NCBI RefSeq assembly: GCF_000305775.1
Contig: NC_018866.1
Location: 682,001 to 746,000, forward strand
Reading direction: 5' to 3'
DNA length: 64,000 nt
Source: Dehalobacter sp. DCA
Lineage (GTDB): Bacteria; Bacillota; Desulfitobacteriia; Desulfitobacteriales; Syntrophobotulaceae
Shown here: one piece after another, positions 1-64,000 of the stretch
How the letters are laid out: each line of letters starts with the position of its first letter
Position numbering within the stretch: the first letter of the stretch is position 1
Position numbers and translations under genes: made by a program
Notes under the pieces: generated by a model
What the model saw: the letters and a program-made list of their open reading frames with translations, nothing else
What the model was told of the DNA's origin: nothing
Databases searched by the model: none

Positions 1-889
1 ATTCGTCCCCGCCCCATCGGATAATCACATTCTCAGTGCCAATCGTCTCTTGCATGATTCTGATCCCGTCAGCAAGCAATTCATCCCCTTTTTCATGACC
101 AAAGGTGTCGTTGATCAGTTTCAGACCATTAAAATCCCCCATGACCAATGTTGCAGGCATGAGGGTTTTCTTCAGGAAATTTTCCAGCGTGTTTTCAAAA
201 TAAGTACGGCTGTAGGCGCCGGTTAATTTGTCATAAACAATAAGGTGCCTGATATTAGCTTCTTTGCTTTCGAGCTCCTCCCGGATGCTTTGGAAGTACA
301 GGGCCTGCATATTGAGATAAGCAAGCAGACCAACAACGCCGGCAACTAAATAACCGACAGATGATGGAATGACCTTCATAAATTTGCACAACGGGTAAAG
401 TAAAATCGACAAGGCCCAAAAAATATAGGTATAGCCAAGCATTATTCTGATCGAGCTTTGGGGTGTTTTTGCTTTAAAACATGTAATAGCTGCTTTGGAC
501 AACAATGCGATGATGCAGACAACAGACAGAAGTAAAAGAGCGGTTGTCGGGAGTCCTTGGACAGTAATACATATAAAAGTAAGGATCAAAAAACCTGCGC
601 TGATATCCCAGAACACTGGATAGCTTTTCTTAAAAAATAGCTGCGTACCCTTGAATACCAGCCAGTAGCCTGCAATCGAAGAGGCATAGTTGATAATTGG
701 AAGCACCAGCGACTGGCTGCCGGTTTCCAGCAATGCAATTCTGGAAAGATAGGTAATCATCATCATTACAATAGAAAGGCTCCATGCCAAGAAATAGTGT
801 TTTTTCTCGGAAAAATATAAAAAGCCGTAAGATATCAACAAGACCAGGGTAATCGAAATACTGCCTGCGACGATCGAATCCGCTGTCAC
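1..889 (-). CDS. Membrane-bound diguanylate cyclase (GGDEF), C-terminus outside window
   Basis: Reverse-strand reading frame open to the window edge, so only the first ~296 residues are present. The start is a GTG at 889 preceded by GAGGAGGGG about 8 nt upstream; an ATG just before it is followed at once by TGA and cannot be used. Residues ~5-185 are a run of hydrophobic helices (about six to seven membrane spans), then a short coiled linker and a GGDEF domain that begins near YDKLTGAYSR, includes MGDFNGLKLIND, and reaches the active-site loop RWGGDE at the window boundary. Known role of the family: condensation of two GTP to c-di-GMP. The gene is preceded by a c-di-GMP-I riboswitch with its own terminator, implying feedback by the product. 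Whether a further output domain follows cannot be seen. Confidence 0.9.
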   Translation of the reverse strand, partial: MTADSIVAGSISITLVLLISYGFLYFSEKKHYFLAWSLSIVMMMITYLSRIALLETGSQSLVLPIINYASSIAGYWLVFKGTQLFFKKSYPVFWDISAGFLILTFICITVQGLPTTALLLLSVVCIIALLSKAAITCFKAKTPQSSIRIMLGYTYIFWALSILLYPLCKFMKVIPSSVGYLVAGVVGLLAYLNMQALYFQSIREELESKEANIRHLIVYDKLTGAYSRTYFENTLENFLKKTLMPATLVMGDFNGLKLINDTFGHEKGDELLADGIRIMQETIGTENVIIRWGGDE

Positions 890-907
890 ATTAAATCCCC
901 TCCTCAG

Positions 908-942
908 AAAAAAAAATCGCGGCCAAAGCAGCCGCGGTTTTC
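908..942 (-). terminator. Riboswitch expression-platform terminator
   Basis: On the minus strand CGCGGC-tgctttg-GCCGCG is followed by nine T residues. It lies between the c-di-GMP aptamer and the GGDEF start codon, in the position of a transcription-attenuation platform. Confidence 0.85.
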
Positions 943-949
943 ATCTTCT

Positions 950-1030
950 GTGTGCAACCCGACTGTCAATATGCTTCAGCACTTAGACTCGTAGCTTTGC
1001 GTCCCTGCTTTTCAACAGGTTTGCCAATGG
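950..1030 (-). ncRNA. c-di-GMP-I (GEMM-I) riboswitch
   Basis: The minus strand reads GGCAAACC, a P2 hairpin closed by CCTG/CAGG with a GAAA tetraloop, then GGGACGCAAAGC, then a second hairpin region and GGGTTGC closing P1. These are the conserved blocks of the GEMM-I aptamer (GNRA tetraloop, ACGCAAAGC joining segment). It sits ~60-140 nt upstream of a GGDEF gene and is followed by an intrinsic terminator, so c-di-GMP probably controls synthesis of its own cyclase. Recognition is by eye; a covariance-model search would settle it. Confidence 0.85.
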
Positions 1031-1049
1031 ATCATATGATTTTAACTTA

Positions 1050-1078
1050 ATTATAGTAAAATACACGAAATCTGTCAA
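1050..1078 (-). promoter_or_regulatory. Sigma-A promoter of the riboswitch/GGDEF transcript
   Basis: Minus strand TTGACA (1078-1073), 17-nt spacer, TATAAT (1055-1050): a consensus match in both hexamers. The aptamer starts ~20 nt downstream of the -10. The -35 overlaps the edge of the tandem repeat array that lies immediately upstream. Confidence 0.85.
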
Positions 1079-1182
1079 TAAATGTATGAATAATCAATAA
1101 ATGTATGAATAATCAATAAATGTATGAATAATCAATAAATGTATGAATAGTCAGACTCTGAATATTCATACATTTATTTGAT
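1075..1182. repeat. Four 19-bp tandem repeats plus one inverted copy
   Basis: The unit TCAATAAATGTATGAATAA occurs head to tail at 1075-1093, 1094-1112, 1113-1131 and 1132-1150 (last base differs). A reverse-complement copy with one inserted base follows at about 1163-1182. Units are contiguous with no spacers, so this is not a CRISPR. The array abuts the -35 element of the GGDEF promoter, as an operator array or curved UP-like tract would. Confidence 0.9.
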
Positions 1183-1246
1183 TAATATTATGCAATAGAT
1201 ATTATCATCCAGATCAGATTCTTTTTACATGGTTTTCAAATTTAGT

Positions 1247-1741
1247 TCATGTTTTTTTCCTTTGGATGATCAGGATAAGACCTGCCAGAATCAGCAGGAT
1301 CGGGACCACCAGGCCTAGATCTATATAGCGCTGAATTGACGTTACAAACATCCCAGTAAAGGATATGCACGCTACAGCGGTTAGAATAAAAACAGGCACC
1401 AGCAGACCGCGCGGGCGTCCGGAAAATAAATAGAGTTGAAACAGACCGACTGCAACAGCCAGCGGATAGACCGGCCAGGTATATCCGGAAAACTGCCAGT
1501 GCGTAAAAGTCTCAAAGATGAACAACAGACCAATAACGGTAAGGATACCACCGGGAACTAGCAATCCGGGGCTTTCTTTCTTACTGAAATAGTTGAATTC
1601 AAAAGCAAGACCGAGAATAAGGATCAATACCGGCCAAAGAAATTCCATACTGAAGATTTGCCAGTTGCCAAGATTATCTATAAGCAGCAAGCCTCCTGTA
1701 AGGATTAGAATGATTCCCCAAAATAAGCCGCTTTTGTTCAT
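1247..1741 (-). CDS. LiaI/LiaF-like small membrane protein (DUF5668-type)
   Basis: 164-residue, almost wholly hydrophobic protein with about six predicted membrane segments arranged as repeated hairpins. The N-terminal block (FWGIILILTGGLLLIDNLG) and the block around WPVLILILGLAFEF match the transmembrane unit found in LiaI/LiaF-type cell-envelope stress proteins. The DNA-binding or C-terminal globular part of LiaF is absent, so this is only the membrane module. The start is well supported by GAGGAGG 8 nt upstream of the ATG. It is a separate unit between the GGDEF regulatory region and aguB. Function is not known beyond envelope association. Confidence 0.75.
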   Translation of the reverse strand: MNKSGLFWGIILILTGGLLLIDNLGNWQIFSMEFLWPVLILILGLAFEFNYFSKKESPGLLVPGGILTVIGLLFIFETFTHWQFSGYTWPVYPLAVAVGLFQLYLFSGRPRGLLVPVFILTAVACISFTGMFVTSIQRYIDLGLVVPILLILAGLILIIQRKKT

Positions 1742-1819
1742 ATAGAGCCTCCTCTCACCTTATAAAGGTTAATAAAGTACTCGAGATTTAAGAACTACAA
1801 ATTCATGTTAGATAATGGA

Positions 1820-2701
1820 TTATTTTGATAAATAAAGTTCCCCGTCGTAGGAAGAAATCCTTCCATATAAATCAGGCCGGCGGTCTCTAAATATCCCCCA
1901 CTCCAGCCGCTGAACCTCGAGTTGGTCCAGATCAAATTCCGCGACTAGAACAGTTTCTTCGTTTCGTCCGGCCTCCGCTATCTTATTGCCCTGCGGCCCG
2001 GCAATGAAAGAAGAACCATAGAAGGTGATTTTGGAATCATCCTGTTCCTCGACACCAATCCGGTTGGATGCGACCACCGGGATCAGGTTCGCGGCAGCAT
2101 GGCCGAGCATGCAGGCCTGCCAATGGTCTTTGGAATCAACCGTCTGATCTAGCGGTTCTGAACCGATGGCTGTCGGATATAACAGGATCTCAGCCCCCAT
2201 CAAGGTCATGCAGCGGGCAGCTTCCGGGTACCATTGATCCCAGCAGATGCCGACCCCAATCGTGGCGTAGCGCGTCTGCCAGACTTTAAAGCCTGTGTCA
2301 CCGGGGTTAAAATAGAATTTCTCCTCATAGCCTGGTCCGTCGGGGATATGACTCTTTCTGTATTTGCCGAGGATCTCACCGTCGGCATCGATCATGGCAA
2401 TCGTATTATAGCGTGCATAGTTTTTCTTCTCATAAAAGCTGATCGGCAGGACGATCTCCAGCTCTCTGGCAATTTTCCGGAAATGTTTGACTGCTTGATT
2501 GTTTTCTAGCTCAGCAGCATAAACGTAAAAATCAGATTTTTCTTTCTGGCAGAAATACGGGGTCTCAAAGAGTTCCTGCAGCAGGATAATTTGCGCTCCC
2601 CGGGCTGCCGCCTCCCTGACCAGTGTCTCCGCTCCGGCAATATTTTCTTCAACGTTACTGGTGCAGCGCATCTGGGTTGCTGCCACTTTGACGTTTCTCA
2701 T
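1820..2701 (-). CDS. aguB: N-carbamoylputrescine amidase
   Basis: 293 residues, full length for the nitrilase-superfamily AguB. It hydrolyses N-carbamoylputrescine to putrescine, CO2 and ammonia in the cytoplasm. The catalytic triad is visible: Glu in LLQELFETPYF (~residue 43), Lys in GKYRKSHIP (~121), Cys in GVGICWDQWYPEAAR (~158). The PYFCQ and DQWYPEAAR signatures are those of the putrescine-forming branch. It lies 226 bp downstream of agmatine deiminase on the same strand, which supplies its substrate. A separate sigma-A-like promoter appears to precede it. Confidence 0.93.
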   Translation of the reverse strand: MRNVKVAATQMRCTSNVEENIAGAETLVREAAARGAQIILLQELFETPYFCQKEKSDFYVYAAELENNQAVKHFRKIARELEIVLPISFYEKKNYARYNTIAMIDADGEILGKYRKSHIPDGPGYEEKFYFNPGDTGFKVWQTRYATIGVGICWDQWYPEAARCMTLMGAEILLYPTAIGSEPLDQTVDSKDHWQACMLGHAAANLIPVVASNRIGVEEQDDSKITFYGSSFIAGPQGNKIAEAGRNEETVLVAEFDLDQLEVQRLEWGIFRDRRPDLYGRISSYDGELYLSK

Positions 2702-2795
2702 CGTTAATATTCCTTCCCAACTGCCTGATTTCGGTGTGTTCTGAACCTGATCTTACAGGTGTTTCTACTATTTTGTTAATTTGTATGCATTTTCT

Positions 2796-2824
2796 ATTTT
2801 ACATGATGCAGAAAAAAACCACAA
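2796..2824 (-). promoter_or_regulatory. Putative sigma-A promoter of aguB
   Basis: Minus strand TTGTGG, 17 nt, TAAAAT, ending ~95 nt before the aguB start. The same TTGTGG...CATCATGTAAAAT arrangement precedes the PilZ gene at 7167-7195. Confidence 0.45.
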
Positions 2825-2828
2825 CGCA

Positions 2829-2874
2829 GAAGAGCGCAACATATAAAAGATGTATCTGTTACGCTCTCCTCTTC
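2829..2874 (-). terminator. Possible hairpin terminator between aguA and aguB
   Basis: Inverted repeat AGAGCGCAACA / TGTTACGCTCT with a 15-nt loop. On the minus strand a T-rich run follows, but ~14 nt after the stem, so termination may be partial. Confidence 0.3.
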
Positions 2875-2926
2875 ATTTATATTTTTATTTCAACTTTTGG
2901 TATATATTGTTGGGTAATTCATACAT

Positions 2927-3964
2927 TCACCTTAAACGTTTTACCGCAGGCATCTGCTGGGTTGTACAGTGAACATTGCCGCCTTCCCCAATAATTGCCA
3001 TTCCATTAATGGTGCGGATCCGTCTTTCCGGAAAGATCCCGCTCAGGGTCCGAATAGCCAGGGCATCTGCTTCGGCAGCCTGGCCGCCAAATACAGGTAA
3101 AATAATTCCGCCGTTGACAAAGTAAAAGTTCAGATAACTCAGCGTCAGACGTTTACCGTCGGCAAATACGGCGGGAGGCTGCTGTATTGGGATGATTTCA
3201 AAGGTTCTTCCTCTGGCATCCGTTTCCCGGTTTAACACCGCGAGGTTTTCCCGGGTAATCGCATAATTCGGATCGCAAGGGTCATCACAGACCTGAATCA
3301 GGATTTTGCCAGGCGAAGCAAAACAGGCGATATTGTCGACATGTCCGTCTGTTTCATCTCCACATAAGCCTTTTTCCAGCCAGATGACTTTGTGGATACT
3401 TAAATATTTCTTCAATAGTTCCGTAATCTGCTCCCGGGAAAGATCAGGGTTGCGGTTCGGATTGAGCAGGCATTCGGCCGTTGTCAAGAGTGTACCTTCT
3501 CCGTCCACGTGCAGCGAGCCGCCTTCCATAATCAGCGGCGCATCAAACGGTTTCAAGCCGAGGTGCTTCAATATTTGCGGCGCGACCTGGTTGTCCAGAT
3601 CCCAGTCCGGATATTTGCCGCCCCAGGCATTGAAGTGCCAGTTGATGCCGGCTATATCTCCCTGATCATTGACGATAAACGTCGGCCCGTTATCCCGAAG
3701 CCAGGCATCATTATGCGCCAACGGCAGGAGCTCGATCTGCCTGTTCCGAAAGCGGCCTTCGAGCAGGGACCGTTCGTCGGGGTTTACCAATACGGTGACG
3801 GGTTCAAATTCCCCGATAGCTCGAATAATGTCGGTATAACCCTCGCAAACAACCTCGTAATTTTCCGGATGACACATTGATACCCCGACCGGCCAGGAAA
3901 TAAAGGTACGTTCGTGTCTGGCCCATTCCGCAGGCATTCTATAGTTTATATCGCTCGGAAACAT
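2927..3964 (-). CDS. aguA: Agmatine deiminase
   Basis: 345 residues, full length. It converts agmatine to N-carbamoylputrescine and ammonia in the guanidino-modifying superfamily. Visible signatures: N-terminal MPAEWARHERTFISWP, NDAWLRDNGPTF with the substrate-binding Asp, GGSLHVDGEGT, the catalytic His in CGDETDGHVDN, and the nucleophilic Cys in GGNVHCTTQQMP near the C-terminus. The start follows AAAGGAT with good spacing. With aguB downstream it forms the two-step agmatine to putrescine route, giving putrescine or ammonia from decarboxylated arginine. The arginine decarboxylase is not in the window. Confidence 0.95.
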   Translation of the reverse strand: MFPSDINYRMPAEWARHERTFISWPVGVSMCHPENYEVVCEGYTDIIRAIGEFEPVTVLVNPDERSLLEGRFRNRQIELLPLAHNDAWLRDNGPTFIVNDQGDIAGINWHFNAWGGKYPDWDLDNQVAPQILKHLGLKPFDAPLIMEGGSLHVDGEGTLLTTAECLLNPNRNPDLSREQITELLKKYLSIHKVIWLEKGLCGDETDGHVDNIACFASPGKILIQVCDDPCDPNYAITRENLAVLNRETDARGRTFEIIPIQQPPAVFADGKRLTLSYLNFYFVNGGIILPVFGGQAAEADALAIRTLSGIFPERRIRTINGMAIIGEGGNVHCTTQQMPAVKRLR

Positions 3965-4045
3965 CAGTTTATCCTTTCTTTAGTAACAACATATATCCAT
4001 CATTACTTTCAAATCAACTTTTGTCATGATGATTATTTATGGTTC

Positions 4046-4075
4046 ATTTTACATGAAAATCCAACCACTTTTCAA
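4046..4075 (-). promoter_or_regulatory. Putative sigma-A promoter of aguA
   Basis: Minus strand TTGAAA, 18-nt spacer, TAAAAT, about 80 nt upstream of the aguA start. The -10 region CATGTAAAAT is the same as in the aguB and PilZ promoters. Confidence 0.5.
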
Positions 4076-4080
4076 GGCAT

Positions 4081-4112
4081 AAAATCACCCCACGATAATT
4101 GTGGGGTGCATC
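4081..4112 (-). terminator. Terminator of the acyl-CoA synthetase operon
   Basis: CACCCCAC-gataatt-GTGGGGTG (4086-4108), a strong GC-rich stem, followed on the minus strand by ATTTTAT. It lies ~40 bp past the stop codon of the synthetase gene. Confidence 0.7.
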
Positions 4113-4148
4113 AGACAATATTCAATGATTGATGGGTATACGTTAAAG

Positions 4149-5831
4149 TTATTCTTTATCTTGAAACTTTTCCGTGTCTTCACGCCGGATCTGGGCGCGT
4201 TTGATCTTGCCGCCGATCGTCTTCGGCAGTTCGTCGACAAATTCGAGAATTCTCGGGTATTTATACGGAGCTGTCACCTTTTTGACATAGTCCTGGATCT
4301 CTTTTTTTAGCAATTCAGAGGCCGTATAGCCTTTGGCCAGCACAACAGTCGCTTTGACGACCGTTCCCCTGACGGCATCCGGCGCGCCGGTAACAGCACA
4401 CTCCACGACTGCGGGATGCTCAATTAGTGCACTTTCAACTTCAAAAGGACTGATCCTGTAGCCGGAAGCCTTAATGACATCGTCATTGCGGCCAACAAAC
4501 CATAAAAAGCCGTGTTCATCCCAGTAGGCCATATCCCCTGTGTGGTACGTATCGTCATACCACACTTTATTGGTAGCAGTTTCATCCATGTAGTACCCGC
4601 AGAACAATCCGGCAGGCTTATTGGAATCAGCCTCGCGGATAACCAGTTCTCCTTCGACTCCCGGAGGGCATGGAGCTCCGTTTTCATCGACCACATCAAT
4701 CTTGTAGGCTGGATTCGGTTTGCCCATCGCTCCTGGATAAATATCCAGCCATTCAAAATTGGCAACCAGCACGGTCGTCTCGCTCTGGCCAAATCCGTTT
4801 AAGATGCTTAAGCCGGTAATGCTTTTAAAACGGTTAAAGACATCCGGATTTAAGGGCTCTCCGGCTGTGGAGCAGTGAACAATCGAGGACAGGTTATATT
4901 TTTCAAGATTGTGTTCAAGCAGGAAGCGATAAATTGTCGGCGGTGCACAAAACGTGGACAGCTTATATTTTTGCATCATTTCCAAAAGCTTTTCAGGGAT
5001 AAACTTGTCCATATCATAGACAAACTGCACTGCGCCGCAAATCCACTGGCCGTAAATTTTCCCCCAGCCGAATTTAGCCCAGCCGGAATCGGAAACCGTA
5101 AGGTGAAGCCCGCCGTCCACGACGCGCTGCCAGTATTTAGCCGTCACAATATGACCAAGCGGATAGGTGAAGCTCTGAATGGCCATTTTGGGCATGCTCG
5201 TGGTCCCTGACGTGAAATAGATGATCATTGTGTCGTCATTCGTTGTCGCATCAGCACCTGTTGGCCGGACCCAGTTTTCGGAAGCAGCCTCCATGCTGCT
5301 GTCAAAATCAACCCAGCCGGGACGCCGGGCCCCAACTAGAAACAGCGTTTCGAGCGTTGACGATTCTTCCCTGGAAGCTTCGACATGGTCGAGAATTACC
5401 GGATCATGATAGGCAATGATCGCTTTAATCGATGCGGCATTATTTCGATAAATAATATCCTTCTGCGTAAGCTGATTGGAAGAAGGAATATAGATCGCGC
5501 CGATTTTGGCCAGAGCCAGAATCGCTATGTACACTTCATAACGCCTTCTCAGAATCAGCATGACTTTGTCGCCTTTGCGGATCCCGGCTTCGCTTAACAT
5601 GTTCGCCGTTTTATCCGAGTATTTTTTCAGGTCGGCAAAGGTAAAGATCCGTTCATTACCATGGTCGTCGCACCAGACCAGCGCTGGACGCTCTGGTTCC
5701 AGACGGCCATATTCATCGACGATATCATACGCAAAATTAAAATTGTCAGGTACTTTCACTTGATAATTCGCACAAAAATCTTCATAAGAATCAAAATCGG
5801 TTTTCCCGATATATCTTGAAGCGAGGTTCAT
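4149..5831 (-). CDS. AMP-forming acyl-CoA synthetase (acetyl/medium-chain type)
   Basis: 560 residues, typical for the ANL superfamily. It activates a carboxylic acid with ATP to an acyl-adenylate and then a CoA thioester. Motifs in order: phosphate-binding loop IIYFTSGTTSMPKMA (~205), NGFGQSETT (~345), YHTGDMAYWDEHGFLWFVGR (~430), hinge and KASGYRISPFEVESAL (~460), and the C-terminal catalytic Lys in PKTIGGKIKRAQIR (~540). The overall pattern resembles the ACSM-like branch rather than acetate-specific Acs; the substrate cannot be fixed by eye. It is the last gene of a three-gene operon behind the XRE-cupin regulator (13-bp gap) and the PilZ-PAS protein. Confidence 0.9.
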   Translation of the reverse strand: MNLASRYIGKTDFDSYEDFCANYQVKVPDNFNFAYDIVDEYGRLEPERPALVWCDDHGNERIFTFADLKKYSDKTANMLSEAGIRKGDKVMLILRRRYEVYIAILALAKIGAIYIPSSNQLTQKDIIYRNNAASIKAIIAYHDPVILDHVEASREESSTLETLFLVGARRPGWVDFDSSMEAASENWVRPTGADATTNDDTMIIYFTSGTTSMPKMAIQSFTYPLGHIVTAKYWQRVVDGGLHLTVSDSGWAKFGWGKIYGQWICGAVQFVYDMDKFIPEKLLEMMQKYKLSTFCAPPTIYRFLLEHNLEKYNLSSIVHCSTAGEPLNPDVFNRFKSITGLSILNGFGQSETTVLVANFEWLDIYPGAMGKPNPAYKIDVVDENGAPCPPGVEGELVIREADSNKPAGLFCGYYMDETATNKVWYDDTYHTGDMAYWDEHGFLWFVGRNDDVIKASGYRISPFEVESALIEHPAVVECAVTGAPDAVRGTVVKATVVLAKGYTASELLKKEIQDYVKKVTAPYKYPRILEFVDELPKTIGGKIKRAQIRREDTEKFQDKE

Positions 5832-5844
5832 CTGTTCACATCCT

Positions 5845-6393
5845 TTATAAAAGTATGACGGTCAAAAATTTTGCTGATCTTTTTTCGAGGGCCAGCATTT
5901 TATGTGGAATCAAGGAATTAAAATACAGAGAGTCTCCCGGGTCCAACACATATTCCATACTGCCAATGATGACTTTCATCTTGCCTTCCAGACAGAAGTT
6001 AAATTCCTGTCCGTGATGGGAAACAAGTTCAGGACTATTTTCTGCATCCAGGGTCACCAGCAGCGGTTCAATTTTTCTGTTAACGTACTGATAAGCCAGA
6101 CTCTGGAAATCATACTGGTCATACCGTTCAACTTTGAGTCCCTGTCCCTTTTTGATGAAGCAGACATCATGCAGTTTGGGCGAGACACCGGTAAGAACAT
6201 CCGTTAAATCAACCTGATAACAATCGGCAATTTCATAGAGAATACTGATCGGAATATCATCTTCGCCTTTTTCATACTTCAGATATTCTTGGACAGGCAG
6301 TCCGATTTTACGTGCAGCCTCTTCTTCGGCCCAACCGGTAAGTAATCTTAAGCCTTTAATTCTCTCGGCAATATCCCTCACCTTTTCATTCAT
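5845..6393 (-). CDS. XRE-family regulator with C-terminal cupin
   Basis: 182 residues. Residues ~8-65 form a lambda-repressor-type helix-turn-helix (IKGLRLLTGWAEEEAARKIGLPVQEYLKYE). Residues ~105-180 are a single cupin barrel with HHGQEFNFCLEGKMKV and DPGDSLYFNSLIPHK, the usual small-molecule-sensing half of this regulator class. Start overlaps the end of the PilZ gene by 8 bp, and the acyl-CoA synthetase follows after 13 bp. This HTH-cupin plus acyl-CoA synthetase pairing is recurrent in Firmicutes and suggests that the regulator senses the acid or acyl-CoA and controls the synthetase. That role is inference. Confidence 0.88.
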   Translation of the reverse strand: MNEKVRDIAERIKGLRLLTGWAEEEAARKIGLPVQEYLKYEKGEDDIPISILYEIADCYQVDLTDVLTGVSPKLHDVCFIKKGQGLKVERYDQYDFQSLAYQYVNRKIEPLLVTLDAENSPELVSHHGQEFNFCLEGKMKVIIGSMEYVLDPGDSLYFNSLIPHKMLALEKRSAKFLTVILL

Positions 6394-7108
6394 CTTTCAA
6401 GCCTTCCTTTCGCGTGAAATAGTGGATCATGTAGTGATCCTCGAGGTACAGCCAGCGGGCCTTACAGCTTTGTTCCTGCACAACGGCATTTGTCTCGAGA
6501 AGATGATCCGCTTTTTTGGCATCTTCCAGCCGGCAGAATGGGCAGGCATGATGCCGTTTGGCGACCGTGGAATAACAGCGTTCGCCAAGTTTGACACCGC
6601 TGTCCTGTGCCGCCTTATTTGTGGCGACAACGATCCGGCGGCTCGTAATCAGATAAGCCGGTTCTTCGATCAGCTCCAAGCCCTTGACAAAGCATCCGAT
6701 GTATTTCTGTTTGCGTAAATCAAGCTGAATCTTCATAAAGCGGGTGTGCTTGATTTTATATTGATTCAGACATCGGGTGATCCGGCTTTCATCTTTCTGG
6801 GAATGAAAAAGGAATTTCATCCCGTATTCAAAGCCGTCATCTTTGGGGGTCTTGCGAATAATCAGCGCATTAAATGAGAATTCTTCATTTTCAAACGTAA
6901 ACATGATATCGATAATTACAATATTGACAGGAATATCCACTGGGATAAAAGCATATATCCCGCCTGTGCTCAAATCCAGGATTGCAATCGGAAATGTTTT
7001 CTCCACTTCGACCTTCCGGTTGTTAATCGAGGAAATCTTCGCTGTGGCTGGAATATCATTGATCAAATCGACACGGAAATACTTCCGCTTTTCCTGAAAG
7101 TCTTCCAT
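6386..7108 (-). CDS. PilZ-domain protein with C-terminal Cys-rich PAS-like domain
   Basis: 240 residues from the ATG at 7108, chosen because GGGGTGA lies 7 nt upstream and because the PilZ fold begins right after it; a longer frame upstream runs through the promoter. The c-di-GMP-binding signatures are both present: RKYFR (~8) and DLSTGGIYAF (~46). After a linker the last ~110 residues read like a PAS domain (YLITSRRIVVATNKAA) with GERCYSTV...ACPFC, the Cys motif seen in some PAS sensors and a possible metal or redox site. It is first in an operon with the XRE-cupin regulator and acyl-CoA synthetase (8-bp overlap). It probably couples c-di-GMP to that unit; its target is unknown. Confidence 0.82.
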   Translation of the reverse strand: MEDFQEKRKYFRVDLINDIPATAKISSINNRKVEVEKTFPIAILDLSTGGIYAFIPVDIPVNIVIIDIMFTFENEEFSFNALIIRKTPKDDGFEYGMKFLFHSQKDESRITRCLNQYKIKHTRFMKIQLDLRKQKYIGCFVKGLELIEEPAYLITSRRIVVATNKAAQDSGVKLGERCYSTVAKRHHACPFCRLEDAKKADHLLETNAVVQEQSCKARWLYLEDHYMIHYFTRKEGLKDE

Positions 7109-7166
7109 CCAATCACCCCATGAAACAGTTTGAAAATCATGTCGATGCGTTTTTCTGATAAATACC

Positions 7167-7195
7167 ATTTTACATGATGTTGGATAGAACCACAA
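7167..7195 (-). promoter_or_regulatory. Putative promoter of the PilZ-XRE-synthetase operon
   Basis: Minus strand TTGTGG, 17 nt, TAAAAT, 59 nt before the PilZ ATG. The segment shares CATCATGTAAAAT with the aguB promoter. Confidence 0.45.
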
Positions 7196-7245
7196 CGAAT
7201 GTACCCGCAAAAATTTGCGAATAATATGCCACGGATGAGTCCGGA

Positions 7246-7292
7246 TAAAAAAATACCAGGGTCCAAACATTAATTTGGAGACTCTGGTATTG
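7246..7292 (-). terminator. Terminator downstream of the Lys-rich micro-protein gene
   Basis: Minus strand AATACCAG...CTGGTATT stem with a ~24-nt loop, followed by TTTTTTTA. It ends the transcript coming from 7427 before the PilZ promoter. Confidence 0.7.
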
Positions 7293-7334
7293 TTAAAAAC
7301 AGTACAGAAATATTGAGTTTTATCGTTACAAGTT

Positions 7335-7427
7335 TTACAGATTATTTTCTGGATTAAGCGCTTCTGGTTTCTTTTCCGTTTTTTTCTTTTTTTGTTTCTT
7401 AATATTTTTTGGATTTTTGTCGCCCAT
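7335..7427 (-). CDS. Lys-rich 30-residue micro-protein
   Basis: Short frame beginning MGDKNPKNIKKQKKKKTEKK and ending PEALNPENNL. Fourteen of thirty residues are Lys and the remainder mostly polar, so it is expected to be disordered and cytoplasmic, perhaps nucleic-acid or ribosome associated. Support for translation: GGGAGG lies 6 nt upstream of the ATG, the frame ends cleanly, and an intrinsic terminator follows at 7246-7292, giving a compact single-gene unit. I recall similar short MGDKNPK-type proteins in Gram-positive bacteria, but no function is known to me. Confidence 0.65.
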   Translation of the reverse strand: MGDKNPKNIKKQKKKKTEKKPEALNPENNL

Positions 7428-7503
7428 ACGGATCCTCCCTTACATGATATAGGAACATTTTATCCAAATTATGGCTATTCTATACATTACAAAAGGGATG
7501 CTG

Positions 7504-8442
7504 TTAAAAATGGGACAGCACAAGTATCAGCAATGGGATTGATAAACAGCTAAGCAAGGTTGAAATCAGCACCGTCTGTGATGCCAGACGTGCATCATTC
7601 TTATATTCAATCGCCATTAAAACCGTATTGGTCGCAATAGGCATGCCGGCCATGATGACCGGGATGGCAATCAGCCACATCTGATCAATCCGAAAGATAT
7701 ATTTGACCAAAACCAGGGTTAATAACGGCATCACAAGCAATCTGACGACCGACAGGATATAAATGCCGATATCACTGAACATCTTTTGGAGCGGCAGTTC
7801 ACTTAATGTCGCCCCGATGGTCAGCATTGACAGAGGAACACAGGTATTTCCGATCGCATCGATCGTGCCGGTCATGAATTCGGGCAGCGGAACAGCGGTG
7901 ATAAATAAAATGAACCCAATGATACTCGCACCCACGCCCGGATTAATAACCTTTTTCAGGTTTAGCCTTGCAGGATGCCCGGTTTTATCCGTATTCATAA
8001 TTTTAATGCCGAGCGTATACAACAACAAGTTGAACATAATATTGTAGATCGCAGCATAAAATATGGCTTCTTTGCCATAGAGCGCCTGAAATATCGGAAA
8101 GCCTAAAAAGCCTGTATTTGCAAAAACAATTCCGAAATTAAAGATGGCTTCTCTGGTCAGATCTTTGGTCAGGATCTTCGCTGTCAGTTTCCCGACGAGA
8201 AAGGCAAGACCGTAACAGGGTATCGTAAGCAAGAAAACAAAAAGTGCCGTATGCAACCTCTCCGTAGTAAAAGAAACTCTCATCCCGGACAGGATCAGGG
8301 CCGGAAGTGCAATTGTCAGGACAAATTTAGAAAAAACCTGAGTTGCTGCCGGCGGGATAATTTTCACTTTAGCCAGGACATAACCCAGCAAAATCGTTAA
8401 AAACAAAATCCCCAGTTGATTATAGACGCCTTGTAGTTCCAC
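7504..8442 (-). CDS. AEC (auxin efflux carrier) family transporter
   Basis: 312 residues with about ten membrane helices in two inverted five-helix halves, the layout of the AEC/malate-permease family. Recognisable blocks are the N-terminal FLTILLGYVLAKVKIIPPAA, FGIVFANTGFLGFPIFQALYG around residue 105-125, and PVIMAGMPIATNTVLMAIEYKND near residue 270. The start is GTG at 8442 with GGAGAGAG upstream. Family members move carboxylates such as malate across the plasma membrane; the substrate here cannot be told. It stands alone between the micro-protein gene and mutY. Confidence 0.85.
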   Translation of the reverse strand: MELQGVYNQLGILFLTILLGYVLAKVKIIPPAATQVFSKFVLTIALPALILSGMRVSFTTERLHTALFVFLLTIPCYGLAFLVGKLTAKILTKDLTREAIFNFGIVFANTGFLGFPIFQALYGKEAIFYAAIYNIMFNLLLYTLGIKIMNTDKTGHPARLNLKKVINPGVGASIIGFILFITAVPLPEFMTGTIDAIGNTCVPLSMLTIGATLSELPLQKMFSDIGIYILSVVRLLVMPLLTLVLVKYIFRIDQMWLIAIPVIMAGMPIATNTVLMAIEYKNDARLASQTVLISTLLSCLSIPLLILVLSHF

Positions 8443-8497
8443 TTTTCTCTCTCCAATAGTTTAAGCTGAAATTTAACGAAAGTTATACAATTTATTA

Positions 8498-9628
8498 TTA
8501 TATCATAAGCTGAAGTACTTTTTGAAATGCTTTTGGAATCGGCAGGTTCTTCAGTTTCTCCCTGGAAATCCAGGCAAGCCCTGATTTTACTTCTGAGTCC
8601 GGCTTAAGCGAAAACAAAATGACATCCATTTGCCAGACCTGATGTGTGAAAACATGCCGAACGCTGCCCAAGTGTTTAATAAATCGGAGATCTAACTCCC
8701 ATTCCCTACGGTACAGTTCTTCCGCAGAAGGACCGGATTCCTTGTTTACGAGCGGCAGTCCCCACATGTTGCCGAGCAGCTGTGTATTGCTGCGGTACTC
8801 CATTAGAATATCCCCGTCGTTATAGACAAGCGCCGTCCAGTAATCGAAGCGGGCCGCTTTTTTTGCTTTCTTCTTAACCGGCAGGACAGTCTCCCTGTGC
8901 GTACGATGGGCAGTACAGACGGTACACCAGGGACAGTCCCGGCAACCGGGAGTATTGGGTGTACAGCACATTGCGCCAAGTTCCATCAGTGCCTGGGTAA
9001 ATTCGCCCGCCCTATCTTTGGGAATCATTTCTCTAATCATTTCAGCAATTTGCTTTTGAGTTTTTTGCTGACTGATGTCAGCTTCAAGTCCAAGCAGACG
9101 GGTTATGACCCGCAGAACATTCCCATCGACAGCCGGATAAGGCAGATTGTAGGCGATGCTTGCAATAGCCCCAGCCGTATAGTCACCGATTCCTGGCAAA
9201 GCGCGGATTTCCGGATAAGTGCGCGGAAAATTCCCACTGTACCTGTCGCGGACCACGACGGCAGCTTGATGAAGGTTCCTGGCCCGACGGTAGTAGCCGA
9301 GACCTTTCCATAAGGTTAAAACGTCTTCTTCATCTGCGTCAGCCAGACTGCAAATATCCGGGAACCGTTCCAGGAACCTCAGGTAATAATCTATAACCGT
9401 ATCGACCCGTGTTTGCTGAAGCATGATTTCCGACAGCCAGACCGCATAGGGGTCGTTCGTTCTTCTCCAGGGAAGATCCCTTTTATTTTGGTCATACCAG
9501 GCTAATAGTGAATCCGTAATTTCTGTCGATTTAGCGAAGACATCCTTTGATTTAACAACTTTCTCTGTTGATCTAGACAGAATTACTTCCCCTTTCTGTT
9601 GGATATTGCAGCTTTCAGCAGAGCTCAT
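8498..9628 (-). CDS. mutY: A/G-specific adenine DNA glycosylase MutY
   Basis: About 376 residues. It removes adenine mispaired with 8-oxoG. Domain order: HhH-GPD glycosylase (WRRTNDPYAVWLSEIMLQQTRV; LPGIGDYTAGAIASIAY with catalytic Asp in YPAVDGNV), a 4Fe-4S cluster with C-x6-C-x2-C-x5-C spacing (CTPNTPGCRDCPWCTVC region), and a C-terminal NUDIX-like 8-oxoG recognition domain. The start is uncertain: ATG at 9628 overlaps the end of the upstream YhaN-like gene by 14 bp, while an ATG at 9652 is also in frame; either gives an unusual ~40-residue N-terminal extension. The overlap implies co-translation with the YhaO/YhaN-like pair. Confidence 0.93.
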   Translation of the reverse strand: MSSAESCNIQQKGEVILSRSTEKVVKSKDVFAKSTEITDSLLAWYDQNKRDLPWRRTNDPYAVWLSEIMLQQTRVDTVIDYYLRFLERFPDICSLADADEEDVLTLWKGLGYYRRARNLHQAAVVVRDRYSGNFPRTYPEIRALPGIGDYTAGAIASIAYNLPYPAVDGNVLRVITRLLGLEADISQQKTQKQIAEMIREMIPKDRAGEFTQALMELGAMCCTPNTPGCRDCPWCTVCTAHRTHRETVLPVKKKAKKAARFDYWTALVYNDGDILMEYRSNTQLLGNMWGLPLVNKESGPSAEELYRREWELDLRFIKHLGSVRHVFTHQVWQMDVILFSLKPDSEVKSGLAWISREKLKNLPIPKAFQKVLQLMI

Positions 9629-11903
9629 CGGCCATTTTTCGCAATCTGGCATCCGCCGTGCAGAAAATAACCTGACGCAAGTGTGATAGTTCCTGCAGGT
9701 AAGCCAGTGCTTTCTTCCAAAATCTCTCGGTTCCGTTCATTGATCCGGCCAGAAAGAACAGAGGAATCTCAGTGCTGCTGTCCTCAAGGGCGGCTTCGGC
9801 AAGGGCCAGACGATAAGCAAAATAATACGAATAGGCTTCGGCCATCATCAGTTCTTTTTTATCCGACAGGTTCAACGCAAATACCCGTCTCAAAAACCGC
9901 TGTGCTTTAATCTTTAGAACAGTGCCGTTCTCGGCCTGCCATTTTTGCAGCGAGGCTTCAAGCAGTTCCGCCGTATCATCAAGGGTATGCTGTAATTCTT
10001 GATAGGTCTGCCATTGCTGTTTTACGCTCCCGAGTTTTTTCTCCAAGTCATGGTCAATTTTCACAGCCTGACTGTCCTGAAGGTCTTTACGGATCTTCTG
10101 AAGCCGGCTGTTTTTCTCTGAAAGCGCCTGGCGGGAAGCCGCGAGGGCGGCCAACCTTTCTTTTTCCGGCAGACATGCTTCACGTTCCAGTTCGGCAAGC
10201 GGTTCCAAAGTTCTGGACAATTGATCCAGATTCCGCTTATTTAAGGCGATATCATACTGTTTCTTCAGCAAATCATATTCTTTTTCAGTTTCTTCTTTGA
10301 TCCGCAGTTCACGCGCAATCAGCAGCACAGCCTCAAGGACCTCGTCAATATCGGCATCAGACGAGATTCGGTTCTGTAATTTTTCGCGCAGCTGTGATGC
10401 ATATTCCTGCAGTTTCTGTTCTGTTTCCTGCTGTTGTCCTGTCTGTGCCTGCCGCGTCTGAAGCATTTCCGCACTATGGCTGTTTTTCTGCCGGTACTCG
10501 TCCCAACCGCTTTTCCAGGATGGAAAATCGGAAGCCTTGACTATCTCAAAAGCTTTTTGCAGCCGTTGACTGCGGGACAGGATGATTCTGTGCAGTTCCT
10601 TTTCCCTTTTAACCCGTTTCCTGATCAGGTTATAATCCGTCTGGATCCGGTCTGTGGCCTGTCTCTGATTCTGGTACGCTTCGATCTGCCGTATGAATTC
10701 TTGATAGTCTGCAGCTTGATATTTTTGCAGAAGCTTTGTCAGACGCGAAGCCAATCTGTCTTCGATGCTGACTGCGCCGGACCGCCGGATAACCCTCCGG
10801 TCAATCATGCGTCCGAGTACAGAGTCCTGCCATTTTTTCAAGCGTGTGTATGATCGGGCAAGTGAACGTTGGTCTTTGTCAGTCACACCGGCAATCAGCG
10901 CATATTTTTTGAGTTTGGCTTTTTCTTCATAAAGGGACCCTTCCAGTTCCTTCACGGTATCAGCCAAACCGGCAAAGCTTTCAAGTTCCTTCTGCGCGGC
11001 ACGAAGCTCTTCTTCAGTGTTGCGTAAGTACTCCTCCTCATTTTCCGGCAGTTGCCGATAGCCGGATGATCTTAGTGAATCCTGAAGCTCGTTGATGGCC
11101 TGAGTCTGCTGGGTGATCAAAGCTTCGCCCTGTTCCGCCTCTTTTTGAATCAAGGCCCAGGCATAACACTCTTCCCGCAAACCTTCAATCATGTTCCAGT
11201 CAACCTGTTTATCCTGAACAACGGCCGCCAATCGAATCCCGGTATCCCTGCGCAGTTCTTCGAGGCTGGCAAGTTCACCCTGCAGACGGCGCAATTCACG
11301 GTAATCAAGGTTCTCTCTCAGGATAACAAGCCGCTGCTGAATTTTTTCCATCTCAGCAATTTTCTCCGTCATAAGATGCTGTTCAGCCTGCAGGTTCTTA
11401 ATTTCGATTTGCAGAAAGCGCTGTTCCTCCTTCCGGTGGCTTGCCTCTTCCCAATCTCTTCTTAACGCATCATACTCGGCTTTAACCTGAGCCATTCCAT
11501 CCGCCTGTTCTTCGATGCGTTCCTTTGCTCTGGCCAGGGCGTCATGCACCCGTACCAGGGAAAGCTCTTCATTTCCGACCTGCTGGAGATTGGAGACCCT
11601 TCGGTACAAACCATGCTTATTGGTATCCGGCCAGCCAATAAAGCCGCCCTGCCGGATTGCCTCAAAAGTCATATTCAAACCTGTCTGTTCACCGGAAAGC
11701 AGGATTTCTGCCAATCCTTGTCTTTTCCGCTTGTCTGACGGTACTGCCGATACCCGGTCGTCATAGTATTCCTGCAGTAATTGATACAAAGCTTTTGCCA
11801 GCTCGGGTTCCTCCAGATACAGCACCGTAAAATCCCCGGGCAAGGACCACTCTGTATCCCCGAGCAGTGGATGCCCCTGCAGCCCGATCTTATCAATCCT
11901 CAT
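9615..11903 (-). CDS. YhaN/SbcC-like coiled-coil protein lacking ATPase motifs
   Basis: 762 residues from the ATG at 11903, which overlaps the YhaO-like stop by 11 bp; the N-terminus MRIDKIGLQG matches the first strand of YhaN/SbcC heads. The middle (~100-650) is long coiled coil rich in Glu, Gln, Lys and Arg. In true family members a Walker A (GENEAGKST-like) follows the first strands; here the place is taken by YLEEPELAKAL with no GKS/T. Near the C-terminus the Walker B (LDEP-like) is replaced by PLFFLAGSMNG. So the fold and partner are conserved but nucleotide hydrolysis is unlikely. Probable structural or regulatory DNA-end protein; function not established. Confidence 0.7.
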   Translation of the reverse strand: MRIDKIGLQGHPLLGDTEWSLPGDFTVLYLEEPELAKALYQLLQEYYDDRVSAVPSDKRKRQGLAEILLSGEQTGLNMTFEAIRQGGFIGWPDTNKHGLYRRVSNLQQVGNEELSLVRVHDALARAKERIEEQADGMAQVKAEYDALRRDWEEASHRKEEQRFLQIEIKNLQAEQHLMTEKIAEMEKIQQRLVILRENLDYRELRRLQGELASLEELRRDTGIRLAAVVQDKQVDWNMIEGLREECYAWALIQKEAEQGEALITQQTQAINELQDSLRSSGYRQLPENEEEYLRNTEEELRAAQKELESFAGLADTVKELEGSLYEEKAKLKKYALIAGVTDKDQRSLARSYTRLKKWQDSVLGRMIDRRVIRRSGAVSIEDRLASRLTKLLQKYQAADYQEFIRQIEAYQNQRQATDRIQTDYNLIRKRVKREKELHRIILSRSQRLQKAFEIVKASDFPSWKSGWDEYRQKNSHSAEMLQTRQAQTGQQQETEQKLQEYASQLREKLQNRISSDADIDEVLEAVLLIARELRIKEETEKEYDLLKKQYDIALNKRNLDQLSRTLEPLAELEREACLPEKERLAALAASRQALSEKNSRLQKIRKDLQDSQAVKIDHDLEKKLGSVKQQWQTYQELQHTLDDTAELLEASLQKWQAENGTVLKIKAQRFLRRVFALNLSDKKELMMAEAYSYYFAYRLALAEAALEDSSTEIPLFFLAGSMNGTERFWKKALAYLQELSHLRQVIFCTADARLRKMADELC

Positions 11904-13047
11904 AATCTTCCCGTCCCTGACTGATTGCAGCCAATCCAATTTTCTGAACCAATTCCCAACGCCGCTGTTCTTCAGGCCGGTTTTCTGAAGAAAGGCGTTT
12001 TTGGATATCTCTCCTGAATACTTCGCTTAAATCCGGGAAGCCGTTGGTTTGGCGTCTTATAACATTGCCATCGGCGCAAAGAGCCGGACCAGACTGGGAT
12101 GTATGGCAAACCTCAAAGTAGCTGAAGTCTTCGGAGAGAAGCTGATGCAAAGTCTGGACTGTACTTTCCGGATCCGGATATGGCCCAGACAGAACAATCC
12201 GGAACAAATCTCTTTGCCGTTCTTCTTTCGTTGTATCCGCCAAAAGCCCGCTAGCAATCTCTTTGGGTTCAGCCGCCTGCGGCCAGAACTTTTCAATGTA
12301 GTTCCGTCTGCCAAGTTCCACAAAATCAACCTGTGTCAATTTCCCGTCTGTTTCTCCAAAAAGCACGCCATGCGGCCCGCTGTCCTGAAAACTCCTGGCT
12401 TCAGGGGATCCGCAATCTGCCCAGAAAGTATCACCGATCTGATGCAGCCCACTGAATTTCTGCTGATGCCCTAACGCCAGATAGGTTAAACCACTTGCTG
12501 TAATCGCCTCTGGCTCCAGAGGAATAAACCTATCCGTATTTTGTGGGGACGCTATCTCTGCATGGAGCAGCATCATCTGAATAGGTGCGTTGTGTAAGGC
12601 AGGCTGAATCATCCCCAGATCAATCAGCTCCTGACGGTAATTCGTCCATCCCGAGCCATAGATGACAGTCCCTTTGGCCGGAATTTCAATATGGCTGACG
12701 CCCCCCGCAAAGATATGAACATTACCGGGCCATTCAGCAAAACGGTAGGCCGAAGAGATGACCAAAGGATCCTGATCCCCAGGAGTGATAAAGACACGGG
12801 TGTCCTTCAAGCCGGAGAACGATCTGTAGACACGTTCGACCGTTTCTTTACGCGCATTCTCTTGGTCGAATAAATCCCCTGTCACATACAGAAAATCCAC
12901 TTTTTCTTTTTGACAAAGCGTCAAGACGGCTTCGAAGGTATGCCATAAGTCCTGATTACGCATTGCTGTCCAGCAAGCCGGTCCTTCCCAAGAACGGCTG
13001 TCAAATTGAAATCCGGCACAATGCACAAAACGGATGGTACTCGCCAT
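11893..13047 (-). CDS. YhaO/SbcD-like metallophosphoesterase with degenerate active site
   Basis: 384 residues, normal length for YhaO. The calcineurin-like phosphoesterase fold is recognisable throughout, but most metal ligands are replaced. Motif I, normally D-x-H in HAADLHLDS, is HCAGFQFDS. Motif II is intact (VTGDLFD). Motif III, normally GNHD, is GDQD. Motif V, normally GHxH, is GHQQ. Loss of these at once argues against nuclease activity. The C-terminal ~110 residues are the usual YhaO cap region. The start has GTGAGGTG upstream. Gene order YhaO-YhaN-mutY with overlaps points to a shared DNA-maintenance role. Confidence 0.75.
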   Translation of the reverse strand: MASTIRFVHCAGFQFDSRSWEGPACWTAMRNQDLWHTFEAVLTLCQKEKVDFLYVTGDLFDQENARKETVERVYRSFSGLKDTRVFITPGDQDPLVISSAYRFAEWPGNVHIFAGGVSHIEIPAKGTVIYGSGWTNYRQELIDLGMIQPALHNAPIQMMLLHAEIASPQNTDRFIPLEPEAITASGLTYLALGHQQKFSGLHQIGDTFWADCGSPEARSFQDSGPHGVLFGETDGKLTQVDFVELGRRNYIEKFWPQAAEPKEIASGLLADTTKEERQRDLFRIVLSGPYPDPESTVQTLHQLLSEDFSYFEVCHTSQSGPALCADGNVIRRQTNGFPDLSEVFRRDIQKRLSSENRPEEQRRWELVQKIGLAAISQGREDYED

Positions 13048-13227
13048 TTTTTACACCTCACCCTGATGACACCAAAACATCAATCGATCGTCGCTTACCA
13101 GCCATGTAAACATCACAGCAAGCAGAATGTTTGCTGCCAATACTATTTCCCAAGTATGCTGTTATGTTAGTTCTTGGGGACCCCGGCAAATTCCTGCTTA
13201 CGATTGCAACTTACTTTTTCGCTCTAT

Positions 13228-13258
13228 AAAAAATAAAAAGCCAGAAATCTTTCTGGCT
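13228..13258 (-). terminator. Terminator of the 5'-nucleotidase gene
   Basis: Minus strand AGCCAGAAA-ga-TTTCTGGCT followed by TTTTTATTTTTT, 36 bp past the stop codon at 13294. Confidence 0.88.
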
Positions 13259-13293
13259 AAGATCCTGCATGTTTTCAACCAGAAAAACTGCAT

Positions 13294-15267
13294 TTAGACA
13301 GATCTCTGATTGATTCGGGCCAAGCGTCTGCGGCGGGTGACAATCCTGTAAATCGCAAAAATAATCAGCGCTATAACAACAAGAACAACAGAATAGACCG
13401 TCAGGGTTATTTTGTTCGGATTGGCGAGCAGGGATATTGGATGATGGCTGTTATCTACCACTTTTCTTCCAAGTACCATGCCGTAATCATCAGAGATCGT
13501 TGGAACTCCGCCGACTTTAGCAAAGGACTGAAGATATAAGGCGAGGGCCTGCCATTCTTTGACTTCGGCATTATTTCCGGCTGTGTCTTTGACGATCTGG
13601 GCTTCAAAATCTGTAACCGGCATACCATCTTCTGTTTTTGGCACAATCGATAATAGACCGTAAGATTTATCGCCGACGATCGAAAGCATCTGAGCAGAAT
13701 ACAAACCGGCAACCACCCTGTATAATTTGGTATCGTCAATCTTTTCAATAGAGCCGTCCGGCTTCTGCAACACGGCGTCAGTGACCTTATTGAATATCAT
13801 CCGGTTCGGATTATACGTGAAATCAATGCCTGACATGAACAATTGGGCTTCAGCCATCATCGGCGAGATCGAGGCATCTACTTCGCACAAAGTCTTTAAT
13901 TCTTGGCCGGTTAAATAGACAGAAACCAGCGGATACCCCGGAATATTATCCGGACCGATCCCGAGGGAGCTTACGCTAAAGGCGTCGGCTGTTGTGATCG
14001 TCCCTTTAAAAAAGGTACCTCTGATCGTCCCGGCAGGTACAACTGCGACATCCACCGGAACATAGCCGGAACCTTCCGCCTTTTTCACAGCATAAACGTA
14101 GGCATCAGAAATCAGGTTGGCCAATGGATCTTCCTGATGCGTATTCAATATGTCGTTGACCTTCCGGAAGTTATAGGGGGATTCTGCCAATACTTGATCA
14201 TAATTTAACTGAAACGGAGCAAAGAATTTGTCCTGAACCTGTTGTTTGAACTGACTTACAATACCGGCAATCCGCGGATCCTCAGGCAGTCTTTCATCGA
14301 TTGCCGGCAGACGGTAAGCGACAAGTCCCCATTCTGAAGAATCGGATTTTTGAGAAATTTGCAGAACACCGAGGTACTTGCAGCTGTCTCCGGCGGAACA
14401 AATGAGCGTCTTGCCTTCAATGATCGGTTCTTCAAGTTTAGTGTGGGTATGTCCACTGATAATCACGTCAATATCCGGAACTTTTTTTGCCAGGATCCGG
14501 TCTTCAGATTCGGATGCCTTTTCCCAGGTCCCGGAATGAGATAAGCAGACAATTAAATCAACTTTTTCCTGGTCTTTCAGGATCGAAACGATCCGTTCGG
14601 CGTTCGCGACTTGATCCGTGAATTCCACTTCGGCTTTCGGTGCGTTGGATGCCGCATCGTTTCCAATCAGGCCAAAAATACCGATCTTTACCCCATTCTT
14701 TTCAACGATGGTGTATTCGGTGATCCCATAATCCTGATAAGCCTGTTGCAGAGCTGCCAGCGAAGGCGTTAAGCTGCCGTCCTCCTTGGCCGGAAAGGCA
14801 ATATTAGCCTGAACGATCCGGGGCAAAATCTCCCCGTTTTTCCGCGCAGCAACAGCTGCCTGAAGGCTGTCGGCCAGTCCGGAAGCCCTGTAGTCATATT
14901 CGTGATTGCCCAGGGTTACAACATCATACCCCATCTGCCCCATAACGCTTAGCTCCGGGGAGTCTGTCCGAAAAATCGTCTGAAATGGCGTTCCCATGGA
15001 ATAATCTCCGGCATCGAGGAGCAATGCATCCGGGTCATTCTCTTTCTCTGCAGCAATGGCGCTCTGGAGTCTGGCAAATCCGCCTGACTGGTTTATCACA
15101 CCGTTTTGTTCATCCTTGACCGGCAGGAGATGATCATGCATGTCATGTGTAAACAAAATCGTCATACTCTTCTGAGTTTCGGCCGAGGCAATAGGAGAAT
15201 TCATAGGCAAAACAAACATTGTGCCAATCAGGAAAGCAACCAAAGCAAATTGGATTCTTTTCATCAT
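13294..15267 (-). CDS. Surface 5'-nucleotidase / 2',3'-cyclic phosphodiesterase family protein
   Basis: 657 residues. An N-terminal signal peptide (MMKRIQFALVAFLIGTMFVL, cleavage near ASA-E at ~30) directs export. Residues ~35-330 are the metallophosphoesterase domain with all ligands present: FTHDMHDH, LDAGDY, LGNHEYDY, LSHSG and ISGHTHTK. Residues ~355-560 are the 5'-nucleotidase C-terminal domain (substrate-specificity half). A single membrane helix near 620-645 followed by RRRRLAR anchors it, leaving the enzyme on the outer face of the membrane. The likely job is dephosphorylation of extracellular nucleotides for salvage. AGGAGG precedes two adjacent ATGs (15267 and 15264). Monocistronic, with its own terminator. 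Confidence 0.9.
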   Translation of the reverse strand: MMKRIQFALVAFLIGTMFVLPMNSPIASAETQKSMTILFTHDMHDHLLPVKDEQNGVINQSGGFARLQSAIAAEKENDPDALLLDAGDYSMGTPFQTIFRTDSPELSVMGQMGYDVVTLGNHEYDYRASGLADSLQAAVAARKNGEILPRIVQANIAFPAKEDGSLTPSLAALQQAYQDYGITEYTIVEKNGVKIGIFGLIGNDAASNAPKAEVEFTDQVANAERIVSILKDQEKVDLIVCLSHSGTWEKASESEDRILAKKVPDIDVIISGHTHTKLEEPIIEGKTLICSAGDSCKYLGVLQISQKSDSSEWGLVAYRLPAIDERLPEDPRIAGIVSQFKQQVQDKFFAPFQLNYDQVLAESPYNFRKVNDILNTHQEDPLANLISDAYVYAVKKAEGSGYVPVDVAVVPAGTIRGTFFKGTITTADAFSVSSLGIGPDNIPGYPLVSVYLTGQELKTLCEVDASISPMMAEAQLFMSGIDFTYNPNRMIFNKVTDAVLQKPDGSIEKIDDTKLYRVVAGLYSAQMLSIVGDKSYGLLSIVPKTEDGMPVTDFEAQIVKDTAGNNAEVKEWQALALYLQSFAKVGGVPTISDDYGMVLGRKVVDNSHHPISLLANPNKITLTVYSVVLVVIALIIFAIYRIVTRRRRLARINQRSV

Positions 15268-15315
15268 CTTTCCCTCCTAAATTTCTATGTCTATGCTATC
15301 GGTCTACCTATCTAT

Positions 15316-16269
15316 CTATCTATGCGCTATGTTATTCTTGCCAATCTTGGAACTTAGCCACTGAATTATATCCTGAAGAACTTGAGAACGATCCGTTTCA
15401 TTGTGCAGTTCATGTCTGCAGTTTTCATATTGTTTTACGGTAACATCACGTATTCCAGCTTGTTGGTAACGCAGACGCAGAGCTGTGATAATTTCTCCGT
15501 AGTGTCCGACAGGATCCATTTGACCGGAGAGGATCAGAATCGGGATGTCTTTCGGGATCTTCCTGATGTTAGACTTCTTTTGCACTTGCAAAATTCCGGC
15601 AAAAAAATCATGATAAAAATTCAAAGTACAGGTTCCCCCGCAGTGAATATCCTGAATATATTCATCGACAACAAGCGGATTGGTGGTAAGCCAGTCAAAT
15701 TCCGTCCTGGTTTCTGCGCATCGGGCATTGAAGTTTTTAAAAGTCAGCTCATGAATGAATTTGCTTTTGTAAAGCTTTCCTTTGACCAGAGCCATCATCC
15801 GACATAAAAAGCGGCCAAAATACAGCATAAACGTCGTGTCTCCGCCCGGTCCGGATAAAATAACCCCCTGTACTCCCTGCTCATCTCCATAGAGATGCAT
15901 ATAATGCTGAAGAATAAAGCTTCCCATACTATGACCAAAAATGAACAACGGCAGTCCGGGATTTTCTTTTTTGATCAGGGCAACAGAATCGTAGACATCA
16001 TGTACCATATGGTTCCAGCCGTCTTGACCTGCAAAACCTTCCAGGCCTTGTTTTTCAGCTGTTTTGCCATGGCCTCTTTGGTCGTAGGCATAAACAATGT
16101 ACCCTGCCTCCGTCAGCTCCCTTGCAAACAGTGCATATCTGCCGGAATGCTCCGATATCCCGTGGATAATCAAGATGATTGCTTTGGCAGGGAGTGTATC
16201 CGGCTCCCATTTGGCTGTAAATAGTTGATCCGAAGGATAGATATTCCAGGAATTCTGCTTTTCTCTCAT
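15316..16269 (-). CDS. Alpha/beta hydrolase, monoacylglycerol lipase/lysophospholipase-like
   Basis: 317 residues, serine hydrolase fold. Visible: oxyanion strand IIHGISEHSGRYALF, YAYDQRGHGKT, nucleophile elbow FGHSMGSF (Ser ~116), acid LSGQMDPVG (~250) and His in CRHELHNE (~282). The HGxxEHSGRY and QRGHGxS patterns are those of the monoglyceride-lipase/PldB branch. No signal peptide, so cytoplasmic or peripheral. AAGGGG precedes the ATG. The stop codon lies inside a (TAGA)n tetranucleotide tract (15304-15323). Transcribed toward the nucleotidase gene, 48 bp away. Confidence 0.88.
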   Translation of the reverse strand: MREKQNSWNIYPSDQLFTAKWEPDTLPAKAIILIIHGISEHSGRYALFARELTEAGYIVYAYDQRGHGKTAEKQGLEGFAGQDGWNHMVHDVYDSVALIKKENPGLPLFIFGHSMGSFILQHYMHLYGDEQGVQGVILSGPGGDTTFMLYFGRFLCRMMALVKGKLYKSKFIHELTFKNFNARCAETRTEFDWLTTNPLVVDEYIQDIHCGGTCTLNFYHDFFAGILQVQKKSNIRKIPKDIPILILSGQMDPVGHYGEIITALRLRYQQAGIRDVTVKQYENCRHELHNETDRSQVLQDIIQWLSSKIGKNNIAHR

Positions 16270-16513
16270 TCTATTCCCCTTAACGGCAAATTAGAGGTAT
16301 GTACATTCGTTTAATGAAAACACTCGTTTAATGAAAACTGATCACACCTAATATATCATCTTGAAGACAAATTATCATCCTTTTCCCACGTTATAAATAT
16401 TTCCAGAATTTTGGACATGCCTTTTTTCCAATGAATTGTTAAAATACTGGTAAGAAGCGAACGAGACCGGTACAGAATCTAGATGAAAAAATTTGACGGA
16501 GTGGAGGATTTCA

Positions 16514-17191
16514 ATGACGAAAAAAATCGTTGTGACGCTGCTTCTTTCTGCTATCCTGATTCTCGGCTTAGCTCAAGTAACGTCTGCTGCCCTCGGCGAT
16601 ACACTTCTGAAGACAGGCTCGACGGGGACGGATGTCGTCGAACTACAAACCAAACTCAACTATCTGGGTTACAGTGTCGGCACAGTGGATGGAATTTTCG
16701 GACTCAAAACACAAGCCGGTGTCATCGCTTTTCAGAAAGCCAAGAATTTATCGGCTGACGGAATTGTTGGGCCGATCACGGCTTCAGCCATAAACACCGC
16801 CTATACGAATAAAGCGCAGGGCGTCAAAGCCAGCACGATTGTTGCGACGGCCCAGAAATATATTGGTGTCCCCTACAAATGGGGAGGCACTTCCCCATCG
16901 ACTGGGTTTGATTGTTCCGGATTTGTTCAATATGTTTTTGCGCAAAACGGCATTACCCTGCCGCGTATTTCCAGGGATCAGTACCTGGTTGGCAAAGCGG
17001 TTAGTTTCGTTAATTTACAACCCGGAGATATCGTTTTCTTTTCAATGGCCCGAAACGGTGTCGTTGATCATGACGGGATTTACATCGGCAATAACCAGTT
17101 TATCAATGCTTCAAGCTCCAAGGGTGTTGCTGTATATAGTTTCGGAACCTATTGGAAATCTGTCTATATCGGGGCAAAACGGGTGATCTGA
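16514..17191 (+). CDS. Secreted peptidoglycan hydrolase: PG-binding + NlpC/P60
   Basis: 225 residues from the ATG at 16514, which has GGAGG 8 nt upstream and begins a signal peptide (MTKKIVVTLLLSAILILGLA, cleavage near TSAA). Residues ~32-95 are a peptidoglycan-binding_1 domain (GSTGTDVVELQTKLNYLG...GIVGPITASAI). Residues ~108-225 are an NlpC/P60 endopeptidase with Cys in GFDCSGFVQYVF, His in DHDGIYIG and a third polar residue after NASSSKG. It cleaves D-Glu-(meso-DAP) stem-peptide bonds in the wall, in growth, spore cortex lysis or separation. Single gene with a strong shared terminator downstream. Confidence 0.9.
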   Translation: MTKKIVVTLLLSAILILGLAQVTSAALGDTLLKTGSTGTDVVELQTKLNYLGYSVGTVDGIFGLKTQAGVIAFQKAKNLSADGIVGPITASAINTAYTNKAQGVKASTIVATAQKYIGVPYKWGGTSPSTGFDCSGFVQYVFAQNGITLPRISRDQYLVGKAVSFVNLQPGDIVFFSMARNGVVDHDGIYIGNNQFINASSSKGVAVYSFGTYWKSVYIGAKRVI

Positions 17192-17225
17192 AAATAAATA
17201 CAAACGATAAAACGTAACGAAGCAT

Positions 17226-17265
17226 AGATAATAAACAGGTGAAATCATTCACCTGTTTATTATCT
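17226..17265. terminator. Bidirectional terminator between convergent genes
   Basis: Perfect 18-bp arms AGATAATAAACAGGTGAA and reverse complement with a 4-nt loop ATCA. T-rich flanks lie on both sides, serving the NlpC/P60 gene (+) and the hybrid kinase gene (-). Confidence 0.85.
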
Positions 17266-17279
17266 ACTCATTATAAAAT

Positions 17280-20210
17280 CTAATCTTTTAGGGAGCGTTC
17301 GATGCGTTTCAGCAGCTCGTGCAAAGAATCCTGAAGTTCTTGGTGGAGCGGAATGACAGCAATCTCATCTTCCTCAGTCAAAGCCTTTTGCAGTTCTGAG
17401 GCAATGGAGTGCAATCTCTTGGCGCTGATGTTCCCTGCACTTCCTTTGATTTTATGAATAATTGGGGCCGCTTCCCTGTAACGCTTGTCTTTGATCTTTG
17501 CCGCGATAAAAACTGCGTTGTTCTGATTTTCCTGGTAAAATTCTTTTAAGACTGCATCATAAATTTCTTTCCTGTTTCCCAGACGCTTAACTCCTTCTGC
17601 TTCGTCCAAAACAGGTTCTTGGCGAACTGATTTAAGAGCAGTATCCGCCTTTTGAGGAGTACTTTGAGTATTCGATTTTTTGCAGTCTTTATTAATCAAT
17701 CTCCAAATCGTACTGATCAATTGTTCCGGTTCAAAAGGTTTACTGATATAATCATTGATTCCAAGGTTTCGGCACTGTTCTTCCACGCCTGTCACAGCAT
17801 CTGCGGTCATAGCCACAATCGGGATGTTAGCGTCTAAGCCTCGGATCAGACATGTTGCTTCATAACCATTTAGTGTCGGCATATGCAGGTCCATCAGGAC
17901 CAGATCAATCTCCTGCTGCTGTTTGGTAAAAATGTCATAACCTTCTTTGCCGTTATCGGCGAGGAATACTTTGAATCCAGCTTGCGAAAGAATTGTCTCT
18001 GCGATCATTTGGTTCGTTTTATTGTCTTCGACAATCAGAACATGATGCGGCTCGTCCGGAATTAATACCGCCTCCCTCTCTCTCTGGGTGCCATCTATGT
18101 CCTTTTCTGGTATTTTATCCTTAAAAAATATTTCGATAATGGCATTGTACAGAACAGAGGCAATCACCGGCTTAGCGATAATAAGCTCAATTCCGGCTTC
18201 GTCCGTCAGTTTAAATAGGTTCTCGCGCAGGAGCGGAACCAGTAAAATAATTTTGGGTCTGGATGCTATTCCCAAAACTGTTTTCAAGCGCTGGACAAAA
18301 TCTATCCCTGAGGAATCTGAAGTATCGTTATTGCCAACAATCAATAAATTAAAGGGTCTGCCGGAGACGGAAGCGCTCCTGAGCATGATTTCAGCTTCTG
18401 CTCCAGATTCTGTGAATGCTGCTGTCATCTTAAATGAACGCAGGTATTCTTTTAAGAGACAACGGTCTGTCGGGTTCTTTTCCAGGACAAGGGCCTTGAT
18501 TCTGCGCATTGGCAGCCGTACTGCTTGCCTTTCATATTCCTCCTCCTGAATGGAATCAACTTCCAAGGGCAAATTAATGGTAAAAGTTGAGCCCTTGCCG
18601 ACTATACTCTGTACCTGAATCTCACCGCCCAACAGATCTACAAAACCTTTGACGATCGACATACCAAGACCGGTACCGCCAAAACGCCTCAAAATGCTTG
18701 AATCACCCTGATCAAAAGGAACAAACAATCGCGTACGCTGTTCATCCGTCATCCCAAGGCCATTGTCACGAATGATGAATTCAATCTGGTGAATCTTGTT
18801 TTTGATGTCCACTAAGCGGACATCAACAGAGACTTCTCCATTCGCTGTAAATTTTATGGCATTATTAATGACATTCAATAGAATCTGTTGAATCTTGGTT
18901 GGGTCGCCCCAAAAAAAGACGGGAAGATTCGGATCTTTTTTAAAAAGAAAGGTAATATGCTGTTCCTCAATTTTTAATGATGAAATATTGATGATTTGTT
19001 GAAGAATTTTGTCAAGATTAAACGAGATTCGTTCAACTTCTATTTTGCCGGATTCAATTTTGGAGAAATCGAGTATATCGGTAATGATCGCCAGCATATC
19101 CTTTGCAGAAAGAATAATTTTGCTGAGGTAGTTGCTTTGAGATGTATCGAGGGGGGTTCGATTCAGCAGATAAGCCAGGCCCATGATAGCATTCAATGGA
19201 GTTCTGATTTCATGGGACATCCGTGCTAAAAAAGCTGATTTGATATGATTGGCGGCTTCCGCTTCATCTTTTGCTGCTTTTAAGTCGGTTTCCGCTTTGA
19301 TTCGTGCAGCAACTTCTCTTTTCAATCTAAGAATCCAGAACCAGGAGACCAAAAGCACACCGAGAATAATGGCCCCGACCATTGCAGCATAAATGATGAT
19401 TTTGTGATAATCAATCTTATTTTCAAAACCAATCCATTTGTTGGTGATCCCAAGCTTTTCCTCTGACGTAATTCCGGCCAAACCCTTATTGATAATTCCG
19501 ACGAGCTCCGGCCAGTCGTTACGTACGGCAATATAGAGATATTGCTTCGGATCTGAATTCACTTCAATATATTTCAGATTGGTCAGACCGTTGGTTTTGA
19601 TAATATAACTTGCCGTTGCAAGATTCCCGACATAATAGGATTCCTTCCCTGCCGCTACAGCTTCAAGCGCTGATTCTTCAGTCAGATATAGACTTAAGTT
19701 TATGGAAGGAAATTCTTTTAGGAAGCTGTTATGTGAGCCATCTTTCTTGACTGCGACAGTTTTGTTCAATAGGTCACTCAGGTCTGTCACAGTCTCATTA
19801 TTTTCTTTAACAACAATGACTCTTTGAAAAGCGTAATAATAATTGGAATACAAAAAGTATTCTTCCCGTTCCTTGGTCAAGGTCACGCATGGCAGTATAT
19901 CCAGCTTTTTTTCGACCGCTTTTTCATAAGCTTCCGACCAAGTAATATCCTGAGAAATTTCAAATTTTATTCCGGTTCTTTCACTGATTAATTGAAGATA
20001 ATCGGCAGCGATTCCTTTATATACACCATCCGTATCCAAAAATTCATACGGCGTAAATTGGGGATCAACACCGACGCAAATAACCGGATGTTGTTGAATA
20101 AAATTCTTCTCTTCCGGTGTAAACTCTATTTCGTTGATTTGTGCAGCGCAAGTCTGATTAAATATAAAAATCAGGGTCAGACTGAGCAAGATCACACGTG
20201 TTCTTTTCAC
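17280..20210 (-). CDS. Hybrid sensor histidine kinase with periplasmic-type SBP sensor, two REC domains and HPt
   Basis: 976 residues from GTG at 20210 (GGGGGAGGG 5 nt upstream). Order: signal peptide (VILLSLTLIFIFNQTCAAQ); family-3 solute-binding sensor (~30-265, FTPEEKNFIQQHPVICVGVD); membrane helix (~271-294); HisKA with SHEIRTPLNAIMG (His ~333); HATPase_c (~440-560, IIRDNGLGMT, RRFGGTGLGM); a receiver-like domain (~575-715) in which the phospho-acceptor region reads LLIVGNNDT and lacks the usual Asp context; a canonical receiver (~725-850, LVLMDLHMPTLNGYEA); and HPt (~880-970, IIHKIKGSAGN). It should sense a small molecule outside the cell and drive an internal phosphorelay. Third gene of the operon, 16 bp behind the HD-GYP regulator. 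Confidence 0.92.
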   Translation of the reverse strand: MKRTRVILLSLTLIFIFNQTCAAQINEIEFTPEEKNFIQQHPVICVGVDPQFTPYEFLDTDGVYKGIAADYLQLISERTGIKFEISQDITWSEAYEKAVEKKLDILPCVTLTKEREEYFLYSNYYYAFQRVIVVKENNETVTDLSDLLNKTVAVKKDGSHNSFLKEFPSINLSLYLTEESALEAVAAGKESYYVGNLATASYIIKTNGLTNLKYIEVNSDPKQYLYIAVRNDWPELVGIINKGLAGITSEEKLGITNKWIGFENKIDYHKIIIYAAMVGAIILGVLLVSWFWILRLKREVAARIKAETDLKAAKDEAEAANHIKSAFLARMSHEIRTPLNAIMGLAYLLNRTPLDTSQSNYLSKIILSAKDMLAIITDILDFSKIESGKIEVERISFNLDKILQQIINISSLKIEEQHITFLFKKDPNLPVFFWGDPTKIQQILLNVINNAIKFTANGEVSVDVRLVDIKNKIHQIEFIIRDNGLGMTDEQRTRLFVPFDQGDSSILRRFGGTGLGMSIVKGFVDLLGGEIQVQSIVGKGSTFTINLPLEVDSIQEEEYERQAVRLPMRRIKALVLEKNPTDRCLLKEYLRSFKMTAAFTESGAEAEIMLRSASVSGRPFNLLIVGNNDTSDSSGIDFVQRLKTVLGIASRPKIILLVPLLRENLFKLTDEAGIELIIAKPVIASVLYNAIIEIFFKDKIPEKDIDGTQREREAVLIPDEPHHVLIVEDNKTNQMIAETILSQAGFKVFLADNGKEGYDIFTKQQQEIDLVLMDLHMPTLNGYEATCLIRGLDANIPIVAMTADAVTGVEEQCRNLGINDYISKPFEPEQLISTIWRLINKDCKKSNTQSTPQKADTALKSVRQEPVLDEAEGVKRLGNRKEIYDAVLKEFYQENQNNAVFIAAKIKDKRYREAAPIIHKIKGSAGNISAKRLHSIASELQKALTEEDEIAVIPLHQELQDSLHELLKRIERSLKD

Positions 20211-20226
20211 ACGTATCCCTCCCCCG

Positions 20227-21306
20227 CTAACGAACAGTCTGAATAAATTTGTATTTGATCTTACGGATTTCGTTTTCAACTTCCATAAAGGCATCGGTTA
20301 TATTCGGATCAAATTGGCGGCCCCGTTCATTTTGAATAATTTTCAGGGCTTGTTCATGATCCACTGCGGTTTTGTACACTCTTTCACTGGTCAAGGCATC
20401 ATAGACATCAATAATCGACATTAATCGGCCGCATAAAGGAATCTCTTCAGCTATTAGACCATAGGGGTAACCGGTTCCGTCATACCTTTCATGATGCGTG
20501 CCGACGATATCAATTGCCGTTTTTAAAAAGCTGGCAGTATGATCCGGGTCAAGTTCGTGCGTCAGCGCTTCAACGCCGTACAACGTATGTTTCTTCATAA
20601 TTTCAAATTCTTCCAAATCAAGCATCCCCGGTTTAAGAAGAATTTTATCCGGGATCCCAACCTTACCAATATCATGGAGGGGAGCCGTTTGAAAGATCTC
20701 GGTAATATAGTCATGATTCAAAATTTCAGCATAGGCATTTTTGGTCTTCAGGTATTCACAAAGAATTTTGATCATCCATTGCGTTCGTTTCACATGATTG
20801 CTGGATTCAATATTTCTTGCTTCCAATAAACCGACTAACGCATGGATTGTGACATCACGGGTAATTTCCAGTTCACGGGTTCTCAGTAAAACCCTTTCTT
20901 CAAGAACAGCATTTTGCATCGCGATACTTTGATGCGCTCGCCTCAGGCTTAGATGAACTTCAATTCGTTTCCTTAGCGACCCCATGTTCAGTGGTTTTCT
21001 TATGTAATCAACAGCGCCAAGTTCCAACCCTCTAATTTCATTTTCTGTTTCGTCATAGTTTGTTAAAATCAACGTTGTCATATTTTGATAGGTTTCATTT
21101 TGTTTCAAGGCCTGCAGGACTTCAAAACCGCCCATCCTGGGCATATTCAAATCCAAAATCATAATATCAATCTCCGGGCAGCGCTCTACAACTTGCATCG
21201 CTTCGATCCCATCGTAAGCAAAAAGCAAATGATAGTCGTAGAGCATATTTTTGATCAGCATCATATCCGTTTTTGAATCCTCCACTACGAGAATTTTAAC
21301 GTTCAT
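20227..21306 (-). CDS. HD-GYP response regulator (c-di-GMP phosphodiesterase)
   Basis: 359 residues, RpfG-like. Residues 1-120 are a receiver domain (KILVVEDSKTD, phospho-acceptor IMILDLNMPRMGG, KPLNMGSL). After a coiled linker, residues ~150-350 are HD-GYP with APLHDIGKVGIPDKIL, KHTLYGVEAL, THHERYDGTGYPYGL, the complete HD and GYP motifs. Family activity is c-di-GMP to pGpG/GMP hydrolysis. It sits 3 bp after the solute-binding lipoprotein gene and 16 bp before the hybrid kinase, so the kinase or its HPt is the likely phosphodonor. This would convert an external signal into lower c-di-GMP. Confidence 0.93.
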   Translation of the reverse strand: MNVKILVVEDSKTDMMLIKNMLYDYHLLFAYDGIEAMQVVERCPEIDIMILDLNMPRMGGFEVLQALKQNETYQNMTTLILTNYDETENEIRGLELGAVDYIRKPLNMGSLRKRIEVHLSLRRAHQSIAMQNAVLEERVLLRTRELEITRDVTIHALVGLLEARNIESSNHVKRTQWMIKILCEYLKTKNAYAEILNHDYITEIFQTAPLHDIGKVGIPDKILLKPGMLDLEEFEIMKKHTLYGVEALTHELDPDHTASFLKTAIDIVGTHHERYDGTGYPYGLIAEEIPLCGRLMSIIDVYDALTSERVYKTAVDHEQALKIIQNERGRQFDPNITDAFMEVENEIRKIKYKFIQTVR

Positions 21307-21309
21307 CCT

Positions 21310-22629
21310 TTACCTCCTATTCTCCTGCTCGCTCAAAATCTTATTGCCCTCAATTTCCATGGTTTGAAGTAGTTCCTCCGTCGCTAGTTCCCCTTTCATG
21401 ACCCGATGAAGACCTGGCGCATAATACTGATCTTTAATCTTCTGCCACTGCGGCACCGGCACATCAATACTGGGACTTTTAAAACCTTCACTAAACGAAA
21501 GAAATTCCGGATAGAGCTGAAAAAAATCACTGTCCTGCAAATCATTCCTTACCGGGATACGGAATGGATAATAAGCCTCATGTTCCGGGCTGTACTCTCC
21601 CTTGAGAATGTTTTCCTGGGCCTCTTTTGAAATGAGATAGCGGATAAAACAGATCGCTTCTTCTTTCCGATCCGGGCTAAGATTGGAAGGAAGCGCCAGC
21701 ATCATTGGTCCGACTTCCGGTAACAAGCCAATGTCATCAAGGCGAATAACTCCAACTTTAAACGGATTCCCATTCTTCCAGATATCCGTGACACCCCATA
21801 CCCCTTGGAATTCAAACGCGACTTGCTGCTCCCGGAAATAATCCATGACTTCCACACCTGAGTCCTCTTTCCACGTATCCTGAGCGTATTTCCCGAGGGT
21901 ATTTTTATAAAAATCGATTGCAGCGATGGATTTCCCATTATTAATCGTCACAGTTGTCCCGTTACTATCTACAAGGCTGGAACCAAACCCATAAATAAAC
22001 TGGTTGACCATCCAGGAGATATCGTTATGATTAGCCCCGACCAGGCCAATGCCTTTGGCTTCTGTGCCCTCTTCAACTTTGGCACAGGCAGTCGCTAAAT
22101 CGTTAACGCTCTTAATCGTTTCTGGATCTACACCGGCTTTTTGCAGCAGGGTCTTGTTGTAAAGCAAACAAATCGAATGCCCCAGCCAGGGAATGCCGTA
22201 GGTTTTTTGATTGATGACGCCCAGCCCCCATAAATTAGGGTAAAAATAGTCCTTTTCAGCCTGAAATTCACTAGTCAGGTCCAACAGCTGGCCATGATTT
22301 CCAAAATACTTGATATAACGGTAAGGAAGAACAAAAATGTCCACGTTTGAATTTTTGTTCAGTAACGTCTCAATGACAGCGAGATCTTCGTCCCCGTCAG
22401 CCAATTGGACTTTTAAATGGTTTTCGCCCATGGCATTGTATGTTTCTACTATTTTTTGAATCGCTTCTCCTCGGCCTGAATACGTCTTCCAGGTAATTCT
22501 CATAACCAGCGGTTCTTTATTCATGTCCTCAGCCATGCCTTTCAGATAATCGTTTGGCACGCATCCCGAGAACAGCATCATCATCAGAAGCAATAAAAGC
22601 ATAGTATTCTTAACCGTCCAGCTTTTCAC
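21310..22629 (-). CDS. Extracellular solute-binding lipoprotein (ABC/sensor type)
   Basis: 439 residues from GTG at 22629 (AAAAGGAG 8 nt upstream). The lipobox LLLLMMMLFSGC gives a lipid-anchored Cys at ~28. The rest is a family-1 solute-binding fold: RITWKTYSGRGEAIQKIVETYN, DIFVLPYRYIKYF, GIPWLGHSICLLYNKTLLQKAGVD, VAFEFQGVWGV. These bind sugars or other small organics. No permease or ATPase genes are nearby; instead it leads an operon with an HD-GYP regulator and a hybrid kinase, so it probably presents ligand to the sensor rather than feeding a transporter. Confidence 0.85.
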   Translation of the reverse strand: MKSWTVKNTMLLLLLMMMLFSGCVPNDYLKGMAEDMNKEPLVMRITWKTYSGRGEAIQKIVETYNAMGENHLKVQLADGDEDLAVIETLLNKNSNVDIFVLPYRYIKYFGNHGQLLDLTSEFQAEKDYFYPNLWGLGVINQKTYGIPWLGHSICLLYNKTLLQKAGVDPETIKSVNDLATACAKVEEGTEAKGIGLVGANHNDISWMVNQFIYGFGSSLVDSNGTTVTINNGKSIAAIDFYKNTLGKYAQDTWKEDSGVEVMDYFREQQVAFEFQGVWGVTDIWKNGNPFKVGVIRLDDIGLLPEVGPMMLALPSNLSPDRKEEAICFIRYLISKEAQENILKGEYSPEHEAYYPFRIPVRNDLQDSDFFQLYPEFLSFSEGFKSPSIDVPVPQWQKIKDQYYAPGLHRVMKGELATEELLQTMEIEGNKILSEQENRR

Positions 22630-22783
22630 TCTGAAAACTCCTTTTCCGACTGTCTTCAGCAAATAACACGATTTCAATCCAAATTAGACCCTATTTTTTA
22701 TTATTTTACCATATATTTCATTATTTTTGTTAAAAATACAGCTTCAAAATTCATTCTGTTCAGCCGTCCTTCAGCCGTTCATC

Positions 22784-22812
22784 TTTACTAAAGATTAGCT
22801 TTATTGTATATT
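22784..22812 (+). promoter_or_regulatory. Putative sigma-A promoter of the His-rich protein gene
   Basis: TTTACT (22784-22789), 17-nt spacer, TATATT (22807-22812), 44 nt before the ATG at 22856. Confidence 0.5.
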
Positions 22813-22855
22813 ATCCACGAAAGCATGCATTGGGGTACTGGAAAGGATGAGAAAA

Positions 22856-23470
22856 ATGAAACATAAACACGATCACCTACACCAACAATCTTGCAGCTGT
22901 GGCCATGACCATTCCCAGACCGGCCATGCTGTGCATGTCCATGACGCTGGGTCCTGTCCTGTCTGCAGTGGCGTGGAAGCCATAACGCCGGAAGAATATC
23001 TCAATAAAATAGAGGAAGCCGTCAATAAGCTCCCTCTGAATAAAACCACAGACAGAATGAACCGGCTGATCGTCTTGACTGCCGGCACGGCTGCCTCAGC
23101 CGCTGAACACAAAGATATGGTCCTGCTCCAGATTACTGAAGTCTACCTGACCCTTCGTCTGGCGGAGGAATCCGGTCAAACGCTGGCTCCCGAGGACGCC
23201 CAGCGTCTTTTCCGCGAGCTTTCCGGGCAGGCCGGCCTTGCGCTTACTGCCAAATATGGTCTGGAAGGATTGACCAGGGTTGGCTTGGACGCAGACTCTG
23301 GCAGCACGCCGGGAACAGCCTCGCTTGTGTTTATTAGCTGCTATGCAGTCGGCAAAGTATTGATGCAATATTTCAGGAAGCTGGCGAAAGGATCTGTGTT
23401 TACTGCGGAAGAAATCAGGGACTGCTTTCGGGCAGCGAAGATTGAAGCAGAACGGCTGGCACGGAAATAA
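22856..23470 (+). CDS. Hypothetical protein with His/Cys-rich N-terminus
   Basis: 204 residues from ATG at 22856 (AAAGGATG upstream); an ATG at 22847 is also in frame. The first ~40 residues hold ten or so His and four Cys (HKHDHLHQQSCSCGHDH, then HAVHVHDAGSCPVCSG), a likely Zn, Ni or Co binding tail. Residues ~45-204 are mostly helical, with no motif I recognise and no membrane segment or signal peptide, so a soluble cytoplasmic protein. It has its own promoter and is convergent with ylmH, with a truncated MITE-like repeat between. It might be a metal chaperone or store; I do not recognise the family. Confidence 0.7.
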   Translation: MKHKHDHLHQQSCSCGHDHSQTGHAVHVHDAGSCPVCSGVEAITPEEYLNKIEEAVNKLPLNKTTDRMNRLIVLTAGTAASAAEHKDMVLLQITEVYLTLRLAEESGQTLAPEDAQRLFRELSGQAGLALTAKYGLEGLTRVGLDADSGSTPGTASLVFISCYAVGKVLMQYFRKLAKGSVFTAEEIRDCFRAAKIEAERLARK

Positions 23471-23500
23471 ATGTGGTACAACTATTTTATATACCTTGTA

Positions 23501-23670
23501 CTCGTGCAACGTTCTCAAATTCTCTACTCAAATAATTCATGAAAGCTTGATTACCCCAATGAGGTCTGGGGGGCACAGTTCCAGCGTTAAGCGGAGCATG
23601 GAGGCGGAGCGCGGCTGTTTGTGCCACGGATGGCATAAATTTGGGTATTTATTTCAAGAGCGTTGTACTA
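23501..23670. repeat. MITE-like element A (truncated structured repeat with TIRs)
   Basis: About 170 bp with ends that are inverted repeats: left CTCGTGCAACGTTCTCAAAT, right (reverse complement) TAGTACAACGCTCTTGAAAT. Its core, from GGTCTGGGGGG (23561) to GCCACGGATGGCA, matches elements at 43440-43547, 43667-43773 and 45433-45665, but the 3' half of the core palindrome is deleted. The right end supplies the TAG stop codon of ylmH. Confidence 0.75.
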
Positions 23671-24471
23671 GACATACTTTTTAATCACGATGGACTGGCG
23701 GCCTTTTTTAGAAAGTCCACCTATTTCCTGAAGCTTAATTTTTCCGAAGCCGCGCAAAGATAGCGTATCCCCTTCCGCAACCGTCTTATCTGTTTTGTCA
23801 CATTCCAGCGAATTCAGCATGACCTTTCCGGATTCAACATATTCCCCCGCTTTGGTACGGCTTAAGTTAAAACCTGCCGCGACCACACTGTCCAGCCGTA
23901 ATGAGGCTACGGTGTCTTTCAGCAGAAGAACTTTTTCTTCCGGTATTTGCAGCAATCCCGCAGGGATGATTGCTGTTTTTATTTTGACGCGACCGACTGA
24001 TTCCAGATTGTTTATCAGGAACGGCAGGATTTCTTTCAGGACAATCAGATCCGTGCTGTTTTCCCCGACCAGAATGTCACCGACCGTTTCCCGTTTGATT
24101 CCTGCCCCCATCAAACTACCTAGGAAATCCCGATGCGACAGGCCGCTGTCTGCAGGATATTCCGCCCGGATAAAAGCTAATGGGCAATATTCATCATCCT
24201 GAATGACTTGTTCAGGCTCCAAGTAGTCCGGCAGAAAGACCAATACGGTACGCTCAGCCCCTTCATAGCCTCCCCAGAAAAAGTGCCGGGGGTTTCCGCT
24301 CGCTTTCAGCGCATTTCCAAGCAGCACCCGCTGCTGTTCATTACAGAACCGCGTGCAAACCGGAATATTTTTCTTTTCTGATTCATCAAGTTTGTCCAGC
24401 GCCCGCGCAAGCAGCAATTTGCTCTCTTCATCCTGGGCATATTTTTTGACGGTTTCGGTTTTTGTGATCAT
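23668..24471 (-). CDS. ylmH: YlmH family S4-domain RNA-binding protein
   Basis: 267 residues. The N-terminal two thirds have the YlmH pattern (FCNEQQRVLLGNAL, FFWGGYEGAERTVLVFLPDYL, SHRDFLGSLMGAGIKRETVGDILV). Residues ~185-250 are an S4 RNA-binding domain (LRLDSVVAAGFNLSRTKAGEYVESGKVMLN). In Bacillus this protein binds the 50S-peptidyl-tRNA complex and can act in ribosome quality control, and it is historically tied to the division cluster. Here it stands outside any division cluster. Its final codon TAG is provided by the terminal inverted repeat of the adjacent MITE-like element, so the native C-terminus may have been altered by a residue or so. Confidence 0.92.
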   Translation of the reverse strand: MITKTETVKKYAQDEESKLLLARALDKLDESEKKNIPVCTRFCNEQQRVLLGNALKASGNPRHFFWGGYEGAERTVLVFLPDYLEPEQVIQDDEYCPLAFIRAEYPADSGLSHRDFLGSLMGAGIKRETVGDILVGENSTDLIVLKEILPFLINNLESVGRVKIKTAIIPAGLLQIPEEKVLLLKDTVASLRLDSVVAAGFNLSRTKAGEYVESGKVMLNSLECDKTDKTVAEGDTLSLRGFGKIKLQEIGGLSKKGRQSIVIKKYV

Positions 24472-24586
24472 GGTTATGTTCCTTCGGTATAAAAAACTAT
24501 GTTAATGATGATTATTGCCATTATAATTGTTTCAATCTGCTAAAATCAAGATTAAGTTAAGCTTTTTAGTTATCCTCTAAATAGGC

Positions 24587-24624
24587 TTGTCCCAAAATCG
24601 ACACCAGTGTCGATTTTGGGACAA
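24587..24624. repeat. Perfect 38-bp palindrome in a gene-free stretch
   Basis: Arms TTGTCCCAAAATCGACAC (24587-24604) and its exact reverse complement (24607-24624) around CA. It lies in the 447-bp gap 24472-24917, in which I see no gene. No T-tract follows on either side, so it is not a plain terminator. It could be the fused ends of a lost insertion sequence or a protein-binding site. Confidence 0.85.
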
Positions 24625-24864
24625 ACTGTCTATAGCTTTCATAGGAATAACACTGTAAATGTTAGTCTTATTTCTGATTTTTTGGTGATTATCTTTTCCG
24701 TCTTACCTGGTGATATGAAAAATCTGTAATAATCTGCTTCTTTCCTTAATTCGCCAATATTTAGACGGTAAAAACAATTTACCCTAAGCTATTAATAAAC
24801 CTAAATGGAATCGGCTAGCTGGACCGGTTCCACTTTTGCCTTTCGTTTTTTTTTGCATAAGGAA

Positions 24865-24889
24865 AAGGAGACGGGAATTCCATCTCCTT
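24865..24889 (-). terminator. Possible weak terminator of the 24918-25247 gene
   Basis: Minus strand AAGGAGA-tggaattcccg-TCTCCTT followed by TTCC, about 30 bp past the stop at 24918. Confidence 0.35.
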
Positions 24890-24917
24890 GCAAAATATTT
24901 TCTGTTATAAAAGGCGT

Positions 24918-25247
24918 TCAGATTTCAATATTATTTCTCAATGCATGGATATATTTATCTGCTTTTTCCGTTGTAAGTTGCTTCCCGTCTTCATCAATTT
25001 CTTCGAGTTCATTCGTCACACTGGCAATAGAATCACACTGTTCATCACAGTATTCATATAACCCAGAAAACCATACTGTATTAACCCAATCGAGAACAGT
25101 CTTTTCAGATATAGTCCCTGTTTGGTATTTCTCAAGTACTGCTATTAAATGAATGCTGCATATTTGGACAGGTTTATCTATTTTTAACTTATTCAACCCT
25201 TTAGGCAACAATTCAAGCAATTGGTTTTTGAGAATTTTTAAGTCCAA
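24918..25247 (-). CDS. Hypothetical small acidic protein
   Basis: 109 residues if the TTG at 25247 is used; no good ribosome binding site precedes it and a terminator for an upstream transcript ends only a few bases before, so the start and expression are uncertain. The sequence is acidic toward the C-terminus (TNELEEIDEDGKQLTTEKADKY), predicted helical, with two Cys in YEYCDEQCDS and no signal peptide or membrane segment. The composition recalls small immunity-type proteins, but I do not recognise a family and there is no toxin gene beside it. Confidence 0.45.
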   Translation of the reverse strand: MDLKILKNQLLELLPKGLNKLKIDKPVQICSIHLIAVLEKYQTGTISEKTVLDWVNTVWFSGLYEYCDEQCDSIASVTNELEEIDEDGKQLTTEKADKYIHALRNNIEI

Positions 25248-25252
25248 AAGTG

Positions 25253-25275
25253 AAAAAGGCGACCTTCGGGTCGTC
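25253..25275 (-). terminator. Intrinsic terminator
   Basis: Minus strand GACGACC-cgaa-GGTCGCC followed by TTTTT. It would end a minus-strand transcript passing through 25288-25473. Confidence 0.65.
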
Positions 25276-25287
25276 TTCCTCTTTTAT

Positions 25288-25473
25288 TTAACCATAACAA
25301 GCGACATAGTGTTGCAACATTTCCAAAAGTGCAAGTTGATCATCAACCCAATGTAACGCAAATGGCGCTTCATTATAATTAGCAGACAATCTATGATTGA
25401 TCTCTCTTCCGTTACAGACTTTTCTTCTGTCTTCAAATTTCCGAGTTTTTGCCGAGTTTTTGCCGTTTAACAA
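25288..25473 (-). CDS. Possible small protein or gene remnant
   Basis: 61-codon frame starting at TTG with no clear ribosome binding site, followed directly by an intrinsic terminator. The C-terminal part (ALHWVDDQLALLEMLQHY) looks protein-like, while the N-terminal part contains a duplicated CCGAGTTTTTG segment in the DNA. It may be a decayed 3' end of a larger gene. No family recognised. The remaining bases up to 25650 hold only the leader of the next gene. Confidence 0.3.
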   Translation of the reverse strand: MLNGKNSAKTRKFEDRRKVCNGREINHRLSANYNEAPFALHWVDDQLALLEMLQHYVACYG

Positions 25474-25650
25474 GTTGCTGAGGAAATATAATCAAGCTGA
25501 AGGGAGAAATATTACAGAACGGCTAAACTATTTTCTTGATTTTAGGACCCTAGAAAAAAGTTACCAAGCAGGTTTACGAATATCCATATTTCTTCTCTTT
25601 GCTAATTAATCAGCTGGTTCAAAAATTTTCAAAAACAAAGGAGAGATATT

Positions 25651-28600
25651 ATGTCAGTAAAAGTAAATACCGCAAGCGCTTCAACTGTATATCATGGACC
25701 AAGTTCCAGCATTTATGCCTCTGTGGGCAGTGTTGGCATAGAGCAAGTCGAGGTCTTCGCCGTGGAAAAAAACTGGTTCTATATCGAGTACTACACCGGA
25801 GCCACTACCAGGAAAAGAGGCTATGTCCCGTACAACACAATCACGAATCCGGCTACTGTAGCGGCCAGCGTCCCGACCCGGTCTTTAACCGGCTATGCCG
25901 ATGTTTCAACCCTGAACATTACGGTATGCACAGGTCCGGGAACCTCAACCACTTATCCATTACCCGGGAATGTCTATGCCACGGAAGGTTTCACACGTTT
26001 TAATGAAACCAGCGGGAGCTACACGTATATTGAATACAGTACATCGTCTGGCACCAAACGTGGATACGCCTTGACCAGTCAACTTGCAAGCAGGAACAGG
26101 GGGGTGCTTGCGAACGTTTCATCATCTGCTACCATTTATACCGGTCCCCGCAGCAATTACGTAACCGGGGGAGGTGTTTACTCCGGAGAATACGTAGTTA
26201 TCCTGGAAAAAGACGCTTCTTCCTGGTACTATATTGAATTTAACTCAACTTCCGGCAGAAAACGCGGTTACGTCGATCAAAACTTAATTACGCCATATTC
26301 TTCGACCAGCGGACTTGGATCACTGAAAACATTTCAAAATGCAGCTTCCATCCAACAGAATGTATATGTTTATGCTGGACCAAATTTAGGTTTTGCCTCT
26401 ATTGGCTCCTTATCCGCTGATGAGACTGTCTTTAGGATTGAGGGTGTTACTGCAGAGTCTGCCTATTCTTTTATCGAGTACACAACCTCCTCCGGTCAAA
26501 AACGGGGCTATGTGTCGGCCAGCGGTCTTCAGACTCTCACTGGAGCTGTCGCTACGATTGCAAATGCAGACACTGTTTATCTTGGACCAAGTGACATAAA
26601 CTACGCGTCTGTAGGAAGTGTCAGCCAGAATGATCCGGTCCTGGTTCTCGGCAAGGAAAAATCGTGGTTCTATATTCATTACCCCACATCAAGCAATAAG
26701 AAAAGAGGCTATGTTCCATACGACTATTTGAATGATCCCTCTACCGTTGCCGCAGGTGTCTCGGAGAGGACGTTTACGGGTTGTGCCGATGCAACCAACC
26801 AGGATCTGACGGTCTATACCGGACCGTCGAACAATTACACCGCTTCTGGAACTGTCTATTCTGGTGAAGGGGTCACCCGCTTTAATGAAAGTCAAAACGG
26901 CTTCACCTATATTGAATTTAGCTCCCCCTCCGGAACGAAAAGAGGTTATGTCGATACAACGCAATTAGCAGACAGGAACAGAGGCGTTCTGGCTGAAGTC
27001 ACTTCCACTCCGTCCACTGTCTATTGCGGCCCGGATGAAACCTATTTCCTAAGCGGCGGGGTCTCCCTGGAAGAGTTCGTCGTCATTCTGGAAAGAGACA
27101 TTTCTTCTATTTATCCGACGCAATGGTATCACATCGAATACAATACAGCCTCCGGACGAAAAAGAGGCTATGTCAATCAAAACTGCCTGACTGCTACAGG
27201 CTCTCTGAGTTCTGTTCCGGCATTGCGAACAGGTATCGGTTTAGCAAAAGCTGTCGGGAACCAAACCGTATATACCGGACCAAATACCAATTTTACAACA
27301 ATCGGCACAATTTTCGATAACGAAAGAGTAAGCATACTAAGCAGCGCCTCGGTAGAATCAGCCTATGCTTACATCGAGTACAACACAGGTGGTTCGGCAA
27401 GCAAGCGCGGCTATGTATCGACAGGAGTCCTTCAGTCGACTTCAGTGACCCTGCCAACTATTTCCATTGCTAATGTTGTGGAAGGAACTTACGGTACCAG
27501 CGGCAATAACCGCTCCCTAAAATATTATAAAATCGGCAGTGGCAACAATGTACTGGCTGCAGTATTCGCAGTTCACGGATTTGAAGATGCCTGGGCGGCT
27601 GACGGCGAGGAACTGGTCAAAATCGCCAAAACGACGATTGAAGAACTTGCTGCGGAAAACCTCTCCGCATGGACGATCTACGTTATTCCCTGCGCCAATC
27701 CGGATGGAATCCTGGACGGTTGGACAAATAACGGTCCTGGTCGGGCAACAGTCAGCGCAGGCAAGGATATTAACCGTTCCTTCCCGTATACCAATAATAA
27801 CGACTTTTATCCTTATACTAACACCAGGAACTTTAACGGTTCCTCAGCACTGGGTTCAGCTGAAGTGCTTGCCCTTAGTCAGGTCTTGCTGCAATGGAAA
27901 AGTGAAGCGCAAACCATGGTTTTATTAGATGTTCACGGCTGGCTCAATGAATCTCTTGGGGATACAGCGATTGGGCAATGTTTTCAGAATCAGTTCGGCT
28001 CAACTTTTAGTCTTAGCACATTATCTAGTTCCGCCAAAGGGTATGTAAGTCTTTGGGGACAAAATAATGGCATGCGCGCGGCGTTGATTGAGCTTCCTTT
28101 CCCCAGCTCACCACAAGATATCCTTGACAGGGATTTTGCCGGGAAATTCGTTTCAGCTACGTGCAATATGCTGAACGCTATCGCTTCAAGTGTGGCAGTT
28201 ACGGGCGTCACGGTATCTCCCAGCCAAGTAACGCTTGCTTACAATCAGACCCAGCAGCTTACAGCGACCGTGTCCCCGTCCGACGCAGCGAATAAGGCAG
28301 TAATATGGTCAAGCAACAATACAAATGTGGCAACAGTGAGCAGTACTGGCCTTATAACCGCAGGCGCAGCTTCAGGAACCGCAACGATCACTGTTCGGAC
28401 TGTAGACGGCAGTTTTACGGCAAACTCAGCAGTGACCGTTGCCTCAGCATCTATTCCGGTTACCGGAGTAAGCGTAAACCCAACATCCGTCAGTTTAGAT
28501 GCGGGGGATACCCAACAATTGACAGCTGCCGTCGTTCCAGCCAACGCGACGAACAAGGCGGTTACTTGGTCGTGCAGCAATCAAAATGCCTCTGTCAGCA

Positions 28601-29343
28601 GTACCGGACTGGTAACGGCACAATTAGCCGGGACAGCTACTATTACCGTGACTACTAACGATGGAGGATTCACAGCAACAACGGCGGTAACCGTATCGGA
28701 TAATGGAGGCGTCCCTGTAGGATATAAAACCTATAAAGTGGGTGCTACGTTACCAAGCGGCAGTCCATTTGCCGGCTGGGCGGTAGGTCAGGGATTTAAC
28801 GACAAAGAAACAAATAATCATGGGCATCTGGGTTACGATATTAACCTAGGAACTGACGTTGGCCCTAACGTAAAGCCCATATTCGGTGGAACAGTGGTAT
28901 TTGTTCGGTCTGATAATTCGACCTGGAACGGGCGAATTGTTGTCATCGAGCATAACTTAACAGGTGTCCGAAAATTCTATTCCTCTTATTCACATTTAAA
29001 CACTACGAGTGTGAGTGAAGGAGATCCTGTAACAACCAGCACTATAATAGGTACCATGGGTGGGTCAGCAAATGGCAGTGATGGAACTTTTGGCCCTCAC
29101 GTACACCTGTGCACTTACACTAAGAGCAGTTACGACACTGACCCGATGGGATATTGCGGCGCCCTCGATCAAGTAAAGCAATTGCACCTTCTAACATTTG
29201 AACAAGCTGCTGGAAACTATTATAATAACTATTACTATGGTGGGGATACAAGTAAGTTCCCCCGTTGCGGCGGATGTTGTTTTTATGATCCATTTGGGAT
29301 CGTTAGTACTAACGGTCAGATCATTGAAGCTTTTCATCCTTGA
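25651..29343 (+). CDS. 1230-residue multidomain wall-hydrolase-like protein: 8 SH3-like repeats, M14 peptidase, 2 BIG2, M23 peptidase
   Basis: Strong ribosome site (AAAGGAGAG) before ATG 25651. Residues ~10-600 are eight ~70-residue SH3b-like repeats, each with VYxGP at the start and KRGYV at the end; repeats 1-4 and 5-8 match pairwise, so a four-repeat block was duplicated. Residues ~605-845 are an M14 zinc carboxypeptidase (HGFEDAWAADGEE ~641, NPDG ~682, DINRSFP ~705, LLDVHGW ~759, catalytic Glu in LIELPFP ~812). Two BIG2 Ig-like domains follow (~849-925, ~935-1015). Residues ~1040-1170 are an M23 endopeptidase (HGHLGYDINL, GPHVHLC). A Cys-rich tail RCGGCC ends it. Both peptidase types can cut peptidoglycan peptides. 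There is no N-terminal signal peptide, which is odd for such a protein. Single gene with terminator. Confidence 0.88.
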   Translation: MSVKVNTASASTVYHGPSSSIYASVGSVGIEQVEVFAVEKNWFYIEYYTGATTRKRGYVPYNTITNPATVAASVPTRSLTGYADVSTLNITVCTGPGTSTTYPLPGNVYATEGFTRFNETSGSYTYIEYSTSSGTKRGYALTSQLASRNRGVLANVSSSATIYTGPRSNYVTGGGVYSGEYVVILEKDASSWYYIEFNSTSGRKRGYVDQNLITPYSSTSGLGSLKTFQNAASIQQNVYVYAGPNLGFASIGSLSADETVFRIEGVTAESAYSFIEYTTSSGQKRGYVSASGLQTLTGAVATIANADTVYLGPSDINYASVGSVSQNDPVLVLGKEKSWFYIHYPTSSNKKRGYVPYDYLNDPSTVAAGVSERTFTGCADATNQDLTVYTGPSNNYTASGTVYSGEGVTRFNESQNGFTYIEFSSPSGTKRGYVDTTQLADRNRGVLAEVTSTPSTVYCGPDETYFLSGGVSLEEFVVILERDISSIYPTQWYHIEYNTASGRKRGYVNQNCLTATGSLSSVPALRTGIGLAKAVGNQTVYTGPNTNFTTIGTIFDNERVSILSSASVESAYAYIEYNTGGSASKRGYVSTGVLQSTSVTLPTISIANVVEGTYGTSGNNRSLKYYKIGSGNNVLAAVFAVHGFEDAWAADGEELVKIAKTTIEELAAENLSAWTIYVIPCANPDGILDGWTNNGPGRATVSAGKDINRSFPYTNNNDFYPYTNTRNFNGSSALGSAEVLALSQVLLQWKSEAQTMVLLDVHGWLNESLGDTAIGQCFQNQFGSTFSLSTLSSSAKGYVSLWGQNNGMRAALIELPFPSSPQDILDRDFAGKFVSATCNMLNAIASSVAVTGVTVSPSQVTLAYNQTQQLTATVSPSDAANKAVIWSSNNTNVATVSSTGLITAGAASGTATITVRTVDGSFTANSAVTVASASIPVTGVSVNPTSVSLDAGDTQQLTAAVVPANATNKAVTWSCSNQNASVSSTGLVTAQLAGTATITVTTNDGGFTATTAVTVSDNGGVPVGYKTYKVGATLPSGSPFAGWAVGQGFNDKETNNHGHLGYDINLGTDVGPNVKPIFGGTVVFVRSDNSTWNGRIVVIEHNLTGVRKFYSSYSHLNTTSVSEGDPVTTSTIIGTMGGSANGSDGTFGPHVHLCTYTKSSYDTDPMGYCGALDQVKQLHLLTFEQAAGNYYNNYYYGGDTSKFPRCGGCCFYDPFGIVSTNGQIIEAFHP

Positions 29344-29352
29344 GAATGAATT

Positions 29353-29383
29353 AAAAACTGGCGGGGTAACTCGCCAGTTTTTG
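29353..29383. terminator. Terminator between convergent genes
   Basis: AAAAACTGGCG-gggtaact-CGCCAGTTTTT, with A-run before and T-run after, so it works in either direction for the 1230-residue protein gene (+) and the lipoprotein gene (-). Confidence 0.85.
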
Positions 29384-29442
29384 CTTTGGGCATTCATCTA
29401 TAATAATAGAAGCCCTAGACATTTTAAAATGAATAAGACAGC

Positions 29443-30513
29443 TCAGTCGCTCGCGTTTGAAAGAATTATTTTGGATACATGATCGGTAGCATCAAATTCC
29501 AATTTAAATATTTTTTCTCCGTCACTGTACCAGATGTTTTTAAGACCGTTTTTGCCAAACCAGATATACCCATAAATATCAAGATGTTGTACTTTCCCAT
29601 ACAAGGTCTGGATTTTATCATTATCCCCAATCTTACTTTCGTTTTTCTCATTTGGTAATTTAGATATAACCGACTCCAACGAATCACCCACTTGAATACC
29701 CCTTACAAAACTAAGACCGGGATGAGCTGTTTCTATACTCAAAAAGAAATAATTCTTGCCTTCACCTTCGGGATAATAAAATGACACCTTTGTATCCGCG
29801 TATTTTCGTGTCATAATGACTTCAATACTATCTCCATGTTCAGGCAATGTTTCCGCATCCAATAAATGGCCGAAAAGTTTATCTGCCTGCTCAATCGTTA
29901 AATCTAAAGGAAAGCCGATGATTTCTCTCGTAAAGAATGGCACCTTGTACATTGCTTGTTTTGTTTGTTCTGCAGGCACCTTTTCAAAAGAGGTCGGTAG
30001 CTGCGCTTGCTTCCGTTGGTCATAGGGACGTAATTGGAGGTTGTTATAGGTAATCTGCAGGTATCCATTATTAATGGTAAGAGTACCCTCTACATGCTTA
30101 AGCTTATATCCTGATTCTTTCTCGTCTGCGGAATAGGAGGCCTTGCCGTCCGGTTCCTTCCGGGCGTATGTGCTGAATCCTCCTTGGGTAATCTTTCCTT
30201 CCTGATCGTATTCCGCAACAAAAAGATGAAAATCAAAACCGTTTTCCGTTTCGTTATAGACTTGAATTTGCGCCATATTCCTGTCGCCGTAATTACACTG
30301 CCACACTCCTGAGAATTTTTCAGTAGTTGGTTCTTCTGTCTCTGCTGGTGCATTGGAGCCAGTATCTTCAGATGATTCAGATGTTATGGATGAGTCCGGC
30401 GCTGACGTTGTGCCTGAATTTGAATTGGCCGTTGAGGTACACCCTGTAAGAATTGGAATCAGAATTACTAAAATCACTAGTAAATGGCACAAAGATCGCG
30501 ATTGTTTGTTCAT
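29443..30513 (-). CDS. Hypothetical lipoprotein
   Basis: 356 residues with a type II signal peptide: LLVILVILIPILTGC, lipid-anchored Cys at ~25. A Ser/Thr/Glu-rich linker follows (~26-65), then a beta-rich domain (~67-175, FSGVWQCNYGDRNMAQIQVY) like small lipocalin-type folds, and a C-terminal region (~190-356) with charged and aromatic residues but no known motif. ATG with AAAGGAAAA upstream. It has its own promoter and faces the large wall-hydrolase-like gene. Function unknown; located on the outer face of the membrane. Confidence 0.78.
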   Translation of the reverse strand: MNKQSRSLCHLLVILVILIPILTGCTSTANSNSGTTSAPDSSITSESSEDTGSNAPAETEEPTTEKFSGVWQCNYGDRNMAQIQVYNETENGFDFHLFVAEYDQEGKITQGGFSTYARKEPDGKASYSADEKESGYKLKHVEGTLTINNGYLQITYNNLQLRPYDQRKQAQLPTSFEKVPAEQTKQAMYKVPFFTREIIGFPLDLTIEQADKLFGHLLDAETLPEHGDSIEVIMTRKYADTKVSFYYPEGEGKNYFFLSIETAHPGLSFVRGIQVGDSLESVISKLPNEKNESKIGDNDKIQTLYGKVQHLDIYGYIWFGKNGLKNIWYSDGEKIFKLEFDATDHVSKIILSNASD

Positions 30514-30625
30514 TTGCCGTTTTTCCTTTCTTTCATTTATTCACGTGTTTTACTTAAATAAACTATGAATAACTACAAAGAATGCTGTTTTATTTTTTAT
30601 TTGATTATCCTTACTTTTTTTACCA

Positions 30626-30654
30626 ATTATAAATAATTACTACCTATAATTCAA
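30626..30654 (-). promoter_or_regulatory. Sigma-A promoter of the lipoprotein gene
   Basis: Minus strand TTGAAT, 17-nt spacer, TATAAT, ~110 nt before the lipoprotein ATG. Confidence 0.65.
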
Positions 30655-30698
30655 GCAAAAGATTCCATAATCAATTACTGACGTGTATGCCTTAGATT

Positions 30699-32596
30699 AA
30701 TCGAGTAGGAGGGGGCGTCTCGCCCCCGGCCTCTCACACCACCGTATGTGCGGTTCCGCGTACGGCGGTTCAATAGTTTAAGTGCAGTACCTCGTATTTC
30801 TTGGCTATGTCATCATAGCCGAGGGATTCGAGGTATTTGTCAGTCAACGTATGATTAAGTATCCCGCTCCCGGCTACTCTCCAGTAGCCTTTGCCAGTGT
30901 ACCCATTCTTGTGTGCCCAGTAAACCGACATGCCGAGTGCTATCAAGTTCCCGATTCGGGTTTTTGGTTTCTTCCACTGCTTCCAGATATACATCCGTAT
31001 CCGTCGTTTCAGCCACCTGTTCAGTTCCTGAATTCTGCTCTTCATACCGGCAATAGCGTAATAATTAAGCCACCCCGTTGTATATAGCTTCAGTTCCTTC
31101 AGAATCTGTTGAATGGCCCTTCCGCGATTCCGTTTTGTGATGCCTTTGAGCTTTTCCTTGAATTTCTTCATTGACTTTTCATGCACCCGTATTCCCGTAC
31201 CTTTGCCCGTCCTGTACAAGGCAAAGCCAAGGAACTTAAGCTTCAGCGGTGATCCCGCTTTACTCTTTTCCGAGTTCACTTTCAGCTTTAGTTTCTTCTC
31301 AAGGTACTGCTTACAGCTTTCTAATACACGTTCTGCTGCTCTGCGGCTCTTGGTGTAGACAGCAATGTCATCCGCGTATCGCAAATGCTTGTGCCCCCGT
31401 CTTTCCATTTCCTTGTCGAATTCATTGAGGTAGATATTCGAAAGTAACGGAGATAACGGGCCTCCCTGTGGGCTGCCTTCCTCCGTCTTGCTTTTCACTC
31501 CATTCTCCATGACTCCGCTTTTCAGAAACTTCTTGATGAGGTCTATAATCCGCTTATCTTTTACTTCTTTGCGTATTATATTCATCAGCAGTTCATGATT
31601 CATCGTATCGAAGTATTTTGACAGATCGATATCCGCTGCGCGGGTATATCCCTGTTCGTAGTACTCTTTCGCTTCCTTCATGGCTTGCTGTGCGCTGCGC
31701 CCCGGTCGATAGCCGTAGCTTGCCTCCGAAAACAGCGGTTCAAAGATTGGTTGCAATATCTGCACCAATGCCTGTTGCACCATCCGATCAATGACCGTTG
31801 GCACACCAAGTTTTCGTACTCCTCCATCCGGTTTGGGTATCTCTACTCTCCTAACCGGTTGAGGCCTGTACATCCCGTTTCCTAAACTCTGTAGCAACTC
31901 CTCTCTGTGTTTCCTGAGCCAGGGCAGCATTTCATCCACGGTCATTCCGTCGACTCCTGCTGCTCCACCGTTTGACTTAACCCTTTTGAAAGCCCTGTTC
32001 AGGTTTTCTCTGTCCAGAAGTCTTTTCATTAGGTCGACTGCACCGTCTTTTTCCTTGGTTTCTCGTTCAACGATGCTCCGCGCTCCGCCGTTGTCTTCGG
32101 GTTCCACCCTATCTTCCGGGCGGCAGCCAAGGTTTCCCTCGTATTCTGCCTTCTTCACATCGTCCACCTTCTTCCTTCTTCAAAAGACTACTACTGTTCA
32201 GCCCTTCCCGCGTTTCCGCGGTACTATAGCTTCTGCTGACTTCTCATGCCTCAGCTACACATCACTGCGCGGTTTGCTCCTGTGGTCGTCGAATGCGTCC
32301 CTCTTGTCGGGAGCGTGGTATGAGATCTCCCCGGGTAAGAACAACAACCTTCATCCCATGTAACCGCCGCATTTACTGTACAGGGTTCGGGTAGTATTGG
32401 ACTTTGTTTTATTAAGCAAACTCGTCCACCCTGATTCAGCCTTATATGCGGTTTCTGTTCGTCGGTTCAGGACTTTGCTTACGGCTTCCTTTAGATTCCA
32501 CCTCACGATGGACACCCTTGCCGTTCGGCTAGCACTTCCTACTACCAAGCGTGCAGCGGACTCTCACCGCCGAGTTGTTGCCCATGCCGGGCGCAC
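30699..32596 (-). mobile_element. Group II intron, bacterial class C type
   Basis: About 1.9 kb. The 5' boundary is GTGCGCCCGG at 32596 on the minus strand. Domain V-VI follow the reverse-transcriptase stop: GAACCGCCGTACGCGG...CGTACGG-type hairpin then a GGGGGCG...CGCCCCC stem and CCTACTCGAT near 30699. The encoded maturase has no HNH endonuclease. The intron begins 2-3 nt after the T-run of an intrinsic terminator (32597-32632), the known target preference of class C introns. The exact 3' end is uncertain by a few bases. Confidence 0.88.
30770..32167 (-). CDS. ltrA: Group II intron reverse transcriptase/maturase
   Basis: 465 residues from GTG 32167 (GAAGAAGG upstream). It makes cDNA during retrohoming and helps intron folding. 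Reverse-transcriptase blocks are complete: GAAGVDGMTVDEM, YRPQPVRRVEIPKPDGGVRKLG, SYGYRPGRSAQQA, DIDLSKYFDTMNH, SPQGGPLSPLLSNIYLNEFD and the catalytic LRYADDIAVY (~268). The maturase X domain is at ~345-440 (LYTTGWLNYYAIAGMKSRIQELNRWLKRRIRMYIWKQWK, read in part). There is no En/HNH domain, as usual for class C. The frame is intact, so the intron may be mobile. Confidence 0.95.
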   Translation of the reverse strand: MDDVKKAEYEGNLGCRPEDRVEPEDNGGARSIVERETKEKDGAVDLMKRLLDRENLNRAFKRVKSNGGAAGVDGMTVDEMLPWLRKHREELLQSLGNGMYRPQPVRRVEIPKPDGGVRKLGVPTVIDRMVQQALVQILQPIFEPLFSEASYGYRPGRSAQQAMKEAKEYYEQGYTRAADIDLSKYFDTMNHELLMNIIRKEVKDKRIIDLIKKFLKSGVMENGVKSKTEEGSPQGGPLSPLLSNIYLNEFDKEMERRGHKHLRYADDIAVYTKSRRAAERVLESCKQYLEKKLKLKVNSEKSKAGSPLKLKFLGFALYRTGKGTGIRVHEKSMKKFKEKLKGITKRNRGRAIQQILKELKLYTTGWLNYYAIAGMKSRIQELNRWLKRRIRMYIWKQWKKPKTRIGNLIALGMSVYWAHKNGYTGKGYWRVAGSGILNHTLTDKYLESLGYDDIAKKYEVLHLNY

Positions 32597-32632
32597 TTAA
32601 AAAGATGACTTCTGAATAACTCAGAAATCATC
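32597..32632 (-). terminator. Terminator used as group II intron target
   Basis: Minus strand GATGATTTCTGA-gttat-TCAGAAGTCATC with one internal mismatch, then TTTTTAA and the intron 5' end. It terminates the secreted-protein genes at 32650-33806. Confidence 0.8.
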
Positions 32633-32649
32633 TGATGATTGGCTGATTA

Positions 32650-33224
32650 TTATTTTCCGCCCGACAATTCAGTTGACGTTGGTTCAATCCCCACAATCGG
32701 AATATTTGTCCTGTTCCCATTGATATCCTCGTATACGACTGCAGCAATGTTTTCTTCAGACATATCTACACTAACCCCCGGCACTACTAAGAAGACTCCA
32801 GGTTCATACGTTTTATTTTTCTTTTCTGCGAGAGATTTCCGGAAAGATTCTGTCTGTTTATACCCAACATCCAACGAATAATCTATTCCAGCTTCTTCAT
32901 CCTTAGTTACAATATTATAAACTTTGCCGCTTGATCCCACCATTGCAACGATTGCTCCTTTTGGCAGCATTACTTTATCTCTTCCATTTGTATTTTCTAT
33001 CGTCATATAAACTTCGGCGAATTTTGTATTTGTGCTCGTACTGATATTAAAGTTAACTTTCGTTATTTCGAAGCTTAGTTCATTCCTGAGCATTTTGTTA
33101 TTTTCAACTTTAACGGGCGAGCTTGTTTCTGCAGAAGCGGTTTTATTAAGATCTGCTATAATGATGCCCCCTAGTAAAAGGACGGTAGCACAAATTCCAG
33201 CAATGATTTTCGGTACTTTTTCAT
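32650..33224 (-). CDS. Secreted hypothetical protein with 5' frameshift
   Basis: The 3' frame 32650-33093 gives 147 residues from an internal ATG without a ribosome site. Reading further upstream in the same frame yields KVPKIIAGICATVLLLGGII...TASAETSS, a convincing signal peptide or anchor, but with no start codon. An ATG at 33224 with AAGGAAGG 7 nt upstream is one frame off; adding one A to the five-A run at 33217-33221 would join them. So the gene is frameshifted at codon 3, by mutation, slippage or sequencing error. The mature part is a beta-rich domain (EITKVNFNISTSTNTKFAEV) of unknown role. It lies 33 bp after the 33258-33806 gene. Confidence 0.6.
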
Positions 33225-33257
33225 TATCTATCCTTCCTTTCTTTGTAATGACTTAAA

Positions 33258-33806
33258 TTAGTAGAGTAAGTCTATATAATAAGCATAGACATTACCTGTA
33301 TCAAAATTTGTGTGGACGTAACCAGAGTATGCATGCCAATACCCTGTAAAATCCGCGTAATCTGTCACTCGTAGTAAGTGCATCTGGCTGTAAGTCTTAT
33401 ATACCTGATTGGAATTCAAAGTACTATTATAAGATATTTCACAAACTACTGAGCTTTCGCTTTCGCTAGAATATAAATTAAGATCTGTAATAACATATGC
33501 CCCGGTTGCAGGAGTTACTTTCGAACTCAATGCGTAACCATAGACAGCTCCGCCTCCTGCGTATCTGCCCATAAGATATCTATAACCGTTTGTTACAGTT
33601 GTTGACATTAATGCAAGTGCTTCTCCGGTTCCCGTCGTCATAACGGTGCTTGAACTTGATGAAGCCGAACTCTTCAATGGCGTGGATTCAATAGTTGCGT
33701 AGAGTTTCCCTGAACCATCTACCGAAGCATATGCCGGAGATATATTGGCAATAAGTATGAAGGACATCGTTAAAACTATTACTAATATTTTATTAAAATT
33801 TTTCAT
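33258..33806 (-). CDS. Secreted hypothetical protein
   Basis: 182 residues with a clear signal peptide (MKNFNKILVIVLTMSFILIA, cleavage after AYA-S ~28). The mature part is rich in Ser, Thr, Tyr and Gly; the first half (LYATIESTPLKSSASSSSSTV...YRYLMGRYAGGGAVYGYAL) resembles a divergent SH3-like surface domain, which would fit wall binding. GAGAGGAG precedes the ATG. It is first in a two-gene unit with the frameshifted secreted protein. No family recognised. Confidence 0.65.
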   Translation of the reverse strand: MKNFNKILVIVLTMSFILIANISPAYASVDGSGKLYATIESTPLKSSASSSSSTVMTTGTGEALALMSTTVTNGYRYLMGRYAGGGAVYGYALSSKVTPATGAYVITDLNLYSSESESSVVCEISYNSTLNSNQVYKTYSQMHLLRVTDYADFTGYWHAYSGYVHTNFDTGNVYAYYIDLLY

Positions 33807-34162
33807 TTTTTGACTCCTCTCTCTTATCTTTATTTTTACTTACTGCTGAGTAAAGATTGTTCGAAGCTTCTATACCAAAATCACCTCGCTTCCTATTTCC
33901 AGGAAAAAAATCTTTTGAATAAGACTCATCTGCTATTTTTGCGTCGAATCATATCTATTCTCATTTACTGCAAATATAAAACAACGAATGTTATTGCTGC
34001 ATTACCGCTTTACAATTTCCATTTTGTATTATTTTCCATTTACTAGCAACCGTATAAACTACAGGTCTTGAAAATTTATTTTTCCGGTATTCACTACAGT
34101 TGGCTCCTAATATTCTCTAGAGAATACCCTTATAAAACCCATTTAAGATCACTTGATACTTT
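33807..34162. other. Gene-free AT-rich stretch with a 16-bp palindrome
   Basis: I see no gene or RNA here. TATTCTCTAGAGAATA at 34111-34126 is a perfect palindrome close to the 3' end of the LuxR-type gene; it may be chance in AT-rich DNA or a binding site. Confidence 0.4.
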
Positions 34163-34420
34163 CTATTTTAATCCACTCTTTATTTCCTGATAATTTAATG
34201 CTGCTTCCAAACGGGATTTAACTCCAAGTTTTTCCAAAATGTTGCTGACATGATACTCCACCGTACGTTTCGAAATTCCCAAACTTGCGGCAATTTCCTT
34301 ATTTCTTAAACCTTTTGCAATTCGAACGAGGATTTCAGATTCCCTCTCTGTCAAAACTTTTTGCGAATCCTTCACATTTAAAGAAGCTTTATGAACCAAA
34401 AATGGATCGGAATCATTCAA
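34163..34420 (-). CDS. Orphan LuxR/GerE-type HTH protein
   Basis: 85 residues, starting at a TTG with a weak ribosome site. Residues ~20-80 are a complete LuxR C-terminal helix-turn-helix (LTERESEILVRIAKGLRNKE, IAASLGISKRTVEYHVSNIL, EKLGVKSRLEAA). No sensor, receiver or autoinducer-binding domain is attached, as in GerE of sporulating bacilli (about 74 residues). It might be a sporulation or stress regulator, or the surviving end of a truncated larger regulator. Confidence 0.72.
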   Translation of the reverse strand: MNDSDPFLVHKASLNVKDSQKVLTERESEILVRIAKGLRNKEIAASLGISKRTVEYHVSNILEKLGVKSRLEAALNYQEIKSGLK

Positions 34421-34654
34421 TCAAAACCTTGATTTTAGGACGTTTCACTATCTATTCCCCCTAAGGAACAGTAAATAAATAAAAACAAAAAATATTAGAA
34501 TTGTTTTCTATTCACCTATTCTAATAGACAATCTAAGGCAACTTTTGCAACACTTTTCGCAGAAAAACTTATATCACTTTGTTTTCTCTGATGTTAAATA
34601 TTCAAGCTGAGAGGTTCACTGTAACACCTACACGGGGTACGAGGTTAAATAAAA

Positions 34655-34870
34655 AACCATGTCAAGCCTAAGCTCTGGCACTACCGCCTGAAGGCGCTCA
34701 ACCCTGCGATGCTCCAAGAGTTCACCAACGACATATACCTGCACGAGTATTTCAAGAGCATGCTCGTGAACATCATGGGCATGCTGAACGCGGCGCTCGA
34801 CTACGCCGTCCACCCCTGCGATTCATCAAAGACAATCTGTTCTGGTACATGAACAGGCCTCGGTCGCTGC
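34655..34870 (+). pseudogene. Remnant of a Tn916-type tyrosine integrase (N-terminal SAM-like domain)
   Basis: The plus strand reads LKALNPAMLQEFTNDIYLHE, then YFKSMLVNIMGMLNAALDYA and VHP, the core-binding domain of phage/ICE integrases (compare TPxMIQxFYNELxxxGYSKSTLxNILGVLxxALDYAVHP). After VHP a one-base shift is needed to continue RFIKDNLFWYMNRP. There is no start and no catalytic domain. The codons are more GC-rich than in the flanking genes, suggesting transferred DNA. I see nothing else in the rest of the gap 34421-35098. Confidence 0.65.
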
Positions 34871-35098
34871 CGAAGCCGATCTGCGGCTTGCAGGGGGTAT
34901 CACCCTGCTTCACATGGTTAACTCGGGTTTTCCAAATTGTACCACATCATCATTTTAAATAGGAATTTTCTCACAAGCAAATATGACCCAAAAAGTCAAA
35001 TTGCTCAAAATAAAAATGCTGCCAATCGTCTGAATAAACGATGAACAGCATCAATTTTTTCTGCCACTTTACATTTTATATTAGGAAATAAAATCAGC

Positions 35099-36718
35099 CT
35101 ACATCTCGTACATCTTCTTGCGCAGCTCCTGAATATCTTCACTTTCCAGATATTCGTCATACGTGATCTGCTTGTCAATAATTCCGTTCGGCGTGATTTC
35201 AATGATTCGGTTGGCCACGGTCTGGACAAACTGGTGGTCATGTGAGACAAACAGAATCGTTCCCTTATAATTGATCAGCCCATCATTTAAGGCCGTGATG
35301 GATTCCAGGTCGAGGTGATTGGTCGGTTCGTCAAACAACAGCACATTGGCGCCGGAAAGCATCATCTTTGCCAGCATGCAGCGGACTTTTTCGCCTCCGG
35401 AAAGTACTGCTGCTTCCTTCAGCGCTTCTTCGCCGGAGAAAAGCATTCTGCCCAGCCAGCCCCGGACGAAGGTTTCGGTCTGGTCACCGGAATATTGTCT
35501 GAGCCAGTCGACAAGGCTCAGATGAACATCGTCAAAATAGGCCGCGTTATCTTTCGGGAAATAGGACTGAGATGTGGTGACGCCCCATTTGAAGTCCCCG
35601 CTATCGGCAGTTGTTTCCCCGATTAATATTTTAAACAGGGATGTCTTAGGCAGACCGTTAGGACCTACGAACGCGATCTTATCACCTTTACTAACGATAA
35701 ATGAGACATTGTTCAGGATCTTCTCCCCTTCTACTTCTTTGCTGATTCCGTTCACGGCCAACAGGTCATTCCCTGCTTCCCTGTCCGGTTTAAAATCAAC
35801 AAACGGATATTTGCGGGATGACGGTCGGATGTCCTCTAGCGTCAGTTTTTCCAGAAGTTTTTTGCGGGATGTAGCCTGTTTGGACTTGGAAGCATTGGCA
35901 CTGAACCGCTGGATAAACTCCTGCAATTCTTTTTTCTTGGCTTCCGTCTTTTCATTGGCATCTCTCATCTGCTTCAACGCCAGCTGGCTTGATTCGTACC
36001 AGAAGTCATAGTTACCGACATAAAGCTGGATTTTGCCGAAGTCAATATCGGCAATATGCGTGCAAACTTTATTTAAAAAGTGTCTGTCGTGAGAAACGAC
36101 GATCACGGTGTTCTCAAAGTTATACAGAAAGTTTTCGAGCCAGGTAATGGAGGCAATGTCGAGGTGGTTTGTGGGTTCGTCCAGCAGCAGGATATCGGGA
36201 CTTCCAAAAAGAGCCTGGGCCAAAAGAACCCGGATCTTCTCATTGCCGTCGAGTTCCTTCATTTTTTTCGCGTGGTACTCTTCGCCGATACCGAGTCCGT
36301 TTAAGAGGGTTGCCGCTTCGGATTCTGCTTCCCAGCCGTTCATTTCCGCAAATTCCGCTTCCAGTTCGGCGATCTTCATGCCGTCTTCTTCGGAAAAATC
36401 GGGTTTGGCATAGAGAACTTCTTTTTCATCCATAACCTCACAGAGCCTTTTGTGGCCCATCATGACGGTTTTTAAGACCTCAACTTCGTCAAATTCAAAG
36501 TGGTTCTGCTTTAAGACAGCGATTCTTTCGCCGGGGTCAGTCGATACATCTCCTTTATTGGCTTCAATCTCACAGGAGAGAATTTTTAAAAAGGTCGATT
36601 TACCGGAGCCGTTCGCGCCGATGAGTCCATAACAGTTCCCGGGGATAAATTTAATATTGACGTTTTCAAATAACGCACGTCCGCCGTAACGAAGAGATAT
36701 TCCAGTCGTACTGATCAT
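35099..36718 (-). CDS. ABC-F ATPase, YkpA/YbiT type
   Basis: 539 residues: two ABC domains in one chain without membrane helices. ABC1: Walker A GLIGANGSGKSTFLK (~36), signature-like KELDGNEKIRVLLAQ (~155), Walker B ILLLDEPTNHLD (~172). The ~80-residue P-site tRNA interaction linker lies at ~240-310. ABC2: Walker A region FVGPNGLPKTSLFK (~350) where the second Gly of GxxxxGKT is Pro, signature VLSGGEKVRCMLAK (~437), Walker B VLLFDEPTNHLD (~455). A degenerate second P-loop is usual in this ABC-F branch. Such proteins act on the ribosomal E site in translation control. A second ABC-F gene lies 91 bp upstream on the same strand. Confidence 0.9.
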   Translation of the reverse strand: MISTTGISLRYGGRALFENVNIKFIPGNCYGLIGANGSGKSTFLKILSCEIEANKGDVSTDPGERIAVLKQNHFEFDEVEVLKTVMMGHKRLCEVMDEKEVLYAKPDFSEEDGMKIAELEAEFAEMNGWEAESEAATLLNGLGIGEEYHAKKMKELDGNEKIRVLLAQALFGSPDILLLDEPTNHLDIASITWLENFLYNFENTVIVVSHDRHFLNKVCTHIADIDFGKIQLYVGNYDFWYESSQLALKQMRDANEKTEAKKKELQEFIQRFSANASKSKQATSRKKLLEKLTLEDIRPSSRKYPFVDFKPDREAGNDLLAVNGISKEVEGEKILNNVSFIVSKGDKIAFVGPNGLPKTSLFKILIGETTADSGDFKWGVTTSQSYFPKDNAAYFDDVHLSLVDWLRQYSGDQTETFVRGWLGRMLFSGEEALKEAAVLSGGEKVRCMLAKMMLSGANVLLFDEPTNHLDLESITALNDGLINYKGTILFVSHDHQFVQTVANRIIEITPNGIIDKQITYDEYLESEDIQELRKKMYEM

Positions 36719-36809
36719 TTTATTACCATCCTTATTCGTGCAACCAAGTCGCCATTATAATACAATCAAGTAGTCATTATAACATAAGTAATCAGCGTTT
36801 GTCGAAGGA

Positions 36810-38699
36810 TTATAATTTCGCAGCAGCAATTTTTTCAGCAAGATCGTTCAGATAAATCCAGCGTTCCATCTTGCAGGCAATGGCACATTCCAGCTCTTCT
36901 TTCTCGGAAAGCAATTCCTGCAATTTGGCATAGTTACTGGTCTCCCGCGAAATGGTTTCATCCAGTGTACGCAAGTTTGCTTCGAGCTGTGCAATCTCTT
37001 CTTCGATCTTTCCGTATTCCTGTTCTTCCTTGTAGGTAAACTTCAATTTTTTCCTGGGTTCGGCGGCTTCACCCTGGGGATCAGTACAATTAAATTGGTC
37101 TGAAATGCCCATGTTGCTTGAAGTGATTAAAGTATTTGAAGTACTTGAAGTACTTGAAGTACTTGAAGTACTTGAAGGGCTGTTTCTCTTAGAACTATCT
37201 TTTTCTTCTCTGCCCTTATCCGTAATTTGTTCCAGATAATCCGAATAGCCGCCGACATATTGCCGCAGTGTCCCATCTTCCTGGAATTCAAAGATCCGGT
37301 CTACGACTTTATCCAGGAAATAACGGTCATGGGAGACGACGACCACAGCACCGTTGAAGTTCTCCAGGTAATCTTCCAGAATGCTCAGCGTCTCAATATC
37401 CAGATCATTGGACGGCTCGTCCAGCAGCAGAATGTTCGGGGCTTTCATCAACACGCTGAGCAGATAAAGCCGTCTGCGTTCGCCGCCGGAAAGCTTGGCA
37501 ATCGCATTCCACTGTAAATCAGCTGGAAACAGGAAGCGTTCCAGCATTTGCGTGGCAGTCACTGTTCCGTCCACCGTCTCAATGTTTTCGGCAATACCCC
37601 GAATATAGGCGATGACGCGCTGAGAGGGGTCCATCTCTTCGCTTTCCTGTGAAAAATAACCGTTCCTGACGGTTTCCCCTGTAACGATCGTCCCGCTGTC
37701 CGGTTCAACCAAGCCCATGATCATTTTTAACAGGGTCGATTTGCCGCAGCCGTTTTTGCCAACAATGCCTATTCTGGCGTCACGCAGGATGATATGGTCA
37801 AAATCCCGGATCAGCATTTTTTCGGCGTAGGATTTTGCGATATGGTTCATTTCAATGGTCTTTTTGCCAAGGCGGGATGCTACCGAACTGAGGTTCAGCT
37901 TCTCCCCGGCTGCCGGTTTATCTCTCTCGCTTAATTGTCTGAAACGCTCAATCCGTTCTTTGCTTTTCGTCCCTCTAGCTCTGGCACCGCGGCTAATCCA
38001 CTCCAGTTCTCTCCGGAAGAGACTGCTGTTTTTTCTTTCCGTGCTGATTTCCATTTCTTCGCGCTGGGCTTTCAGCTCCAAATACTTGGTATAATTCGCC
38101 GGATAGCTGTACAGATTTCCCTGACTGATCTCAATCATACGGTTGGTTACCCTGTCGAGGAAATAGCGGTCGTGCGTGATCATGATAATCGCTCCGCTGT
38201 ATTTTCGCAGATAATTTTCCAGCCAAAGGACCATCTCATTGTCCAAATGGTTGGTCGGTTCATCCAGAATCAGGATCTCACTGGGTTTGACCAGTGTACG
38301 CGCGATCGCAACGCGTTTCTTTTCTCCGCCTGACAGGAAACTAACGTCCATCGAGAAATCCGTAATACCCAGTCTGGTTAGAATGGACTTGGCTTCATAT
38401 TCCATTAAATCCCGGACTTCGGATGAGGCTCCCAGAAATACCTGTTCCAAAACCGTCAGATGCTCACCAAAAACGGGATTTTGCGGAAGATAACTGATTC
38501 TGACTCCGGAAGCCGACGTAACGGCTCCGGCATCAGGGGTCTCTATACCGGCAATAATCTTTAAAAAGGTCGATTTACCGGTACCATTAATCCCAATCAC
38601 ACCGATTTTGTCTCCCTCATTAATAAATAGAGACATATCTTTTAAGAGTTTTTTCTCACTATAACTTTTCGTAATCTTTTCTGCCGATAATAGAATCAA
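36810..38699 (-). CDS. uup: ABC-F ATPase, Uup type
   Basis: About 629 residues from TTG 38699, chosen because GTGAGGTG lies 8 nt upstream and the ABC fold (ILLSAEKITKSYSEKKLL) starts at once. ABC1: GINGTGKSTFLK, FLSGGEKKRVAIAR, ILDEPTNHLDNE. ABC2: GKNGCGKSTLLK, KLSGGERRRLYLLS, LLDEPSNDLDIE. The C-terminal ~85 residues form a coiled coil (FTYKEEQEYGKIEEEIAQLE) as in Uup, which binds DNA/branched structures and ribosomes. Between ABC2 and the coil is a Ser/Thr-rich linker made by a 9-bp tandem repeat (37131-37176). The neighbouring YkpA-type gene is probably cotranscribed. Confidence 0.9.
   Translation of the reverse strand: MILLSAEKITKSYSEKKLLKDMSLFINEGDKIGVIGINGTGKSTFLKIIAGIETPDAGAVTSASGVRISYLPQNPVFGEHLTVLEQVFLGASSEVRDLMEYEAKSILTRLGITDFSMDVSFLSGGEKKRVAIARTLVKPSEILILDEPTNHLDNEMVLWLENYLRKYSGAIIMITHDRYFLDRVTNRMIEISQGNLYSYPANYTKYLELKAQREEMEISTERKNSSLFRRELEWISRGARARGTKSKERIERFRQLSERDKPAAGEKLNLSSVASRLGKKTIEMNHIAKSYAEKMLIRDFDHIILRDARIGIVGKNGCGKSTLLKMIMGLVEPDSGTIVTGETVRNGYFSQESEEMDPSQRVIAYIRGIAENIETVDGTVTATQMLERFLFPADLQWNAIAKLSGGERRRLYLLSVLMKAPNILLLDEPSNDLDIETLSILEDYLENFNGAVVVVSHDRYFLDKVVDRIFEFQEDGTLRQYVGGYSDYLEQITDKGREEKDSSKRNSPSSTSSTSSTSSTSNTLITSSNMGISDQFNCTDPQGEAAEPRKKLKFTYKEEQEYGKIEEEIAQLEANLRTLDETISRETSNYAKLQELLSEKEELECAIACKMERWIYLNDLAEKIAAAKL
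37131..37176. repeat. 9-bp coding tandem repeat in uup
   Basis: AGTACTTGA repeated about five times (first unit AGTATTTGA). On the coding strand each unit encodes Ser-Thr-Ser, giving a flexible linker before the C-terminal coil. Unit gain or loss keeps the frame. Confidence 0.9.
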
Positions 38700-38815
38700 A
38701 TGAAAGCACCTCACACTGGCTAAAAATAGTTTCGCATTCCCACGCGGTAAAATAACTCCTTCCAAAGGCAGCCAATGTTAAAGATATCATATCACGCCTA
38801 AAATTTCTAATAACA

Positions 38816-39661
38816 TTATTCCTGAATTAAAAAATCATAGATTTCCGTGGTTAGATTGGTAAGTGTATGGCCTGCCTCGGGTAGAATATTAATCTTGGCC
38901 TGCGGAACTAATGTTTCCATCCGCCGAGCAGTCTTCGCCGAATGAAGCATGATATCTTTGCCGCCGACAAATAAAACTACCGGCATCGTCAAGTATTTCA
39001 GTTCCTGATCGGAAAAAATGGGTATCATTTCACGGCGAAAGTTGAAACTCTTGCCAATCAGTAATTGATAGTCCAGCACAATGTCGGGAATAGGCTGATT
39101 GCCATTCACTTTATAGAAGAGCTTTTTTAGCCCGCGATCTCCAAAACACATATAGAACATCGCTGTAAAAAGGAAAGAACCCTTTTGCGGTCCGACTCCG
39201 GATGGGCAAAGCAAGACAAGCTTTTCTACTTTTTCCGGCCGGAAAACAGCATACTTGATTGCAAGCCATGCACCTAAAGAAATCCCGATCAGACTTGCTT
39301 TGTTGATCGATAACGCTTTGAAGACATCATCAAGCCACTCCGCATAAGCAGAACTGTCGAAAGGCAACTGTTCTTCGGCGCTTTTTCCTGGTTCCCCTGG
39401 AATATCGACTGCATAGACGCGAAAATGCTTCGTATAGGTCGGCATATCACCCAGCCACATCACGGAATTCATCCCGCTGCCATGGAGAAGAATCAGCGGC
39501 GGCGCGTTCGGATCTCCTCCTGCTAAAACAAACGTTTTGCCATACCGAGTAGTCAGATGGATCGTCTCATATTGCACTGACCATTGTTCCAATAAAGCAT
39601 CATACATTCTGAGAACTTCTTTTTTCCCTTCCGGAGTGCGGAAGGCCATCCCGTTTTTCAT
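38816..39661 (-). CDS. Alpha/beta hydrolase
   Basis: 281 residues. Serine-hydrolase fold: LILLHGSGMNSVMW, VYAVDIPGEPGKS, nucleophile elbow LIGISLGAWLA (Ser ~141), acid VGGKDIML (~225) and His in PEAGHTLTN (~262). The pattern resembles the BioH/YtxM group of carboxylesterases; the substrate is unknown. ATG with GGAGGG upstream. It follows padR by 50 bp on the same strand and is the likely PadR-controlled target gene. Confidence 0.85.
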   Translation of the reverse strand: MKNGMAFRTPEGKKEVLRMYDALLEQWSVQYETIHLTTRYGKTFVLAGGDPNAPPLILLHGSGMNSVMWLGDMPTYTKHFRVYAVDIPGEPGKSAEEQLPFDSSAYAEWLDDVFKALSINKASLIGISLGAWLAIKYAVFRPEKVEKLVLLCPSGVGPQKGSFLFTAMFYMCFGDRGLKKLFYKVNGNQPIPDIVLDYQLLIGKSFNFRREMIPIFSDQELKYLTMPVVLFVGGKDIMLHSAKTARRMETLVPQAKINILPEAGHTLTNLTTEIYDFLIQE

Positions 39662-39711
39662 AGCTTTCCCTCCATTCGATATTCATCTGCCATTTTCTTC
39701 TTGTCGTTTAT

Positions 39712-40272
39712 TCATTGCTGGAAATCGCTGCCGAGCTTATTCCGGACCGTTTCCAGCCAACTCAGTTCACTTTCATAGGATGAAATGATATTCTCTTGAA
39801 TCATCTCCCACATAGTAAGTTCCCTTCTGCTTCTGGCTGGTGAAAACCTGCCTCTGCGGCTTTTCTCTTTTTCCAGTATGATCTGCATTTTAATTTGCTC
39901 TTCATATGCCGACAGCAGGCTTTTCAATTCCTCATCATTCAGGAGATCCGACCAGGCAAGCTGTATCAGAAACGTTTTTTTGATTTCCGCGATTTCCGGT
40001 GTTGAAAGCACCCATTTTTTCAATTCTACGATCCCTTCTGCCGTGATCGTATATATTTTTTTGGCAGGTGAACTTTCCTGCATCTGGATTTCATTGGTCA
40101 CAAAACCCAGGTTCAGCAGTTCAACCAAGGCTTTATAGATCTGATTGTTATTGCCGGACCAATACATAAAAGATGAATCCTGAATAATTTTTTTCAGATC
40201 ATACCCCGTCAGAGACTGCGTACTGAGAATTCCCAGAATCGCATAATTAATGGACATCATCATGGACATCAT
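39712..40272 (-). CDS. PadR family transcriptional regulator
   Basis: About 186 residues from ATG 40272 (GGAAGTGA 10 nt upstream; further ATGs follow closely). Residues ~6-85 are the PadR winged helix (NYAILGILSTQSLTGYDLKKII...NNNQIYKALVELLNLGFV), and the C-terminal half is the dimerising helical region (WVLSTPEIAEIKKTFLIQLAWSDLL). PadR proteins repress until they bind aromatic or other small ligands. A 42-bp perfect palindrome lies just upstream of the start, as expected for autorepression. Confidence 0.92.
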   Translation of the reverse strand: MMSMMMSINYAILGILSTQSLTGYDLKKIIQDSSFMYWSGNNNQIYKALVELLNLGFVTNEIQMQESSPAKKIYTITAEGIVELKKWVLSTPEIAEIKKTFLIQLAWSDLLNDEELKSLLSAYEEQIKMQIILEKEKSRRGRFSPARSRRELTMWEMIQENIISSYESELSWLETVRNKLGSDFQQ

Positions 40273-40296
40273 TTTTTCTTCACTTCCATTCAAAAT

Positions 40297-40338
40297 AATA
40301 CAGTAACATATGTTATTAATAACATATGTTACTGTATT
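40297..40338. promoter_or_regulatory. 42-bp perfect palindrome, probable PadR operator
   Basis: Two exact 21-bp arms meeting at 40317/40318. Each arm contains AACATATGTT, itself palindromic, so there are two 10-bp half-operators six bases apart, flanked by ATACAGT/ACTGTAT. It lies between the EamA stop codon and the padR ribosome site. Confidence 0.75.
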
Positions 40339-40392
40339 TGTAAAGTGCTATCCCATTTATAAAAAGTTTTAATATCAAATAAGGTTAAATGT

Positions 40393-41436
40393 TTAATGCT
40401 TGTGATGCATATCCGGTGCATGATGATGCGCATGTTCTATGGTTTCATGTTCGTGCGGATGACTGTGTTCCCCTGATGTAAAATCACCGTGAACATGGGT
40501 ATGATGGCCGTCACCATGATGATGGCGATGCTCATGACACAACACTTCGTGACTATGTTGATGGTCATGTTTCTCCCTAGCCGCATAATAGGCCCCGAAT
40601 ATCATTAGAATGGCTGCAATGATAAAATTATTTGTTATGGGTTCTTTGGCGACAATAAAAGATAAGCCGACGCCAATAAACGGTGCAACAGCATAATAGG
40701 CGCTTGTTCTGGCCGCCCCGAGGTCTCTCTGGGCTCTGACATAGAAAAAGATACTGAGACCATAAGCGAAGAATCCCAGTATAAGCGTAAAAAGAATATA
40801 GCTGTAATCGGCTGTCATTTGCTTGGTGACAAAGGCAATGAGCAAGGAACCTGTTCCAGATCCCAATCCTTTGATAACAACGATCTGCATAGGATCTTTC
40901 AGCGAAAGCATTTTCGTAAAATTATTCTCTAATCCCCAGCAGAGACAGGCCAGCAGGACAAATATGGAACCCGCCGAAAAAGAAAGTCCTTGAATATCTT
41001 TTAAAGATAAGAGCATGCTGGAAGCCGTAATGAGAATGATTGCTGTCCAAAGTCTTTGCCCGATTGTCTCCTTAAAGAGCCACAAGGCAAGAAGTGCCGT
41101 CGCCGCAATTTCAAAATTGCTCAGTAGAGCTACATTAGCAGCCGCAGTCGTACTCAATCCGACCAGAAGCAGAATAGGCGCACTAATATCCAAAATCACC
41201 ATTCCAATTGTAAAGGGCAGATCCTTCCTGGCAATACCTGCTTCTTTAGATAATGGCCTATTTACTTTAATGATCAATCGCAGCGCGAACATGCCGGTGC
41301 CAGCACCCAGATAAAGAAGTGCAGCAATCATGATCGGAGATAAATGGGACAATAGCAATTTGGACAATGGCGTGCTTATACCGAAAAGTGCAGCTGCTAG
41401 GAGTGCCTGGAATACTGCAAATTTTTGTTTCTGCAT
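40393..41436 (-). CDS. EamA/DMT-family exporter with His-rich C-terminal tail
   Basis: 347 residues. Ten membrane helices in two EamA halves (FAVFQALLAAALFGISTPLSKLL; LLACLCWGLENNFTKMLSL) fill residues ~5-285. The last ~60 residues are cytoplasmic and contain over twenty His (HDHQHSHEVLCHEHRHHHGD, HSHPHEHETIEHAHHH), far beyond an ordinary DMT protein and like the metal-binding loops of nickel, cobalt and zinc transporters. It may export or import a divalent metal or its complex. Well-supported ATG (GGAGGGGG upstream). The padR gene and its palindrome follow on the same strand; the nitrilase-family gene precedes it by 48 bp. Confidence 0.88.
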   Translation of the reverse strand: MQKQKFAVFQALLAAALFGISTPLSKLLLSHLSPIMIAALLYLGAGTGMFALRLIIKVNRPLSKEAGIARKDLPFTIGMVILDISAPILLLVGLSTTAAANVALLSNFEIAATALLALWLFKETIGQRLWTAIILITASSMLLSLKDIQGLSFSAGSIFVLLACLCWGLENNFTKMLSLKDPMQIVVIKGLGSGTGSLLIAFVTKQMTADYSYILFTLILGFFAYGLSIFFYVRAQRDLGAARTSAYYAVAPFIGVGLSFIVAKEPITNNFIIAAILMIFGAYYAAREKHDHQHSHEVLCHEHRHHHGDGHHTHVHGDFTSGEHSHPHEHETIEHAHHHAPDMHHKH

Positions 41437-41484
41437 CGAACCCCCTCCTGCCTTATTTTGTCATATTCTCCGCGTTAGTGATGA

Positions 41485-42312
41485 TCATTTTGAAGTCAAT
41501 TGGTACAGGTCTGATCTTCTCTGGGTAAGCAGCGGTAATTCACGGCGGACTTTAGCCACTTCAGCCAGGTCAATATCCTGAATGATACAACCTTCGCGTT
41601 CATCCATTTGCTGCAGGACGTTTCCCCACGGTCCCACCATCATCGTGTGCCCCCAGGACGTATATCCGGCTTCCTGATCACGGGCCGGAGCAGCGCCCAC
41701 CGTAAAAACCTGATTATCCACTGCCCGTGTTCGGAACAGGATCTCCCAGTGGGCCGGCCCGGTCGTCATATTAAAGGCTCCCGGCACAATAATCATTTTA
41801 GCGCCCTGATCGACCATAAGTCTTGCCAGTTCCGGAAAGCGCAAGTCATAGCAAATACAGATTCCCATCGTTCCGAATTCCGTATCAAATACAGTGGCCT
41901 TGTTTCCAGGGCTTAAGGTATCCGATTCCCGAAATTGCTGTCCGCCCTCAATATCAATATCAAAAAGATGAACTTTGCGGTGTTTGCCTATTTGCCTACC
42001 TTGGCGGTCAAACACATACGAAGTGTTATAAATCTTGTTCTCCTGGTCTTTTTCCGGCATCGAACCTGCAACGAGATATATCTTATACTGTACGGCCAGA
42101 GATGAGAGCTTCTGCCAGAATGCCCCGCCCTCTTCCTCCGCATAATCAGGAAATAAAGACGTCTGATACGGGCAGTTAAACATTTCCGGCAGAATGACCA
42201 GATCAACATTCTCTTTAGCCAGGCTGTCCAAATGTTGTTGGAGACGGTCGAGGTTCTCCGATTTGTCTGGAGAGACTTTTAACTGAAGCGCCGCAGTTCG
42301 AACAATAGACAA
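41485..42312 (-). CDS. Nitrilase-superfamily amidase (omega-amidase/Nit2-like)
   Basis: 275 residues from TTG 42312 (AAAGGATGG upstream). The catalytic triad is visible: Glu in VILPEMFNCPY (~43), Lys in GKHRKVHLFDIDI (~111), Cys in GICICYDLRFPELAR (~153). The HLFDID and CYDLRFPE signatures are those of omega-amidases, which hydrolyse alpha-ketoglutaramate or alpha-ketosuccinamate left by glutamine/asparagine transaminases. It could also act on another omega-amide. Cytoplasmic; probably its own unit with the EamA gene downstream. Confidence 0.85.
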   Translation of the reverse strand: MSIVRTAALQLKVSPDKSENLDRLQQHLDSLAKENVDLVILPEMFNCPYQTSLFPDYAEEEGGAFWQKLSSLAVQYKIYLVAGSMPEKDQENKIYNTSYVFDRQGRQIGKHRKVHLFDIDIEGGQQFRESDTLSPGNKATVFDTEFGTMGICICYDLRFPELARLMVDQGAKMIIVPGAFNMTTGPAHWEILFRTRAVDNQVFTVGAAPARDQEAGYTSWGHTMMVGPWGNVLQQMDEREGCIIQDIDLAEVAKVRRELPLLTQRRSDLYQLTSK

Positions 42313-42536
42313 GATGATCCATCCTTTACAAGTTTTTTATTTATACATTCTCAATTTTATCCAAGCTAATAATATAGCACGAAAAAAATCCTAAAATACT
42401 TCTATTTAGGATTCTTATCTGCTTACTATCCATTATCATACACGTCCGGAAAAAGTCAACTAGTAGACCGATTCGTACTGCTCCATGCCATTCATAGTAA
42501 CGTGATACTAGTTCTCCATGGCCGTCGAAGTAATAT

Positions 42537-43352
42537 TTACTTCATCCGGTCCAGCGCTTTCAAGATGCCGTAAATAATGGCCTGAGGCCGTGGTGGGCAG
42601 CCAGGGATATACACATCGACCGGTACAATGGTATCGATGCCGTTGTTGGTGGCATAGGAGTCCTTAAAAATGCCGCCGCTGCAAGCGCAGGCGCCCACTG
42701 CCACGACCAGTTTTGGATCAGGTGCTGCATGATACGTCTTCACCAGCGCTTGCTGCATATTTCTGGTTGCGGTGCCTGTCACCAAAAGCATATCGGCATG
42801 TCTTGGCGACGCCACAAAACTGATCCCGAGCCTTTCAATATCGTTGACAGGATTGTTCAGCGCATTGATCTCATAATCACAGCCGTTGCAGGAGCCGGAA
42901 TCCACTTCTCTGATCTGCAGGCTCCGGCCGAACATTTTTTTAATCTTTGCTTCCAGGTCCCTGCAAACCGCTTTATAGGAGGTGTCAGGCAGGTTATTTT
43001 CATCAATAATCAGCGTTTGATTTTTGACAGCCACTGTTTTATCCACGTGGAGCATTGCTTTATCCTTTTCAGCCAGCTCAAATTGATTGGTGGTTGTTAC
43101 TGCGCCTGTAGGACAGACTTCTTCACACAGCACACAGAAGATGCACGCGTCATAGTTAATCCCAATGATGCCTGCTTCCTTAGCCATCACGATTGCCTGA
43201 GAGGGACAGCGCAGGACACATTCCCCGCAAAAACTGCACTTTTCAGGATTGATTTCGGTCTGCCCCAGAAACTGACCGCCGCTGGCGGGTATTTTGGGAT
43301 ATTCCTGGGTAAGCCTTGGGTATTGGATGATTTTTTTTAGCGTCTTAAACAT
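42537..43352 (-). CDS. Hydrogenase-4-like fused ferredoxin/small subunit (HyfH+HyfI-type)
   Basis: 271 residues. Residues ~35-90 hold two 4Fe-4S motifs of the HyfH/NuoI type (CSFCGECVLRCP and CIFCVLCEEVCP). Residues ~130-270 are the NuoB/HyfI-like small subunit with the proximal-cluster cysteines in SGSCNGCDYE, GACACSGG and PGCPPRPQ. In hydrogenases 3 and 4 these are separate proteins, so this is a fusion. It would carry electrons from the donor to the large-subunit interface. It is the last gene of the operon; 446 bp with two structured repeats separate it from the large subunit gene, so its expression may need read-through. Confidence 0.88.
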   Translation of the reverse strand: MFKTLKKIIQYPRLTQEYPKIPASGGQFLGQTEINPEKCSFCGECVLRCPSQAIVMAKEAGIIGINYDACIFCVLCEEVCPTGAVTTTNQFELAEKDKAMLHVDKTVAVKNQTLIIDENNLPDTSYKAVCRDLEAKIKKMFGRSLQIREVDSGSCNGCDYEINALNNPVNDIERLGISFVASPRHADMLLVTGTATRNMQQALVKTYHAAPDPKLVVAVGACACSGGIFKDSYATNNGIDTIVPVDVYIPGCPPRPQAIIYGILKALDRMK

Positions 43353-43399
43353 TTCTTAGTCTTCCTTACTCGTACAGTGTATTTTGATCAATAGGTGAA

Positions 43400-43438
43400 T
43401 TAGTATCTTGGATTAGTATCTTGGTTAGTATCTTGGGC
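43400..43438. repeat. Short tandem repeat, ~13 bp x 3
   Basis: ATTAGTATCTTGG occurs three times in tandem (third copy lacks the first A), between the HyfH/I-like gene and the first structured palindromic repeat. Confidence 0.8.
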
Positions 43439-43439
43439 C

Positions 43440-43547
43440 TGTCTGCATGCCACAATTCCGCTTTCGGCCATTGTGTCATCCTTGACACAAAAGGCCGCGC
43501 TACGCACTCCATGCTCCGCTTGACGCTGGAACCGTGGCACGCAGACT
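43440..43547 (-). repeat. Structured palindromic repeat, copy B1
   Basis: 108 bp in inverted orientation relative to the other copies. Outer arms GTCTGCATGCCAC/GTGGCACGCAGAC with one G-T type mismatch. Inner stem on the minus strand TTGTGTCA-agga-TGACACAA, where the other copies have GTGCCA/TGGCAC or GCGCCA/TGGCGC, a covarying pair. Confidence 0.85.
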
Positions 43548-43666
43548 AATTAAAAGCTGGTTAAGTATGTCTTGCATGCAAGACATTGATATGGTTAATT
43601 GATTAAAGTAAGTTGTACGATTACACCTAAAAAATATGCAAGCCTACTTGAATATGCATAAGATCA

Positions 43667-43773
43667 GTCTGGGGGCCACAGTTCCACTGTGAGCGGAGCA
43701 GGATTGCGCAGCGCGGCCTTTTGTGCCACGGATGGCACAAAGGCCGGAAAGTGGTATTGTGGCCCCCAGACTT
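43667..43773 (+). repeat. Structured palindromic repeat, copy B2
   Basis: 107 bp with perfect 15-bp outer arms AGTCTGGGGGCCACA / TGTGGCCCCCAGACT, an inner stem CGGCC/GGCCG and a tip hairpin TTGTGCCA-cgga-TGGCACAA. Faces B1 across a spacer holding the 20-bp palindrome ATGTCTTGCATGCAAGACAT (43567-43586). The right end reaches within ~26 bp of the large-subunit stop codon. Confidence 0.88.
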
Positions 43774-43798
43774 GCCCCAGATCGCGGTAAACCGCTCT

Positions 43799-45400
43799 TT
43801 AGAGATCGTTCCCTGCGTAGGAAAGGTTAAAGCTTTTATTGATCAGCGGAAAATCCGGCACAATATTGCCTTTGACGGCATGACAGAGGGCTGGCCAGTT
43901 GCAGAAAGACGGCGTCCGTATTTTATAGCGGTACACAGTATTGTTCTCGCCTGTCATCAGCCAGTGGATGTTTTCGCCGCGCGGGGCTTCGGTCAAGCCG
44001 AAAGCAAAGCGATACGGTTCAACAGCCTCAACAAGTTTCAGTACTTTCCCTGAAGGCATTTGATTGATCGCCTGGATCATCAGGTTAATGGATTCGAAGC
44101 ACTCCTCTATTTTGGTATTCAGCCGGCAGTTGATATCGCCGTTGTAATGTTCCGGGATATTAAAATTGAGCTGCGGATAAGCTTCGTACGGGAAAGATTT
44201 CCGAACATCATAGCGCAGTCCTGAAGCCCTGCCGCCGGGGCCGACCGTATTCAGATCGGCGGCAATTTTCTGATCTAGAATACCGGTATTTTCTATCCTG
44301 TCAATAAATAAACTGTTGGCTTTAATAATCTCGACAGTGTCCTCAAGCTCGTGGCAAATTTTATTCAGCTGGGCAATCAGACTGGTTTCCTTTCCTGCCA
44401 CAAAGTCTTTTCTAATCCCGCCCGGCTTATTGACACTTCGCAGAAAGCGCATGCCGCATAGCTCATCGGCTAAAGCATAAGCCCAGCCTCTGATCATCCG
44501 GAACTGGAACGTCGCAAACCCGTAAGCAGCGTCAAGACAAACACCGCCGAGATCGCCCAGATGACTGGTGAGTCTCTCCAACTCGGCAAAAATGACCCGG
44601 GTGTAGGCTGCCCTGACCGGAGCTTCGATTCCGACAATCTTTTCGATGGCCTGACAGTACGCCAGGGAATTGGCAAAGGTCTCATCTCCTGAAATCCGTT
44701 CCGAAATATACAGGCATTTCTCAATGCTTTGCTGTTCGGCCAGTTTCTCTATTCCTTTATGGACAAAGTACAATTGTGCTTCAAGATTAATGATCGGTTC
44801 TCCGGCCACACTGAAACGGAAATGGCCCGGTTCGATGATTCCGGCATGGACAGGTCCGACCGGAATCTCATAGACCCCTTCACCTTCAACCTTACGGAAA
44901 TTAATCTCTTCTGCCGCCCGCTGCGGTCTGTATCCGGCTGGAAAAGCTTTATGCAGCGGATAAACCCCGTTCGGCCAGTTGCTATGAAAAACCAGTCTTT
45001 TGGCATCCGGGTGGCCTAACGGGATGATTCCGAATAAATCCTTGATTTCCCGCTCGTACGCTGCCGCAGCTTGGATAATATTGCTGATGGATGGCATTTC
45101 CATTTTGTCGGGACTGACCGACGTTTTCACCACCACAAGCAGTGCCTCCTGTCTGTCCGCAAAAACGTAATAAACGCCAAAGCAGGAATTCTGACTTTGT
45201 TCATCATTGGCAAACATCAAGACAAGCGGATAATCCAGTTCTTTATTCAAGTAGGCGCATATTCCGGGAACACTTTCCGAAGCTGTTTTCAGATAAAGCT
45301 CATGATCCTGGCTATTCCTGTTTCTCCCGCCAATATCGGCCAACTCTGCAACGAAGAACTTTTCTGCGATTATTTGTTTTAATTCGGATGCCTTCATCAT
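43799..45400 (-). CDS. hyfG: NuoCD/HyfG-like large subunit lacking NiFe ligands (Ehr-type)
   Basis: 533 residues from ATG 45400 (GAGGTAG upstream; a second ATG follows directly). Residues ~1-150 are NuoC-like; ~170-533 are NuoD/HyfG-like (GPVHAGIIEPGHFRF, VHKGIEKLAEQ). The two CxxC pairs that bind Ni-Fe are absent: the first site reads ERISGDETFANSLAY where hydrogenases have GxCxxxH, and the C-terminal site reads INKSFNLSYAGNDL with no Cys pair. It is therefore not a working NiFe hydrogenase but an energy-converting-hydrogenase-related (Ehr) subunit. It should dock the 4Fe-4S small subunit onto the membrane arm. A MITE-like element lies ~33 bp upstream of the start. Confidence 0.88.
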   Translation of the reverse strand: MMKASELKQIIAEKFFVAELADIGGRNRNSQDHELYLKTASESVPGICAYLNKELDYPLVLMFANDEQSQNSCFGVYYVFADRQEALLVVVKTSVSPDKMEMPSISNIIQAAAAYEREIKDLFGIIPLGHPDAKRLVFHSNWPNGVYPLHKAFPAGYRPQRAAEEINFRKVEGEGVYEIPVGPVHAGIIEPGHFRFSVAGEPIINLEAQLYFVHKGIEKLAEQQSIEKCLYISERISGDETFANSLAYCQAIEKIVGIEAPVRAAYTRVIFAELERLTSHLGDLGGVCLDAAYGFATFQFRMIRGWAYALADELCGMRFLRSVNKPGGIRKDFVAGKETSLIAQLNKICHELEDTVEIIKANSLFIDRIENTGILDQKIAADLNTVGPGGRASGLRYDVRKSFPYEAYPQLNFNIPEHYNGDINCRLNTKIEECFESINLMIQAINQMPSGKVLKLVEAVEPYRFAFGLTEAPRGENIHWLMTGENNTVYRYKIRTPSFCNWPALCHAVKGNIVPDFPLINKSFNLSYAGNDL

Positions 45401-45432
45401 CTCTACCTCTATTTTCAGCAATATTTCATTGA

Positions 45433-45665
45433 CTAGTACAACGTTCTCAAATTCCCTGCTCAAATAATTCATCCAAGCTTGATTACCCTAAATGAGGTCT
45501 GGGGATCACAATTTCAGCGTTAAGCGGAGCATGGAGGCGGAGCGCGGCTTTTTGCGCCACGGATGGCGCAACAGCCGAAAGCGGAATTGTGGTGCACAGG
45601 TCAACCCGGGAGTTTAACGCAATCATAATCATATATTTGAGTATTTATTACAGGAACTTGTACTA
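45433..45665. repeat. MITE-like element C, fullest copy with TIRs
   Basis: About 233 bp with inverted ends TAGTACAACGTTCTCAAAT (left) and TAGTACAAGTTCCTG (right, reverse complement). The core (about 45499-45603) is the structured repeat with CGGCT/AGCCG and GCGCCA-cgga-TGGCGC stems. It shares its left flank (TCAAATAATTCAT, AAGCTTGATTACC) with element A at 23501-23670, so core and flanks moved together. It lies in the 332-bp gap between hyfF and the large-subunit gene. Confidence 0.82.
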
Positions 45666-45732
45666 ACAGATCGATTCGTAAATATGTTGCTGTCTTTAAA
45701 CCATTTTGTTTTAACAGGATTTACGAATCCCT

Positions 45733-47220
45733 TTATTGGATTGTACCTAGGATAATGCCCTGAGCCTGAATAATCAGCTCCCGGACACTTTCCGGCAGAT
45801 AGATCCCACCGGCTGTAACGGCCACCAACAGAACAGCCAGGCAGATGGTCCCGGGGATGTTGATTTCTCCTGTCCTGGGATCAGCAGCCTCTATACTATC
45901 CGGCTTACCATAAAACATTTTAAAAAGCGTCACAGCTATGCCGGCAAAAACAATCGCCAGTAGCAGAATGAACACAATTCCGACCCAAAGACTGGACTGG
46001 TTGAAGATTGCGGCGATAATGCTGAACTCACTCGCAAATACACTGAAGGGCGGTGTTCCGGCAATTGCAAACAAACCGAGCAGAAAGACCGTTCCCGAAA
46101 CAGGCAACGTCTTCAGAATCCCTTTGATCTTGAAAATCTGTTTGGTGTCATATTTCTGCATGATATTGCCGGCAGATAAAAACAGCATGGATTTGGTCAG
46201 TGAGTGATTGATCATATGCAGCAACCCGCCAAAAACGGACAACGGTGTAAAGATCCCGATCGCAACAGCGATAATTCCCATATGTTCAATACTGGAATAA
46301 GCCAGAAGCCGCTTATAATCCTTCTGCGTCAGAATGAATACCGCTGCGGTGGCAATCGATAAAATCCCGATACCGATGAGGAGCCGCCCGGTAAAGCTGC
46401 TGCTGCCCTGATTGTGATTCACAATGGCCGTCGTCCGGATAATTCCATACATCGCACTGTTCAGAAGAACACCGGACAGCATAGCACTGATCGGTGATGG
46501 AGCCTGACTGTGCGCATCAGGCAGCCAGGTATGCATCGGAGCAAGACCGGCTTTCGTCCCGAATCCGACCAAAATAAAGATAAACGCCAGGCGCAGGACG
46601 GAACTTTTTAAGGATGCCGCGTTGGTATACAGCGCCGTCCAGTCCAAAAATGAGCCACTTTCCAAAATTCCGGCCGAAGAAAGGTGCAGCAAAATGATAC
46701 CCAGCAGGGCAACCGCAATGCCGACAGAACAGATAATTACATACTTCCACGCCGCTTCAAGCGCATAGCGATTGTTATAAAAGCCGACCAAAAAGGCTGA
46801 GGCCAGCGTTGTCGCTTCGATCGCAATCCACATCAGACCCATGTTTTTGACTGTCAGCGCCAGTACCATCGTAAAAATAAAAGTCACCATCAGCATATAG
46901 TACAGCCGAATTTTTTTGACCGGCAGCTTACCCTGTCTGACTTCTTCCTCAAGATAACCGATCGAAAAGATGGCCGCCATCAAACCTATCGTCAGGACAA
47001 TATCCAGAATCATCATGCTCAGAGCATCGAGATAAAAAAATCCGCCCAGCGAAGAATAGGCAATCGCTCCATATCGTATGACTCTATGGGTCAGAATGGC
47101 TGCAATGATCAGCAGCAGCACGGCTGATGAGACATTGACGAGGTGCTGCAGCCGCTTAGGTTTAAGTATAAAGAGCAGCAGTAAGGCAATGATTGGAATG
47201 ACCAGAAGTAAAAAGCCCAT
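45733..47220 (-). CDS. hyfF: Hydrogenase-4-like membrane subunit HyfF (antiporter-like)
   Basis: 495 residues, about 14 membrane helices, NuoL/M/N-MrpD family. Visible: LMWIAIEATTLASAFLVGFY with the conserved Glu of helix 5, the lysine-bearing FGTKAGLAPMHTWLPDAHSQ, APSPISAMLSG, and AYSSIEHMGIIAVAIG. These residues line the proton (or sodium) channel. It should form one ion-pumping unit of the membrane arm. It follows hyfE after 11 bp. Confidence 0.92.
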   Translation of the reverse strand: MGFLLLVIPIIALLLLFILKPKRLQHLVNVSSAVLLLIIAAILTHRVIRYGAIAYSSLGGFFYLDALSMMILDIVLTIGLMAAIFSIGYLEEEVRQGKLPVKKIRLYYMLMVTFIFTMVLALTVKNMGLMWIAIEATTLASAFLVGFYNNRYALEAAWKYVIICSVGIAVALLGIILLHLSSAGILESGSFLDWTALYTNAASLKSSVLRLAFIFILVGFGTKAGLAPMHTWLPDAHSQAPSPISAMLSGVLLNSAMYGIIRTTAIVNHNQGSSSFTGRLLIGIGILSIATAAVFILTQKDYKRLLAYSSIEHMGIIAVAIGIFTPLSVFGGLLHMINHSLTKSMLFLSAGNIMQKYDTKQIFKIKGILKTLPVSGTVFLLGLFAIAGTPPFSVFASEFSIIAAIFNQSSLWVGIVFILLLAIVFAGIAVTLFKMFYGKPDSIEAADPRTGEINIPGTICLAVLLVAVTAGGIYLPESVRELIIQAQGIILGTIQ

Positions 47221-47231
47221 ATCGTTGTATC

Positions 47232-47891
47232 TTATCCTTTCAGATTATTGAGTTGATCCGTATCAATGGAGTCAAATTGGTCATTAATTCGAAACGTCAG
47301 CATACCCATGATCAGAACGAAGGTCACCAGGTCAATGAATATCCCAAGGTCCACAATGAAAGGCATTCCCTGCGTTGCGAGCATGGCCGTGATATACAGA
47401 CCGTTTTCGATGACCAGAAAGCCAATGATTTGTCCAAGCGCTTTTTTACGGCTGATCATAAAGAAAAGGCCGATCCAGATCACGGAAACCGAGTTGACGA
47501 GCTGCATATTGGACATCCCCTGGCTGCTGCCGTCAATCGTTACCAGCGTGAAATAAGAAAAAATAACCAGTCCGCAGCAGACCAAAACCAGGATCGGAAT
47601 ATTCAGGATAAAGTCTTTTTCAACTTTGTACCTTACAGAGGCATATGTCCTGTTCAGAAGACCCGGAATGTAGATGACTTTCAGAACAACAATCAGGATA
47701 CAGATAATCAAAATATCCCAGCGTCCTTCGTCCAACAGGCTTCTGACTCCCATGACCCCGGCAGCCAGAGCAATCAGCATGGACTGAATCCGGAAAGACT
47801 TGATATAGGAGCTGATTCGTTTATTGGCCATAAGCACAAAAGAAGAAAGTAAAATCAGCACAGACAAGGTTTCCAAAAGATTTTCAGACAT
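47232..47891 (-). CDS. hyfE: Hydrogenase-4-like membrane subunit HyfE
   Basis: 219 residues from ATG 47891, which has GGGAGG 7 nt upstream and overlaps the hyfC stop by 8 bp. About seven helices; the C-terminal part is NuoK-like (ALGQIIGFLVIENGLYITAML with Glu in helix, GIFIDLVTFVLIMGML). The N-terminal half (LILLSSFVLMANKRISSYIK) is the HyfE-specific region. It contributes to the ion path of the membrane arm. Confidence 0.9.
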   Translation of the reverse strand: MSENLLETLSVLILLSSFVLMANKRISSYIKSFRIQSMLIALAAGVMGVRSLLDEGRWDILIICILIVVLKVIYIPGLLNRTYASVRYKVEKDFILNIPILVLVCCGLVIFSYFTLVTIDGSSQGMSNMQLVNSVSVIWIGLFFMISRKKALGQIIGFLVIENGLYITAMLATQGMPFIVDLGIFIDLVTFVLIMGMLTFRINDQFDSIDTDQLNNLKG

Positions 47892-48840
47892 GATAACCTC
47901 CCAGGATAAAGAATTGCAAAATTCCCAGAAAAGCGAGAATAAAAGATAAGGCAGCCAGATTCGGGATGCTGAAAAGCTTAAACTTAACGGTATTGACTTC
48001 AATCAATGCGATGACCACCGCCATAAGGACCACTTTGAGCAAATAAAGCAGAAGTGACAAAATAACAGCGCCGAAGCCCATAAACGGAATCAGCTGGTCA
48101 TGCGGAATGAATAAATTCACAAAAAGTGTTATAAAAACCAACTGTTTCACTGCTGCGCCGTATTCCAACAAAGCTAGGTGCCGGCCTGAATACTCCAGGA
48201 TCATCGCTTCATGCACCATCGTTAATTCCAGATGGGTGGACGGATCATCGACCGGGATCCTGGATGTCTCTGCAATGATAATGATCAGCAGCGCCAACCC
48301 CACCATCATATAAACCGGATGAGCCAAAGGAAACCCTGTAACCTGTACGGTCTGCATAATGCGAGGCAGTGAAGTGGACCCGGAAAGGAGGCCTACCGTA
48401 AACAGGGTTACAAGGATGGATGGTTCAATCAGTGAAGAAATCATGGCCTCCCTGCTGCTTCCCATCCCGCCGAAGGTACTCCCCGTATCCAGGGCTGCAG
48501 CCATCATAAAAAACCTGCCGAGTGCCAGGATGGAAACGAGCATAATAAAATCACCCGGAATCAGAACCGGTACAATCTTGGTTGACACAGGAACCAGTAG
48601 CGCGGCAGTCAGAGCTGTCGCAAAAACGATATACGGAGCTGCCTTGTAAATCCACGAAGATACCTCTGAAACGACAGAGGTCTTTTGCAGCAGTTTATAA
48701 AGATCAAAATACATCTGCAAGACAGGCGCACCTTTGCGCTTTTGGGTCAAAGCCTTGACCTTTTTGATCAGGCCGCCCACAAGCGGTGCAGCCAAAAGAA
48801 TCACAATCAGTTGAATGATTATATAGGCGATGCTGTTCAT
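47884..48840 (-). CDS. hyfC: Hydrogenase-4-like membrane subunit HyfC (NuoH-like)
   Basis: 318 residues from ATG 48840 (GGAAGGATAGG upstream); an in-frame ATG at 48879 with GAGG at 10 nt is an alternative adding 13 residues. Eight helices; hallmarks are LVGGLIKKVKALTQKRKGAPVLQ, the quinone-module-like loop IAETSRIPVDDPSTHLELTM and VHEAMILEYSGRHLALLEYG. This is the subunit linking the soluble 4Fe-4S arm to the membrane pumps. The gene lies 79 bp after hyfB. Confidence 0.92.
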   Translation of the reverse strand: MNSIAYIIIQLIVILLAAPLVGGLIKKVKALTQKRKGAPVLQMYFDLYKLLQKTSVVSEVSSWIYKAAPYIVFATALTAALLVPVSTKIVPVLIPGDFIMLVSILALGRFFMMAAALDTGSTFGGMGSSREAMISSLIEPSILVTLFTVGLLSGSTSLPRIMQTVQVTGFPLAHPVYMMVGLALLIIIIAETSRIPVDDPSTHLELTMVHEAMILEYSGRHLALLEYGAAVKQLVFITLFVNLFIPHDQLIPFMGFGAVILSLLLYLLKVVLMAVVIALIEVNTVKFKLFSIPNLAALSFILAFLGILQFFILGGYHV

Positions 48841-48919
48841 TGCTTCATTTCCTATCCTTCCCGGTGTACAGTCTTTCATTAAACTTCTGCCTCGAATGCC
48901 AATCCCTCAGTCAAATTGT

Positions 48920-50971
48920 TTAAGCCAAACGGTTATAGAGCATCAGTAAGAGAACCGCCGCAAATATATAGATCAAATAACTATGGATGCTGCCGGTTTG
49001 AATTTTATACTTTGTTCTTTGGGAAAATTTCTGAAGTCTTTTGATGACAGGATGATAGAGGTAATCTTCAAATATCGAGGCGACCGTCGTCGCATATTCG
49101 ATCGACTCCGGATAATAGAAGGAGTCTCCCTCTGTCGTAATTTTCCTGGTTGGTCTGAACAGGATCCTGAAAACAATCTTGATCGGTTTGGAAAAACCTG
49201 TCGCGCTGTACTGCATGCGTGCATTCAGCGCTTCAAAGCCGCAGTCCCACGTTCCGTATTTTTGTTCGATATATTTACCGCCAACGATCCGGATGACCAG
49301 AAGCGTAAACAGGATGATTCCGGCCAAAGCCAGGACCAGGGCCACCGGAGATATAATGCCCGGGGAAACCGTCAGCGGATAATAAACCAGCATAAAGCCT
49401 CCCTGAAGCTGACTGAAGACTGAGCCGCCGCCGAGACTGCCAACGACCGGATCCAAGAGCTTTAAGATCGTTAACGGAAAAAGTCCGATCCCGAGACAGA
49501 TCAACGCAAGAATGCCCATACCGATATTCATGGTTTTGGGAACTTCCTGCGCATTCGCGGCTTGTTCGCTTCGCGGAAGGCCTAGAAAGGATATCCCGAA
49601 CAGCTTCACAAAACAGGCTGCAGCCAACGCTCCGGTCAAAGCCAATGCTGCCACGGCGACAGCCGAAAAGAAGTTTAGGCCGAACTGTCCGGGCAGTATA
49701 TTGGCAAATAAGGACTGATATGTCAGCCATTCACTGATAAAGCCATTAAACGGTACAATTGCCGATATGGCCAAAGAAAAGCACAGGATCATGAAACCGG
49801 TAACGGGCATCTTTTTCAGAAGCCCGCCAAGTTTTTCGATGTCTTTAGTATGTACGGCATATTGAATTGCTCCGGCTCCGAGAAACAGACCCCCTTTAAA
49901 CAGAGTATGGTTGAACGTATGCAGCAGCGCTGCTGATAAGGCCAGGCCGCCGATGAGCAAATGGTTCTGGGCAAAGGCGATATACGAGACCCCTAAGCCA
50001 ATCAGGATAATCCCGATATTTTCTACGCTATGAAAGGCCAGCAGTCTTTTAATATTATGTTCCATCAAAGCATAGGCAACCCCAAGTACAGCTGACAGCA
50101 TGCCCAGAACAAGAATGACAATTCCCCACCAGGTATTCTGCACGCCTAAATAGCAAAGCACAAAACGGATCAGTCCGTAGATGGCCGTCTTGATCATGAT
50201 TCCCGACATCAGCGCCGAGACATTGCTCGGGGCAGCCGGGTGAGCGTAAGGCAGCCAGATATGCAGCGGGATAACGCCTGCTTTTGTGCCAAAGCCAACC
50301 AAAAATAAGATGAAGGCAATGTTTCTGGCCATTTCGGGGATTGCTGCGCCATTTTGAGCTATCGTCAGATCGAAGGAATGTGTATAGTGATAAATGATCA
50401 TGAATCCAATTAAAAGACAAGCAGTTGCCAGATGGGTCATTACAATATATAACGTTCCGGCTTGCTGATTTTCTTCTTTTTCCGATTCAAATACTACCAG
50501 GAAATAAGACAGCAAAGACATTGCTTCCCAGGAGATATAGAAAAATACGGCATTGGCCGAGGTTAGTACAAAAAACATCGAAATGATAAACATTACATAT
50601 AGAAAGTTAAACAGGCCGATGTTCCTTTTCCCGTTGTAATGGGATATATAGCCAATCGAGTAGATCGAAACACAAAAGACCAGGATCGACAGTGCCAGCA
50701 CAAAGAAAGCAGAAAGATTGTCAATACTGATCTCCAGGGTAATGAACGGAATCGCGGATTGCAGTGAAAAAATGCTCAGTGTCTCGACTTCTGTGAAGAT
50801 TTTCCCGATTGAAGCTGCCGCTGCGGCCACAGATGCCACAACACAGATCGCATTGACAATCATATTGCCGGTATTTTGTTTTTGAACAAAGAGATATCCG
50901 AGGGAAATGACAGCTCCGAGCAGATAGCCAAATATCGAGACTAGATATAAATGATGCAGTAAAAGCTCCAT
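48920..50971 (-). CDS. hyfB: Hydrogenase-4-like membrane subunit HyfB (NuoL-like)
   Basis: 683 residues from ATG 50971 (GGAGG 11 nt upstream; in-frame ATGs at 51004 and 50989 are possible). About 16 helices. Antiporter-family blocks: FYISWEAMSLLSYFLVVFES with the key Glu, FGTKAGVIPLHIWLPYAHPA, APSNVSALMSGIMIK, AFHSVENIGIILIGLG. The long C-terminal part (~450-683) ends with an extra helix (YLIYIFAAVLLLMLYNRL). First structural gene of the complex, starting 33 bp after the tetR stop. Confidence 0.92.
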   Translation of the reverse strand: MELLLHHLYLVSIFGYLLGAVISLGYLFVQKQNTGNMIVNAICVVASVAAAAASIGKIFTEVETLSIFSLQSAIPFITLEISIDNLSAFFVLALSILVFCVSIYSIGYISHYNGKRNIGLFNFLYVMFIISMFFVLTSANAVFFYISWEAMSLLSYFLVVFESEKEENQQAGTLYIVMTHLATACLLIGFMIIYHYTHSFDLTIAQNGAAIPEMARNIAFILFLVGFGTKAGVIPLHIWLPYAHPAAPSNVSALMSGIMIKTAIYGLIRFVLCYLGVQNTWWGIVILVLGMLSAVLGVAYALMEHNIKRLLAFHSVENIGIILIGLGVSYIAFAQNHLLIGGLALSAALLHTFNHTLFKGGLFLGAGAIQYAVHTKDIEKLGGLLKKMPVTGFMILCFSLAISAIVPFNGFISEWLTYQSLFANILPGQFGLNFFSAVAVAALALTGALAAACFVKLFGISFLGLPRSEQAANAQEVPKTMNIGMGILALICLGIGLFPLTILKLLDPVVGSLGGGSVFSQLQGGFMLVYYPLTVSPGIISPVALVLALAGIILFTLLVIRIVGGKYIEQKYGTWDCGFEALNARMQYSATGFSKPIKIVFRILFRPTRKITTEGDSFYYPESIEYATTVASIFEDYLYHPVIKRLQKFSQRTKYKIQTGSIHSYLIYIFAAVLLLMLYNRLA

Positions 50972-51004
50972 GAGACATTCGTCCTCCATATGTGAAATCA
51001 ACAT

Positions 51005-51562
51005 TTAACCATTTGAACAGATCCCCCGCCAGAAATTCTCCCAAATCTCCTCAAAATGGACAGTCACATCTTCAGGCTGATAAATGAGGATGCTTGACAG
51101 CAGCCCGTGAGTCATGGCCGTATAGGATATTGCCACGGATTCGGGATCCTGGCACCGGATAATCCCTTTATCCATATTGGCTTGAATAATACCTTTAACC
51201 ATTTGAAACCGCTCTTCTGATAAGCAGTGGATTTTTGCGATCAGCGTTTCAGCGAAAGCTTTGGGTGGAAAAAGCAACAGCCTCTTCCAGAAATACAGTT
51301 TGGTCAGCGACTTGTCATAGTAATCGAGGATCATAACGAACATGCTTTTCAGATCATCACAATGCGCGTTGATTTCCAAGAAGTACTGGTTAATTTCCCG
51401 ATTGATGACCGCATACAATAAATCTTCTTTACTGGAAAAGTGGGCATAGATCGATGCTTTTTGGATGCCAACTTCACTGGCAACTTCGGTTAGGGAAAAC
51501 TCTGTCCCTTTGTCTGCAAACAATCTGAAAGCCGAGTCCATCAGCTTTTGCTTCGTTTCCAC
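51005..51562 (-). CDS. TetR family regulator of the Ehr operon
   Basis: 185 residues from GTG 51562 (TTGGAGGAAC upstream). N-terminal HTH at ~8-52 (LMDSAFRLFADKGTEFSLTE, VASEVGIQKASIYAHFSSKE, DLLYAVI). The ligand-binding helical domain follows (~60-185). An 18-bp palindromic operator overlaps the transcription start region just upstream, so autorepression is expected; because hyfB begins directly after, the regulator should control the whole complex. The ligand is not known. Confidence 0.92.
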   Translation of the reverse strand: METKQKLMDSAFRLFADKGTEFSLTEVASEVGIQKASIYAHFSSKEDLLYAVINREINQYFLEINAHCDDLKSMFVMILDYYDKSLTKLYFWKRLLLFPPKAFAETLIAKIHCLSEERFQMVKGIIQANMDKGIIRCQDPESVAISYTAMTHGLLSSILIYQPEDVTVHFEEIWENFWRGICSNG

Positions 51563-51590
51563 AGCAGTGTTCCTCCAAAAAACAAAATGC

Positions 51591-51608
51591 CTACCTAACG
51601 TTAGGTAG
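51591..51608. promoter_or_regulatory. TetR operator
   Basis: Perfect palindrome CTACCTAACGTTAGGTAG, immediately downstream of the -10 hexamer of the tetR-hyf promoter and ~30 bp before the tetR start codon. Confidence 0.85.
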
Positions 51609-51617
51609 CCTTAATAA

Positions 51618-51646
51618 ATTATAGGATTGACCCAATAACTTGTCAA
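51618..51646 (-). promoter_or_regulatory. Sigma-A promoter of tetR-hyf operon
   Basis: Minus strand TTGACA, 17-nt spacer, TATAAT, exact consensus. The operator lies at about +1 to +20, where repressor binding would block RNA polymerase. Confidence 0.9.
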
Positions 51647-51660
51647 GCTCTTTAGAAAAG

Positions 51661-51691
51661 TTCATAAAGTATCTTGCACCGGAAAATAATA
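51661..51691 (+). promoter_or_regulatory. Possible sigma-G-type promoter of the ger operon
   Basis: TTCATA, 18 nt, AATAATA, ending 44 nt before the first gerAC start. This fits loosely the forespore sigma-G consensus (TGnATA / CATAMTA), which drives ger operons in spore formers. The match is imperfect. Confidence 0.35.
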
Positions 51692-51734
51692 GACTTATAA
51701 CGTTCATCAAGAAGAAAAAAGTGAGGCGCTACCA

Positions 51735-52967
51735 TTGAATAAACTACTGAAAAAACTCCGTTTTAAATACATAGGGACCTTCAGCGTTTTGCTCTCACTT
51801 TTATTATTCTGTTCAGGATGCTGGAGCAATAAGGAAGTCGAAACGCTAGCTTTTGTCACGCTAAGCAGCTTTGACTATACCCAAATCAACGGTCAGGATG
51901 TTTGGACTGCGGCTACGCTAGTCCTGGGAACACAAGGCAGTCAGGGACAGAATCAAGGAAAAGAGTCAAGTCCGAAAGTCAATACGGAACAGCTTTTTAC
52001 CGGTCAGGGATCAACAATGCAAGATGCAATTAGAAATTATTCCGCAAAATTATCAACTGTCCCTTTTTATGGTTACGCTACAGGCTTTATTCTTGGGGAG
52101 GAGGCTGCCAAAGAAAAGGCACCTGAGATTATTGAACATTATGCCCGCTTCCCGCAGACCCGGCCACGCGATATCATTTTGGTGGCCAAAGGTGAAGCCA
52201 AGGAAATACTTAAGACGGGAGGCACGATGAACCAGTTGTTTTCTGAGGAAACGTCCCAGTTTATCGATTTAAAAGCCACAAACACCGGCAAATCTTATGG
52301 TATGTATTTCTATAAATTTGTATCCTGGCTGACAAGCACTGACCGCGATGCCGTTTTACCACAAATTAAGATTATGCCCTTGGAATCGGATAACAAAGAA
52401 TCCGAAGCTAATCCCAAAACTGAGGCAAGCATTATCGAAGGCCTGGGTGTTTTTCAGGCTGGCCATTTGGTGGGCTGGCTTGATGAGGAACAAACCCTTG
52501 GTTTTCTGCTGCTGACGCAAAAAATCAGCAAAGGCCCGATTTCCATCCCCGTTCAGAAGGACGGAACCATGTTTAACTATTTTCTAAGCAGTTCAACGTA
52601 TAAAGTAAAACCAGTCGTCACCAACGGAGAGATATCTTACCAGGTTACAATTCAGACAAAAGGAGAAATTGATGAAAATAACGGTTTAAGACTGACCAAA
52701 GAGGATATTGAGCAATTAGAACCTGTCATTAGTGAAAAACTAAAAAAAATAGCCACTGCAACAGTTAACCAGGCCAAAACCTACAAGGCTGATTTTTTGG
52801 GTTTCTCCGAAAAGCTGCATCACAAAGATCCCAAAACATTTCATGCTTTGGGATCGGAATGGCGGGAAGCTTTTGTAAAGGCTAGTGTTGAAATTAATGT
52901 GAAAGCAAAGATCATTAGCACCGGCAGATTGAAAGAAAAATTAGAAGTGAATCCTCCGAATGAATAA
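51735..52967 (+). CDS. gerAC: GerAC-type germinant receptor lipoprotein, copy 1
   Basis: 410 residues from TTG 51735 (GAGGCG upstream). Signal peptide with lipobox LLLFCSGC (Cys ~29) followed by WSNKEVETLAFV, the family start. The rest matches Ger(x)C: APEIIEHYARFPQTRPRDIILVAKG, GLGVFQAGHLVGWLDEEQTLGFLLL, and the C-terminal domain with KLKKIATATVNQAKTYKADF. It is anchored to the outer side of the spore inner membrane as the C subunit of a nutrient receptor. A second, near-identical copy lies 2.8 kb downstream past gerAA and gerAB. Confidence 0.93.
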   Translation: MNKLLKKLRFKYIGTFSVLLSLLLFCSGCWSNKEVETLAFVTLSSFDYTQINGQDVWTAATLVLGTQGSQGQNQGKESSPKVNTEQLFTGQGSTMQDAIRNYSAKLSTVPFYGYATGFILGEEAAKEKAPEIIEHYARFPQTRPRDIILVAKGEAKEILKTGGTMNQLFSEETSQFIDLKATNTGKSYGMYFYKFVSWLTSTDRDAVLPQIKIMPLESDNKESEANPKTEASIIEGLGVFQAGHLVGWLDEEQTLGFLLLTQKISKGPISIPVQKDGTMFNYFLSSSTYKVKPVVTNGEISYQVTIQTKGEIDENNGLRLTKEDIEQLEPVISEKLKKIATATVNQAKTYKADFLGFSEKLHHKDPKTFHALGSEWREAFVKASVEINVKAKIISTGRLKEKLEVNPPNE

Positions 52968-53050
52968 AATTCCTTTTAGAGGTGTTCATAAATTTTCCTT
53001 AACTGGTAAATAATACGCTATATCGTTAGATAGGATGAGGCCAACAAAAG

Positions 53051-54661
53051 ATGTTTATCAATCGACTGACAAAAACCTTAAAAAGCTGGACAAATAAAGC
53101 ACCTGAACCCACCTCTGCTCCGGAGCCTCCCAAAAAACAGCCGTTGTCCAGAAATTATGAGGATAACATAAAAAAACTGCAACAGCTTTTTGCCAATTGT
53201 GCGGATGTCCAGTTCCATCCATTTCAAATTAATTTGGAAGAACCGGTAAGGGCTTTCATTGTCTATGCCACAACCATCACGGACAATCAAGTGATCAGTG
53301 ATTCTATACTGAAAACCCTGTTGGAAGAGACGCGCAAACTGCAGCAATTGACGAAGGGCGGCAACGCAAACCTGCTGCAGATCATTCAGGACAGCCTGCT
53401 GAATCTTACCGAAACCAGCACGGTTTCTAATCTGGATGAAGTCGAACGAAAAGTGTTTGCAGGCAATGCGGTTCTGATCATTGACGGTTCGTCTTCAGCC
53501 CTGGCTGCCGGGGTACGAGGCGGCGAAAATAGGTCCATTGTTGAGTCTGATACCGAACCAGGTGTGCGCGGGCCAAAGGATGGGTTCATCGAGTCCATCG
53601 ATACAAACATGAGTCTTATCAGAAGACGTTTAAAAACCAGCAGACTTAAGCTGGAAACTTTAGAAGTTGGTGAGCTGACCCATACGAAAATTGCGATCTG
53701 CTATATTCAGGGGATCGTGAATGAACAACTGCTGCAGGAATTGAAGCAGCGGATTGGCAGAATCAAAACGGACAGTATCCTGGAAGGCAGTTACATCGAA
53801 GAACTGATTATGGATGAGCAATATTCCCTGTTTCCGCTGGTACAATACACGGAAAGGCCCGATAAGGTCACTGCCTCGCTGTTGGAAGGCAGAATCGCGA
53901 TTCTGGTGGATAATTCTCCGATGCCGCTGCTCATTCCGGCGACATTTGTAACCATGCTGCAGGCAGCCGAGGATTATTATCACGGTTCAGTATTTGCGAC
54001 ATTTACAAGGCTTTTGCGCTTGATTGCCTTGAATTTGGCCTTGTTGCTGCCGTCAGTCACCGTTGCCGTCTTCTCCTTTCACCAGGAATTGTTGCCGACG
54101 CATCTCGTCAGTTCAGTGGCAGGAACAAGGCAGGGTTTACCGTTGCCAATTGCTTTGGAGATCCTTGTCATCGAGTTTACATTTGAACTTTTGCGGGAAG
54201 CAGGTGTCCGGCTGCCGAAAACCATCGGCCAGGCCATCAGCACGGTCGGCGGTTTGGTTATTGGCCAGGCAGCGGTCAATGCAGGCCTGGTCTCCCCAAT
54301 CTCCGTTATTGTCGTAGCGACCACGGCAATCGCGTCTTTTTCGATCCCAAATTACGATGCCGGCTATGCGCTCAGGATACTGCGGTTTATGTTGATTTTA
54401 CTGGCCAGCTTTCTGGGAGGAGTCGGTATCATGTTCGGCCTGATGATCATTCTGATCCATCTCTGCAGCCTGCGTTCTTTCGGTGTCCCTTATTTGATTC
54501 CGTTTGCTCCTTTAAGCCTTGGCGAAATCAAAGATATCCTGGTCCGGGCTCCATGGTGGGCAATGTCCAAACGGCCAAAGTCGTTCCGTTCGGTGAATCC
54601 TGTCCGGCAGAAAGACAACCAGGGGCCGTCGAAACCAAAGTATAGGAGGAAAAGGTCATAA
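53051..54661 (+). CDS. gerAA: GerAA-type germinant receptor subunit A
   Basis: 536 residues. N-terminal soluble part (~1-290) with LSRNYEDNIKKLQQLFANCADVQ, NAVLIIDGSSSALAAGVRGGENR and EPGVRGPKDGFIESIDTNMS, the conserved A-subunit block. Then five membrane helices at ~310-500 (RLIALNLALLLPSVTVAVFS, QGLPLPIALEILVIEFTFEL). The C-terminal tail is basic. Forms the nutrient-gated ion channel with the B and C subunits in the spore inner membrane. Start has GGATGAGG upstream. The stop TAA overlaps the presumed gerAB start by three bases. Confidence 0.95.
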   Translation: MFINRLTKTLKSWTNKAPEPTSAPEPPKKQPLSRNYEDNIKKLQQLFANCADVQFHPFQINLEEPVRAFIVYATTITDNQVISDSILKTLLEETRKLQQLTKGGNANLLQIIQDSLLNLTETSTVSNLDEVERKVFAGNAVLIIDGSSSALAAGVRGGENRSIVESDTEPGVRGPKDGFIESIDTNMSLIRRRLKTSRLKLETLEVGELTHTKIAICYIQGIVNEQLLQELKQRIGRIKTDSILEGSYIEELIMDEQYSLFPLVQYTERPDKVTASLLEGRIAILVDNSPMPLLIPATFVTMLQAAEDYYHGSVFATFTRLLRLIALNLALLLPSVTVAVFSFHQELLPTHLVSSVAGTRQGLPLPIALEILVIEFTFELLREAGVRLPKTIGQAISTVGGLVIGQAAVNAGLVSPISVIVVATTAIASFSIPNYDAGYALRILRFMLILLASFLGGVGIMFGLMIILIHLCSLRSFGVPYLIPFAPLSLGEIKDILVRAPWWAMSKRPKSFRSVNPVRQKDNQGPSKPKYRRKRS

Positions 54662-55752
54662 ATTCAGAAAAGATATCCGGTGTACAACTTGCTTCTTTGA
54701 TGTTTATGATTGTCATGTCCACTGCGATCCTGTTAATCCCCGGCATAACAGCGGAAAAGGCCGCAGAATCAGCCTGGCTTTCCGTCCTGATTGCACTTGC
54801 TGTCGGGATCGTTAACCTTATGCTGATTTATTATCTGGGACGGCGGTTTCCAAAGCTGACGCTGCCCGAATATGCTGAAATCCTGCTCGGCAAAACCCTC
54901 GGAAAAGTCCTGACTTTCGGCTATGTATTATTCTTTTTGATCATAAGTATCACGGTATTAAGAGAGTTTACTGATTTTTTAAATATGAACCTTATGCCCG
55001 AAACTCCGCCTTATGTTTTTCAAACAGGTTTGATGATTGTGGCTGCCTATGCGGTTGTTAAAGGAATCGAAGTGATTGTGCGGGTCAACCAGTTTATTCT
55101 GCCTTTGTTTATACTGTCTCTGGCGGTCTTGCTGGCGTTAGCCGTCAGAGATATGGATCTAAACAATCTGCAGCCTTTTCTGGATAAGGGTGTCCTGTCC
55201 GTTCTGGATGCTTCCCTTGTTCCTGTAGCCTGGTTTGGCCAGATTGTTGTACTCGTATTTTTATTCCCAAAAGTAAACCAGGCGGAGGATATTTTAAGGA
55301 ATGGCATCTTCGGAATTATTGCTGCCGGTATCCTGCTGACTTTCATTACTGTTGCCACCCTTACTGTTTTTGGGCCGGAATACACGGGTGATATGTATTT
55401 TGCTTTTCTTTATTTAGCTAAATATATCAAATTTATTACGATTCAAAGGCTTGAATTCCTTGTTATTTTTATCTGGGTATCCGGTATCGTCGTCAAAGTA
55501 GCTGTCATGTATTACTTAGAGACAATGACCTTAGTCCGGATGTTTTCTCTCCAAAGCAAGAAGTATGTTCTCCTGGGGTTTGCTCTACCAAATATTATTC
55601 TGCCAAACTTATTATTTGAGAGTCCTGTTGATGTCGGTCATTTTCTTAAGAATATATGGCCATCGATCGCTTTAACGTTTGAGCTGCTGATCCCTGGTCT
55701 GCTGTTGCTGCTGACTGTCATCAAAAAGAAAAAAGTGGGGCGTTACCATTGA
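54658..55752 (+). CDS. gerAB: GerAB-type germinant receptor subunit B with apparent ATA start
   Basis: 364 residues if translation starts at ATA 54658, which lies 8 nt after a perfect AGGAGG; no ATG, GTG or TTG occurs in this frame until TTG 54694/ATG 54697, which have no ribosome site. ATG in this place would give the usual ATGA overlap with the gerAA stop, so a G to A change is likely. From here the product reads NSEKISGVQLASLMFMIVMS, the normal N-terminus of the family. Ten helices of the APC-type spore permease fold follow (LPEYAEILLGKTLGKVLTFG, KGIEVIVRVNQFILPLFIL). It binds the germinant. Confidence 0.85.
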   Translation: MNSEKISGVQLASLMFMIVMSTAILLIPGITAEKAAESAWLSVLIALAVGIVNLMLIYYLGRRFPKLTLPEYAEILLGKTLGKVLTFGYVLFFLIISITVLREFTDFLNMNLMPETPPYVFQTGLMIVAAYAVVKGIEVIVRVNQFILPLFILSLAVLLALAVRDMDLNNLQPFLDKGVLSVLDASLVPVAWFGQIVVLVFLFPKVNQAEDILRNGIFGIIAAGILLTFITVATLTVFGPEYTGDMYFAFLYLAKYIKFITIQRLEFLVIFIWVSGIVVKVAVMYYLETMTLVRMFSLQSKKYVLLGFALPNIILPNLLFESPVDVGHFLKNIWPSIALTFELLIPGLLLLLTVIKKKKVGRYH

Positions 55753-56981
55753 AGAAACTACTAAAAAAACTCCGTTTTAGATACATAGGGACCTTCAGTA
55801 TATTGCTCTCACTTTTATTATTCTGTTCAGGATGCTGGAGCAATAAGGAAGTCGAAACGCTAGCTTTTGTCACGCTAAGCAGCTATGATTATACCCAAAT
55901 CAACGGTCAGGATGTTTGGACTGCGGCCACGCTGATCCTGAAGCCGCAAGGCAGTCAGGGACAAGATGAAGGAAAGAAGTCCAGTTTGAGCGGCAATGCA
56001 GAACAGCTTGTCACCGGTCAGGGACCAACAATGCAGGATGCAATTAGAAATTATTCCGCAAAATTGTCAACCGTCCCTTTTTATGGTTACGCTACAGGCA
56101 CGATTATTGGGGAAGAGGCCGCCAAAAGAAAGGCACCTGAGATGATCGAACATCGTGCCCGCTTCCCGCAGACTCGGCCACGCGATATCCTTTTGGTAGC
56201 CAAAGGTGAAGTCAAGGAAATACTTATGACGGGAGGCACGATGGACCAGTTGTTTTCTACGGAGGTATCCCAGTTTATCGATTTAAAAGCTACAAACACC
56301 GGCAAATCCTACAGTATGTATTTCTATAAGTTTGTATCCTGGCTGACAAGTACTGACCGCGATGCCGTTTTACCACAAATTAAGATTATACCCTTGGAAT
56401 CGGATAACAAAGAATCCGGAGCTAATCCCAAAACTGAAGGAAGCATTATCGAAGGCCTGGGTGTTTTTCAGTCTGGCCATTTGGTGGGCTGGCTTGATGA
56501 GGAACAAACCATCGGTTTTCTGCTGTTGACGCAAAAAATCAACAAAGGCCCGATTTCCATCCCCGTTCAGAAGGACGGAACCATGTTTAACTATTTTCTA
56601 AGCAGTTCAGCGTATAAAGTAAAACCAGTCGTCACCAACGGAGAGATATCTTACCAGGTTACAATTCAGACAAAAGGAGAAATCGATGAAAATAACGGTT
56701 TAAGACTGACCAAAGAGGATATTGAGCAATTAGAACCTGTCATTAGTGAAAAACTAAAAAAAATAGCCACTGCAACAGTTAACCAGGCCAAAACCTACAA
56801 GGCTGATTTTTTGGGTTTCTCCGAAAAGCTGCATCACAAAGATCCCAAAACATTTCATGCTTTGGGATCGGAATGGCGGGAAGCTTTTGTGAACGCTAAT
56901 GTTGAAATTAATGTAAAAGCAAAGATCATTAGCACCGGCAGACTGAAAGAAGAATTAGAAGTGAATCCTCCGAATGAATGA
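55749..56981 (+). CDS. gerAC: GerAC-type germinant receptor lipoprotein, copy 2
   Basis: 410 residues from TTG 55749, which overlaps the gerAB stop by 4 bp. Signal peptide and lipobox as in copy 1. The two proteins are identical over long tracts, especially from ~residue 240 to the C-terminus, and differ mainly at ~62-85, 110-120 and 140-160. The upstream ribosome-site region is also duplicated (AAGAAAAAAGTGRGGCGYTA). This position, directly after gerAB, is the usual A-B-C order, so copy 1 is probably the added one. The stop lies 8 bp from the convergent aminotransferase gene. Confidence 0.93.
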   Translation: MKKLLKKLRFRYIGTFSILLSLLLFCSGCWSNKEVETLAFVTLSSYDYTQINGQDVWTAATLILKPQGSQGQDEGKKSSLSGNAEQLVTGQGPTMQDAIRNYSAKLSTVPFYGYATGTIIGEEAAKRKAPEMIEHRARFPQTRPRDILLVAKGEVKEILMTGGTMDQLFSTEVSQFIDLKATNTGKSYSMYFYKFVSWLTSTDRDAVLPQIKIIPLESDNKESGANPKTEGSIIEGLGVFQSGHLVGWLDEEQTIGFLLLTQKINKGPISIPVQKDGTMFNYFLSSSAYKVKPVVTNGEISYQVTIQTKGEIDENNGLRLTKEDIEQLEPVISEKLKKIATATVNQAKTYKADFLGFSEKLHHKDPKTFHALGSEWREAFVNANVEINVKAKIISTGRLKEELEVNPPNE

Positions 56982-56989
56982 AATCCACA

Positions 56990-58174
56990 TCAGACAAATT
57001 CGCGCAGGACACCGGCAAGGCTTTGCAGTCCTGCTTCAATTTTGTCATCAGGCATATTGGAAAAATTGATTCGGAAAGTATTTTCCCTGCCGCCGTTCGG
57101 GAAGAATGAACCGCCGGGTACAAACGCGACGTTCTGTTCCAGGCTTTTGATCAGCACATCTCTGGCATTGACATTCGCCGGAAGCTCAATCCAGGCAAAG
57201 AGCCCCCCTTTGGGTCTGGTAAAGGTGACTCCTTCGGGAAAATAATCCTCCATTAATTTTACCGTCAGATTGCGGCGTCTTTTATAAACTTTGCGAATTT
57301 TTTCAATATGTTCGTCGATATTATACATTTCAAGGTATTTGGCGATTTCTCTCTGGGCCAGGGTGTTGCACTGCAAATCCGTTCCCTGTTTGACAAGGAC
57401 ATATTTTTCAACAACCTTCTGATCACCGGCAACCCAGCCGATCCGGTAACCCGGGCAAAATATTTTGGAGAACGTTCCGAGGCTTAAAACGCAGCCCTTA
57501 TGGTCAAAAGCCTGCAGGGACGGAAGTGGTTCATCCTCAAAACGCAATTCACCATAAGGATTATCTTCAATGATCATGACCTGGTGTTTCATAGCTGCCT
57601 TAACCAGGTGTTCCCTGCGGGGCAGTGTCCATGTTCTGCCCGTCGGGTTCTGAAAGTCAGGAATCACATAAATGAGTTTAACGTTTGGCGTACTATCCAG
57701 AATCCTGTCCAATTCCGCAGGGATCATACCCTCCTCATCTGTCGGCACTTCTTTGAATTCGCAGCCATAAGCTTTAAACGCACTGATGGCAGCAAGATAC
57801 GTTGGACTTTCGCACAGCACGACATCTCCTTCATCAAGAAAGACCTTTCCGGAAAGATCCAGGGCCTGTTGTGAACCGTGGGTCAAAAGGATATTATCCG
57901 GCTCAAATTGGGTGCCTAGCCGGTTATTCATGCGTGCTGCAATCCATTTCCGTAAAGGAAGATAGCCTTCGGTGGTCGTATACTGCAAAGCTTCTGTCCC
58001 TGCTTCTTCCAGCACAATCCTGCTGACTTCTTTAATTTCGTCTACCGGAAACAGCTCCGGTGCCGGGAGTCCGCCTGCAAAGGAGATTATTTCCGGATTT
58101 TCGGTGACTTTTAGTATCTCCCTGATTTCTGAAGCTTTTAAATGGTTGATTCTTTTTGCATAGTTGTATTCCAT
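56990..58174 (-). CDS. PLP-dependent aminotransferase, class I (LysN/2-aminoadipate type)
   Basis: 394 residues, fold type I. N-terminal FAGGLPAPELFPVDEIKEV, then QYTTTEGYLPLRKWIAARM, HGSQQALDLSGKVFLDEGD, Asn and Asp of the PLP pocket in YVIPDFQNPTGRT and IIEDNPYGELRF, the Schiff-base Lys in LGTFSKIFCPGYRIGW (~238), and the Arg of the carboxylate site in FRINFSNM (~370). These features fit the 2-aminoadipate/branched-chain/aromatic group related to MocR domains but without a DNA-binding part. Exact amino donor unknown. Cytoplasmic, single gene. Confidence 0.9.
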   Translation of the reverse strand: MEYNYAKRINHLKASEIREILKVTENPEIISFAGGLPAPELFPVDEIKEVSRIVLEEAGTEALQYTTTEGYLPLRKWIAARMNNRLGTQFEPDNILLTHGSQQALDLSGKVFLDEGDVVLCESPTYLAAISAFKAYGCEFKEVPTDEEGMIPAELDRILDSTPNVKLIYVIPDFQNPTGRTWTLPRREHLVKAAMKHQVMIIEDNPYGELRFEDEPLPSLQAFDHKGCVLSLGTFSKIFCPGYRIGWVAGDQKVVEKYVLVKQGTDLQCNTLAQREIAKYLEMYNIDEHIEKIRKVYKRRRNLTVKLMEDYFPEGVTFTRPKGGLFAWIELPANVNARDVLIKSLEQNVAFVPGGSFFPNGGRENTFRINFSNMPDDKIEAGLQSLAGVLREFV

Positions 58175-58333
58175 GACTCTCTCTTTTTCCTGCCTTTTCG
58201 CACAAATTCACATATTTATTAGTATCCCACATTTGATAGGAAGATTAAAGTCCTAATCTAGTAGATCGATTCGTAAATCCCCTAACAATGACGATACCTT
58301 GGTTTGCCCGGATTAGCCTCCAGCTCTTGTAAG

Positions 58334-58362
58334 TTAATTTTGCGAGAGAAAAATGTTATAAT
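58334..58362 (+). promoter_or_regulatory. Putative promoter of ung
   Basis: TTAATT, 17-nt spacer, TATAAT with TGT just before (extended -10), ending 19 nt before the ung ATG. Confidence 0.55.
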
Positions 58363-58381
58363 AAGTAGCGAGGTGATAGGA

Positions 58382-59095
58382 ATGCAGATTCTTAAAAATG
58401 ACTGGCATGATTTGCTTCATGCCGAATTTGATAAAGAATACTATCAGAAGCTTCGGAAGTTTCTAATCGTTGAGTACCGCTCCCGAACCGTCTTCCCGGA
58501 TAAATTCGACATCTATAATGCCTTGCATTATACGGCGTATAGAGATGTAAAAGTGGTTATTCTGGGCCAGGATCCCTATCATGGTCCTCATCAGGCCCAT
58601 GGCTTAAGCTTTTCTGTCCAGCCTGGTGTTCAGGCCCCGCCGTCCCTGATGAATATTTTTAAAGAACTGCACGATGATTTGGGATGTTATATTCCAAACA
58701 ACGGATATTTAAAGAAATGGGCCGACCATGGTGTCCTGCTGCTGAATGCTTCGCTGACCGTCCGGTCAGGCCAGGCCAATTCCCACAGTAGCATCGGCTG
58801 GGCCCAGTTTACCGATAAAATCATCGAGCTCTTAAATGAGCGGGAAGACCCTGTTGTTTTTATCCTCTGGGGAAAAAATGCCCAGTCCAAGCTGAGCATT
58901 ATCCATCAGTCCAGGCATTGTATCATTAAATCCGTCCATCCCAGTCCGTTATCCGCCCATGCCGGTTTCTTCGGCAGCAGACCGTTTTCTAGCGCCAATC
59001 AATTTTTGGTCTCGATTGGCAAGAAGCCAATTGACTGGCAAATAGAAAATCTGCCTGCCTCATCTACCACATTAGCCGGATCGCATCGTCCGTGA
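58382..59095 (+). CDS. ung: Uracil-DNA glycosylase
   Basis: 237 residues from ATG 58382 (GAGGTGATAG upstream); an upstream in-frame extension has no ribosome site. Removes uracil from DNA in base excision repair. Family 1 motifs: catalytic Asp in [20 protein letters not shown] (~68), [11 protein letters not shown] (~125), the uracil-reading ILWGKNAQ, and the Leu intercalation loop with His in [15 protein letters not shown] (~190). The last ~10 codons overlap the 3' end of the convergent cvfB gene by 32 bp. Confidence 0.96.
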
Positions 59096-59900
59096 TTTGG
59101 ATTGCACCTTCTTTGAGCAGCCTGCCTAACGCCCGCTTGAAGGCAGATTTGCTCATTTTCAGTTCCGACTTGATTTTTTCGGGGGGACTGCTGTCATTGA
59201 GCTTAAGCACACCGCCGTTTGCTTTTAACTTCTCTAAAATAACCCGGGCATCCGTCTCTATTTGCTGGGCAATCTCTTGTCTTAAACTTAATTCCAGCTT
59301 GCCATCCTGTCTTACCTTCTTGATTCGGATGTCGACCTTATCACCGATTGCGATGCTGCCATACAATTCTTTATTTGGAATCATACCGTGATATTGATTA
59401 TCCACGGCGACAAACGCACCAAACTCAGGATTAAAGTTATAGATAGTGCCATGGGCATTGTCATTCTCTTTATAAGGAGAGTTTATTTTGAGCGAATCAT
59501 ATATTTTCATTGTGGCATATAATTGATAGCTGTTATTGAGCGCTAATCCCACTAGGTAGGTACCACCTTTTTTGACCTCACCAACTTGCTCTTTAAGTGG
59601 CAGCAATAAGTCTTTCTCCAGACCCCAGTCTAAGAAAGCGCCAAATTCTGTGGTATCGACGACAGTTAAAGCTGCCGTTTCACCGAGTACCAACTTTGGC
59701 TTTTTTATGGTGGCCATGATCCTTTCTTTCGTATCTTTATACACAAACACTTCGATTTTATCACCTATTTTGATATCCTTTGGAGCCAGACTTATCGGTA
59801 ATAATATACTATTTTGCGTATCGTTCTTTGCATTCAGGATATGCCAATTTTGAGATGTTTTCACGACTTTTAATTCCTGCATTTTGCCATATTCAATCAT
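59064..59900 (-). CDS. cvfB: CvfB-like S1-domain RNA-binding protein
   Basis: 278 residues. Three S1-like barrels (~5-60; ~75-135 [20 protein letters not shown]; ~145-210 [20 protein letters not shown]) and a C-terminal winged helix (~220-278, [20 protein letters not shown]), the CvfB/YitL arrangement. Members bind RNA and affect virulence-factor or stress gene expression in Gram-positive bacteria. Tail-to-tail overlap of 32 bp with ung. Confidence 0.92.
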
Positions 59901-59992
59901 CTAAATTCCCTCTTTATTTCATATATCAGATCTTAGTATTTCCTATTATATCTTTATTTAAAAGATTGTACTACCATCGGTCATTTTTATAC

Positions 59993-60033
59993 CAAAAATC
60001 CAGGAAATCATACGAGCGTTGACTCCTGGATCA
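59993..60033 (-). terminator. Terminator of the carbonic anhydrase gene
   Basis: Minus strand ATCCAGGA...TCCTGGAT with a ~20-nt loop followed by TTTTTGG, ~28 bp past the stop codon at 60061. Confidence 0.65.
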
Positions 60034-60060
60034 AACCGTCATCTAATACTTGATTTGCAG

Positions 60061-60687
60061 TTAATTCACAAGTTCAAATTCGCTGTTTTGCCGATTATAA
60101 CGAAAGACCTCACCAGTTTCAATGATGTAGTACCAGCCTTCCATGGTCAGCGTCTGATTCAGGACTTTTTCCCTGATAAACGGATAAGTTAACAAATGTT
60201 TGAGCTGCTCAACAATGTTGATTTGTTCAGTCATCCATTCCCTTTTTGCCATATCTTGTTCCGGGATATCCATTGCTGTTATTTTATCCTTAACCGGTCC
60301 AGCCAACTCCAGCCATTTCCGGGTATGCGGAATGGATTCCATTTCTTTCTCCGAGGCATACAGTGATTTACACCCTCCGCAATTGGAATGGCCGCAGACG
60401 ACGATATGCTGAACGCCAAGGATATTGATGGCATATTCAATTGCAGAAGTAGTGGCCAGGTATTCCTCTGTATTGCGGTAAGGCGGTACGATATTGGCAA
60501 TATTCCGGATGACAAACAACTCTCCGGGCAATGTCCCAGTGATTAAATTGGGGACCAGTCTTGAATCCGAGCAGCCGATGAATAAAGTGTGCGGGCTTTG
60601 GGAATTCCCTAGTTCCTCAAAAAGCTGCCTGTGCTGCTGGAAATCCGTTTCTTTAAATTGAATAAGGCCCTGAAGTAATTTCTCCAT
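60061..60687 (-). CDS. Beta-class carbonic anhydrase
   Basis: 208 residues, full length. Interconverts CO2 and bicarbonate. Zinc and catalytic-dyad motifs are present: FIGCSDSRLVP (Cys ~39, Asp, Arg) and VVCGHSNCGGCKSL (His ~98, Cys ~101), plus VIRNIANIVPPY of the active-site cleft. Cytoplasmic, no signal peptide. Single gene with terminator. Bicarbonate supply would matter for carboxylation in an anaerobe. Confidence 0.95.
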   Translation of the reverse strand: MEKLLQGLIQFKETDFQQHRQLFEELGNSQSPHTLFIGCSDSRLVPNLITGTLPGELFVIRNIANIVPPYRNTEEYLATTSAIEYAINILGVQHIVVCGHSNCGGCKSLYASEKEMESIPHTRKWLELAGPVKDKITAMDIPEQDMAKREWMTEQINIVEQLKHLLTYPFIREKVLNQTLTMEGWYYIIETGEVFRYNRQNSEFELVN

Positions 60688-60838
60688 ATTTTACATCCTT
60701 GCTTCTTATTTATAGATAAGCCTTTTACACATAAGTCATCTTTCCGGCCATTTTGCCGTCCATAACGATATTTGCGCCGTTGAAAAATACCTAATACTAT
60801 AGCTAGCTTCTTAAATACTATCCTATGCTTTGATAGTC

Positions 60839-62023
60839 TTATACCTCGATAATATCCGTTCCTCCGCCCGTAAGACATCTGCCGCCGGCAGCGCTCACCA
60901 CATAGGTGTCTTCCACGCCTACCATGCCAATGTTGGGCAGACCCTTTTTCGGTTCGAGCGCGACGACCATATTCGCTGTGAGCTCCGCATTATAACCATT
61001 CGTAATAACAGGCAGCTCATCGACATGAAGTCCAATGCCGTGACCAAGAAACTTGACTTGTCGTTCTCCATATCCCATAAAATTCCTCCTGAAGTCTTCA
61101 CTGAGTGTGCCCATGACAGATTGATAGATTTCTGAGGGTATCGCCCCTGGAATCAGCTTCGCGGCCAGACGTTGTTCAACTTCCAGACAGGAACGATGAG
61201 CCTTCACGACATCGGCATCAGGCTTGGTTCCAAAAATATAGACCTGGGTTTTATCAGAATGATAGCCATTGCAGCCAAAACCGATATCGACAAAAACCAA
61301 ATCCCCCTTCTTCAGCTTTCTTTCCCGGCTGCCTAACAAAGGAACGGCAGGACACATGCCATATGCCCCACCGGGACCGTCAAAACTGGTCGGATAAAGA
61401 GAACTTTCGCCAAAACCGATCTGTCCGGCAACCATTTCCGTCTGAAACATTGAAAAACGGCTGACCCCATGATGTCCAATCTTGATCATGGCGGTAAAAA
61501 GTTCCGCTACAAAATCAGCCTCGCTCATACCCTCCCTGAGCATTTGTGGAACAAGTTCATACAGCAGTCGGCAATGGTTTTTCCCTGCTTGTTCCATCCA
61601 TTCGAGCTCATAGGGCGATTTGACCGATCTGACCGACAGCACCAGCTTGTCCACTGAATGGATGTCTGTCATCGTGAAGTATTTCTTCAGCCGCTGCAGC
61701 ATGGCAATCGGCACCATTTCTGTCTCGAGATATGTATTGCCTAGCTCAGATCCGATAATCCCGGCCGCATCACGGTAACTTTCCATCGGATAGATCGTTG
61801 TCAGGGGCGATTCAGCTTTGGCGCGCTCATAACTTCGGCGCACAAAATAGTGCCGGGTCCGGTCTTTTTGAATTACAAGCATGCCGTCCTGCATTGTTCC
61901 TGTAAAATAATACTGATTCACTTTACCAAGTATAAGGATAGCATCCCATTCAGGAAAGGTCTGATCCATGAGGCCGCACAAGTGATTCCGTCTCCGGTCA
62001 AGTTCGTTTATCATAAGTGTCAT
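60839..62023 (-). CDS. M24 family metallopeptidase (Xaa-Pro aminopeptidase-like)
   Basis: 394 residues. N-terminal creatinase-like domain (~1-150, WDAILILGKVNQYYFTGTMQ) and C-terminal pita-bread catalytic domain (~160-394). The five metal ligands are visible: two Asp in FVDIGFGCNGYHSDKTQVY, His in LGHGIGLHVDELP, Glu in VVALEPKKG and Glu in VGVEDTYVV. Cleaves N-terminal residues before proline, or is a related creatinase-fold hydrolase. ATG with CGGAGGAAC upstream. Divergent from the trpB transcript. Confidence 0.9.
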   Translation of the reverse strand: MTLMINELDRRRNHLCGLMDQTFPEWDAILILGKVNQYYFTGTMQDGMLVIQKDRTRHYFVRRSYERAKAESPLTTIYPMESYRDAAGIIGSELGNTYLETEMVPIAMLQRLKKYFTMTDIHSVDKLVLSVRSVKSPYELEWMEQAGKNHCRLLYELVPQMLREGMSEADFVAELFTAMIKIGHHGVSRFSMFQTEMVAGQIGFGESSLYPTSFDGPGGAYGMCPAVPLLGSRERKLKKGDLVFVDIGFGCNGYHSDKTQVYIFGTKPDADVVKAHRSCLEVEQRLAAKLIPGAIPSEIYQSVMGTLSEDFRRNFMGYGERQVKFLGHGIGLHVDELPVITNGYNAELTANMVVALEPKKGLPNIGMVGVEDTYVVSAAGGRCLTGGGTDIIEV

Positions 62024-62131
62024 TGACAGTTCCTCCGTTAGAGAATGTATCGCGTACTTCTCTAGAGTTTACCATACTTTGCGTTTTTTCAAAATGGTAC
62101 AATTCCCTGACTTTGGGGTTCTTACATTCTC

Positions 62132-62160
62132 TTGACAAAAAACTAATTTCAAGCTAAGAT
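62132..62160 (+). promoter_or_regulatory. Sigma-A promoter of the T-box/trpB transcript
   Basis: TTGACA (62132-62137), 17-nt spacer, TAAGAT (62155-62160); the T-box leader starts ~30 nt downstream. Confidence 0.8.
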
Positions 62161-62189
62161 TTAAACAATATTTGATACTGTTAAACCGC

Positions 62190-62460
62190 AGAATGAGAGT
62201 AGTAACATGATGTTTGCTGTTTCAAGAGAGCCGCAGTCGGTGGAAAAGCGGTAACAGCACTGATGTGAATGGACTCATGAGGGCCGTGCAGAGATTACAA
62301 AGAATGATTGATGTAAGCGTATGCAGGCCGGGAACTCCGCCCGTTATGAATGGAGCGTATGTCCGTCATACGTTTTAAGCGGCGTGTAAACGCAAGTTGG
62401 GTGGTACCGCAGAGATCAAAGTCTTTGTCCGATAGTTTGGATAAAGGCTTTTTTTTAATA
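62190..62460 (+). ncRNA. T-box riboswitch, tryptophan specifier
   Basis: The leader contains stem I with the AG-bulge/apical loop pattern AGAGAGCCGCAGTCGGTGG, a specifier-loop segment GTGAATGGACTC with TGG (Trp codon, 62270-62272) followed by a purine, the T-box AAGTTGGGTGGTACCGC (62394-62410) and a terminator AGTCTTTGTCC...GGATAAAGGCT plus eight T (62420-62458). The T-box bulge is TGGT. Uncharged tRNA-Trp should stabilise the antiterminator and turn on the downstream trpB. Confidence 0.93.
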
Positions 62461-62528
62461 GATTTTCGTTTATTCATCGAAGATTAATTAAAAGATAGTT
62501 ATTAATAATTTGGAAAGGAATGAAGACC

Positions 62529-63899
62529 ATGACAAGCATACCTTACAAAATCTATTTACCTGAAGAAGAGATGCCCAAGTACTGGTATAATGTAAAAGCT
62601 GTTATGAAAGAGCTCCCGCCGCCCTTTATCCATCCGGGCACCATGAAGCCTTGCACCGCAGATGATCTGCGGCCGATCTTCTGTGATGAACTGATTGAAC
62701 AGGAACTGAACAACACGGACGAATATATTGAAATTCCTGAGGAAGTTCGCGAATACTACAGGATGTACCGTCCTTCCCCGCTCGTGAGAGCCTATAATCT
62801 TGAAAAGCTGCTGGATACACCTGCAGAGATCTATTTTAAATTTGAAGGCACGAATACTTCAGGTTCCCACAAATTAAACTCTGCAGCTGCCCAGGTTTAT
62901 TACGCCAAAAAACAGGGGCTTTCTTCACTGACAACGGAAACCGGTGCCGGACAATGGGGTACGGCCTTATCGATGGCCTGTGCGTTTTATAATATTCCAT
63001 TAACGGTCTATATGGTGAAGGTATCTGCAGAACAGAAGCCTTACCGGAAAGCTGTCATTGAAACCTATGGCGGAAAAGTCATTCCATCTCCTTCCGACAC
63101 GACGGAAATTGGCCGGAAGATTTTGGCTGAAAACCCCGGCACAGGCGGTTCTCTTGGCTGTGCGATTTCGGAAGCGATTGAAACATCTGTCAAAACCGAA
63201 AACTGTCGTTATGTACTTGGCAGCGTACTCGACCATGTCCTGCTGCACCAGTCCGTGATCGGCGAAGAAACCAAGCTTGCCTGTGACAAATACGGCATTG
63301 AGCCTGAAATGATTATTGGCTGTATCGGCGGCGGGTCGAACTTTGGCGGTCTGGTTGCACCTTTCATGGGTGACAAGATCCGCGGCAAAAACAATATCGA
63401 GTTTATTGGTGTTGAACCTGCCTCCTGCCCTTCTCTGACCCGCGGCAAATATGCGTTTGATTTTGGGGATACAGGAAAAACGACACCCCTGATCAAAATG
63501 TATACGCTCGGATCAGGGTTCATTCCCTCTCCGAATCACGCCGGAGGCCTCAGGTATCACGGTATGAGCGGAATCGTTTCCAAACTGTACAATGACGGCT
63601 ATATGACAGCCCGGGCAGTTGAACAGTCCAAGGTATTTGAAGCAGCTACAGCCTTTGCGCGCTGTGAAGGCATCCTGCCTGCTCCAGAATCCGCACATGC
63701 TTTGCGGGTTGCAATGGATGAAGCGCTCAAGTGTAAAGAAACCGGTCAAAAGAAGACCATCCTGTTTGGCCTGACTGGCACCGGATATTTTGATATGGCT
63801 GCTTATATGAGCTATAATGCCGGCACAATGACAGACTATATTCCGACCGATGCTGATCTGGAAAAAGGCTTTGCAACGCTGCCAAAAGTGGATCTGTAG
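62529..63899 (+). CDS. trpB: Tryptophan synthase beta chain, TrpB2 type
   Basis: 456 residues from ATG 62529, chosen because AAAGGAA lies 8 nt upstream; the ATG at 62520 directly abuts that site. Condenses indole with serine to give tryptophan. TrpB2 hallmarks are the long N-terminal extension (LPEEEMPKYWYNVKAVMKEL, PPFIHPGT), the RPSPLVRAYNLEKLL block, the PLP Lys in TSGSHKLNSA (~118), the ETGAGQWG loop and the phosphate-binding CIGGGSNFGG. No trpA or other trp gene is adjacent. With a Trp T-box upstream it may work as an independent indole-salvage enzyme. Confidence 0.95.
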   Translation: MTSIPYKIYLPEEEMPKYWYNVKAVMKELPPPFIHPGTMKPCTADDLRPIFCDELIEQELNNTDEYIEIPEEVREYYRMYRPSPLVRAYNLEKLLDTPAEIYFKFEGTNTSGSHKLNSAAAQVYYAKKQGLSSLTTETGAGQWGTALSMACAFYNIPLTVYMVKVSAEQKPYRKAVIETYGGKVIPSPSDTTEIGRKILAENPGTGGSLGCAISEAIETSVKTENCRYVLGSVLDHVLLHQSVIGEETKLACDKYGIEPEMIIGCIGGGSNFGGLVAPFMGDKIRGKNNIEFIGVEPASCPSLTRGKYAFDFGDTGKTTPLIKMYTLGSGFIPSPNHAGGLRYHGMSGIVSKLYNDGYMTARAVEQSKVFEAATAFARCEGILPAPESAHALRVAMDEALKCKETGQKKTILFGLTGTGYFDMAAYMSYNAGTMTDYIPTDADLEKGFATLPKVDL

Positions 63900-63954
63900 A
63901 ATCAGCATTCCTAACAGACTTCGTGATAAGGGAATGTATCTAAACACAGCCTAT

Positions 63955-63994
63955 GAAGGGCGTCTCAAATACAAATTGAGGCGTCCTTCCTTTA
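63955..63994 (+). terminator. Terminator of trpB
   Basis: GAAGGGCGTCTCAA-ataca-aaTTGAGGCGTCCTTC with wobble pairs, then CTTTATAT, 56 bp after the stop codon. Confidence 0.75.
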
Positions 63995-64000
63995 TATATC

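Follow-up and report, generated by a model that had tools for sequence, protein, structure and literature searches.

A conserved, folded core of probable miniature transposons in Dehalobacter and other genera

The window analysed here is a 64,000-nucleotide stretch (positions 682,001 to 746,000) of the single 3,069,953-base contig of Dehalobacter sp. DCA (G000). In it, two successive gaps of a minus-strand gene run at 42537-47220, which by eye resembles a hydrogenase or complex-I-type operon from its open reading frames, are filled by a divergent pair of structured elements and by a small transposon-like (MITE) unit. The pair consists of a subtype A2 copy on the minus strand (43434..43549; 125.8 bits with covariance model R1) followed by a subtype A1 copy on the plus strand (43664..43778; 116.5 bits). 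A third copy, of subtype A2 and on the plus strand (45494..45608; 105.4 bits with R1), lies inside a 228-bp unit (45436..45663) that is set between a TA at 45434-45435 and a TA at 45664-45665 and has the inverted ends GTACAACGTTCTC.../...GAACTTGTAC. A second unit of the same kind is internally deleted (23504..23668; left end CTCGTGCAACGTTCTC, right end GAGCGTTGTACTAG) and shares 90% identity with the first across its first ~135 bases; a BLAST match places in it a plus-strand element cut off after the tip hairpin (23558..23639). A preliminary description of this DNA had reported four copies of a palindromic repeat. The places it gave were correct, as the three window copies each score above 100 bits and the copy lacking its 3' part falls within 23501-23671, while the number was far too low. 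Its spans 45433-45665 and 23501-23670 do contain the element, as parts of larger units with inverted GTACAACGTTCTC ends and not as plain copies.

Copies in G000 were sought by BLAST and a covariance model, and the stretches around matches were inspected. The ~107-nt element is present in at least 60 copies in this 3.07-Mb genome, and the matches listed for the four congeners (G001, G002, G003 and G004) number 49-60 per genome. Outside the genus its distribution is patchy across other genera, that of G018 among them; G013 and G041 are further element-bearing genomes. The preliminary description had allowed that a covariance-model search of the genome and its relatives might return only its own copies, with no significant covariation; both further copies and, as described below, strong covariation were found. 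The elements are intergenic, with 35 between tandem, 9 between convergent and 2 between divergent genes as judged from open reading frames, and they show no preferred direction with respect to host genes (15 lie the same way, 20 the opposite way). Placement mostly in co-directional gaps, on either strand and seldom between divergent genes, is what would be expected of a tolerated mobile element and not of a leader RNA.

Folded alone, the stretches holding the plus-strand (43660-43780) and minus-strand (43430-43555) members of the pair were better than all 200 shuffles, with z values of -6.6 and -7.4, respectively, and 45430-45670 gave a z of -3.5. An alignment of 48 full copies (130 columns) reveals a common plan, in which an outer stem of ~20 pairs is followed by unpaired, conserved AAGCGGAGC, a short GC-ANGGAN-GC hairpin, AGCGCGGC, a hairpin at the tip whose loop is ANGGAN, and finally GCCGAAAGCGG, which shuts the outer stem. 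The compensatory changes described earlier in the tip and middle stem were seen again. The TCTG...CAGA outer stem, previously thought common to all copies, does occur but is not universal, and other subtypes pair GTCTCCGTAATGG with CCATTACGGAGAC or AACGTGACG with CGTCACGTT.

Some copies have a tip that is larger by ~51 nt, which form two additional GGA-loop hairpins. The minus-strand copy at window site 1 has a plain tip in G000 and G004 and a large tip in G002. In G013 (L114 and L118; 1501-1663) the two-hairpin piece occupies the same internal position in the opposite orientation, so that its GGA falls on the other strand, and this arrangement suggests that it may be a module of its own. At site 1 of G001 a lone hybrid element (L065, 2428-2533) takes the place of the pair, as though a deletion had removed the spacer between the two tips. 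What looks like an inversion at L017 is better explained by a divergent pair of which different members have survived.

To judge whether the fold is maintained, pairing was scored with a structure derived from a window copy, itself one of the aligned sequences. Across the 48 copies, 95.3% of cells are paired, 26 of the 36 pairs have changed on both sides, and 233 cells are doubly changed, values matched by none of 500 shuffles. Control structures slid along the alignment pair at 26-42% of cells, a comparison that favours the chosen structure because it was taken from one sequence; the double changes are independent of that choice. In four genomes of other genera the outer stem is wholly different and is still paired: in an alignment that was fitted to the covariance model, 96.3% of cells are paired, 281 are doubly changed, 19 of 20 outer pairs are altered on both sides, and none of 500 shuffles did as well for the main measures. 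The stems also contain 40 G.T pairs against 6 A.C mismatches (BLAST-built alignment, one usually-G.T column left out), a difference for which any p-value is inexact because the copies are related. A palindrome in decay should yield equal numbers of the two. Since the stems accept G.T but not A.C, one strand appears to be the one that folds.

Comparison of orthologous copies adds a measure of rate. At sites set by strict flanks, with comparisons having eight or more paired differences removed (n=37 kept), paired positions differ at 3.3%, unpaired positions at 6.4% and flanks at 6.6%. Together with the cross-genus covariation and the excess of G.T over A.C, this slower change supports the earlier proposal that the folded form is selected or otherwise maintained. 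The same comparisons argue for a process acting on the DNA. Double Watson-Crick to Watson-Crick changes number 18 pairs in the 37 comparisons, against ~1 expected if the two sides changed independently. At some sites an entire outer stem has been exchanged. At that of L014 (G000), L145 (G001) and L146 (G004), one species has an A2 outer stem and two have a B stem; all 11 differing outer and inner pairs remain paired, and the element has diverged more than its flanks. Such excess double changes and the L014 stem swap indicate that gene conversion, or templating of one arm by the other, explains part of the within-genome covariation.

These observations raise the alternative that the fold matters as DNA alone, as a fold-back or cruciform used in transposition or as a symmetry kept by hairpin-templated correction and gene conversion, with no role for RNA. 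Frequent deletions within the palindrome and the random orientation to genes would suit such a reading, as would coordinated changes and whole-stem swaps, which conversion predicts. However, copying from arm to arm would not be expected to conserve unpaired bases across genera, as is seen for AAGCGGAGC, GAAAGC and the GGA loops, nor to favour G.T over A.C, and gene conversion or templating does not account for either. We regard the DNA-only explanation as a serious contender that probably falls short. The conserved unpaired bases and the G.T bias instead suggest that the element works as a folded single strand.

The units that carry the element are short (165-290 bp), non-coding and bounded by terminal inverted repeats of the GTACAACGTTCTC type. 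In the congener G004 the flanks of window unit 45436-45663 are joined without the unit, to within 1-2 bases. A second empty site, the cleanest, is provided by L028, where G002 has a related unit of ~212 bp arranged as CTAG|TATACCGTTCTC...[element]...GATCAATGTA|CTAG, and G000 and G001 read TTCTAGAG, with a single CTAG; at this site a duplicated TA is indistinguishable from a duplicated CTAG. Many copies of GTACAACGTTCTC-type ends are present in G003, where ~19-20 sampled sites show ends adjoining CTAG. Nearly all of these sampled units have one structured element, in either orientation, and near-identical units occur in unrelated flanks. Most G000 copies lack recognisable terminal repeats, and orthologous G000 sites are common to the sister genomes and decay through deletions inside the palindrome. 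L034 and L045, whose lengths fit empty sites, turned out to be internal palindrome deletions of this sort. Downstream of several B-type loci in G000 (L028, L034, L037 and L032) lies TAGATCGATTCGTA, with 0-2 mismatches, which may be a terminus of yet another kind of MITE.

The element thus belongs to a dispersed multicopy family that inserts precisely, leaves empty sites for comparison, and has kept its fold over long evolution. Among the options raised earlier, that of a MITE core is borne out by the empty sites and the many CTAG-flanked units, and very probably the element forms the folding core, conserved and specific to one strand, of small non-autonomous transposons. Integron attC sites were considered and set aside, since the copies are dispersed and MITE-bounded. 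A literature search turned up no description of MITEs in Dehalobacter. In G018 (L108 and L116; ~1501-1615) two core copies lie between other ends, GGGGCTGTTGCAAAAC.../...GTTTTGCAACAGCCCC, so that the core, on these two copies, seems not to depend on any single family of transposons.

The position of GTACAACGTTCTC ends at TA within CTAG-like targets points to a transposase of the IS630/Tc1-mariner type working in trans. A 1,233-bp insertion sequence of the IS630 type, with CTAG at both ends, occurs three times in G003; one copy (L105, 900-2150), with two overlapping frames of 154 and 229 aa, adjoins a MITE with a structured core. The start of this insertion sequence, CTAGTACAGTGTTAAAT, resembles the MITE start, CTAGTACAACGTTCTC or CTAGTACAGCATTCTTT, only close to the tip. 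Both G000 and G004 lack the IS630-type transposase family PF13358, and no Y1 transposase of family PF01797 is present in G000, G002 or G004, despite ~60 copies in each of the latter three. As G000 has neither type of transposase, its copies look old. In the mechanism that we propose, an IS630/Tc1-mariner-type transposase would act in trans on GTACAACGTTCTC ends at TA within CTAG-like targets, and the mobilising enzyme may since have been lost from G000, where most copies would be old.

The preliminary description had also offered a REP-like element handled by a RAYT transposase. In that case the elements would be moved single-stranded by a Y1 enzyme, the unit being the fold together with a CCCNARA motif on both sides. 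Like REP/BIME sequences they are folded repeats that occur as divergent pairs: all 14 pairs of neighbours less than 500 bp apart in G000 are divergent. Most copies are preceded by CCYNARAT and followed by RCCCNARA, a similar motif is seen in G041, and RAYT-sized Y1 proteins are present in G003, G013, G015 and G018. The motif cannot be a target duplication, as its variable bases disagree between the two sides of a copy, and is better described as fixed. Against REP-like mobility, the absence of a Y1 domain from three genomes rich in copies eliminates a resident Y1/RAYT mobiliser in G000, and the one clean insertion examined is bounded by terminal inverted repeats and CTAG rather than by the CCC motif. 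We therefore consider this explanation very improbable and retain the MITE-core reading.

The loops offer a clue to what the folded strand may do. Tip loops contain GGA in all 48 aligned copies, and 45 are ANGGAN hexaloops; second hairpins have GGA in 40 of 48 copies and lack it in 8, and in other genera have it in 30 of 31. A hairpin with an ANGGAN hexaloop is the target of RsmE/CsrA (PMC7652899), and it is on the same ground, its loops, that the TwoAYGGAY RNA was proposed to bind CsrA (PMC4333381). G000 carries csrA, a gene present in 10 of the 12 element-bearing genomes checked; it was not detected in the drafts of G018 (84% complete, 51 copies) and G041 (91% complete, 36 copies). The near-invariance of the loops makes a CsrA-binding RNA the leading guess. 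The core would be copied into RNA, its long outer stem would present two short A-N-GGA-N-loop hairpins, or more where the tip is enlarged, and its action would lie in capturing a GGA-reading protein of the CsrA/RsmE type, in the manner of CsrB/RsmZ-like RNAs. Binding itself, predicted by analogy, is put forward tentatively and is in our judgement less likely than not. The eight second hairpins without GGA, the two drafts in which csrA was not detected and the inverted tip module of G013 weigh against it. Taken as a whole, the explanation that the MITE core works as folded RNA, with capture of CsrA by the GGA loops as the most likely, predicted last step, is in our judgement likely to be right. 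The hairpins resemble those of the CsrB/CsrC and RsmX/Y/Z small RNAs in their GGA loops, mostly ANGGAN. Those RNAs differ in having many loops at one locus, whereas the element has two loops and is dispersed in mobile copies.

The closest named relative is TwoAYGGAY (RF01731), a clostridial RNA with an outer stem and two AYGGAY-capped hairpins. The element might be a variant of it, and hence a host cis-regulatory or small RNA rather than part of a transposon. The shared plan and a best copy of 37.2 bits speak for this, but no copy reaches the gathering score of 43, Rfam gave no gathering match at 20 loci of other genera, and the element is multicopy, mobile and randomly oriented to genes. We judge it improbable that the element is a host RNA of this kind. 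Mobility of TwoAYGGAY is not described in the literature consulted. At Rfam thresholds the earlier statement that no named family has this sequence stands, TwoAYGGAY being a relative that scores too low to pass them, and no match to a known IS end or Rfam family emerged.

Folded MITEs with IS630 links are already known. According to the consulted portions of PMC3049150 and PMC2229807, RUP of Streptococcus pneumoniae is linked to IS630-Spn1, is ~107 bp long, strongly folded and present in ~100 copies, inserts at TA, and has been proposed to be mobilised in trans by the IS630 transposase. It is thus similar in size, fold and target, but its terminal repeats belong to the folded 107 bp. In the present case the unit extends beyond the folded core, and the core is met again in other genera, where its outer stems differ and where, in G018, the ends differ as well; the same portions report no GGA hairpins for RUP. 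The Correia/NEMIS elements of Neisseria, likewise as covered by the portion of PMC2229807 consulted, come in a ~107-bp and a ~155-bp form, of which the second contains an internal stretch of 50 bp that recalls the ~51-nt tip module that is present or absent here. Sequence and ends differ, and the internal piece is an IHF-site region in Correia and two GGA-loop hairpins in the present element. What is new is that the core keeps its structure from genus to genus, that it is reused with stems, and apparently also with ends, that differ, and that it bears GGA hairpins.

A more far-reaching possibility, which we consider rather unlikely, is that the core is a selfish RNA module which bears CsrA-type GGA hairpins and which unrelated MITE backbones have acquired in different genera (GTACAACGTTCTC here, GGGGCTGTTGCAAAAC in G018), which would place dozens of mobile decoys on a global regulator of the host. 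MITEs are usually viewed as passive fold-backs with an arbitrary sequence in between. In this family it is the inner part that is conserved across genera, with compensation in the stems, invariant bases in the loops and a preferred strand, and the outer stems and transposon ends that are exchanged. If the GGA loops do bind CsrA, this would be a mobile element family built around a global regulator of its host, and it would give the unexplained TwoAYGGAY RNA a biological setting.
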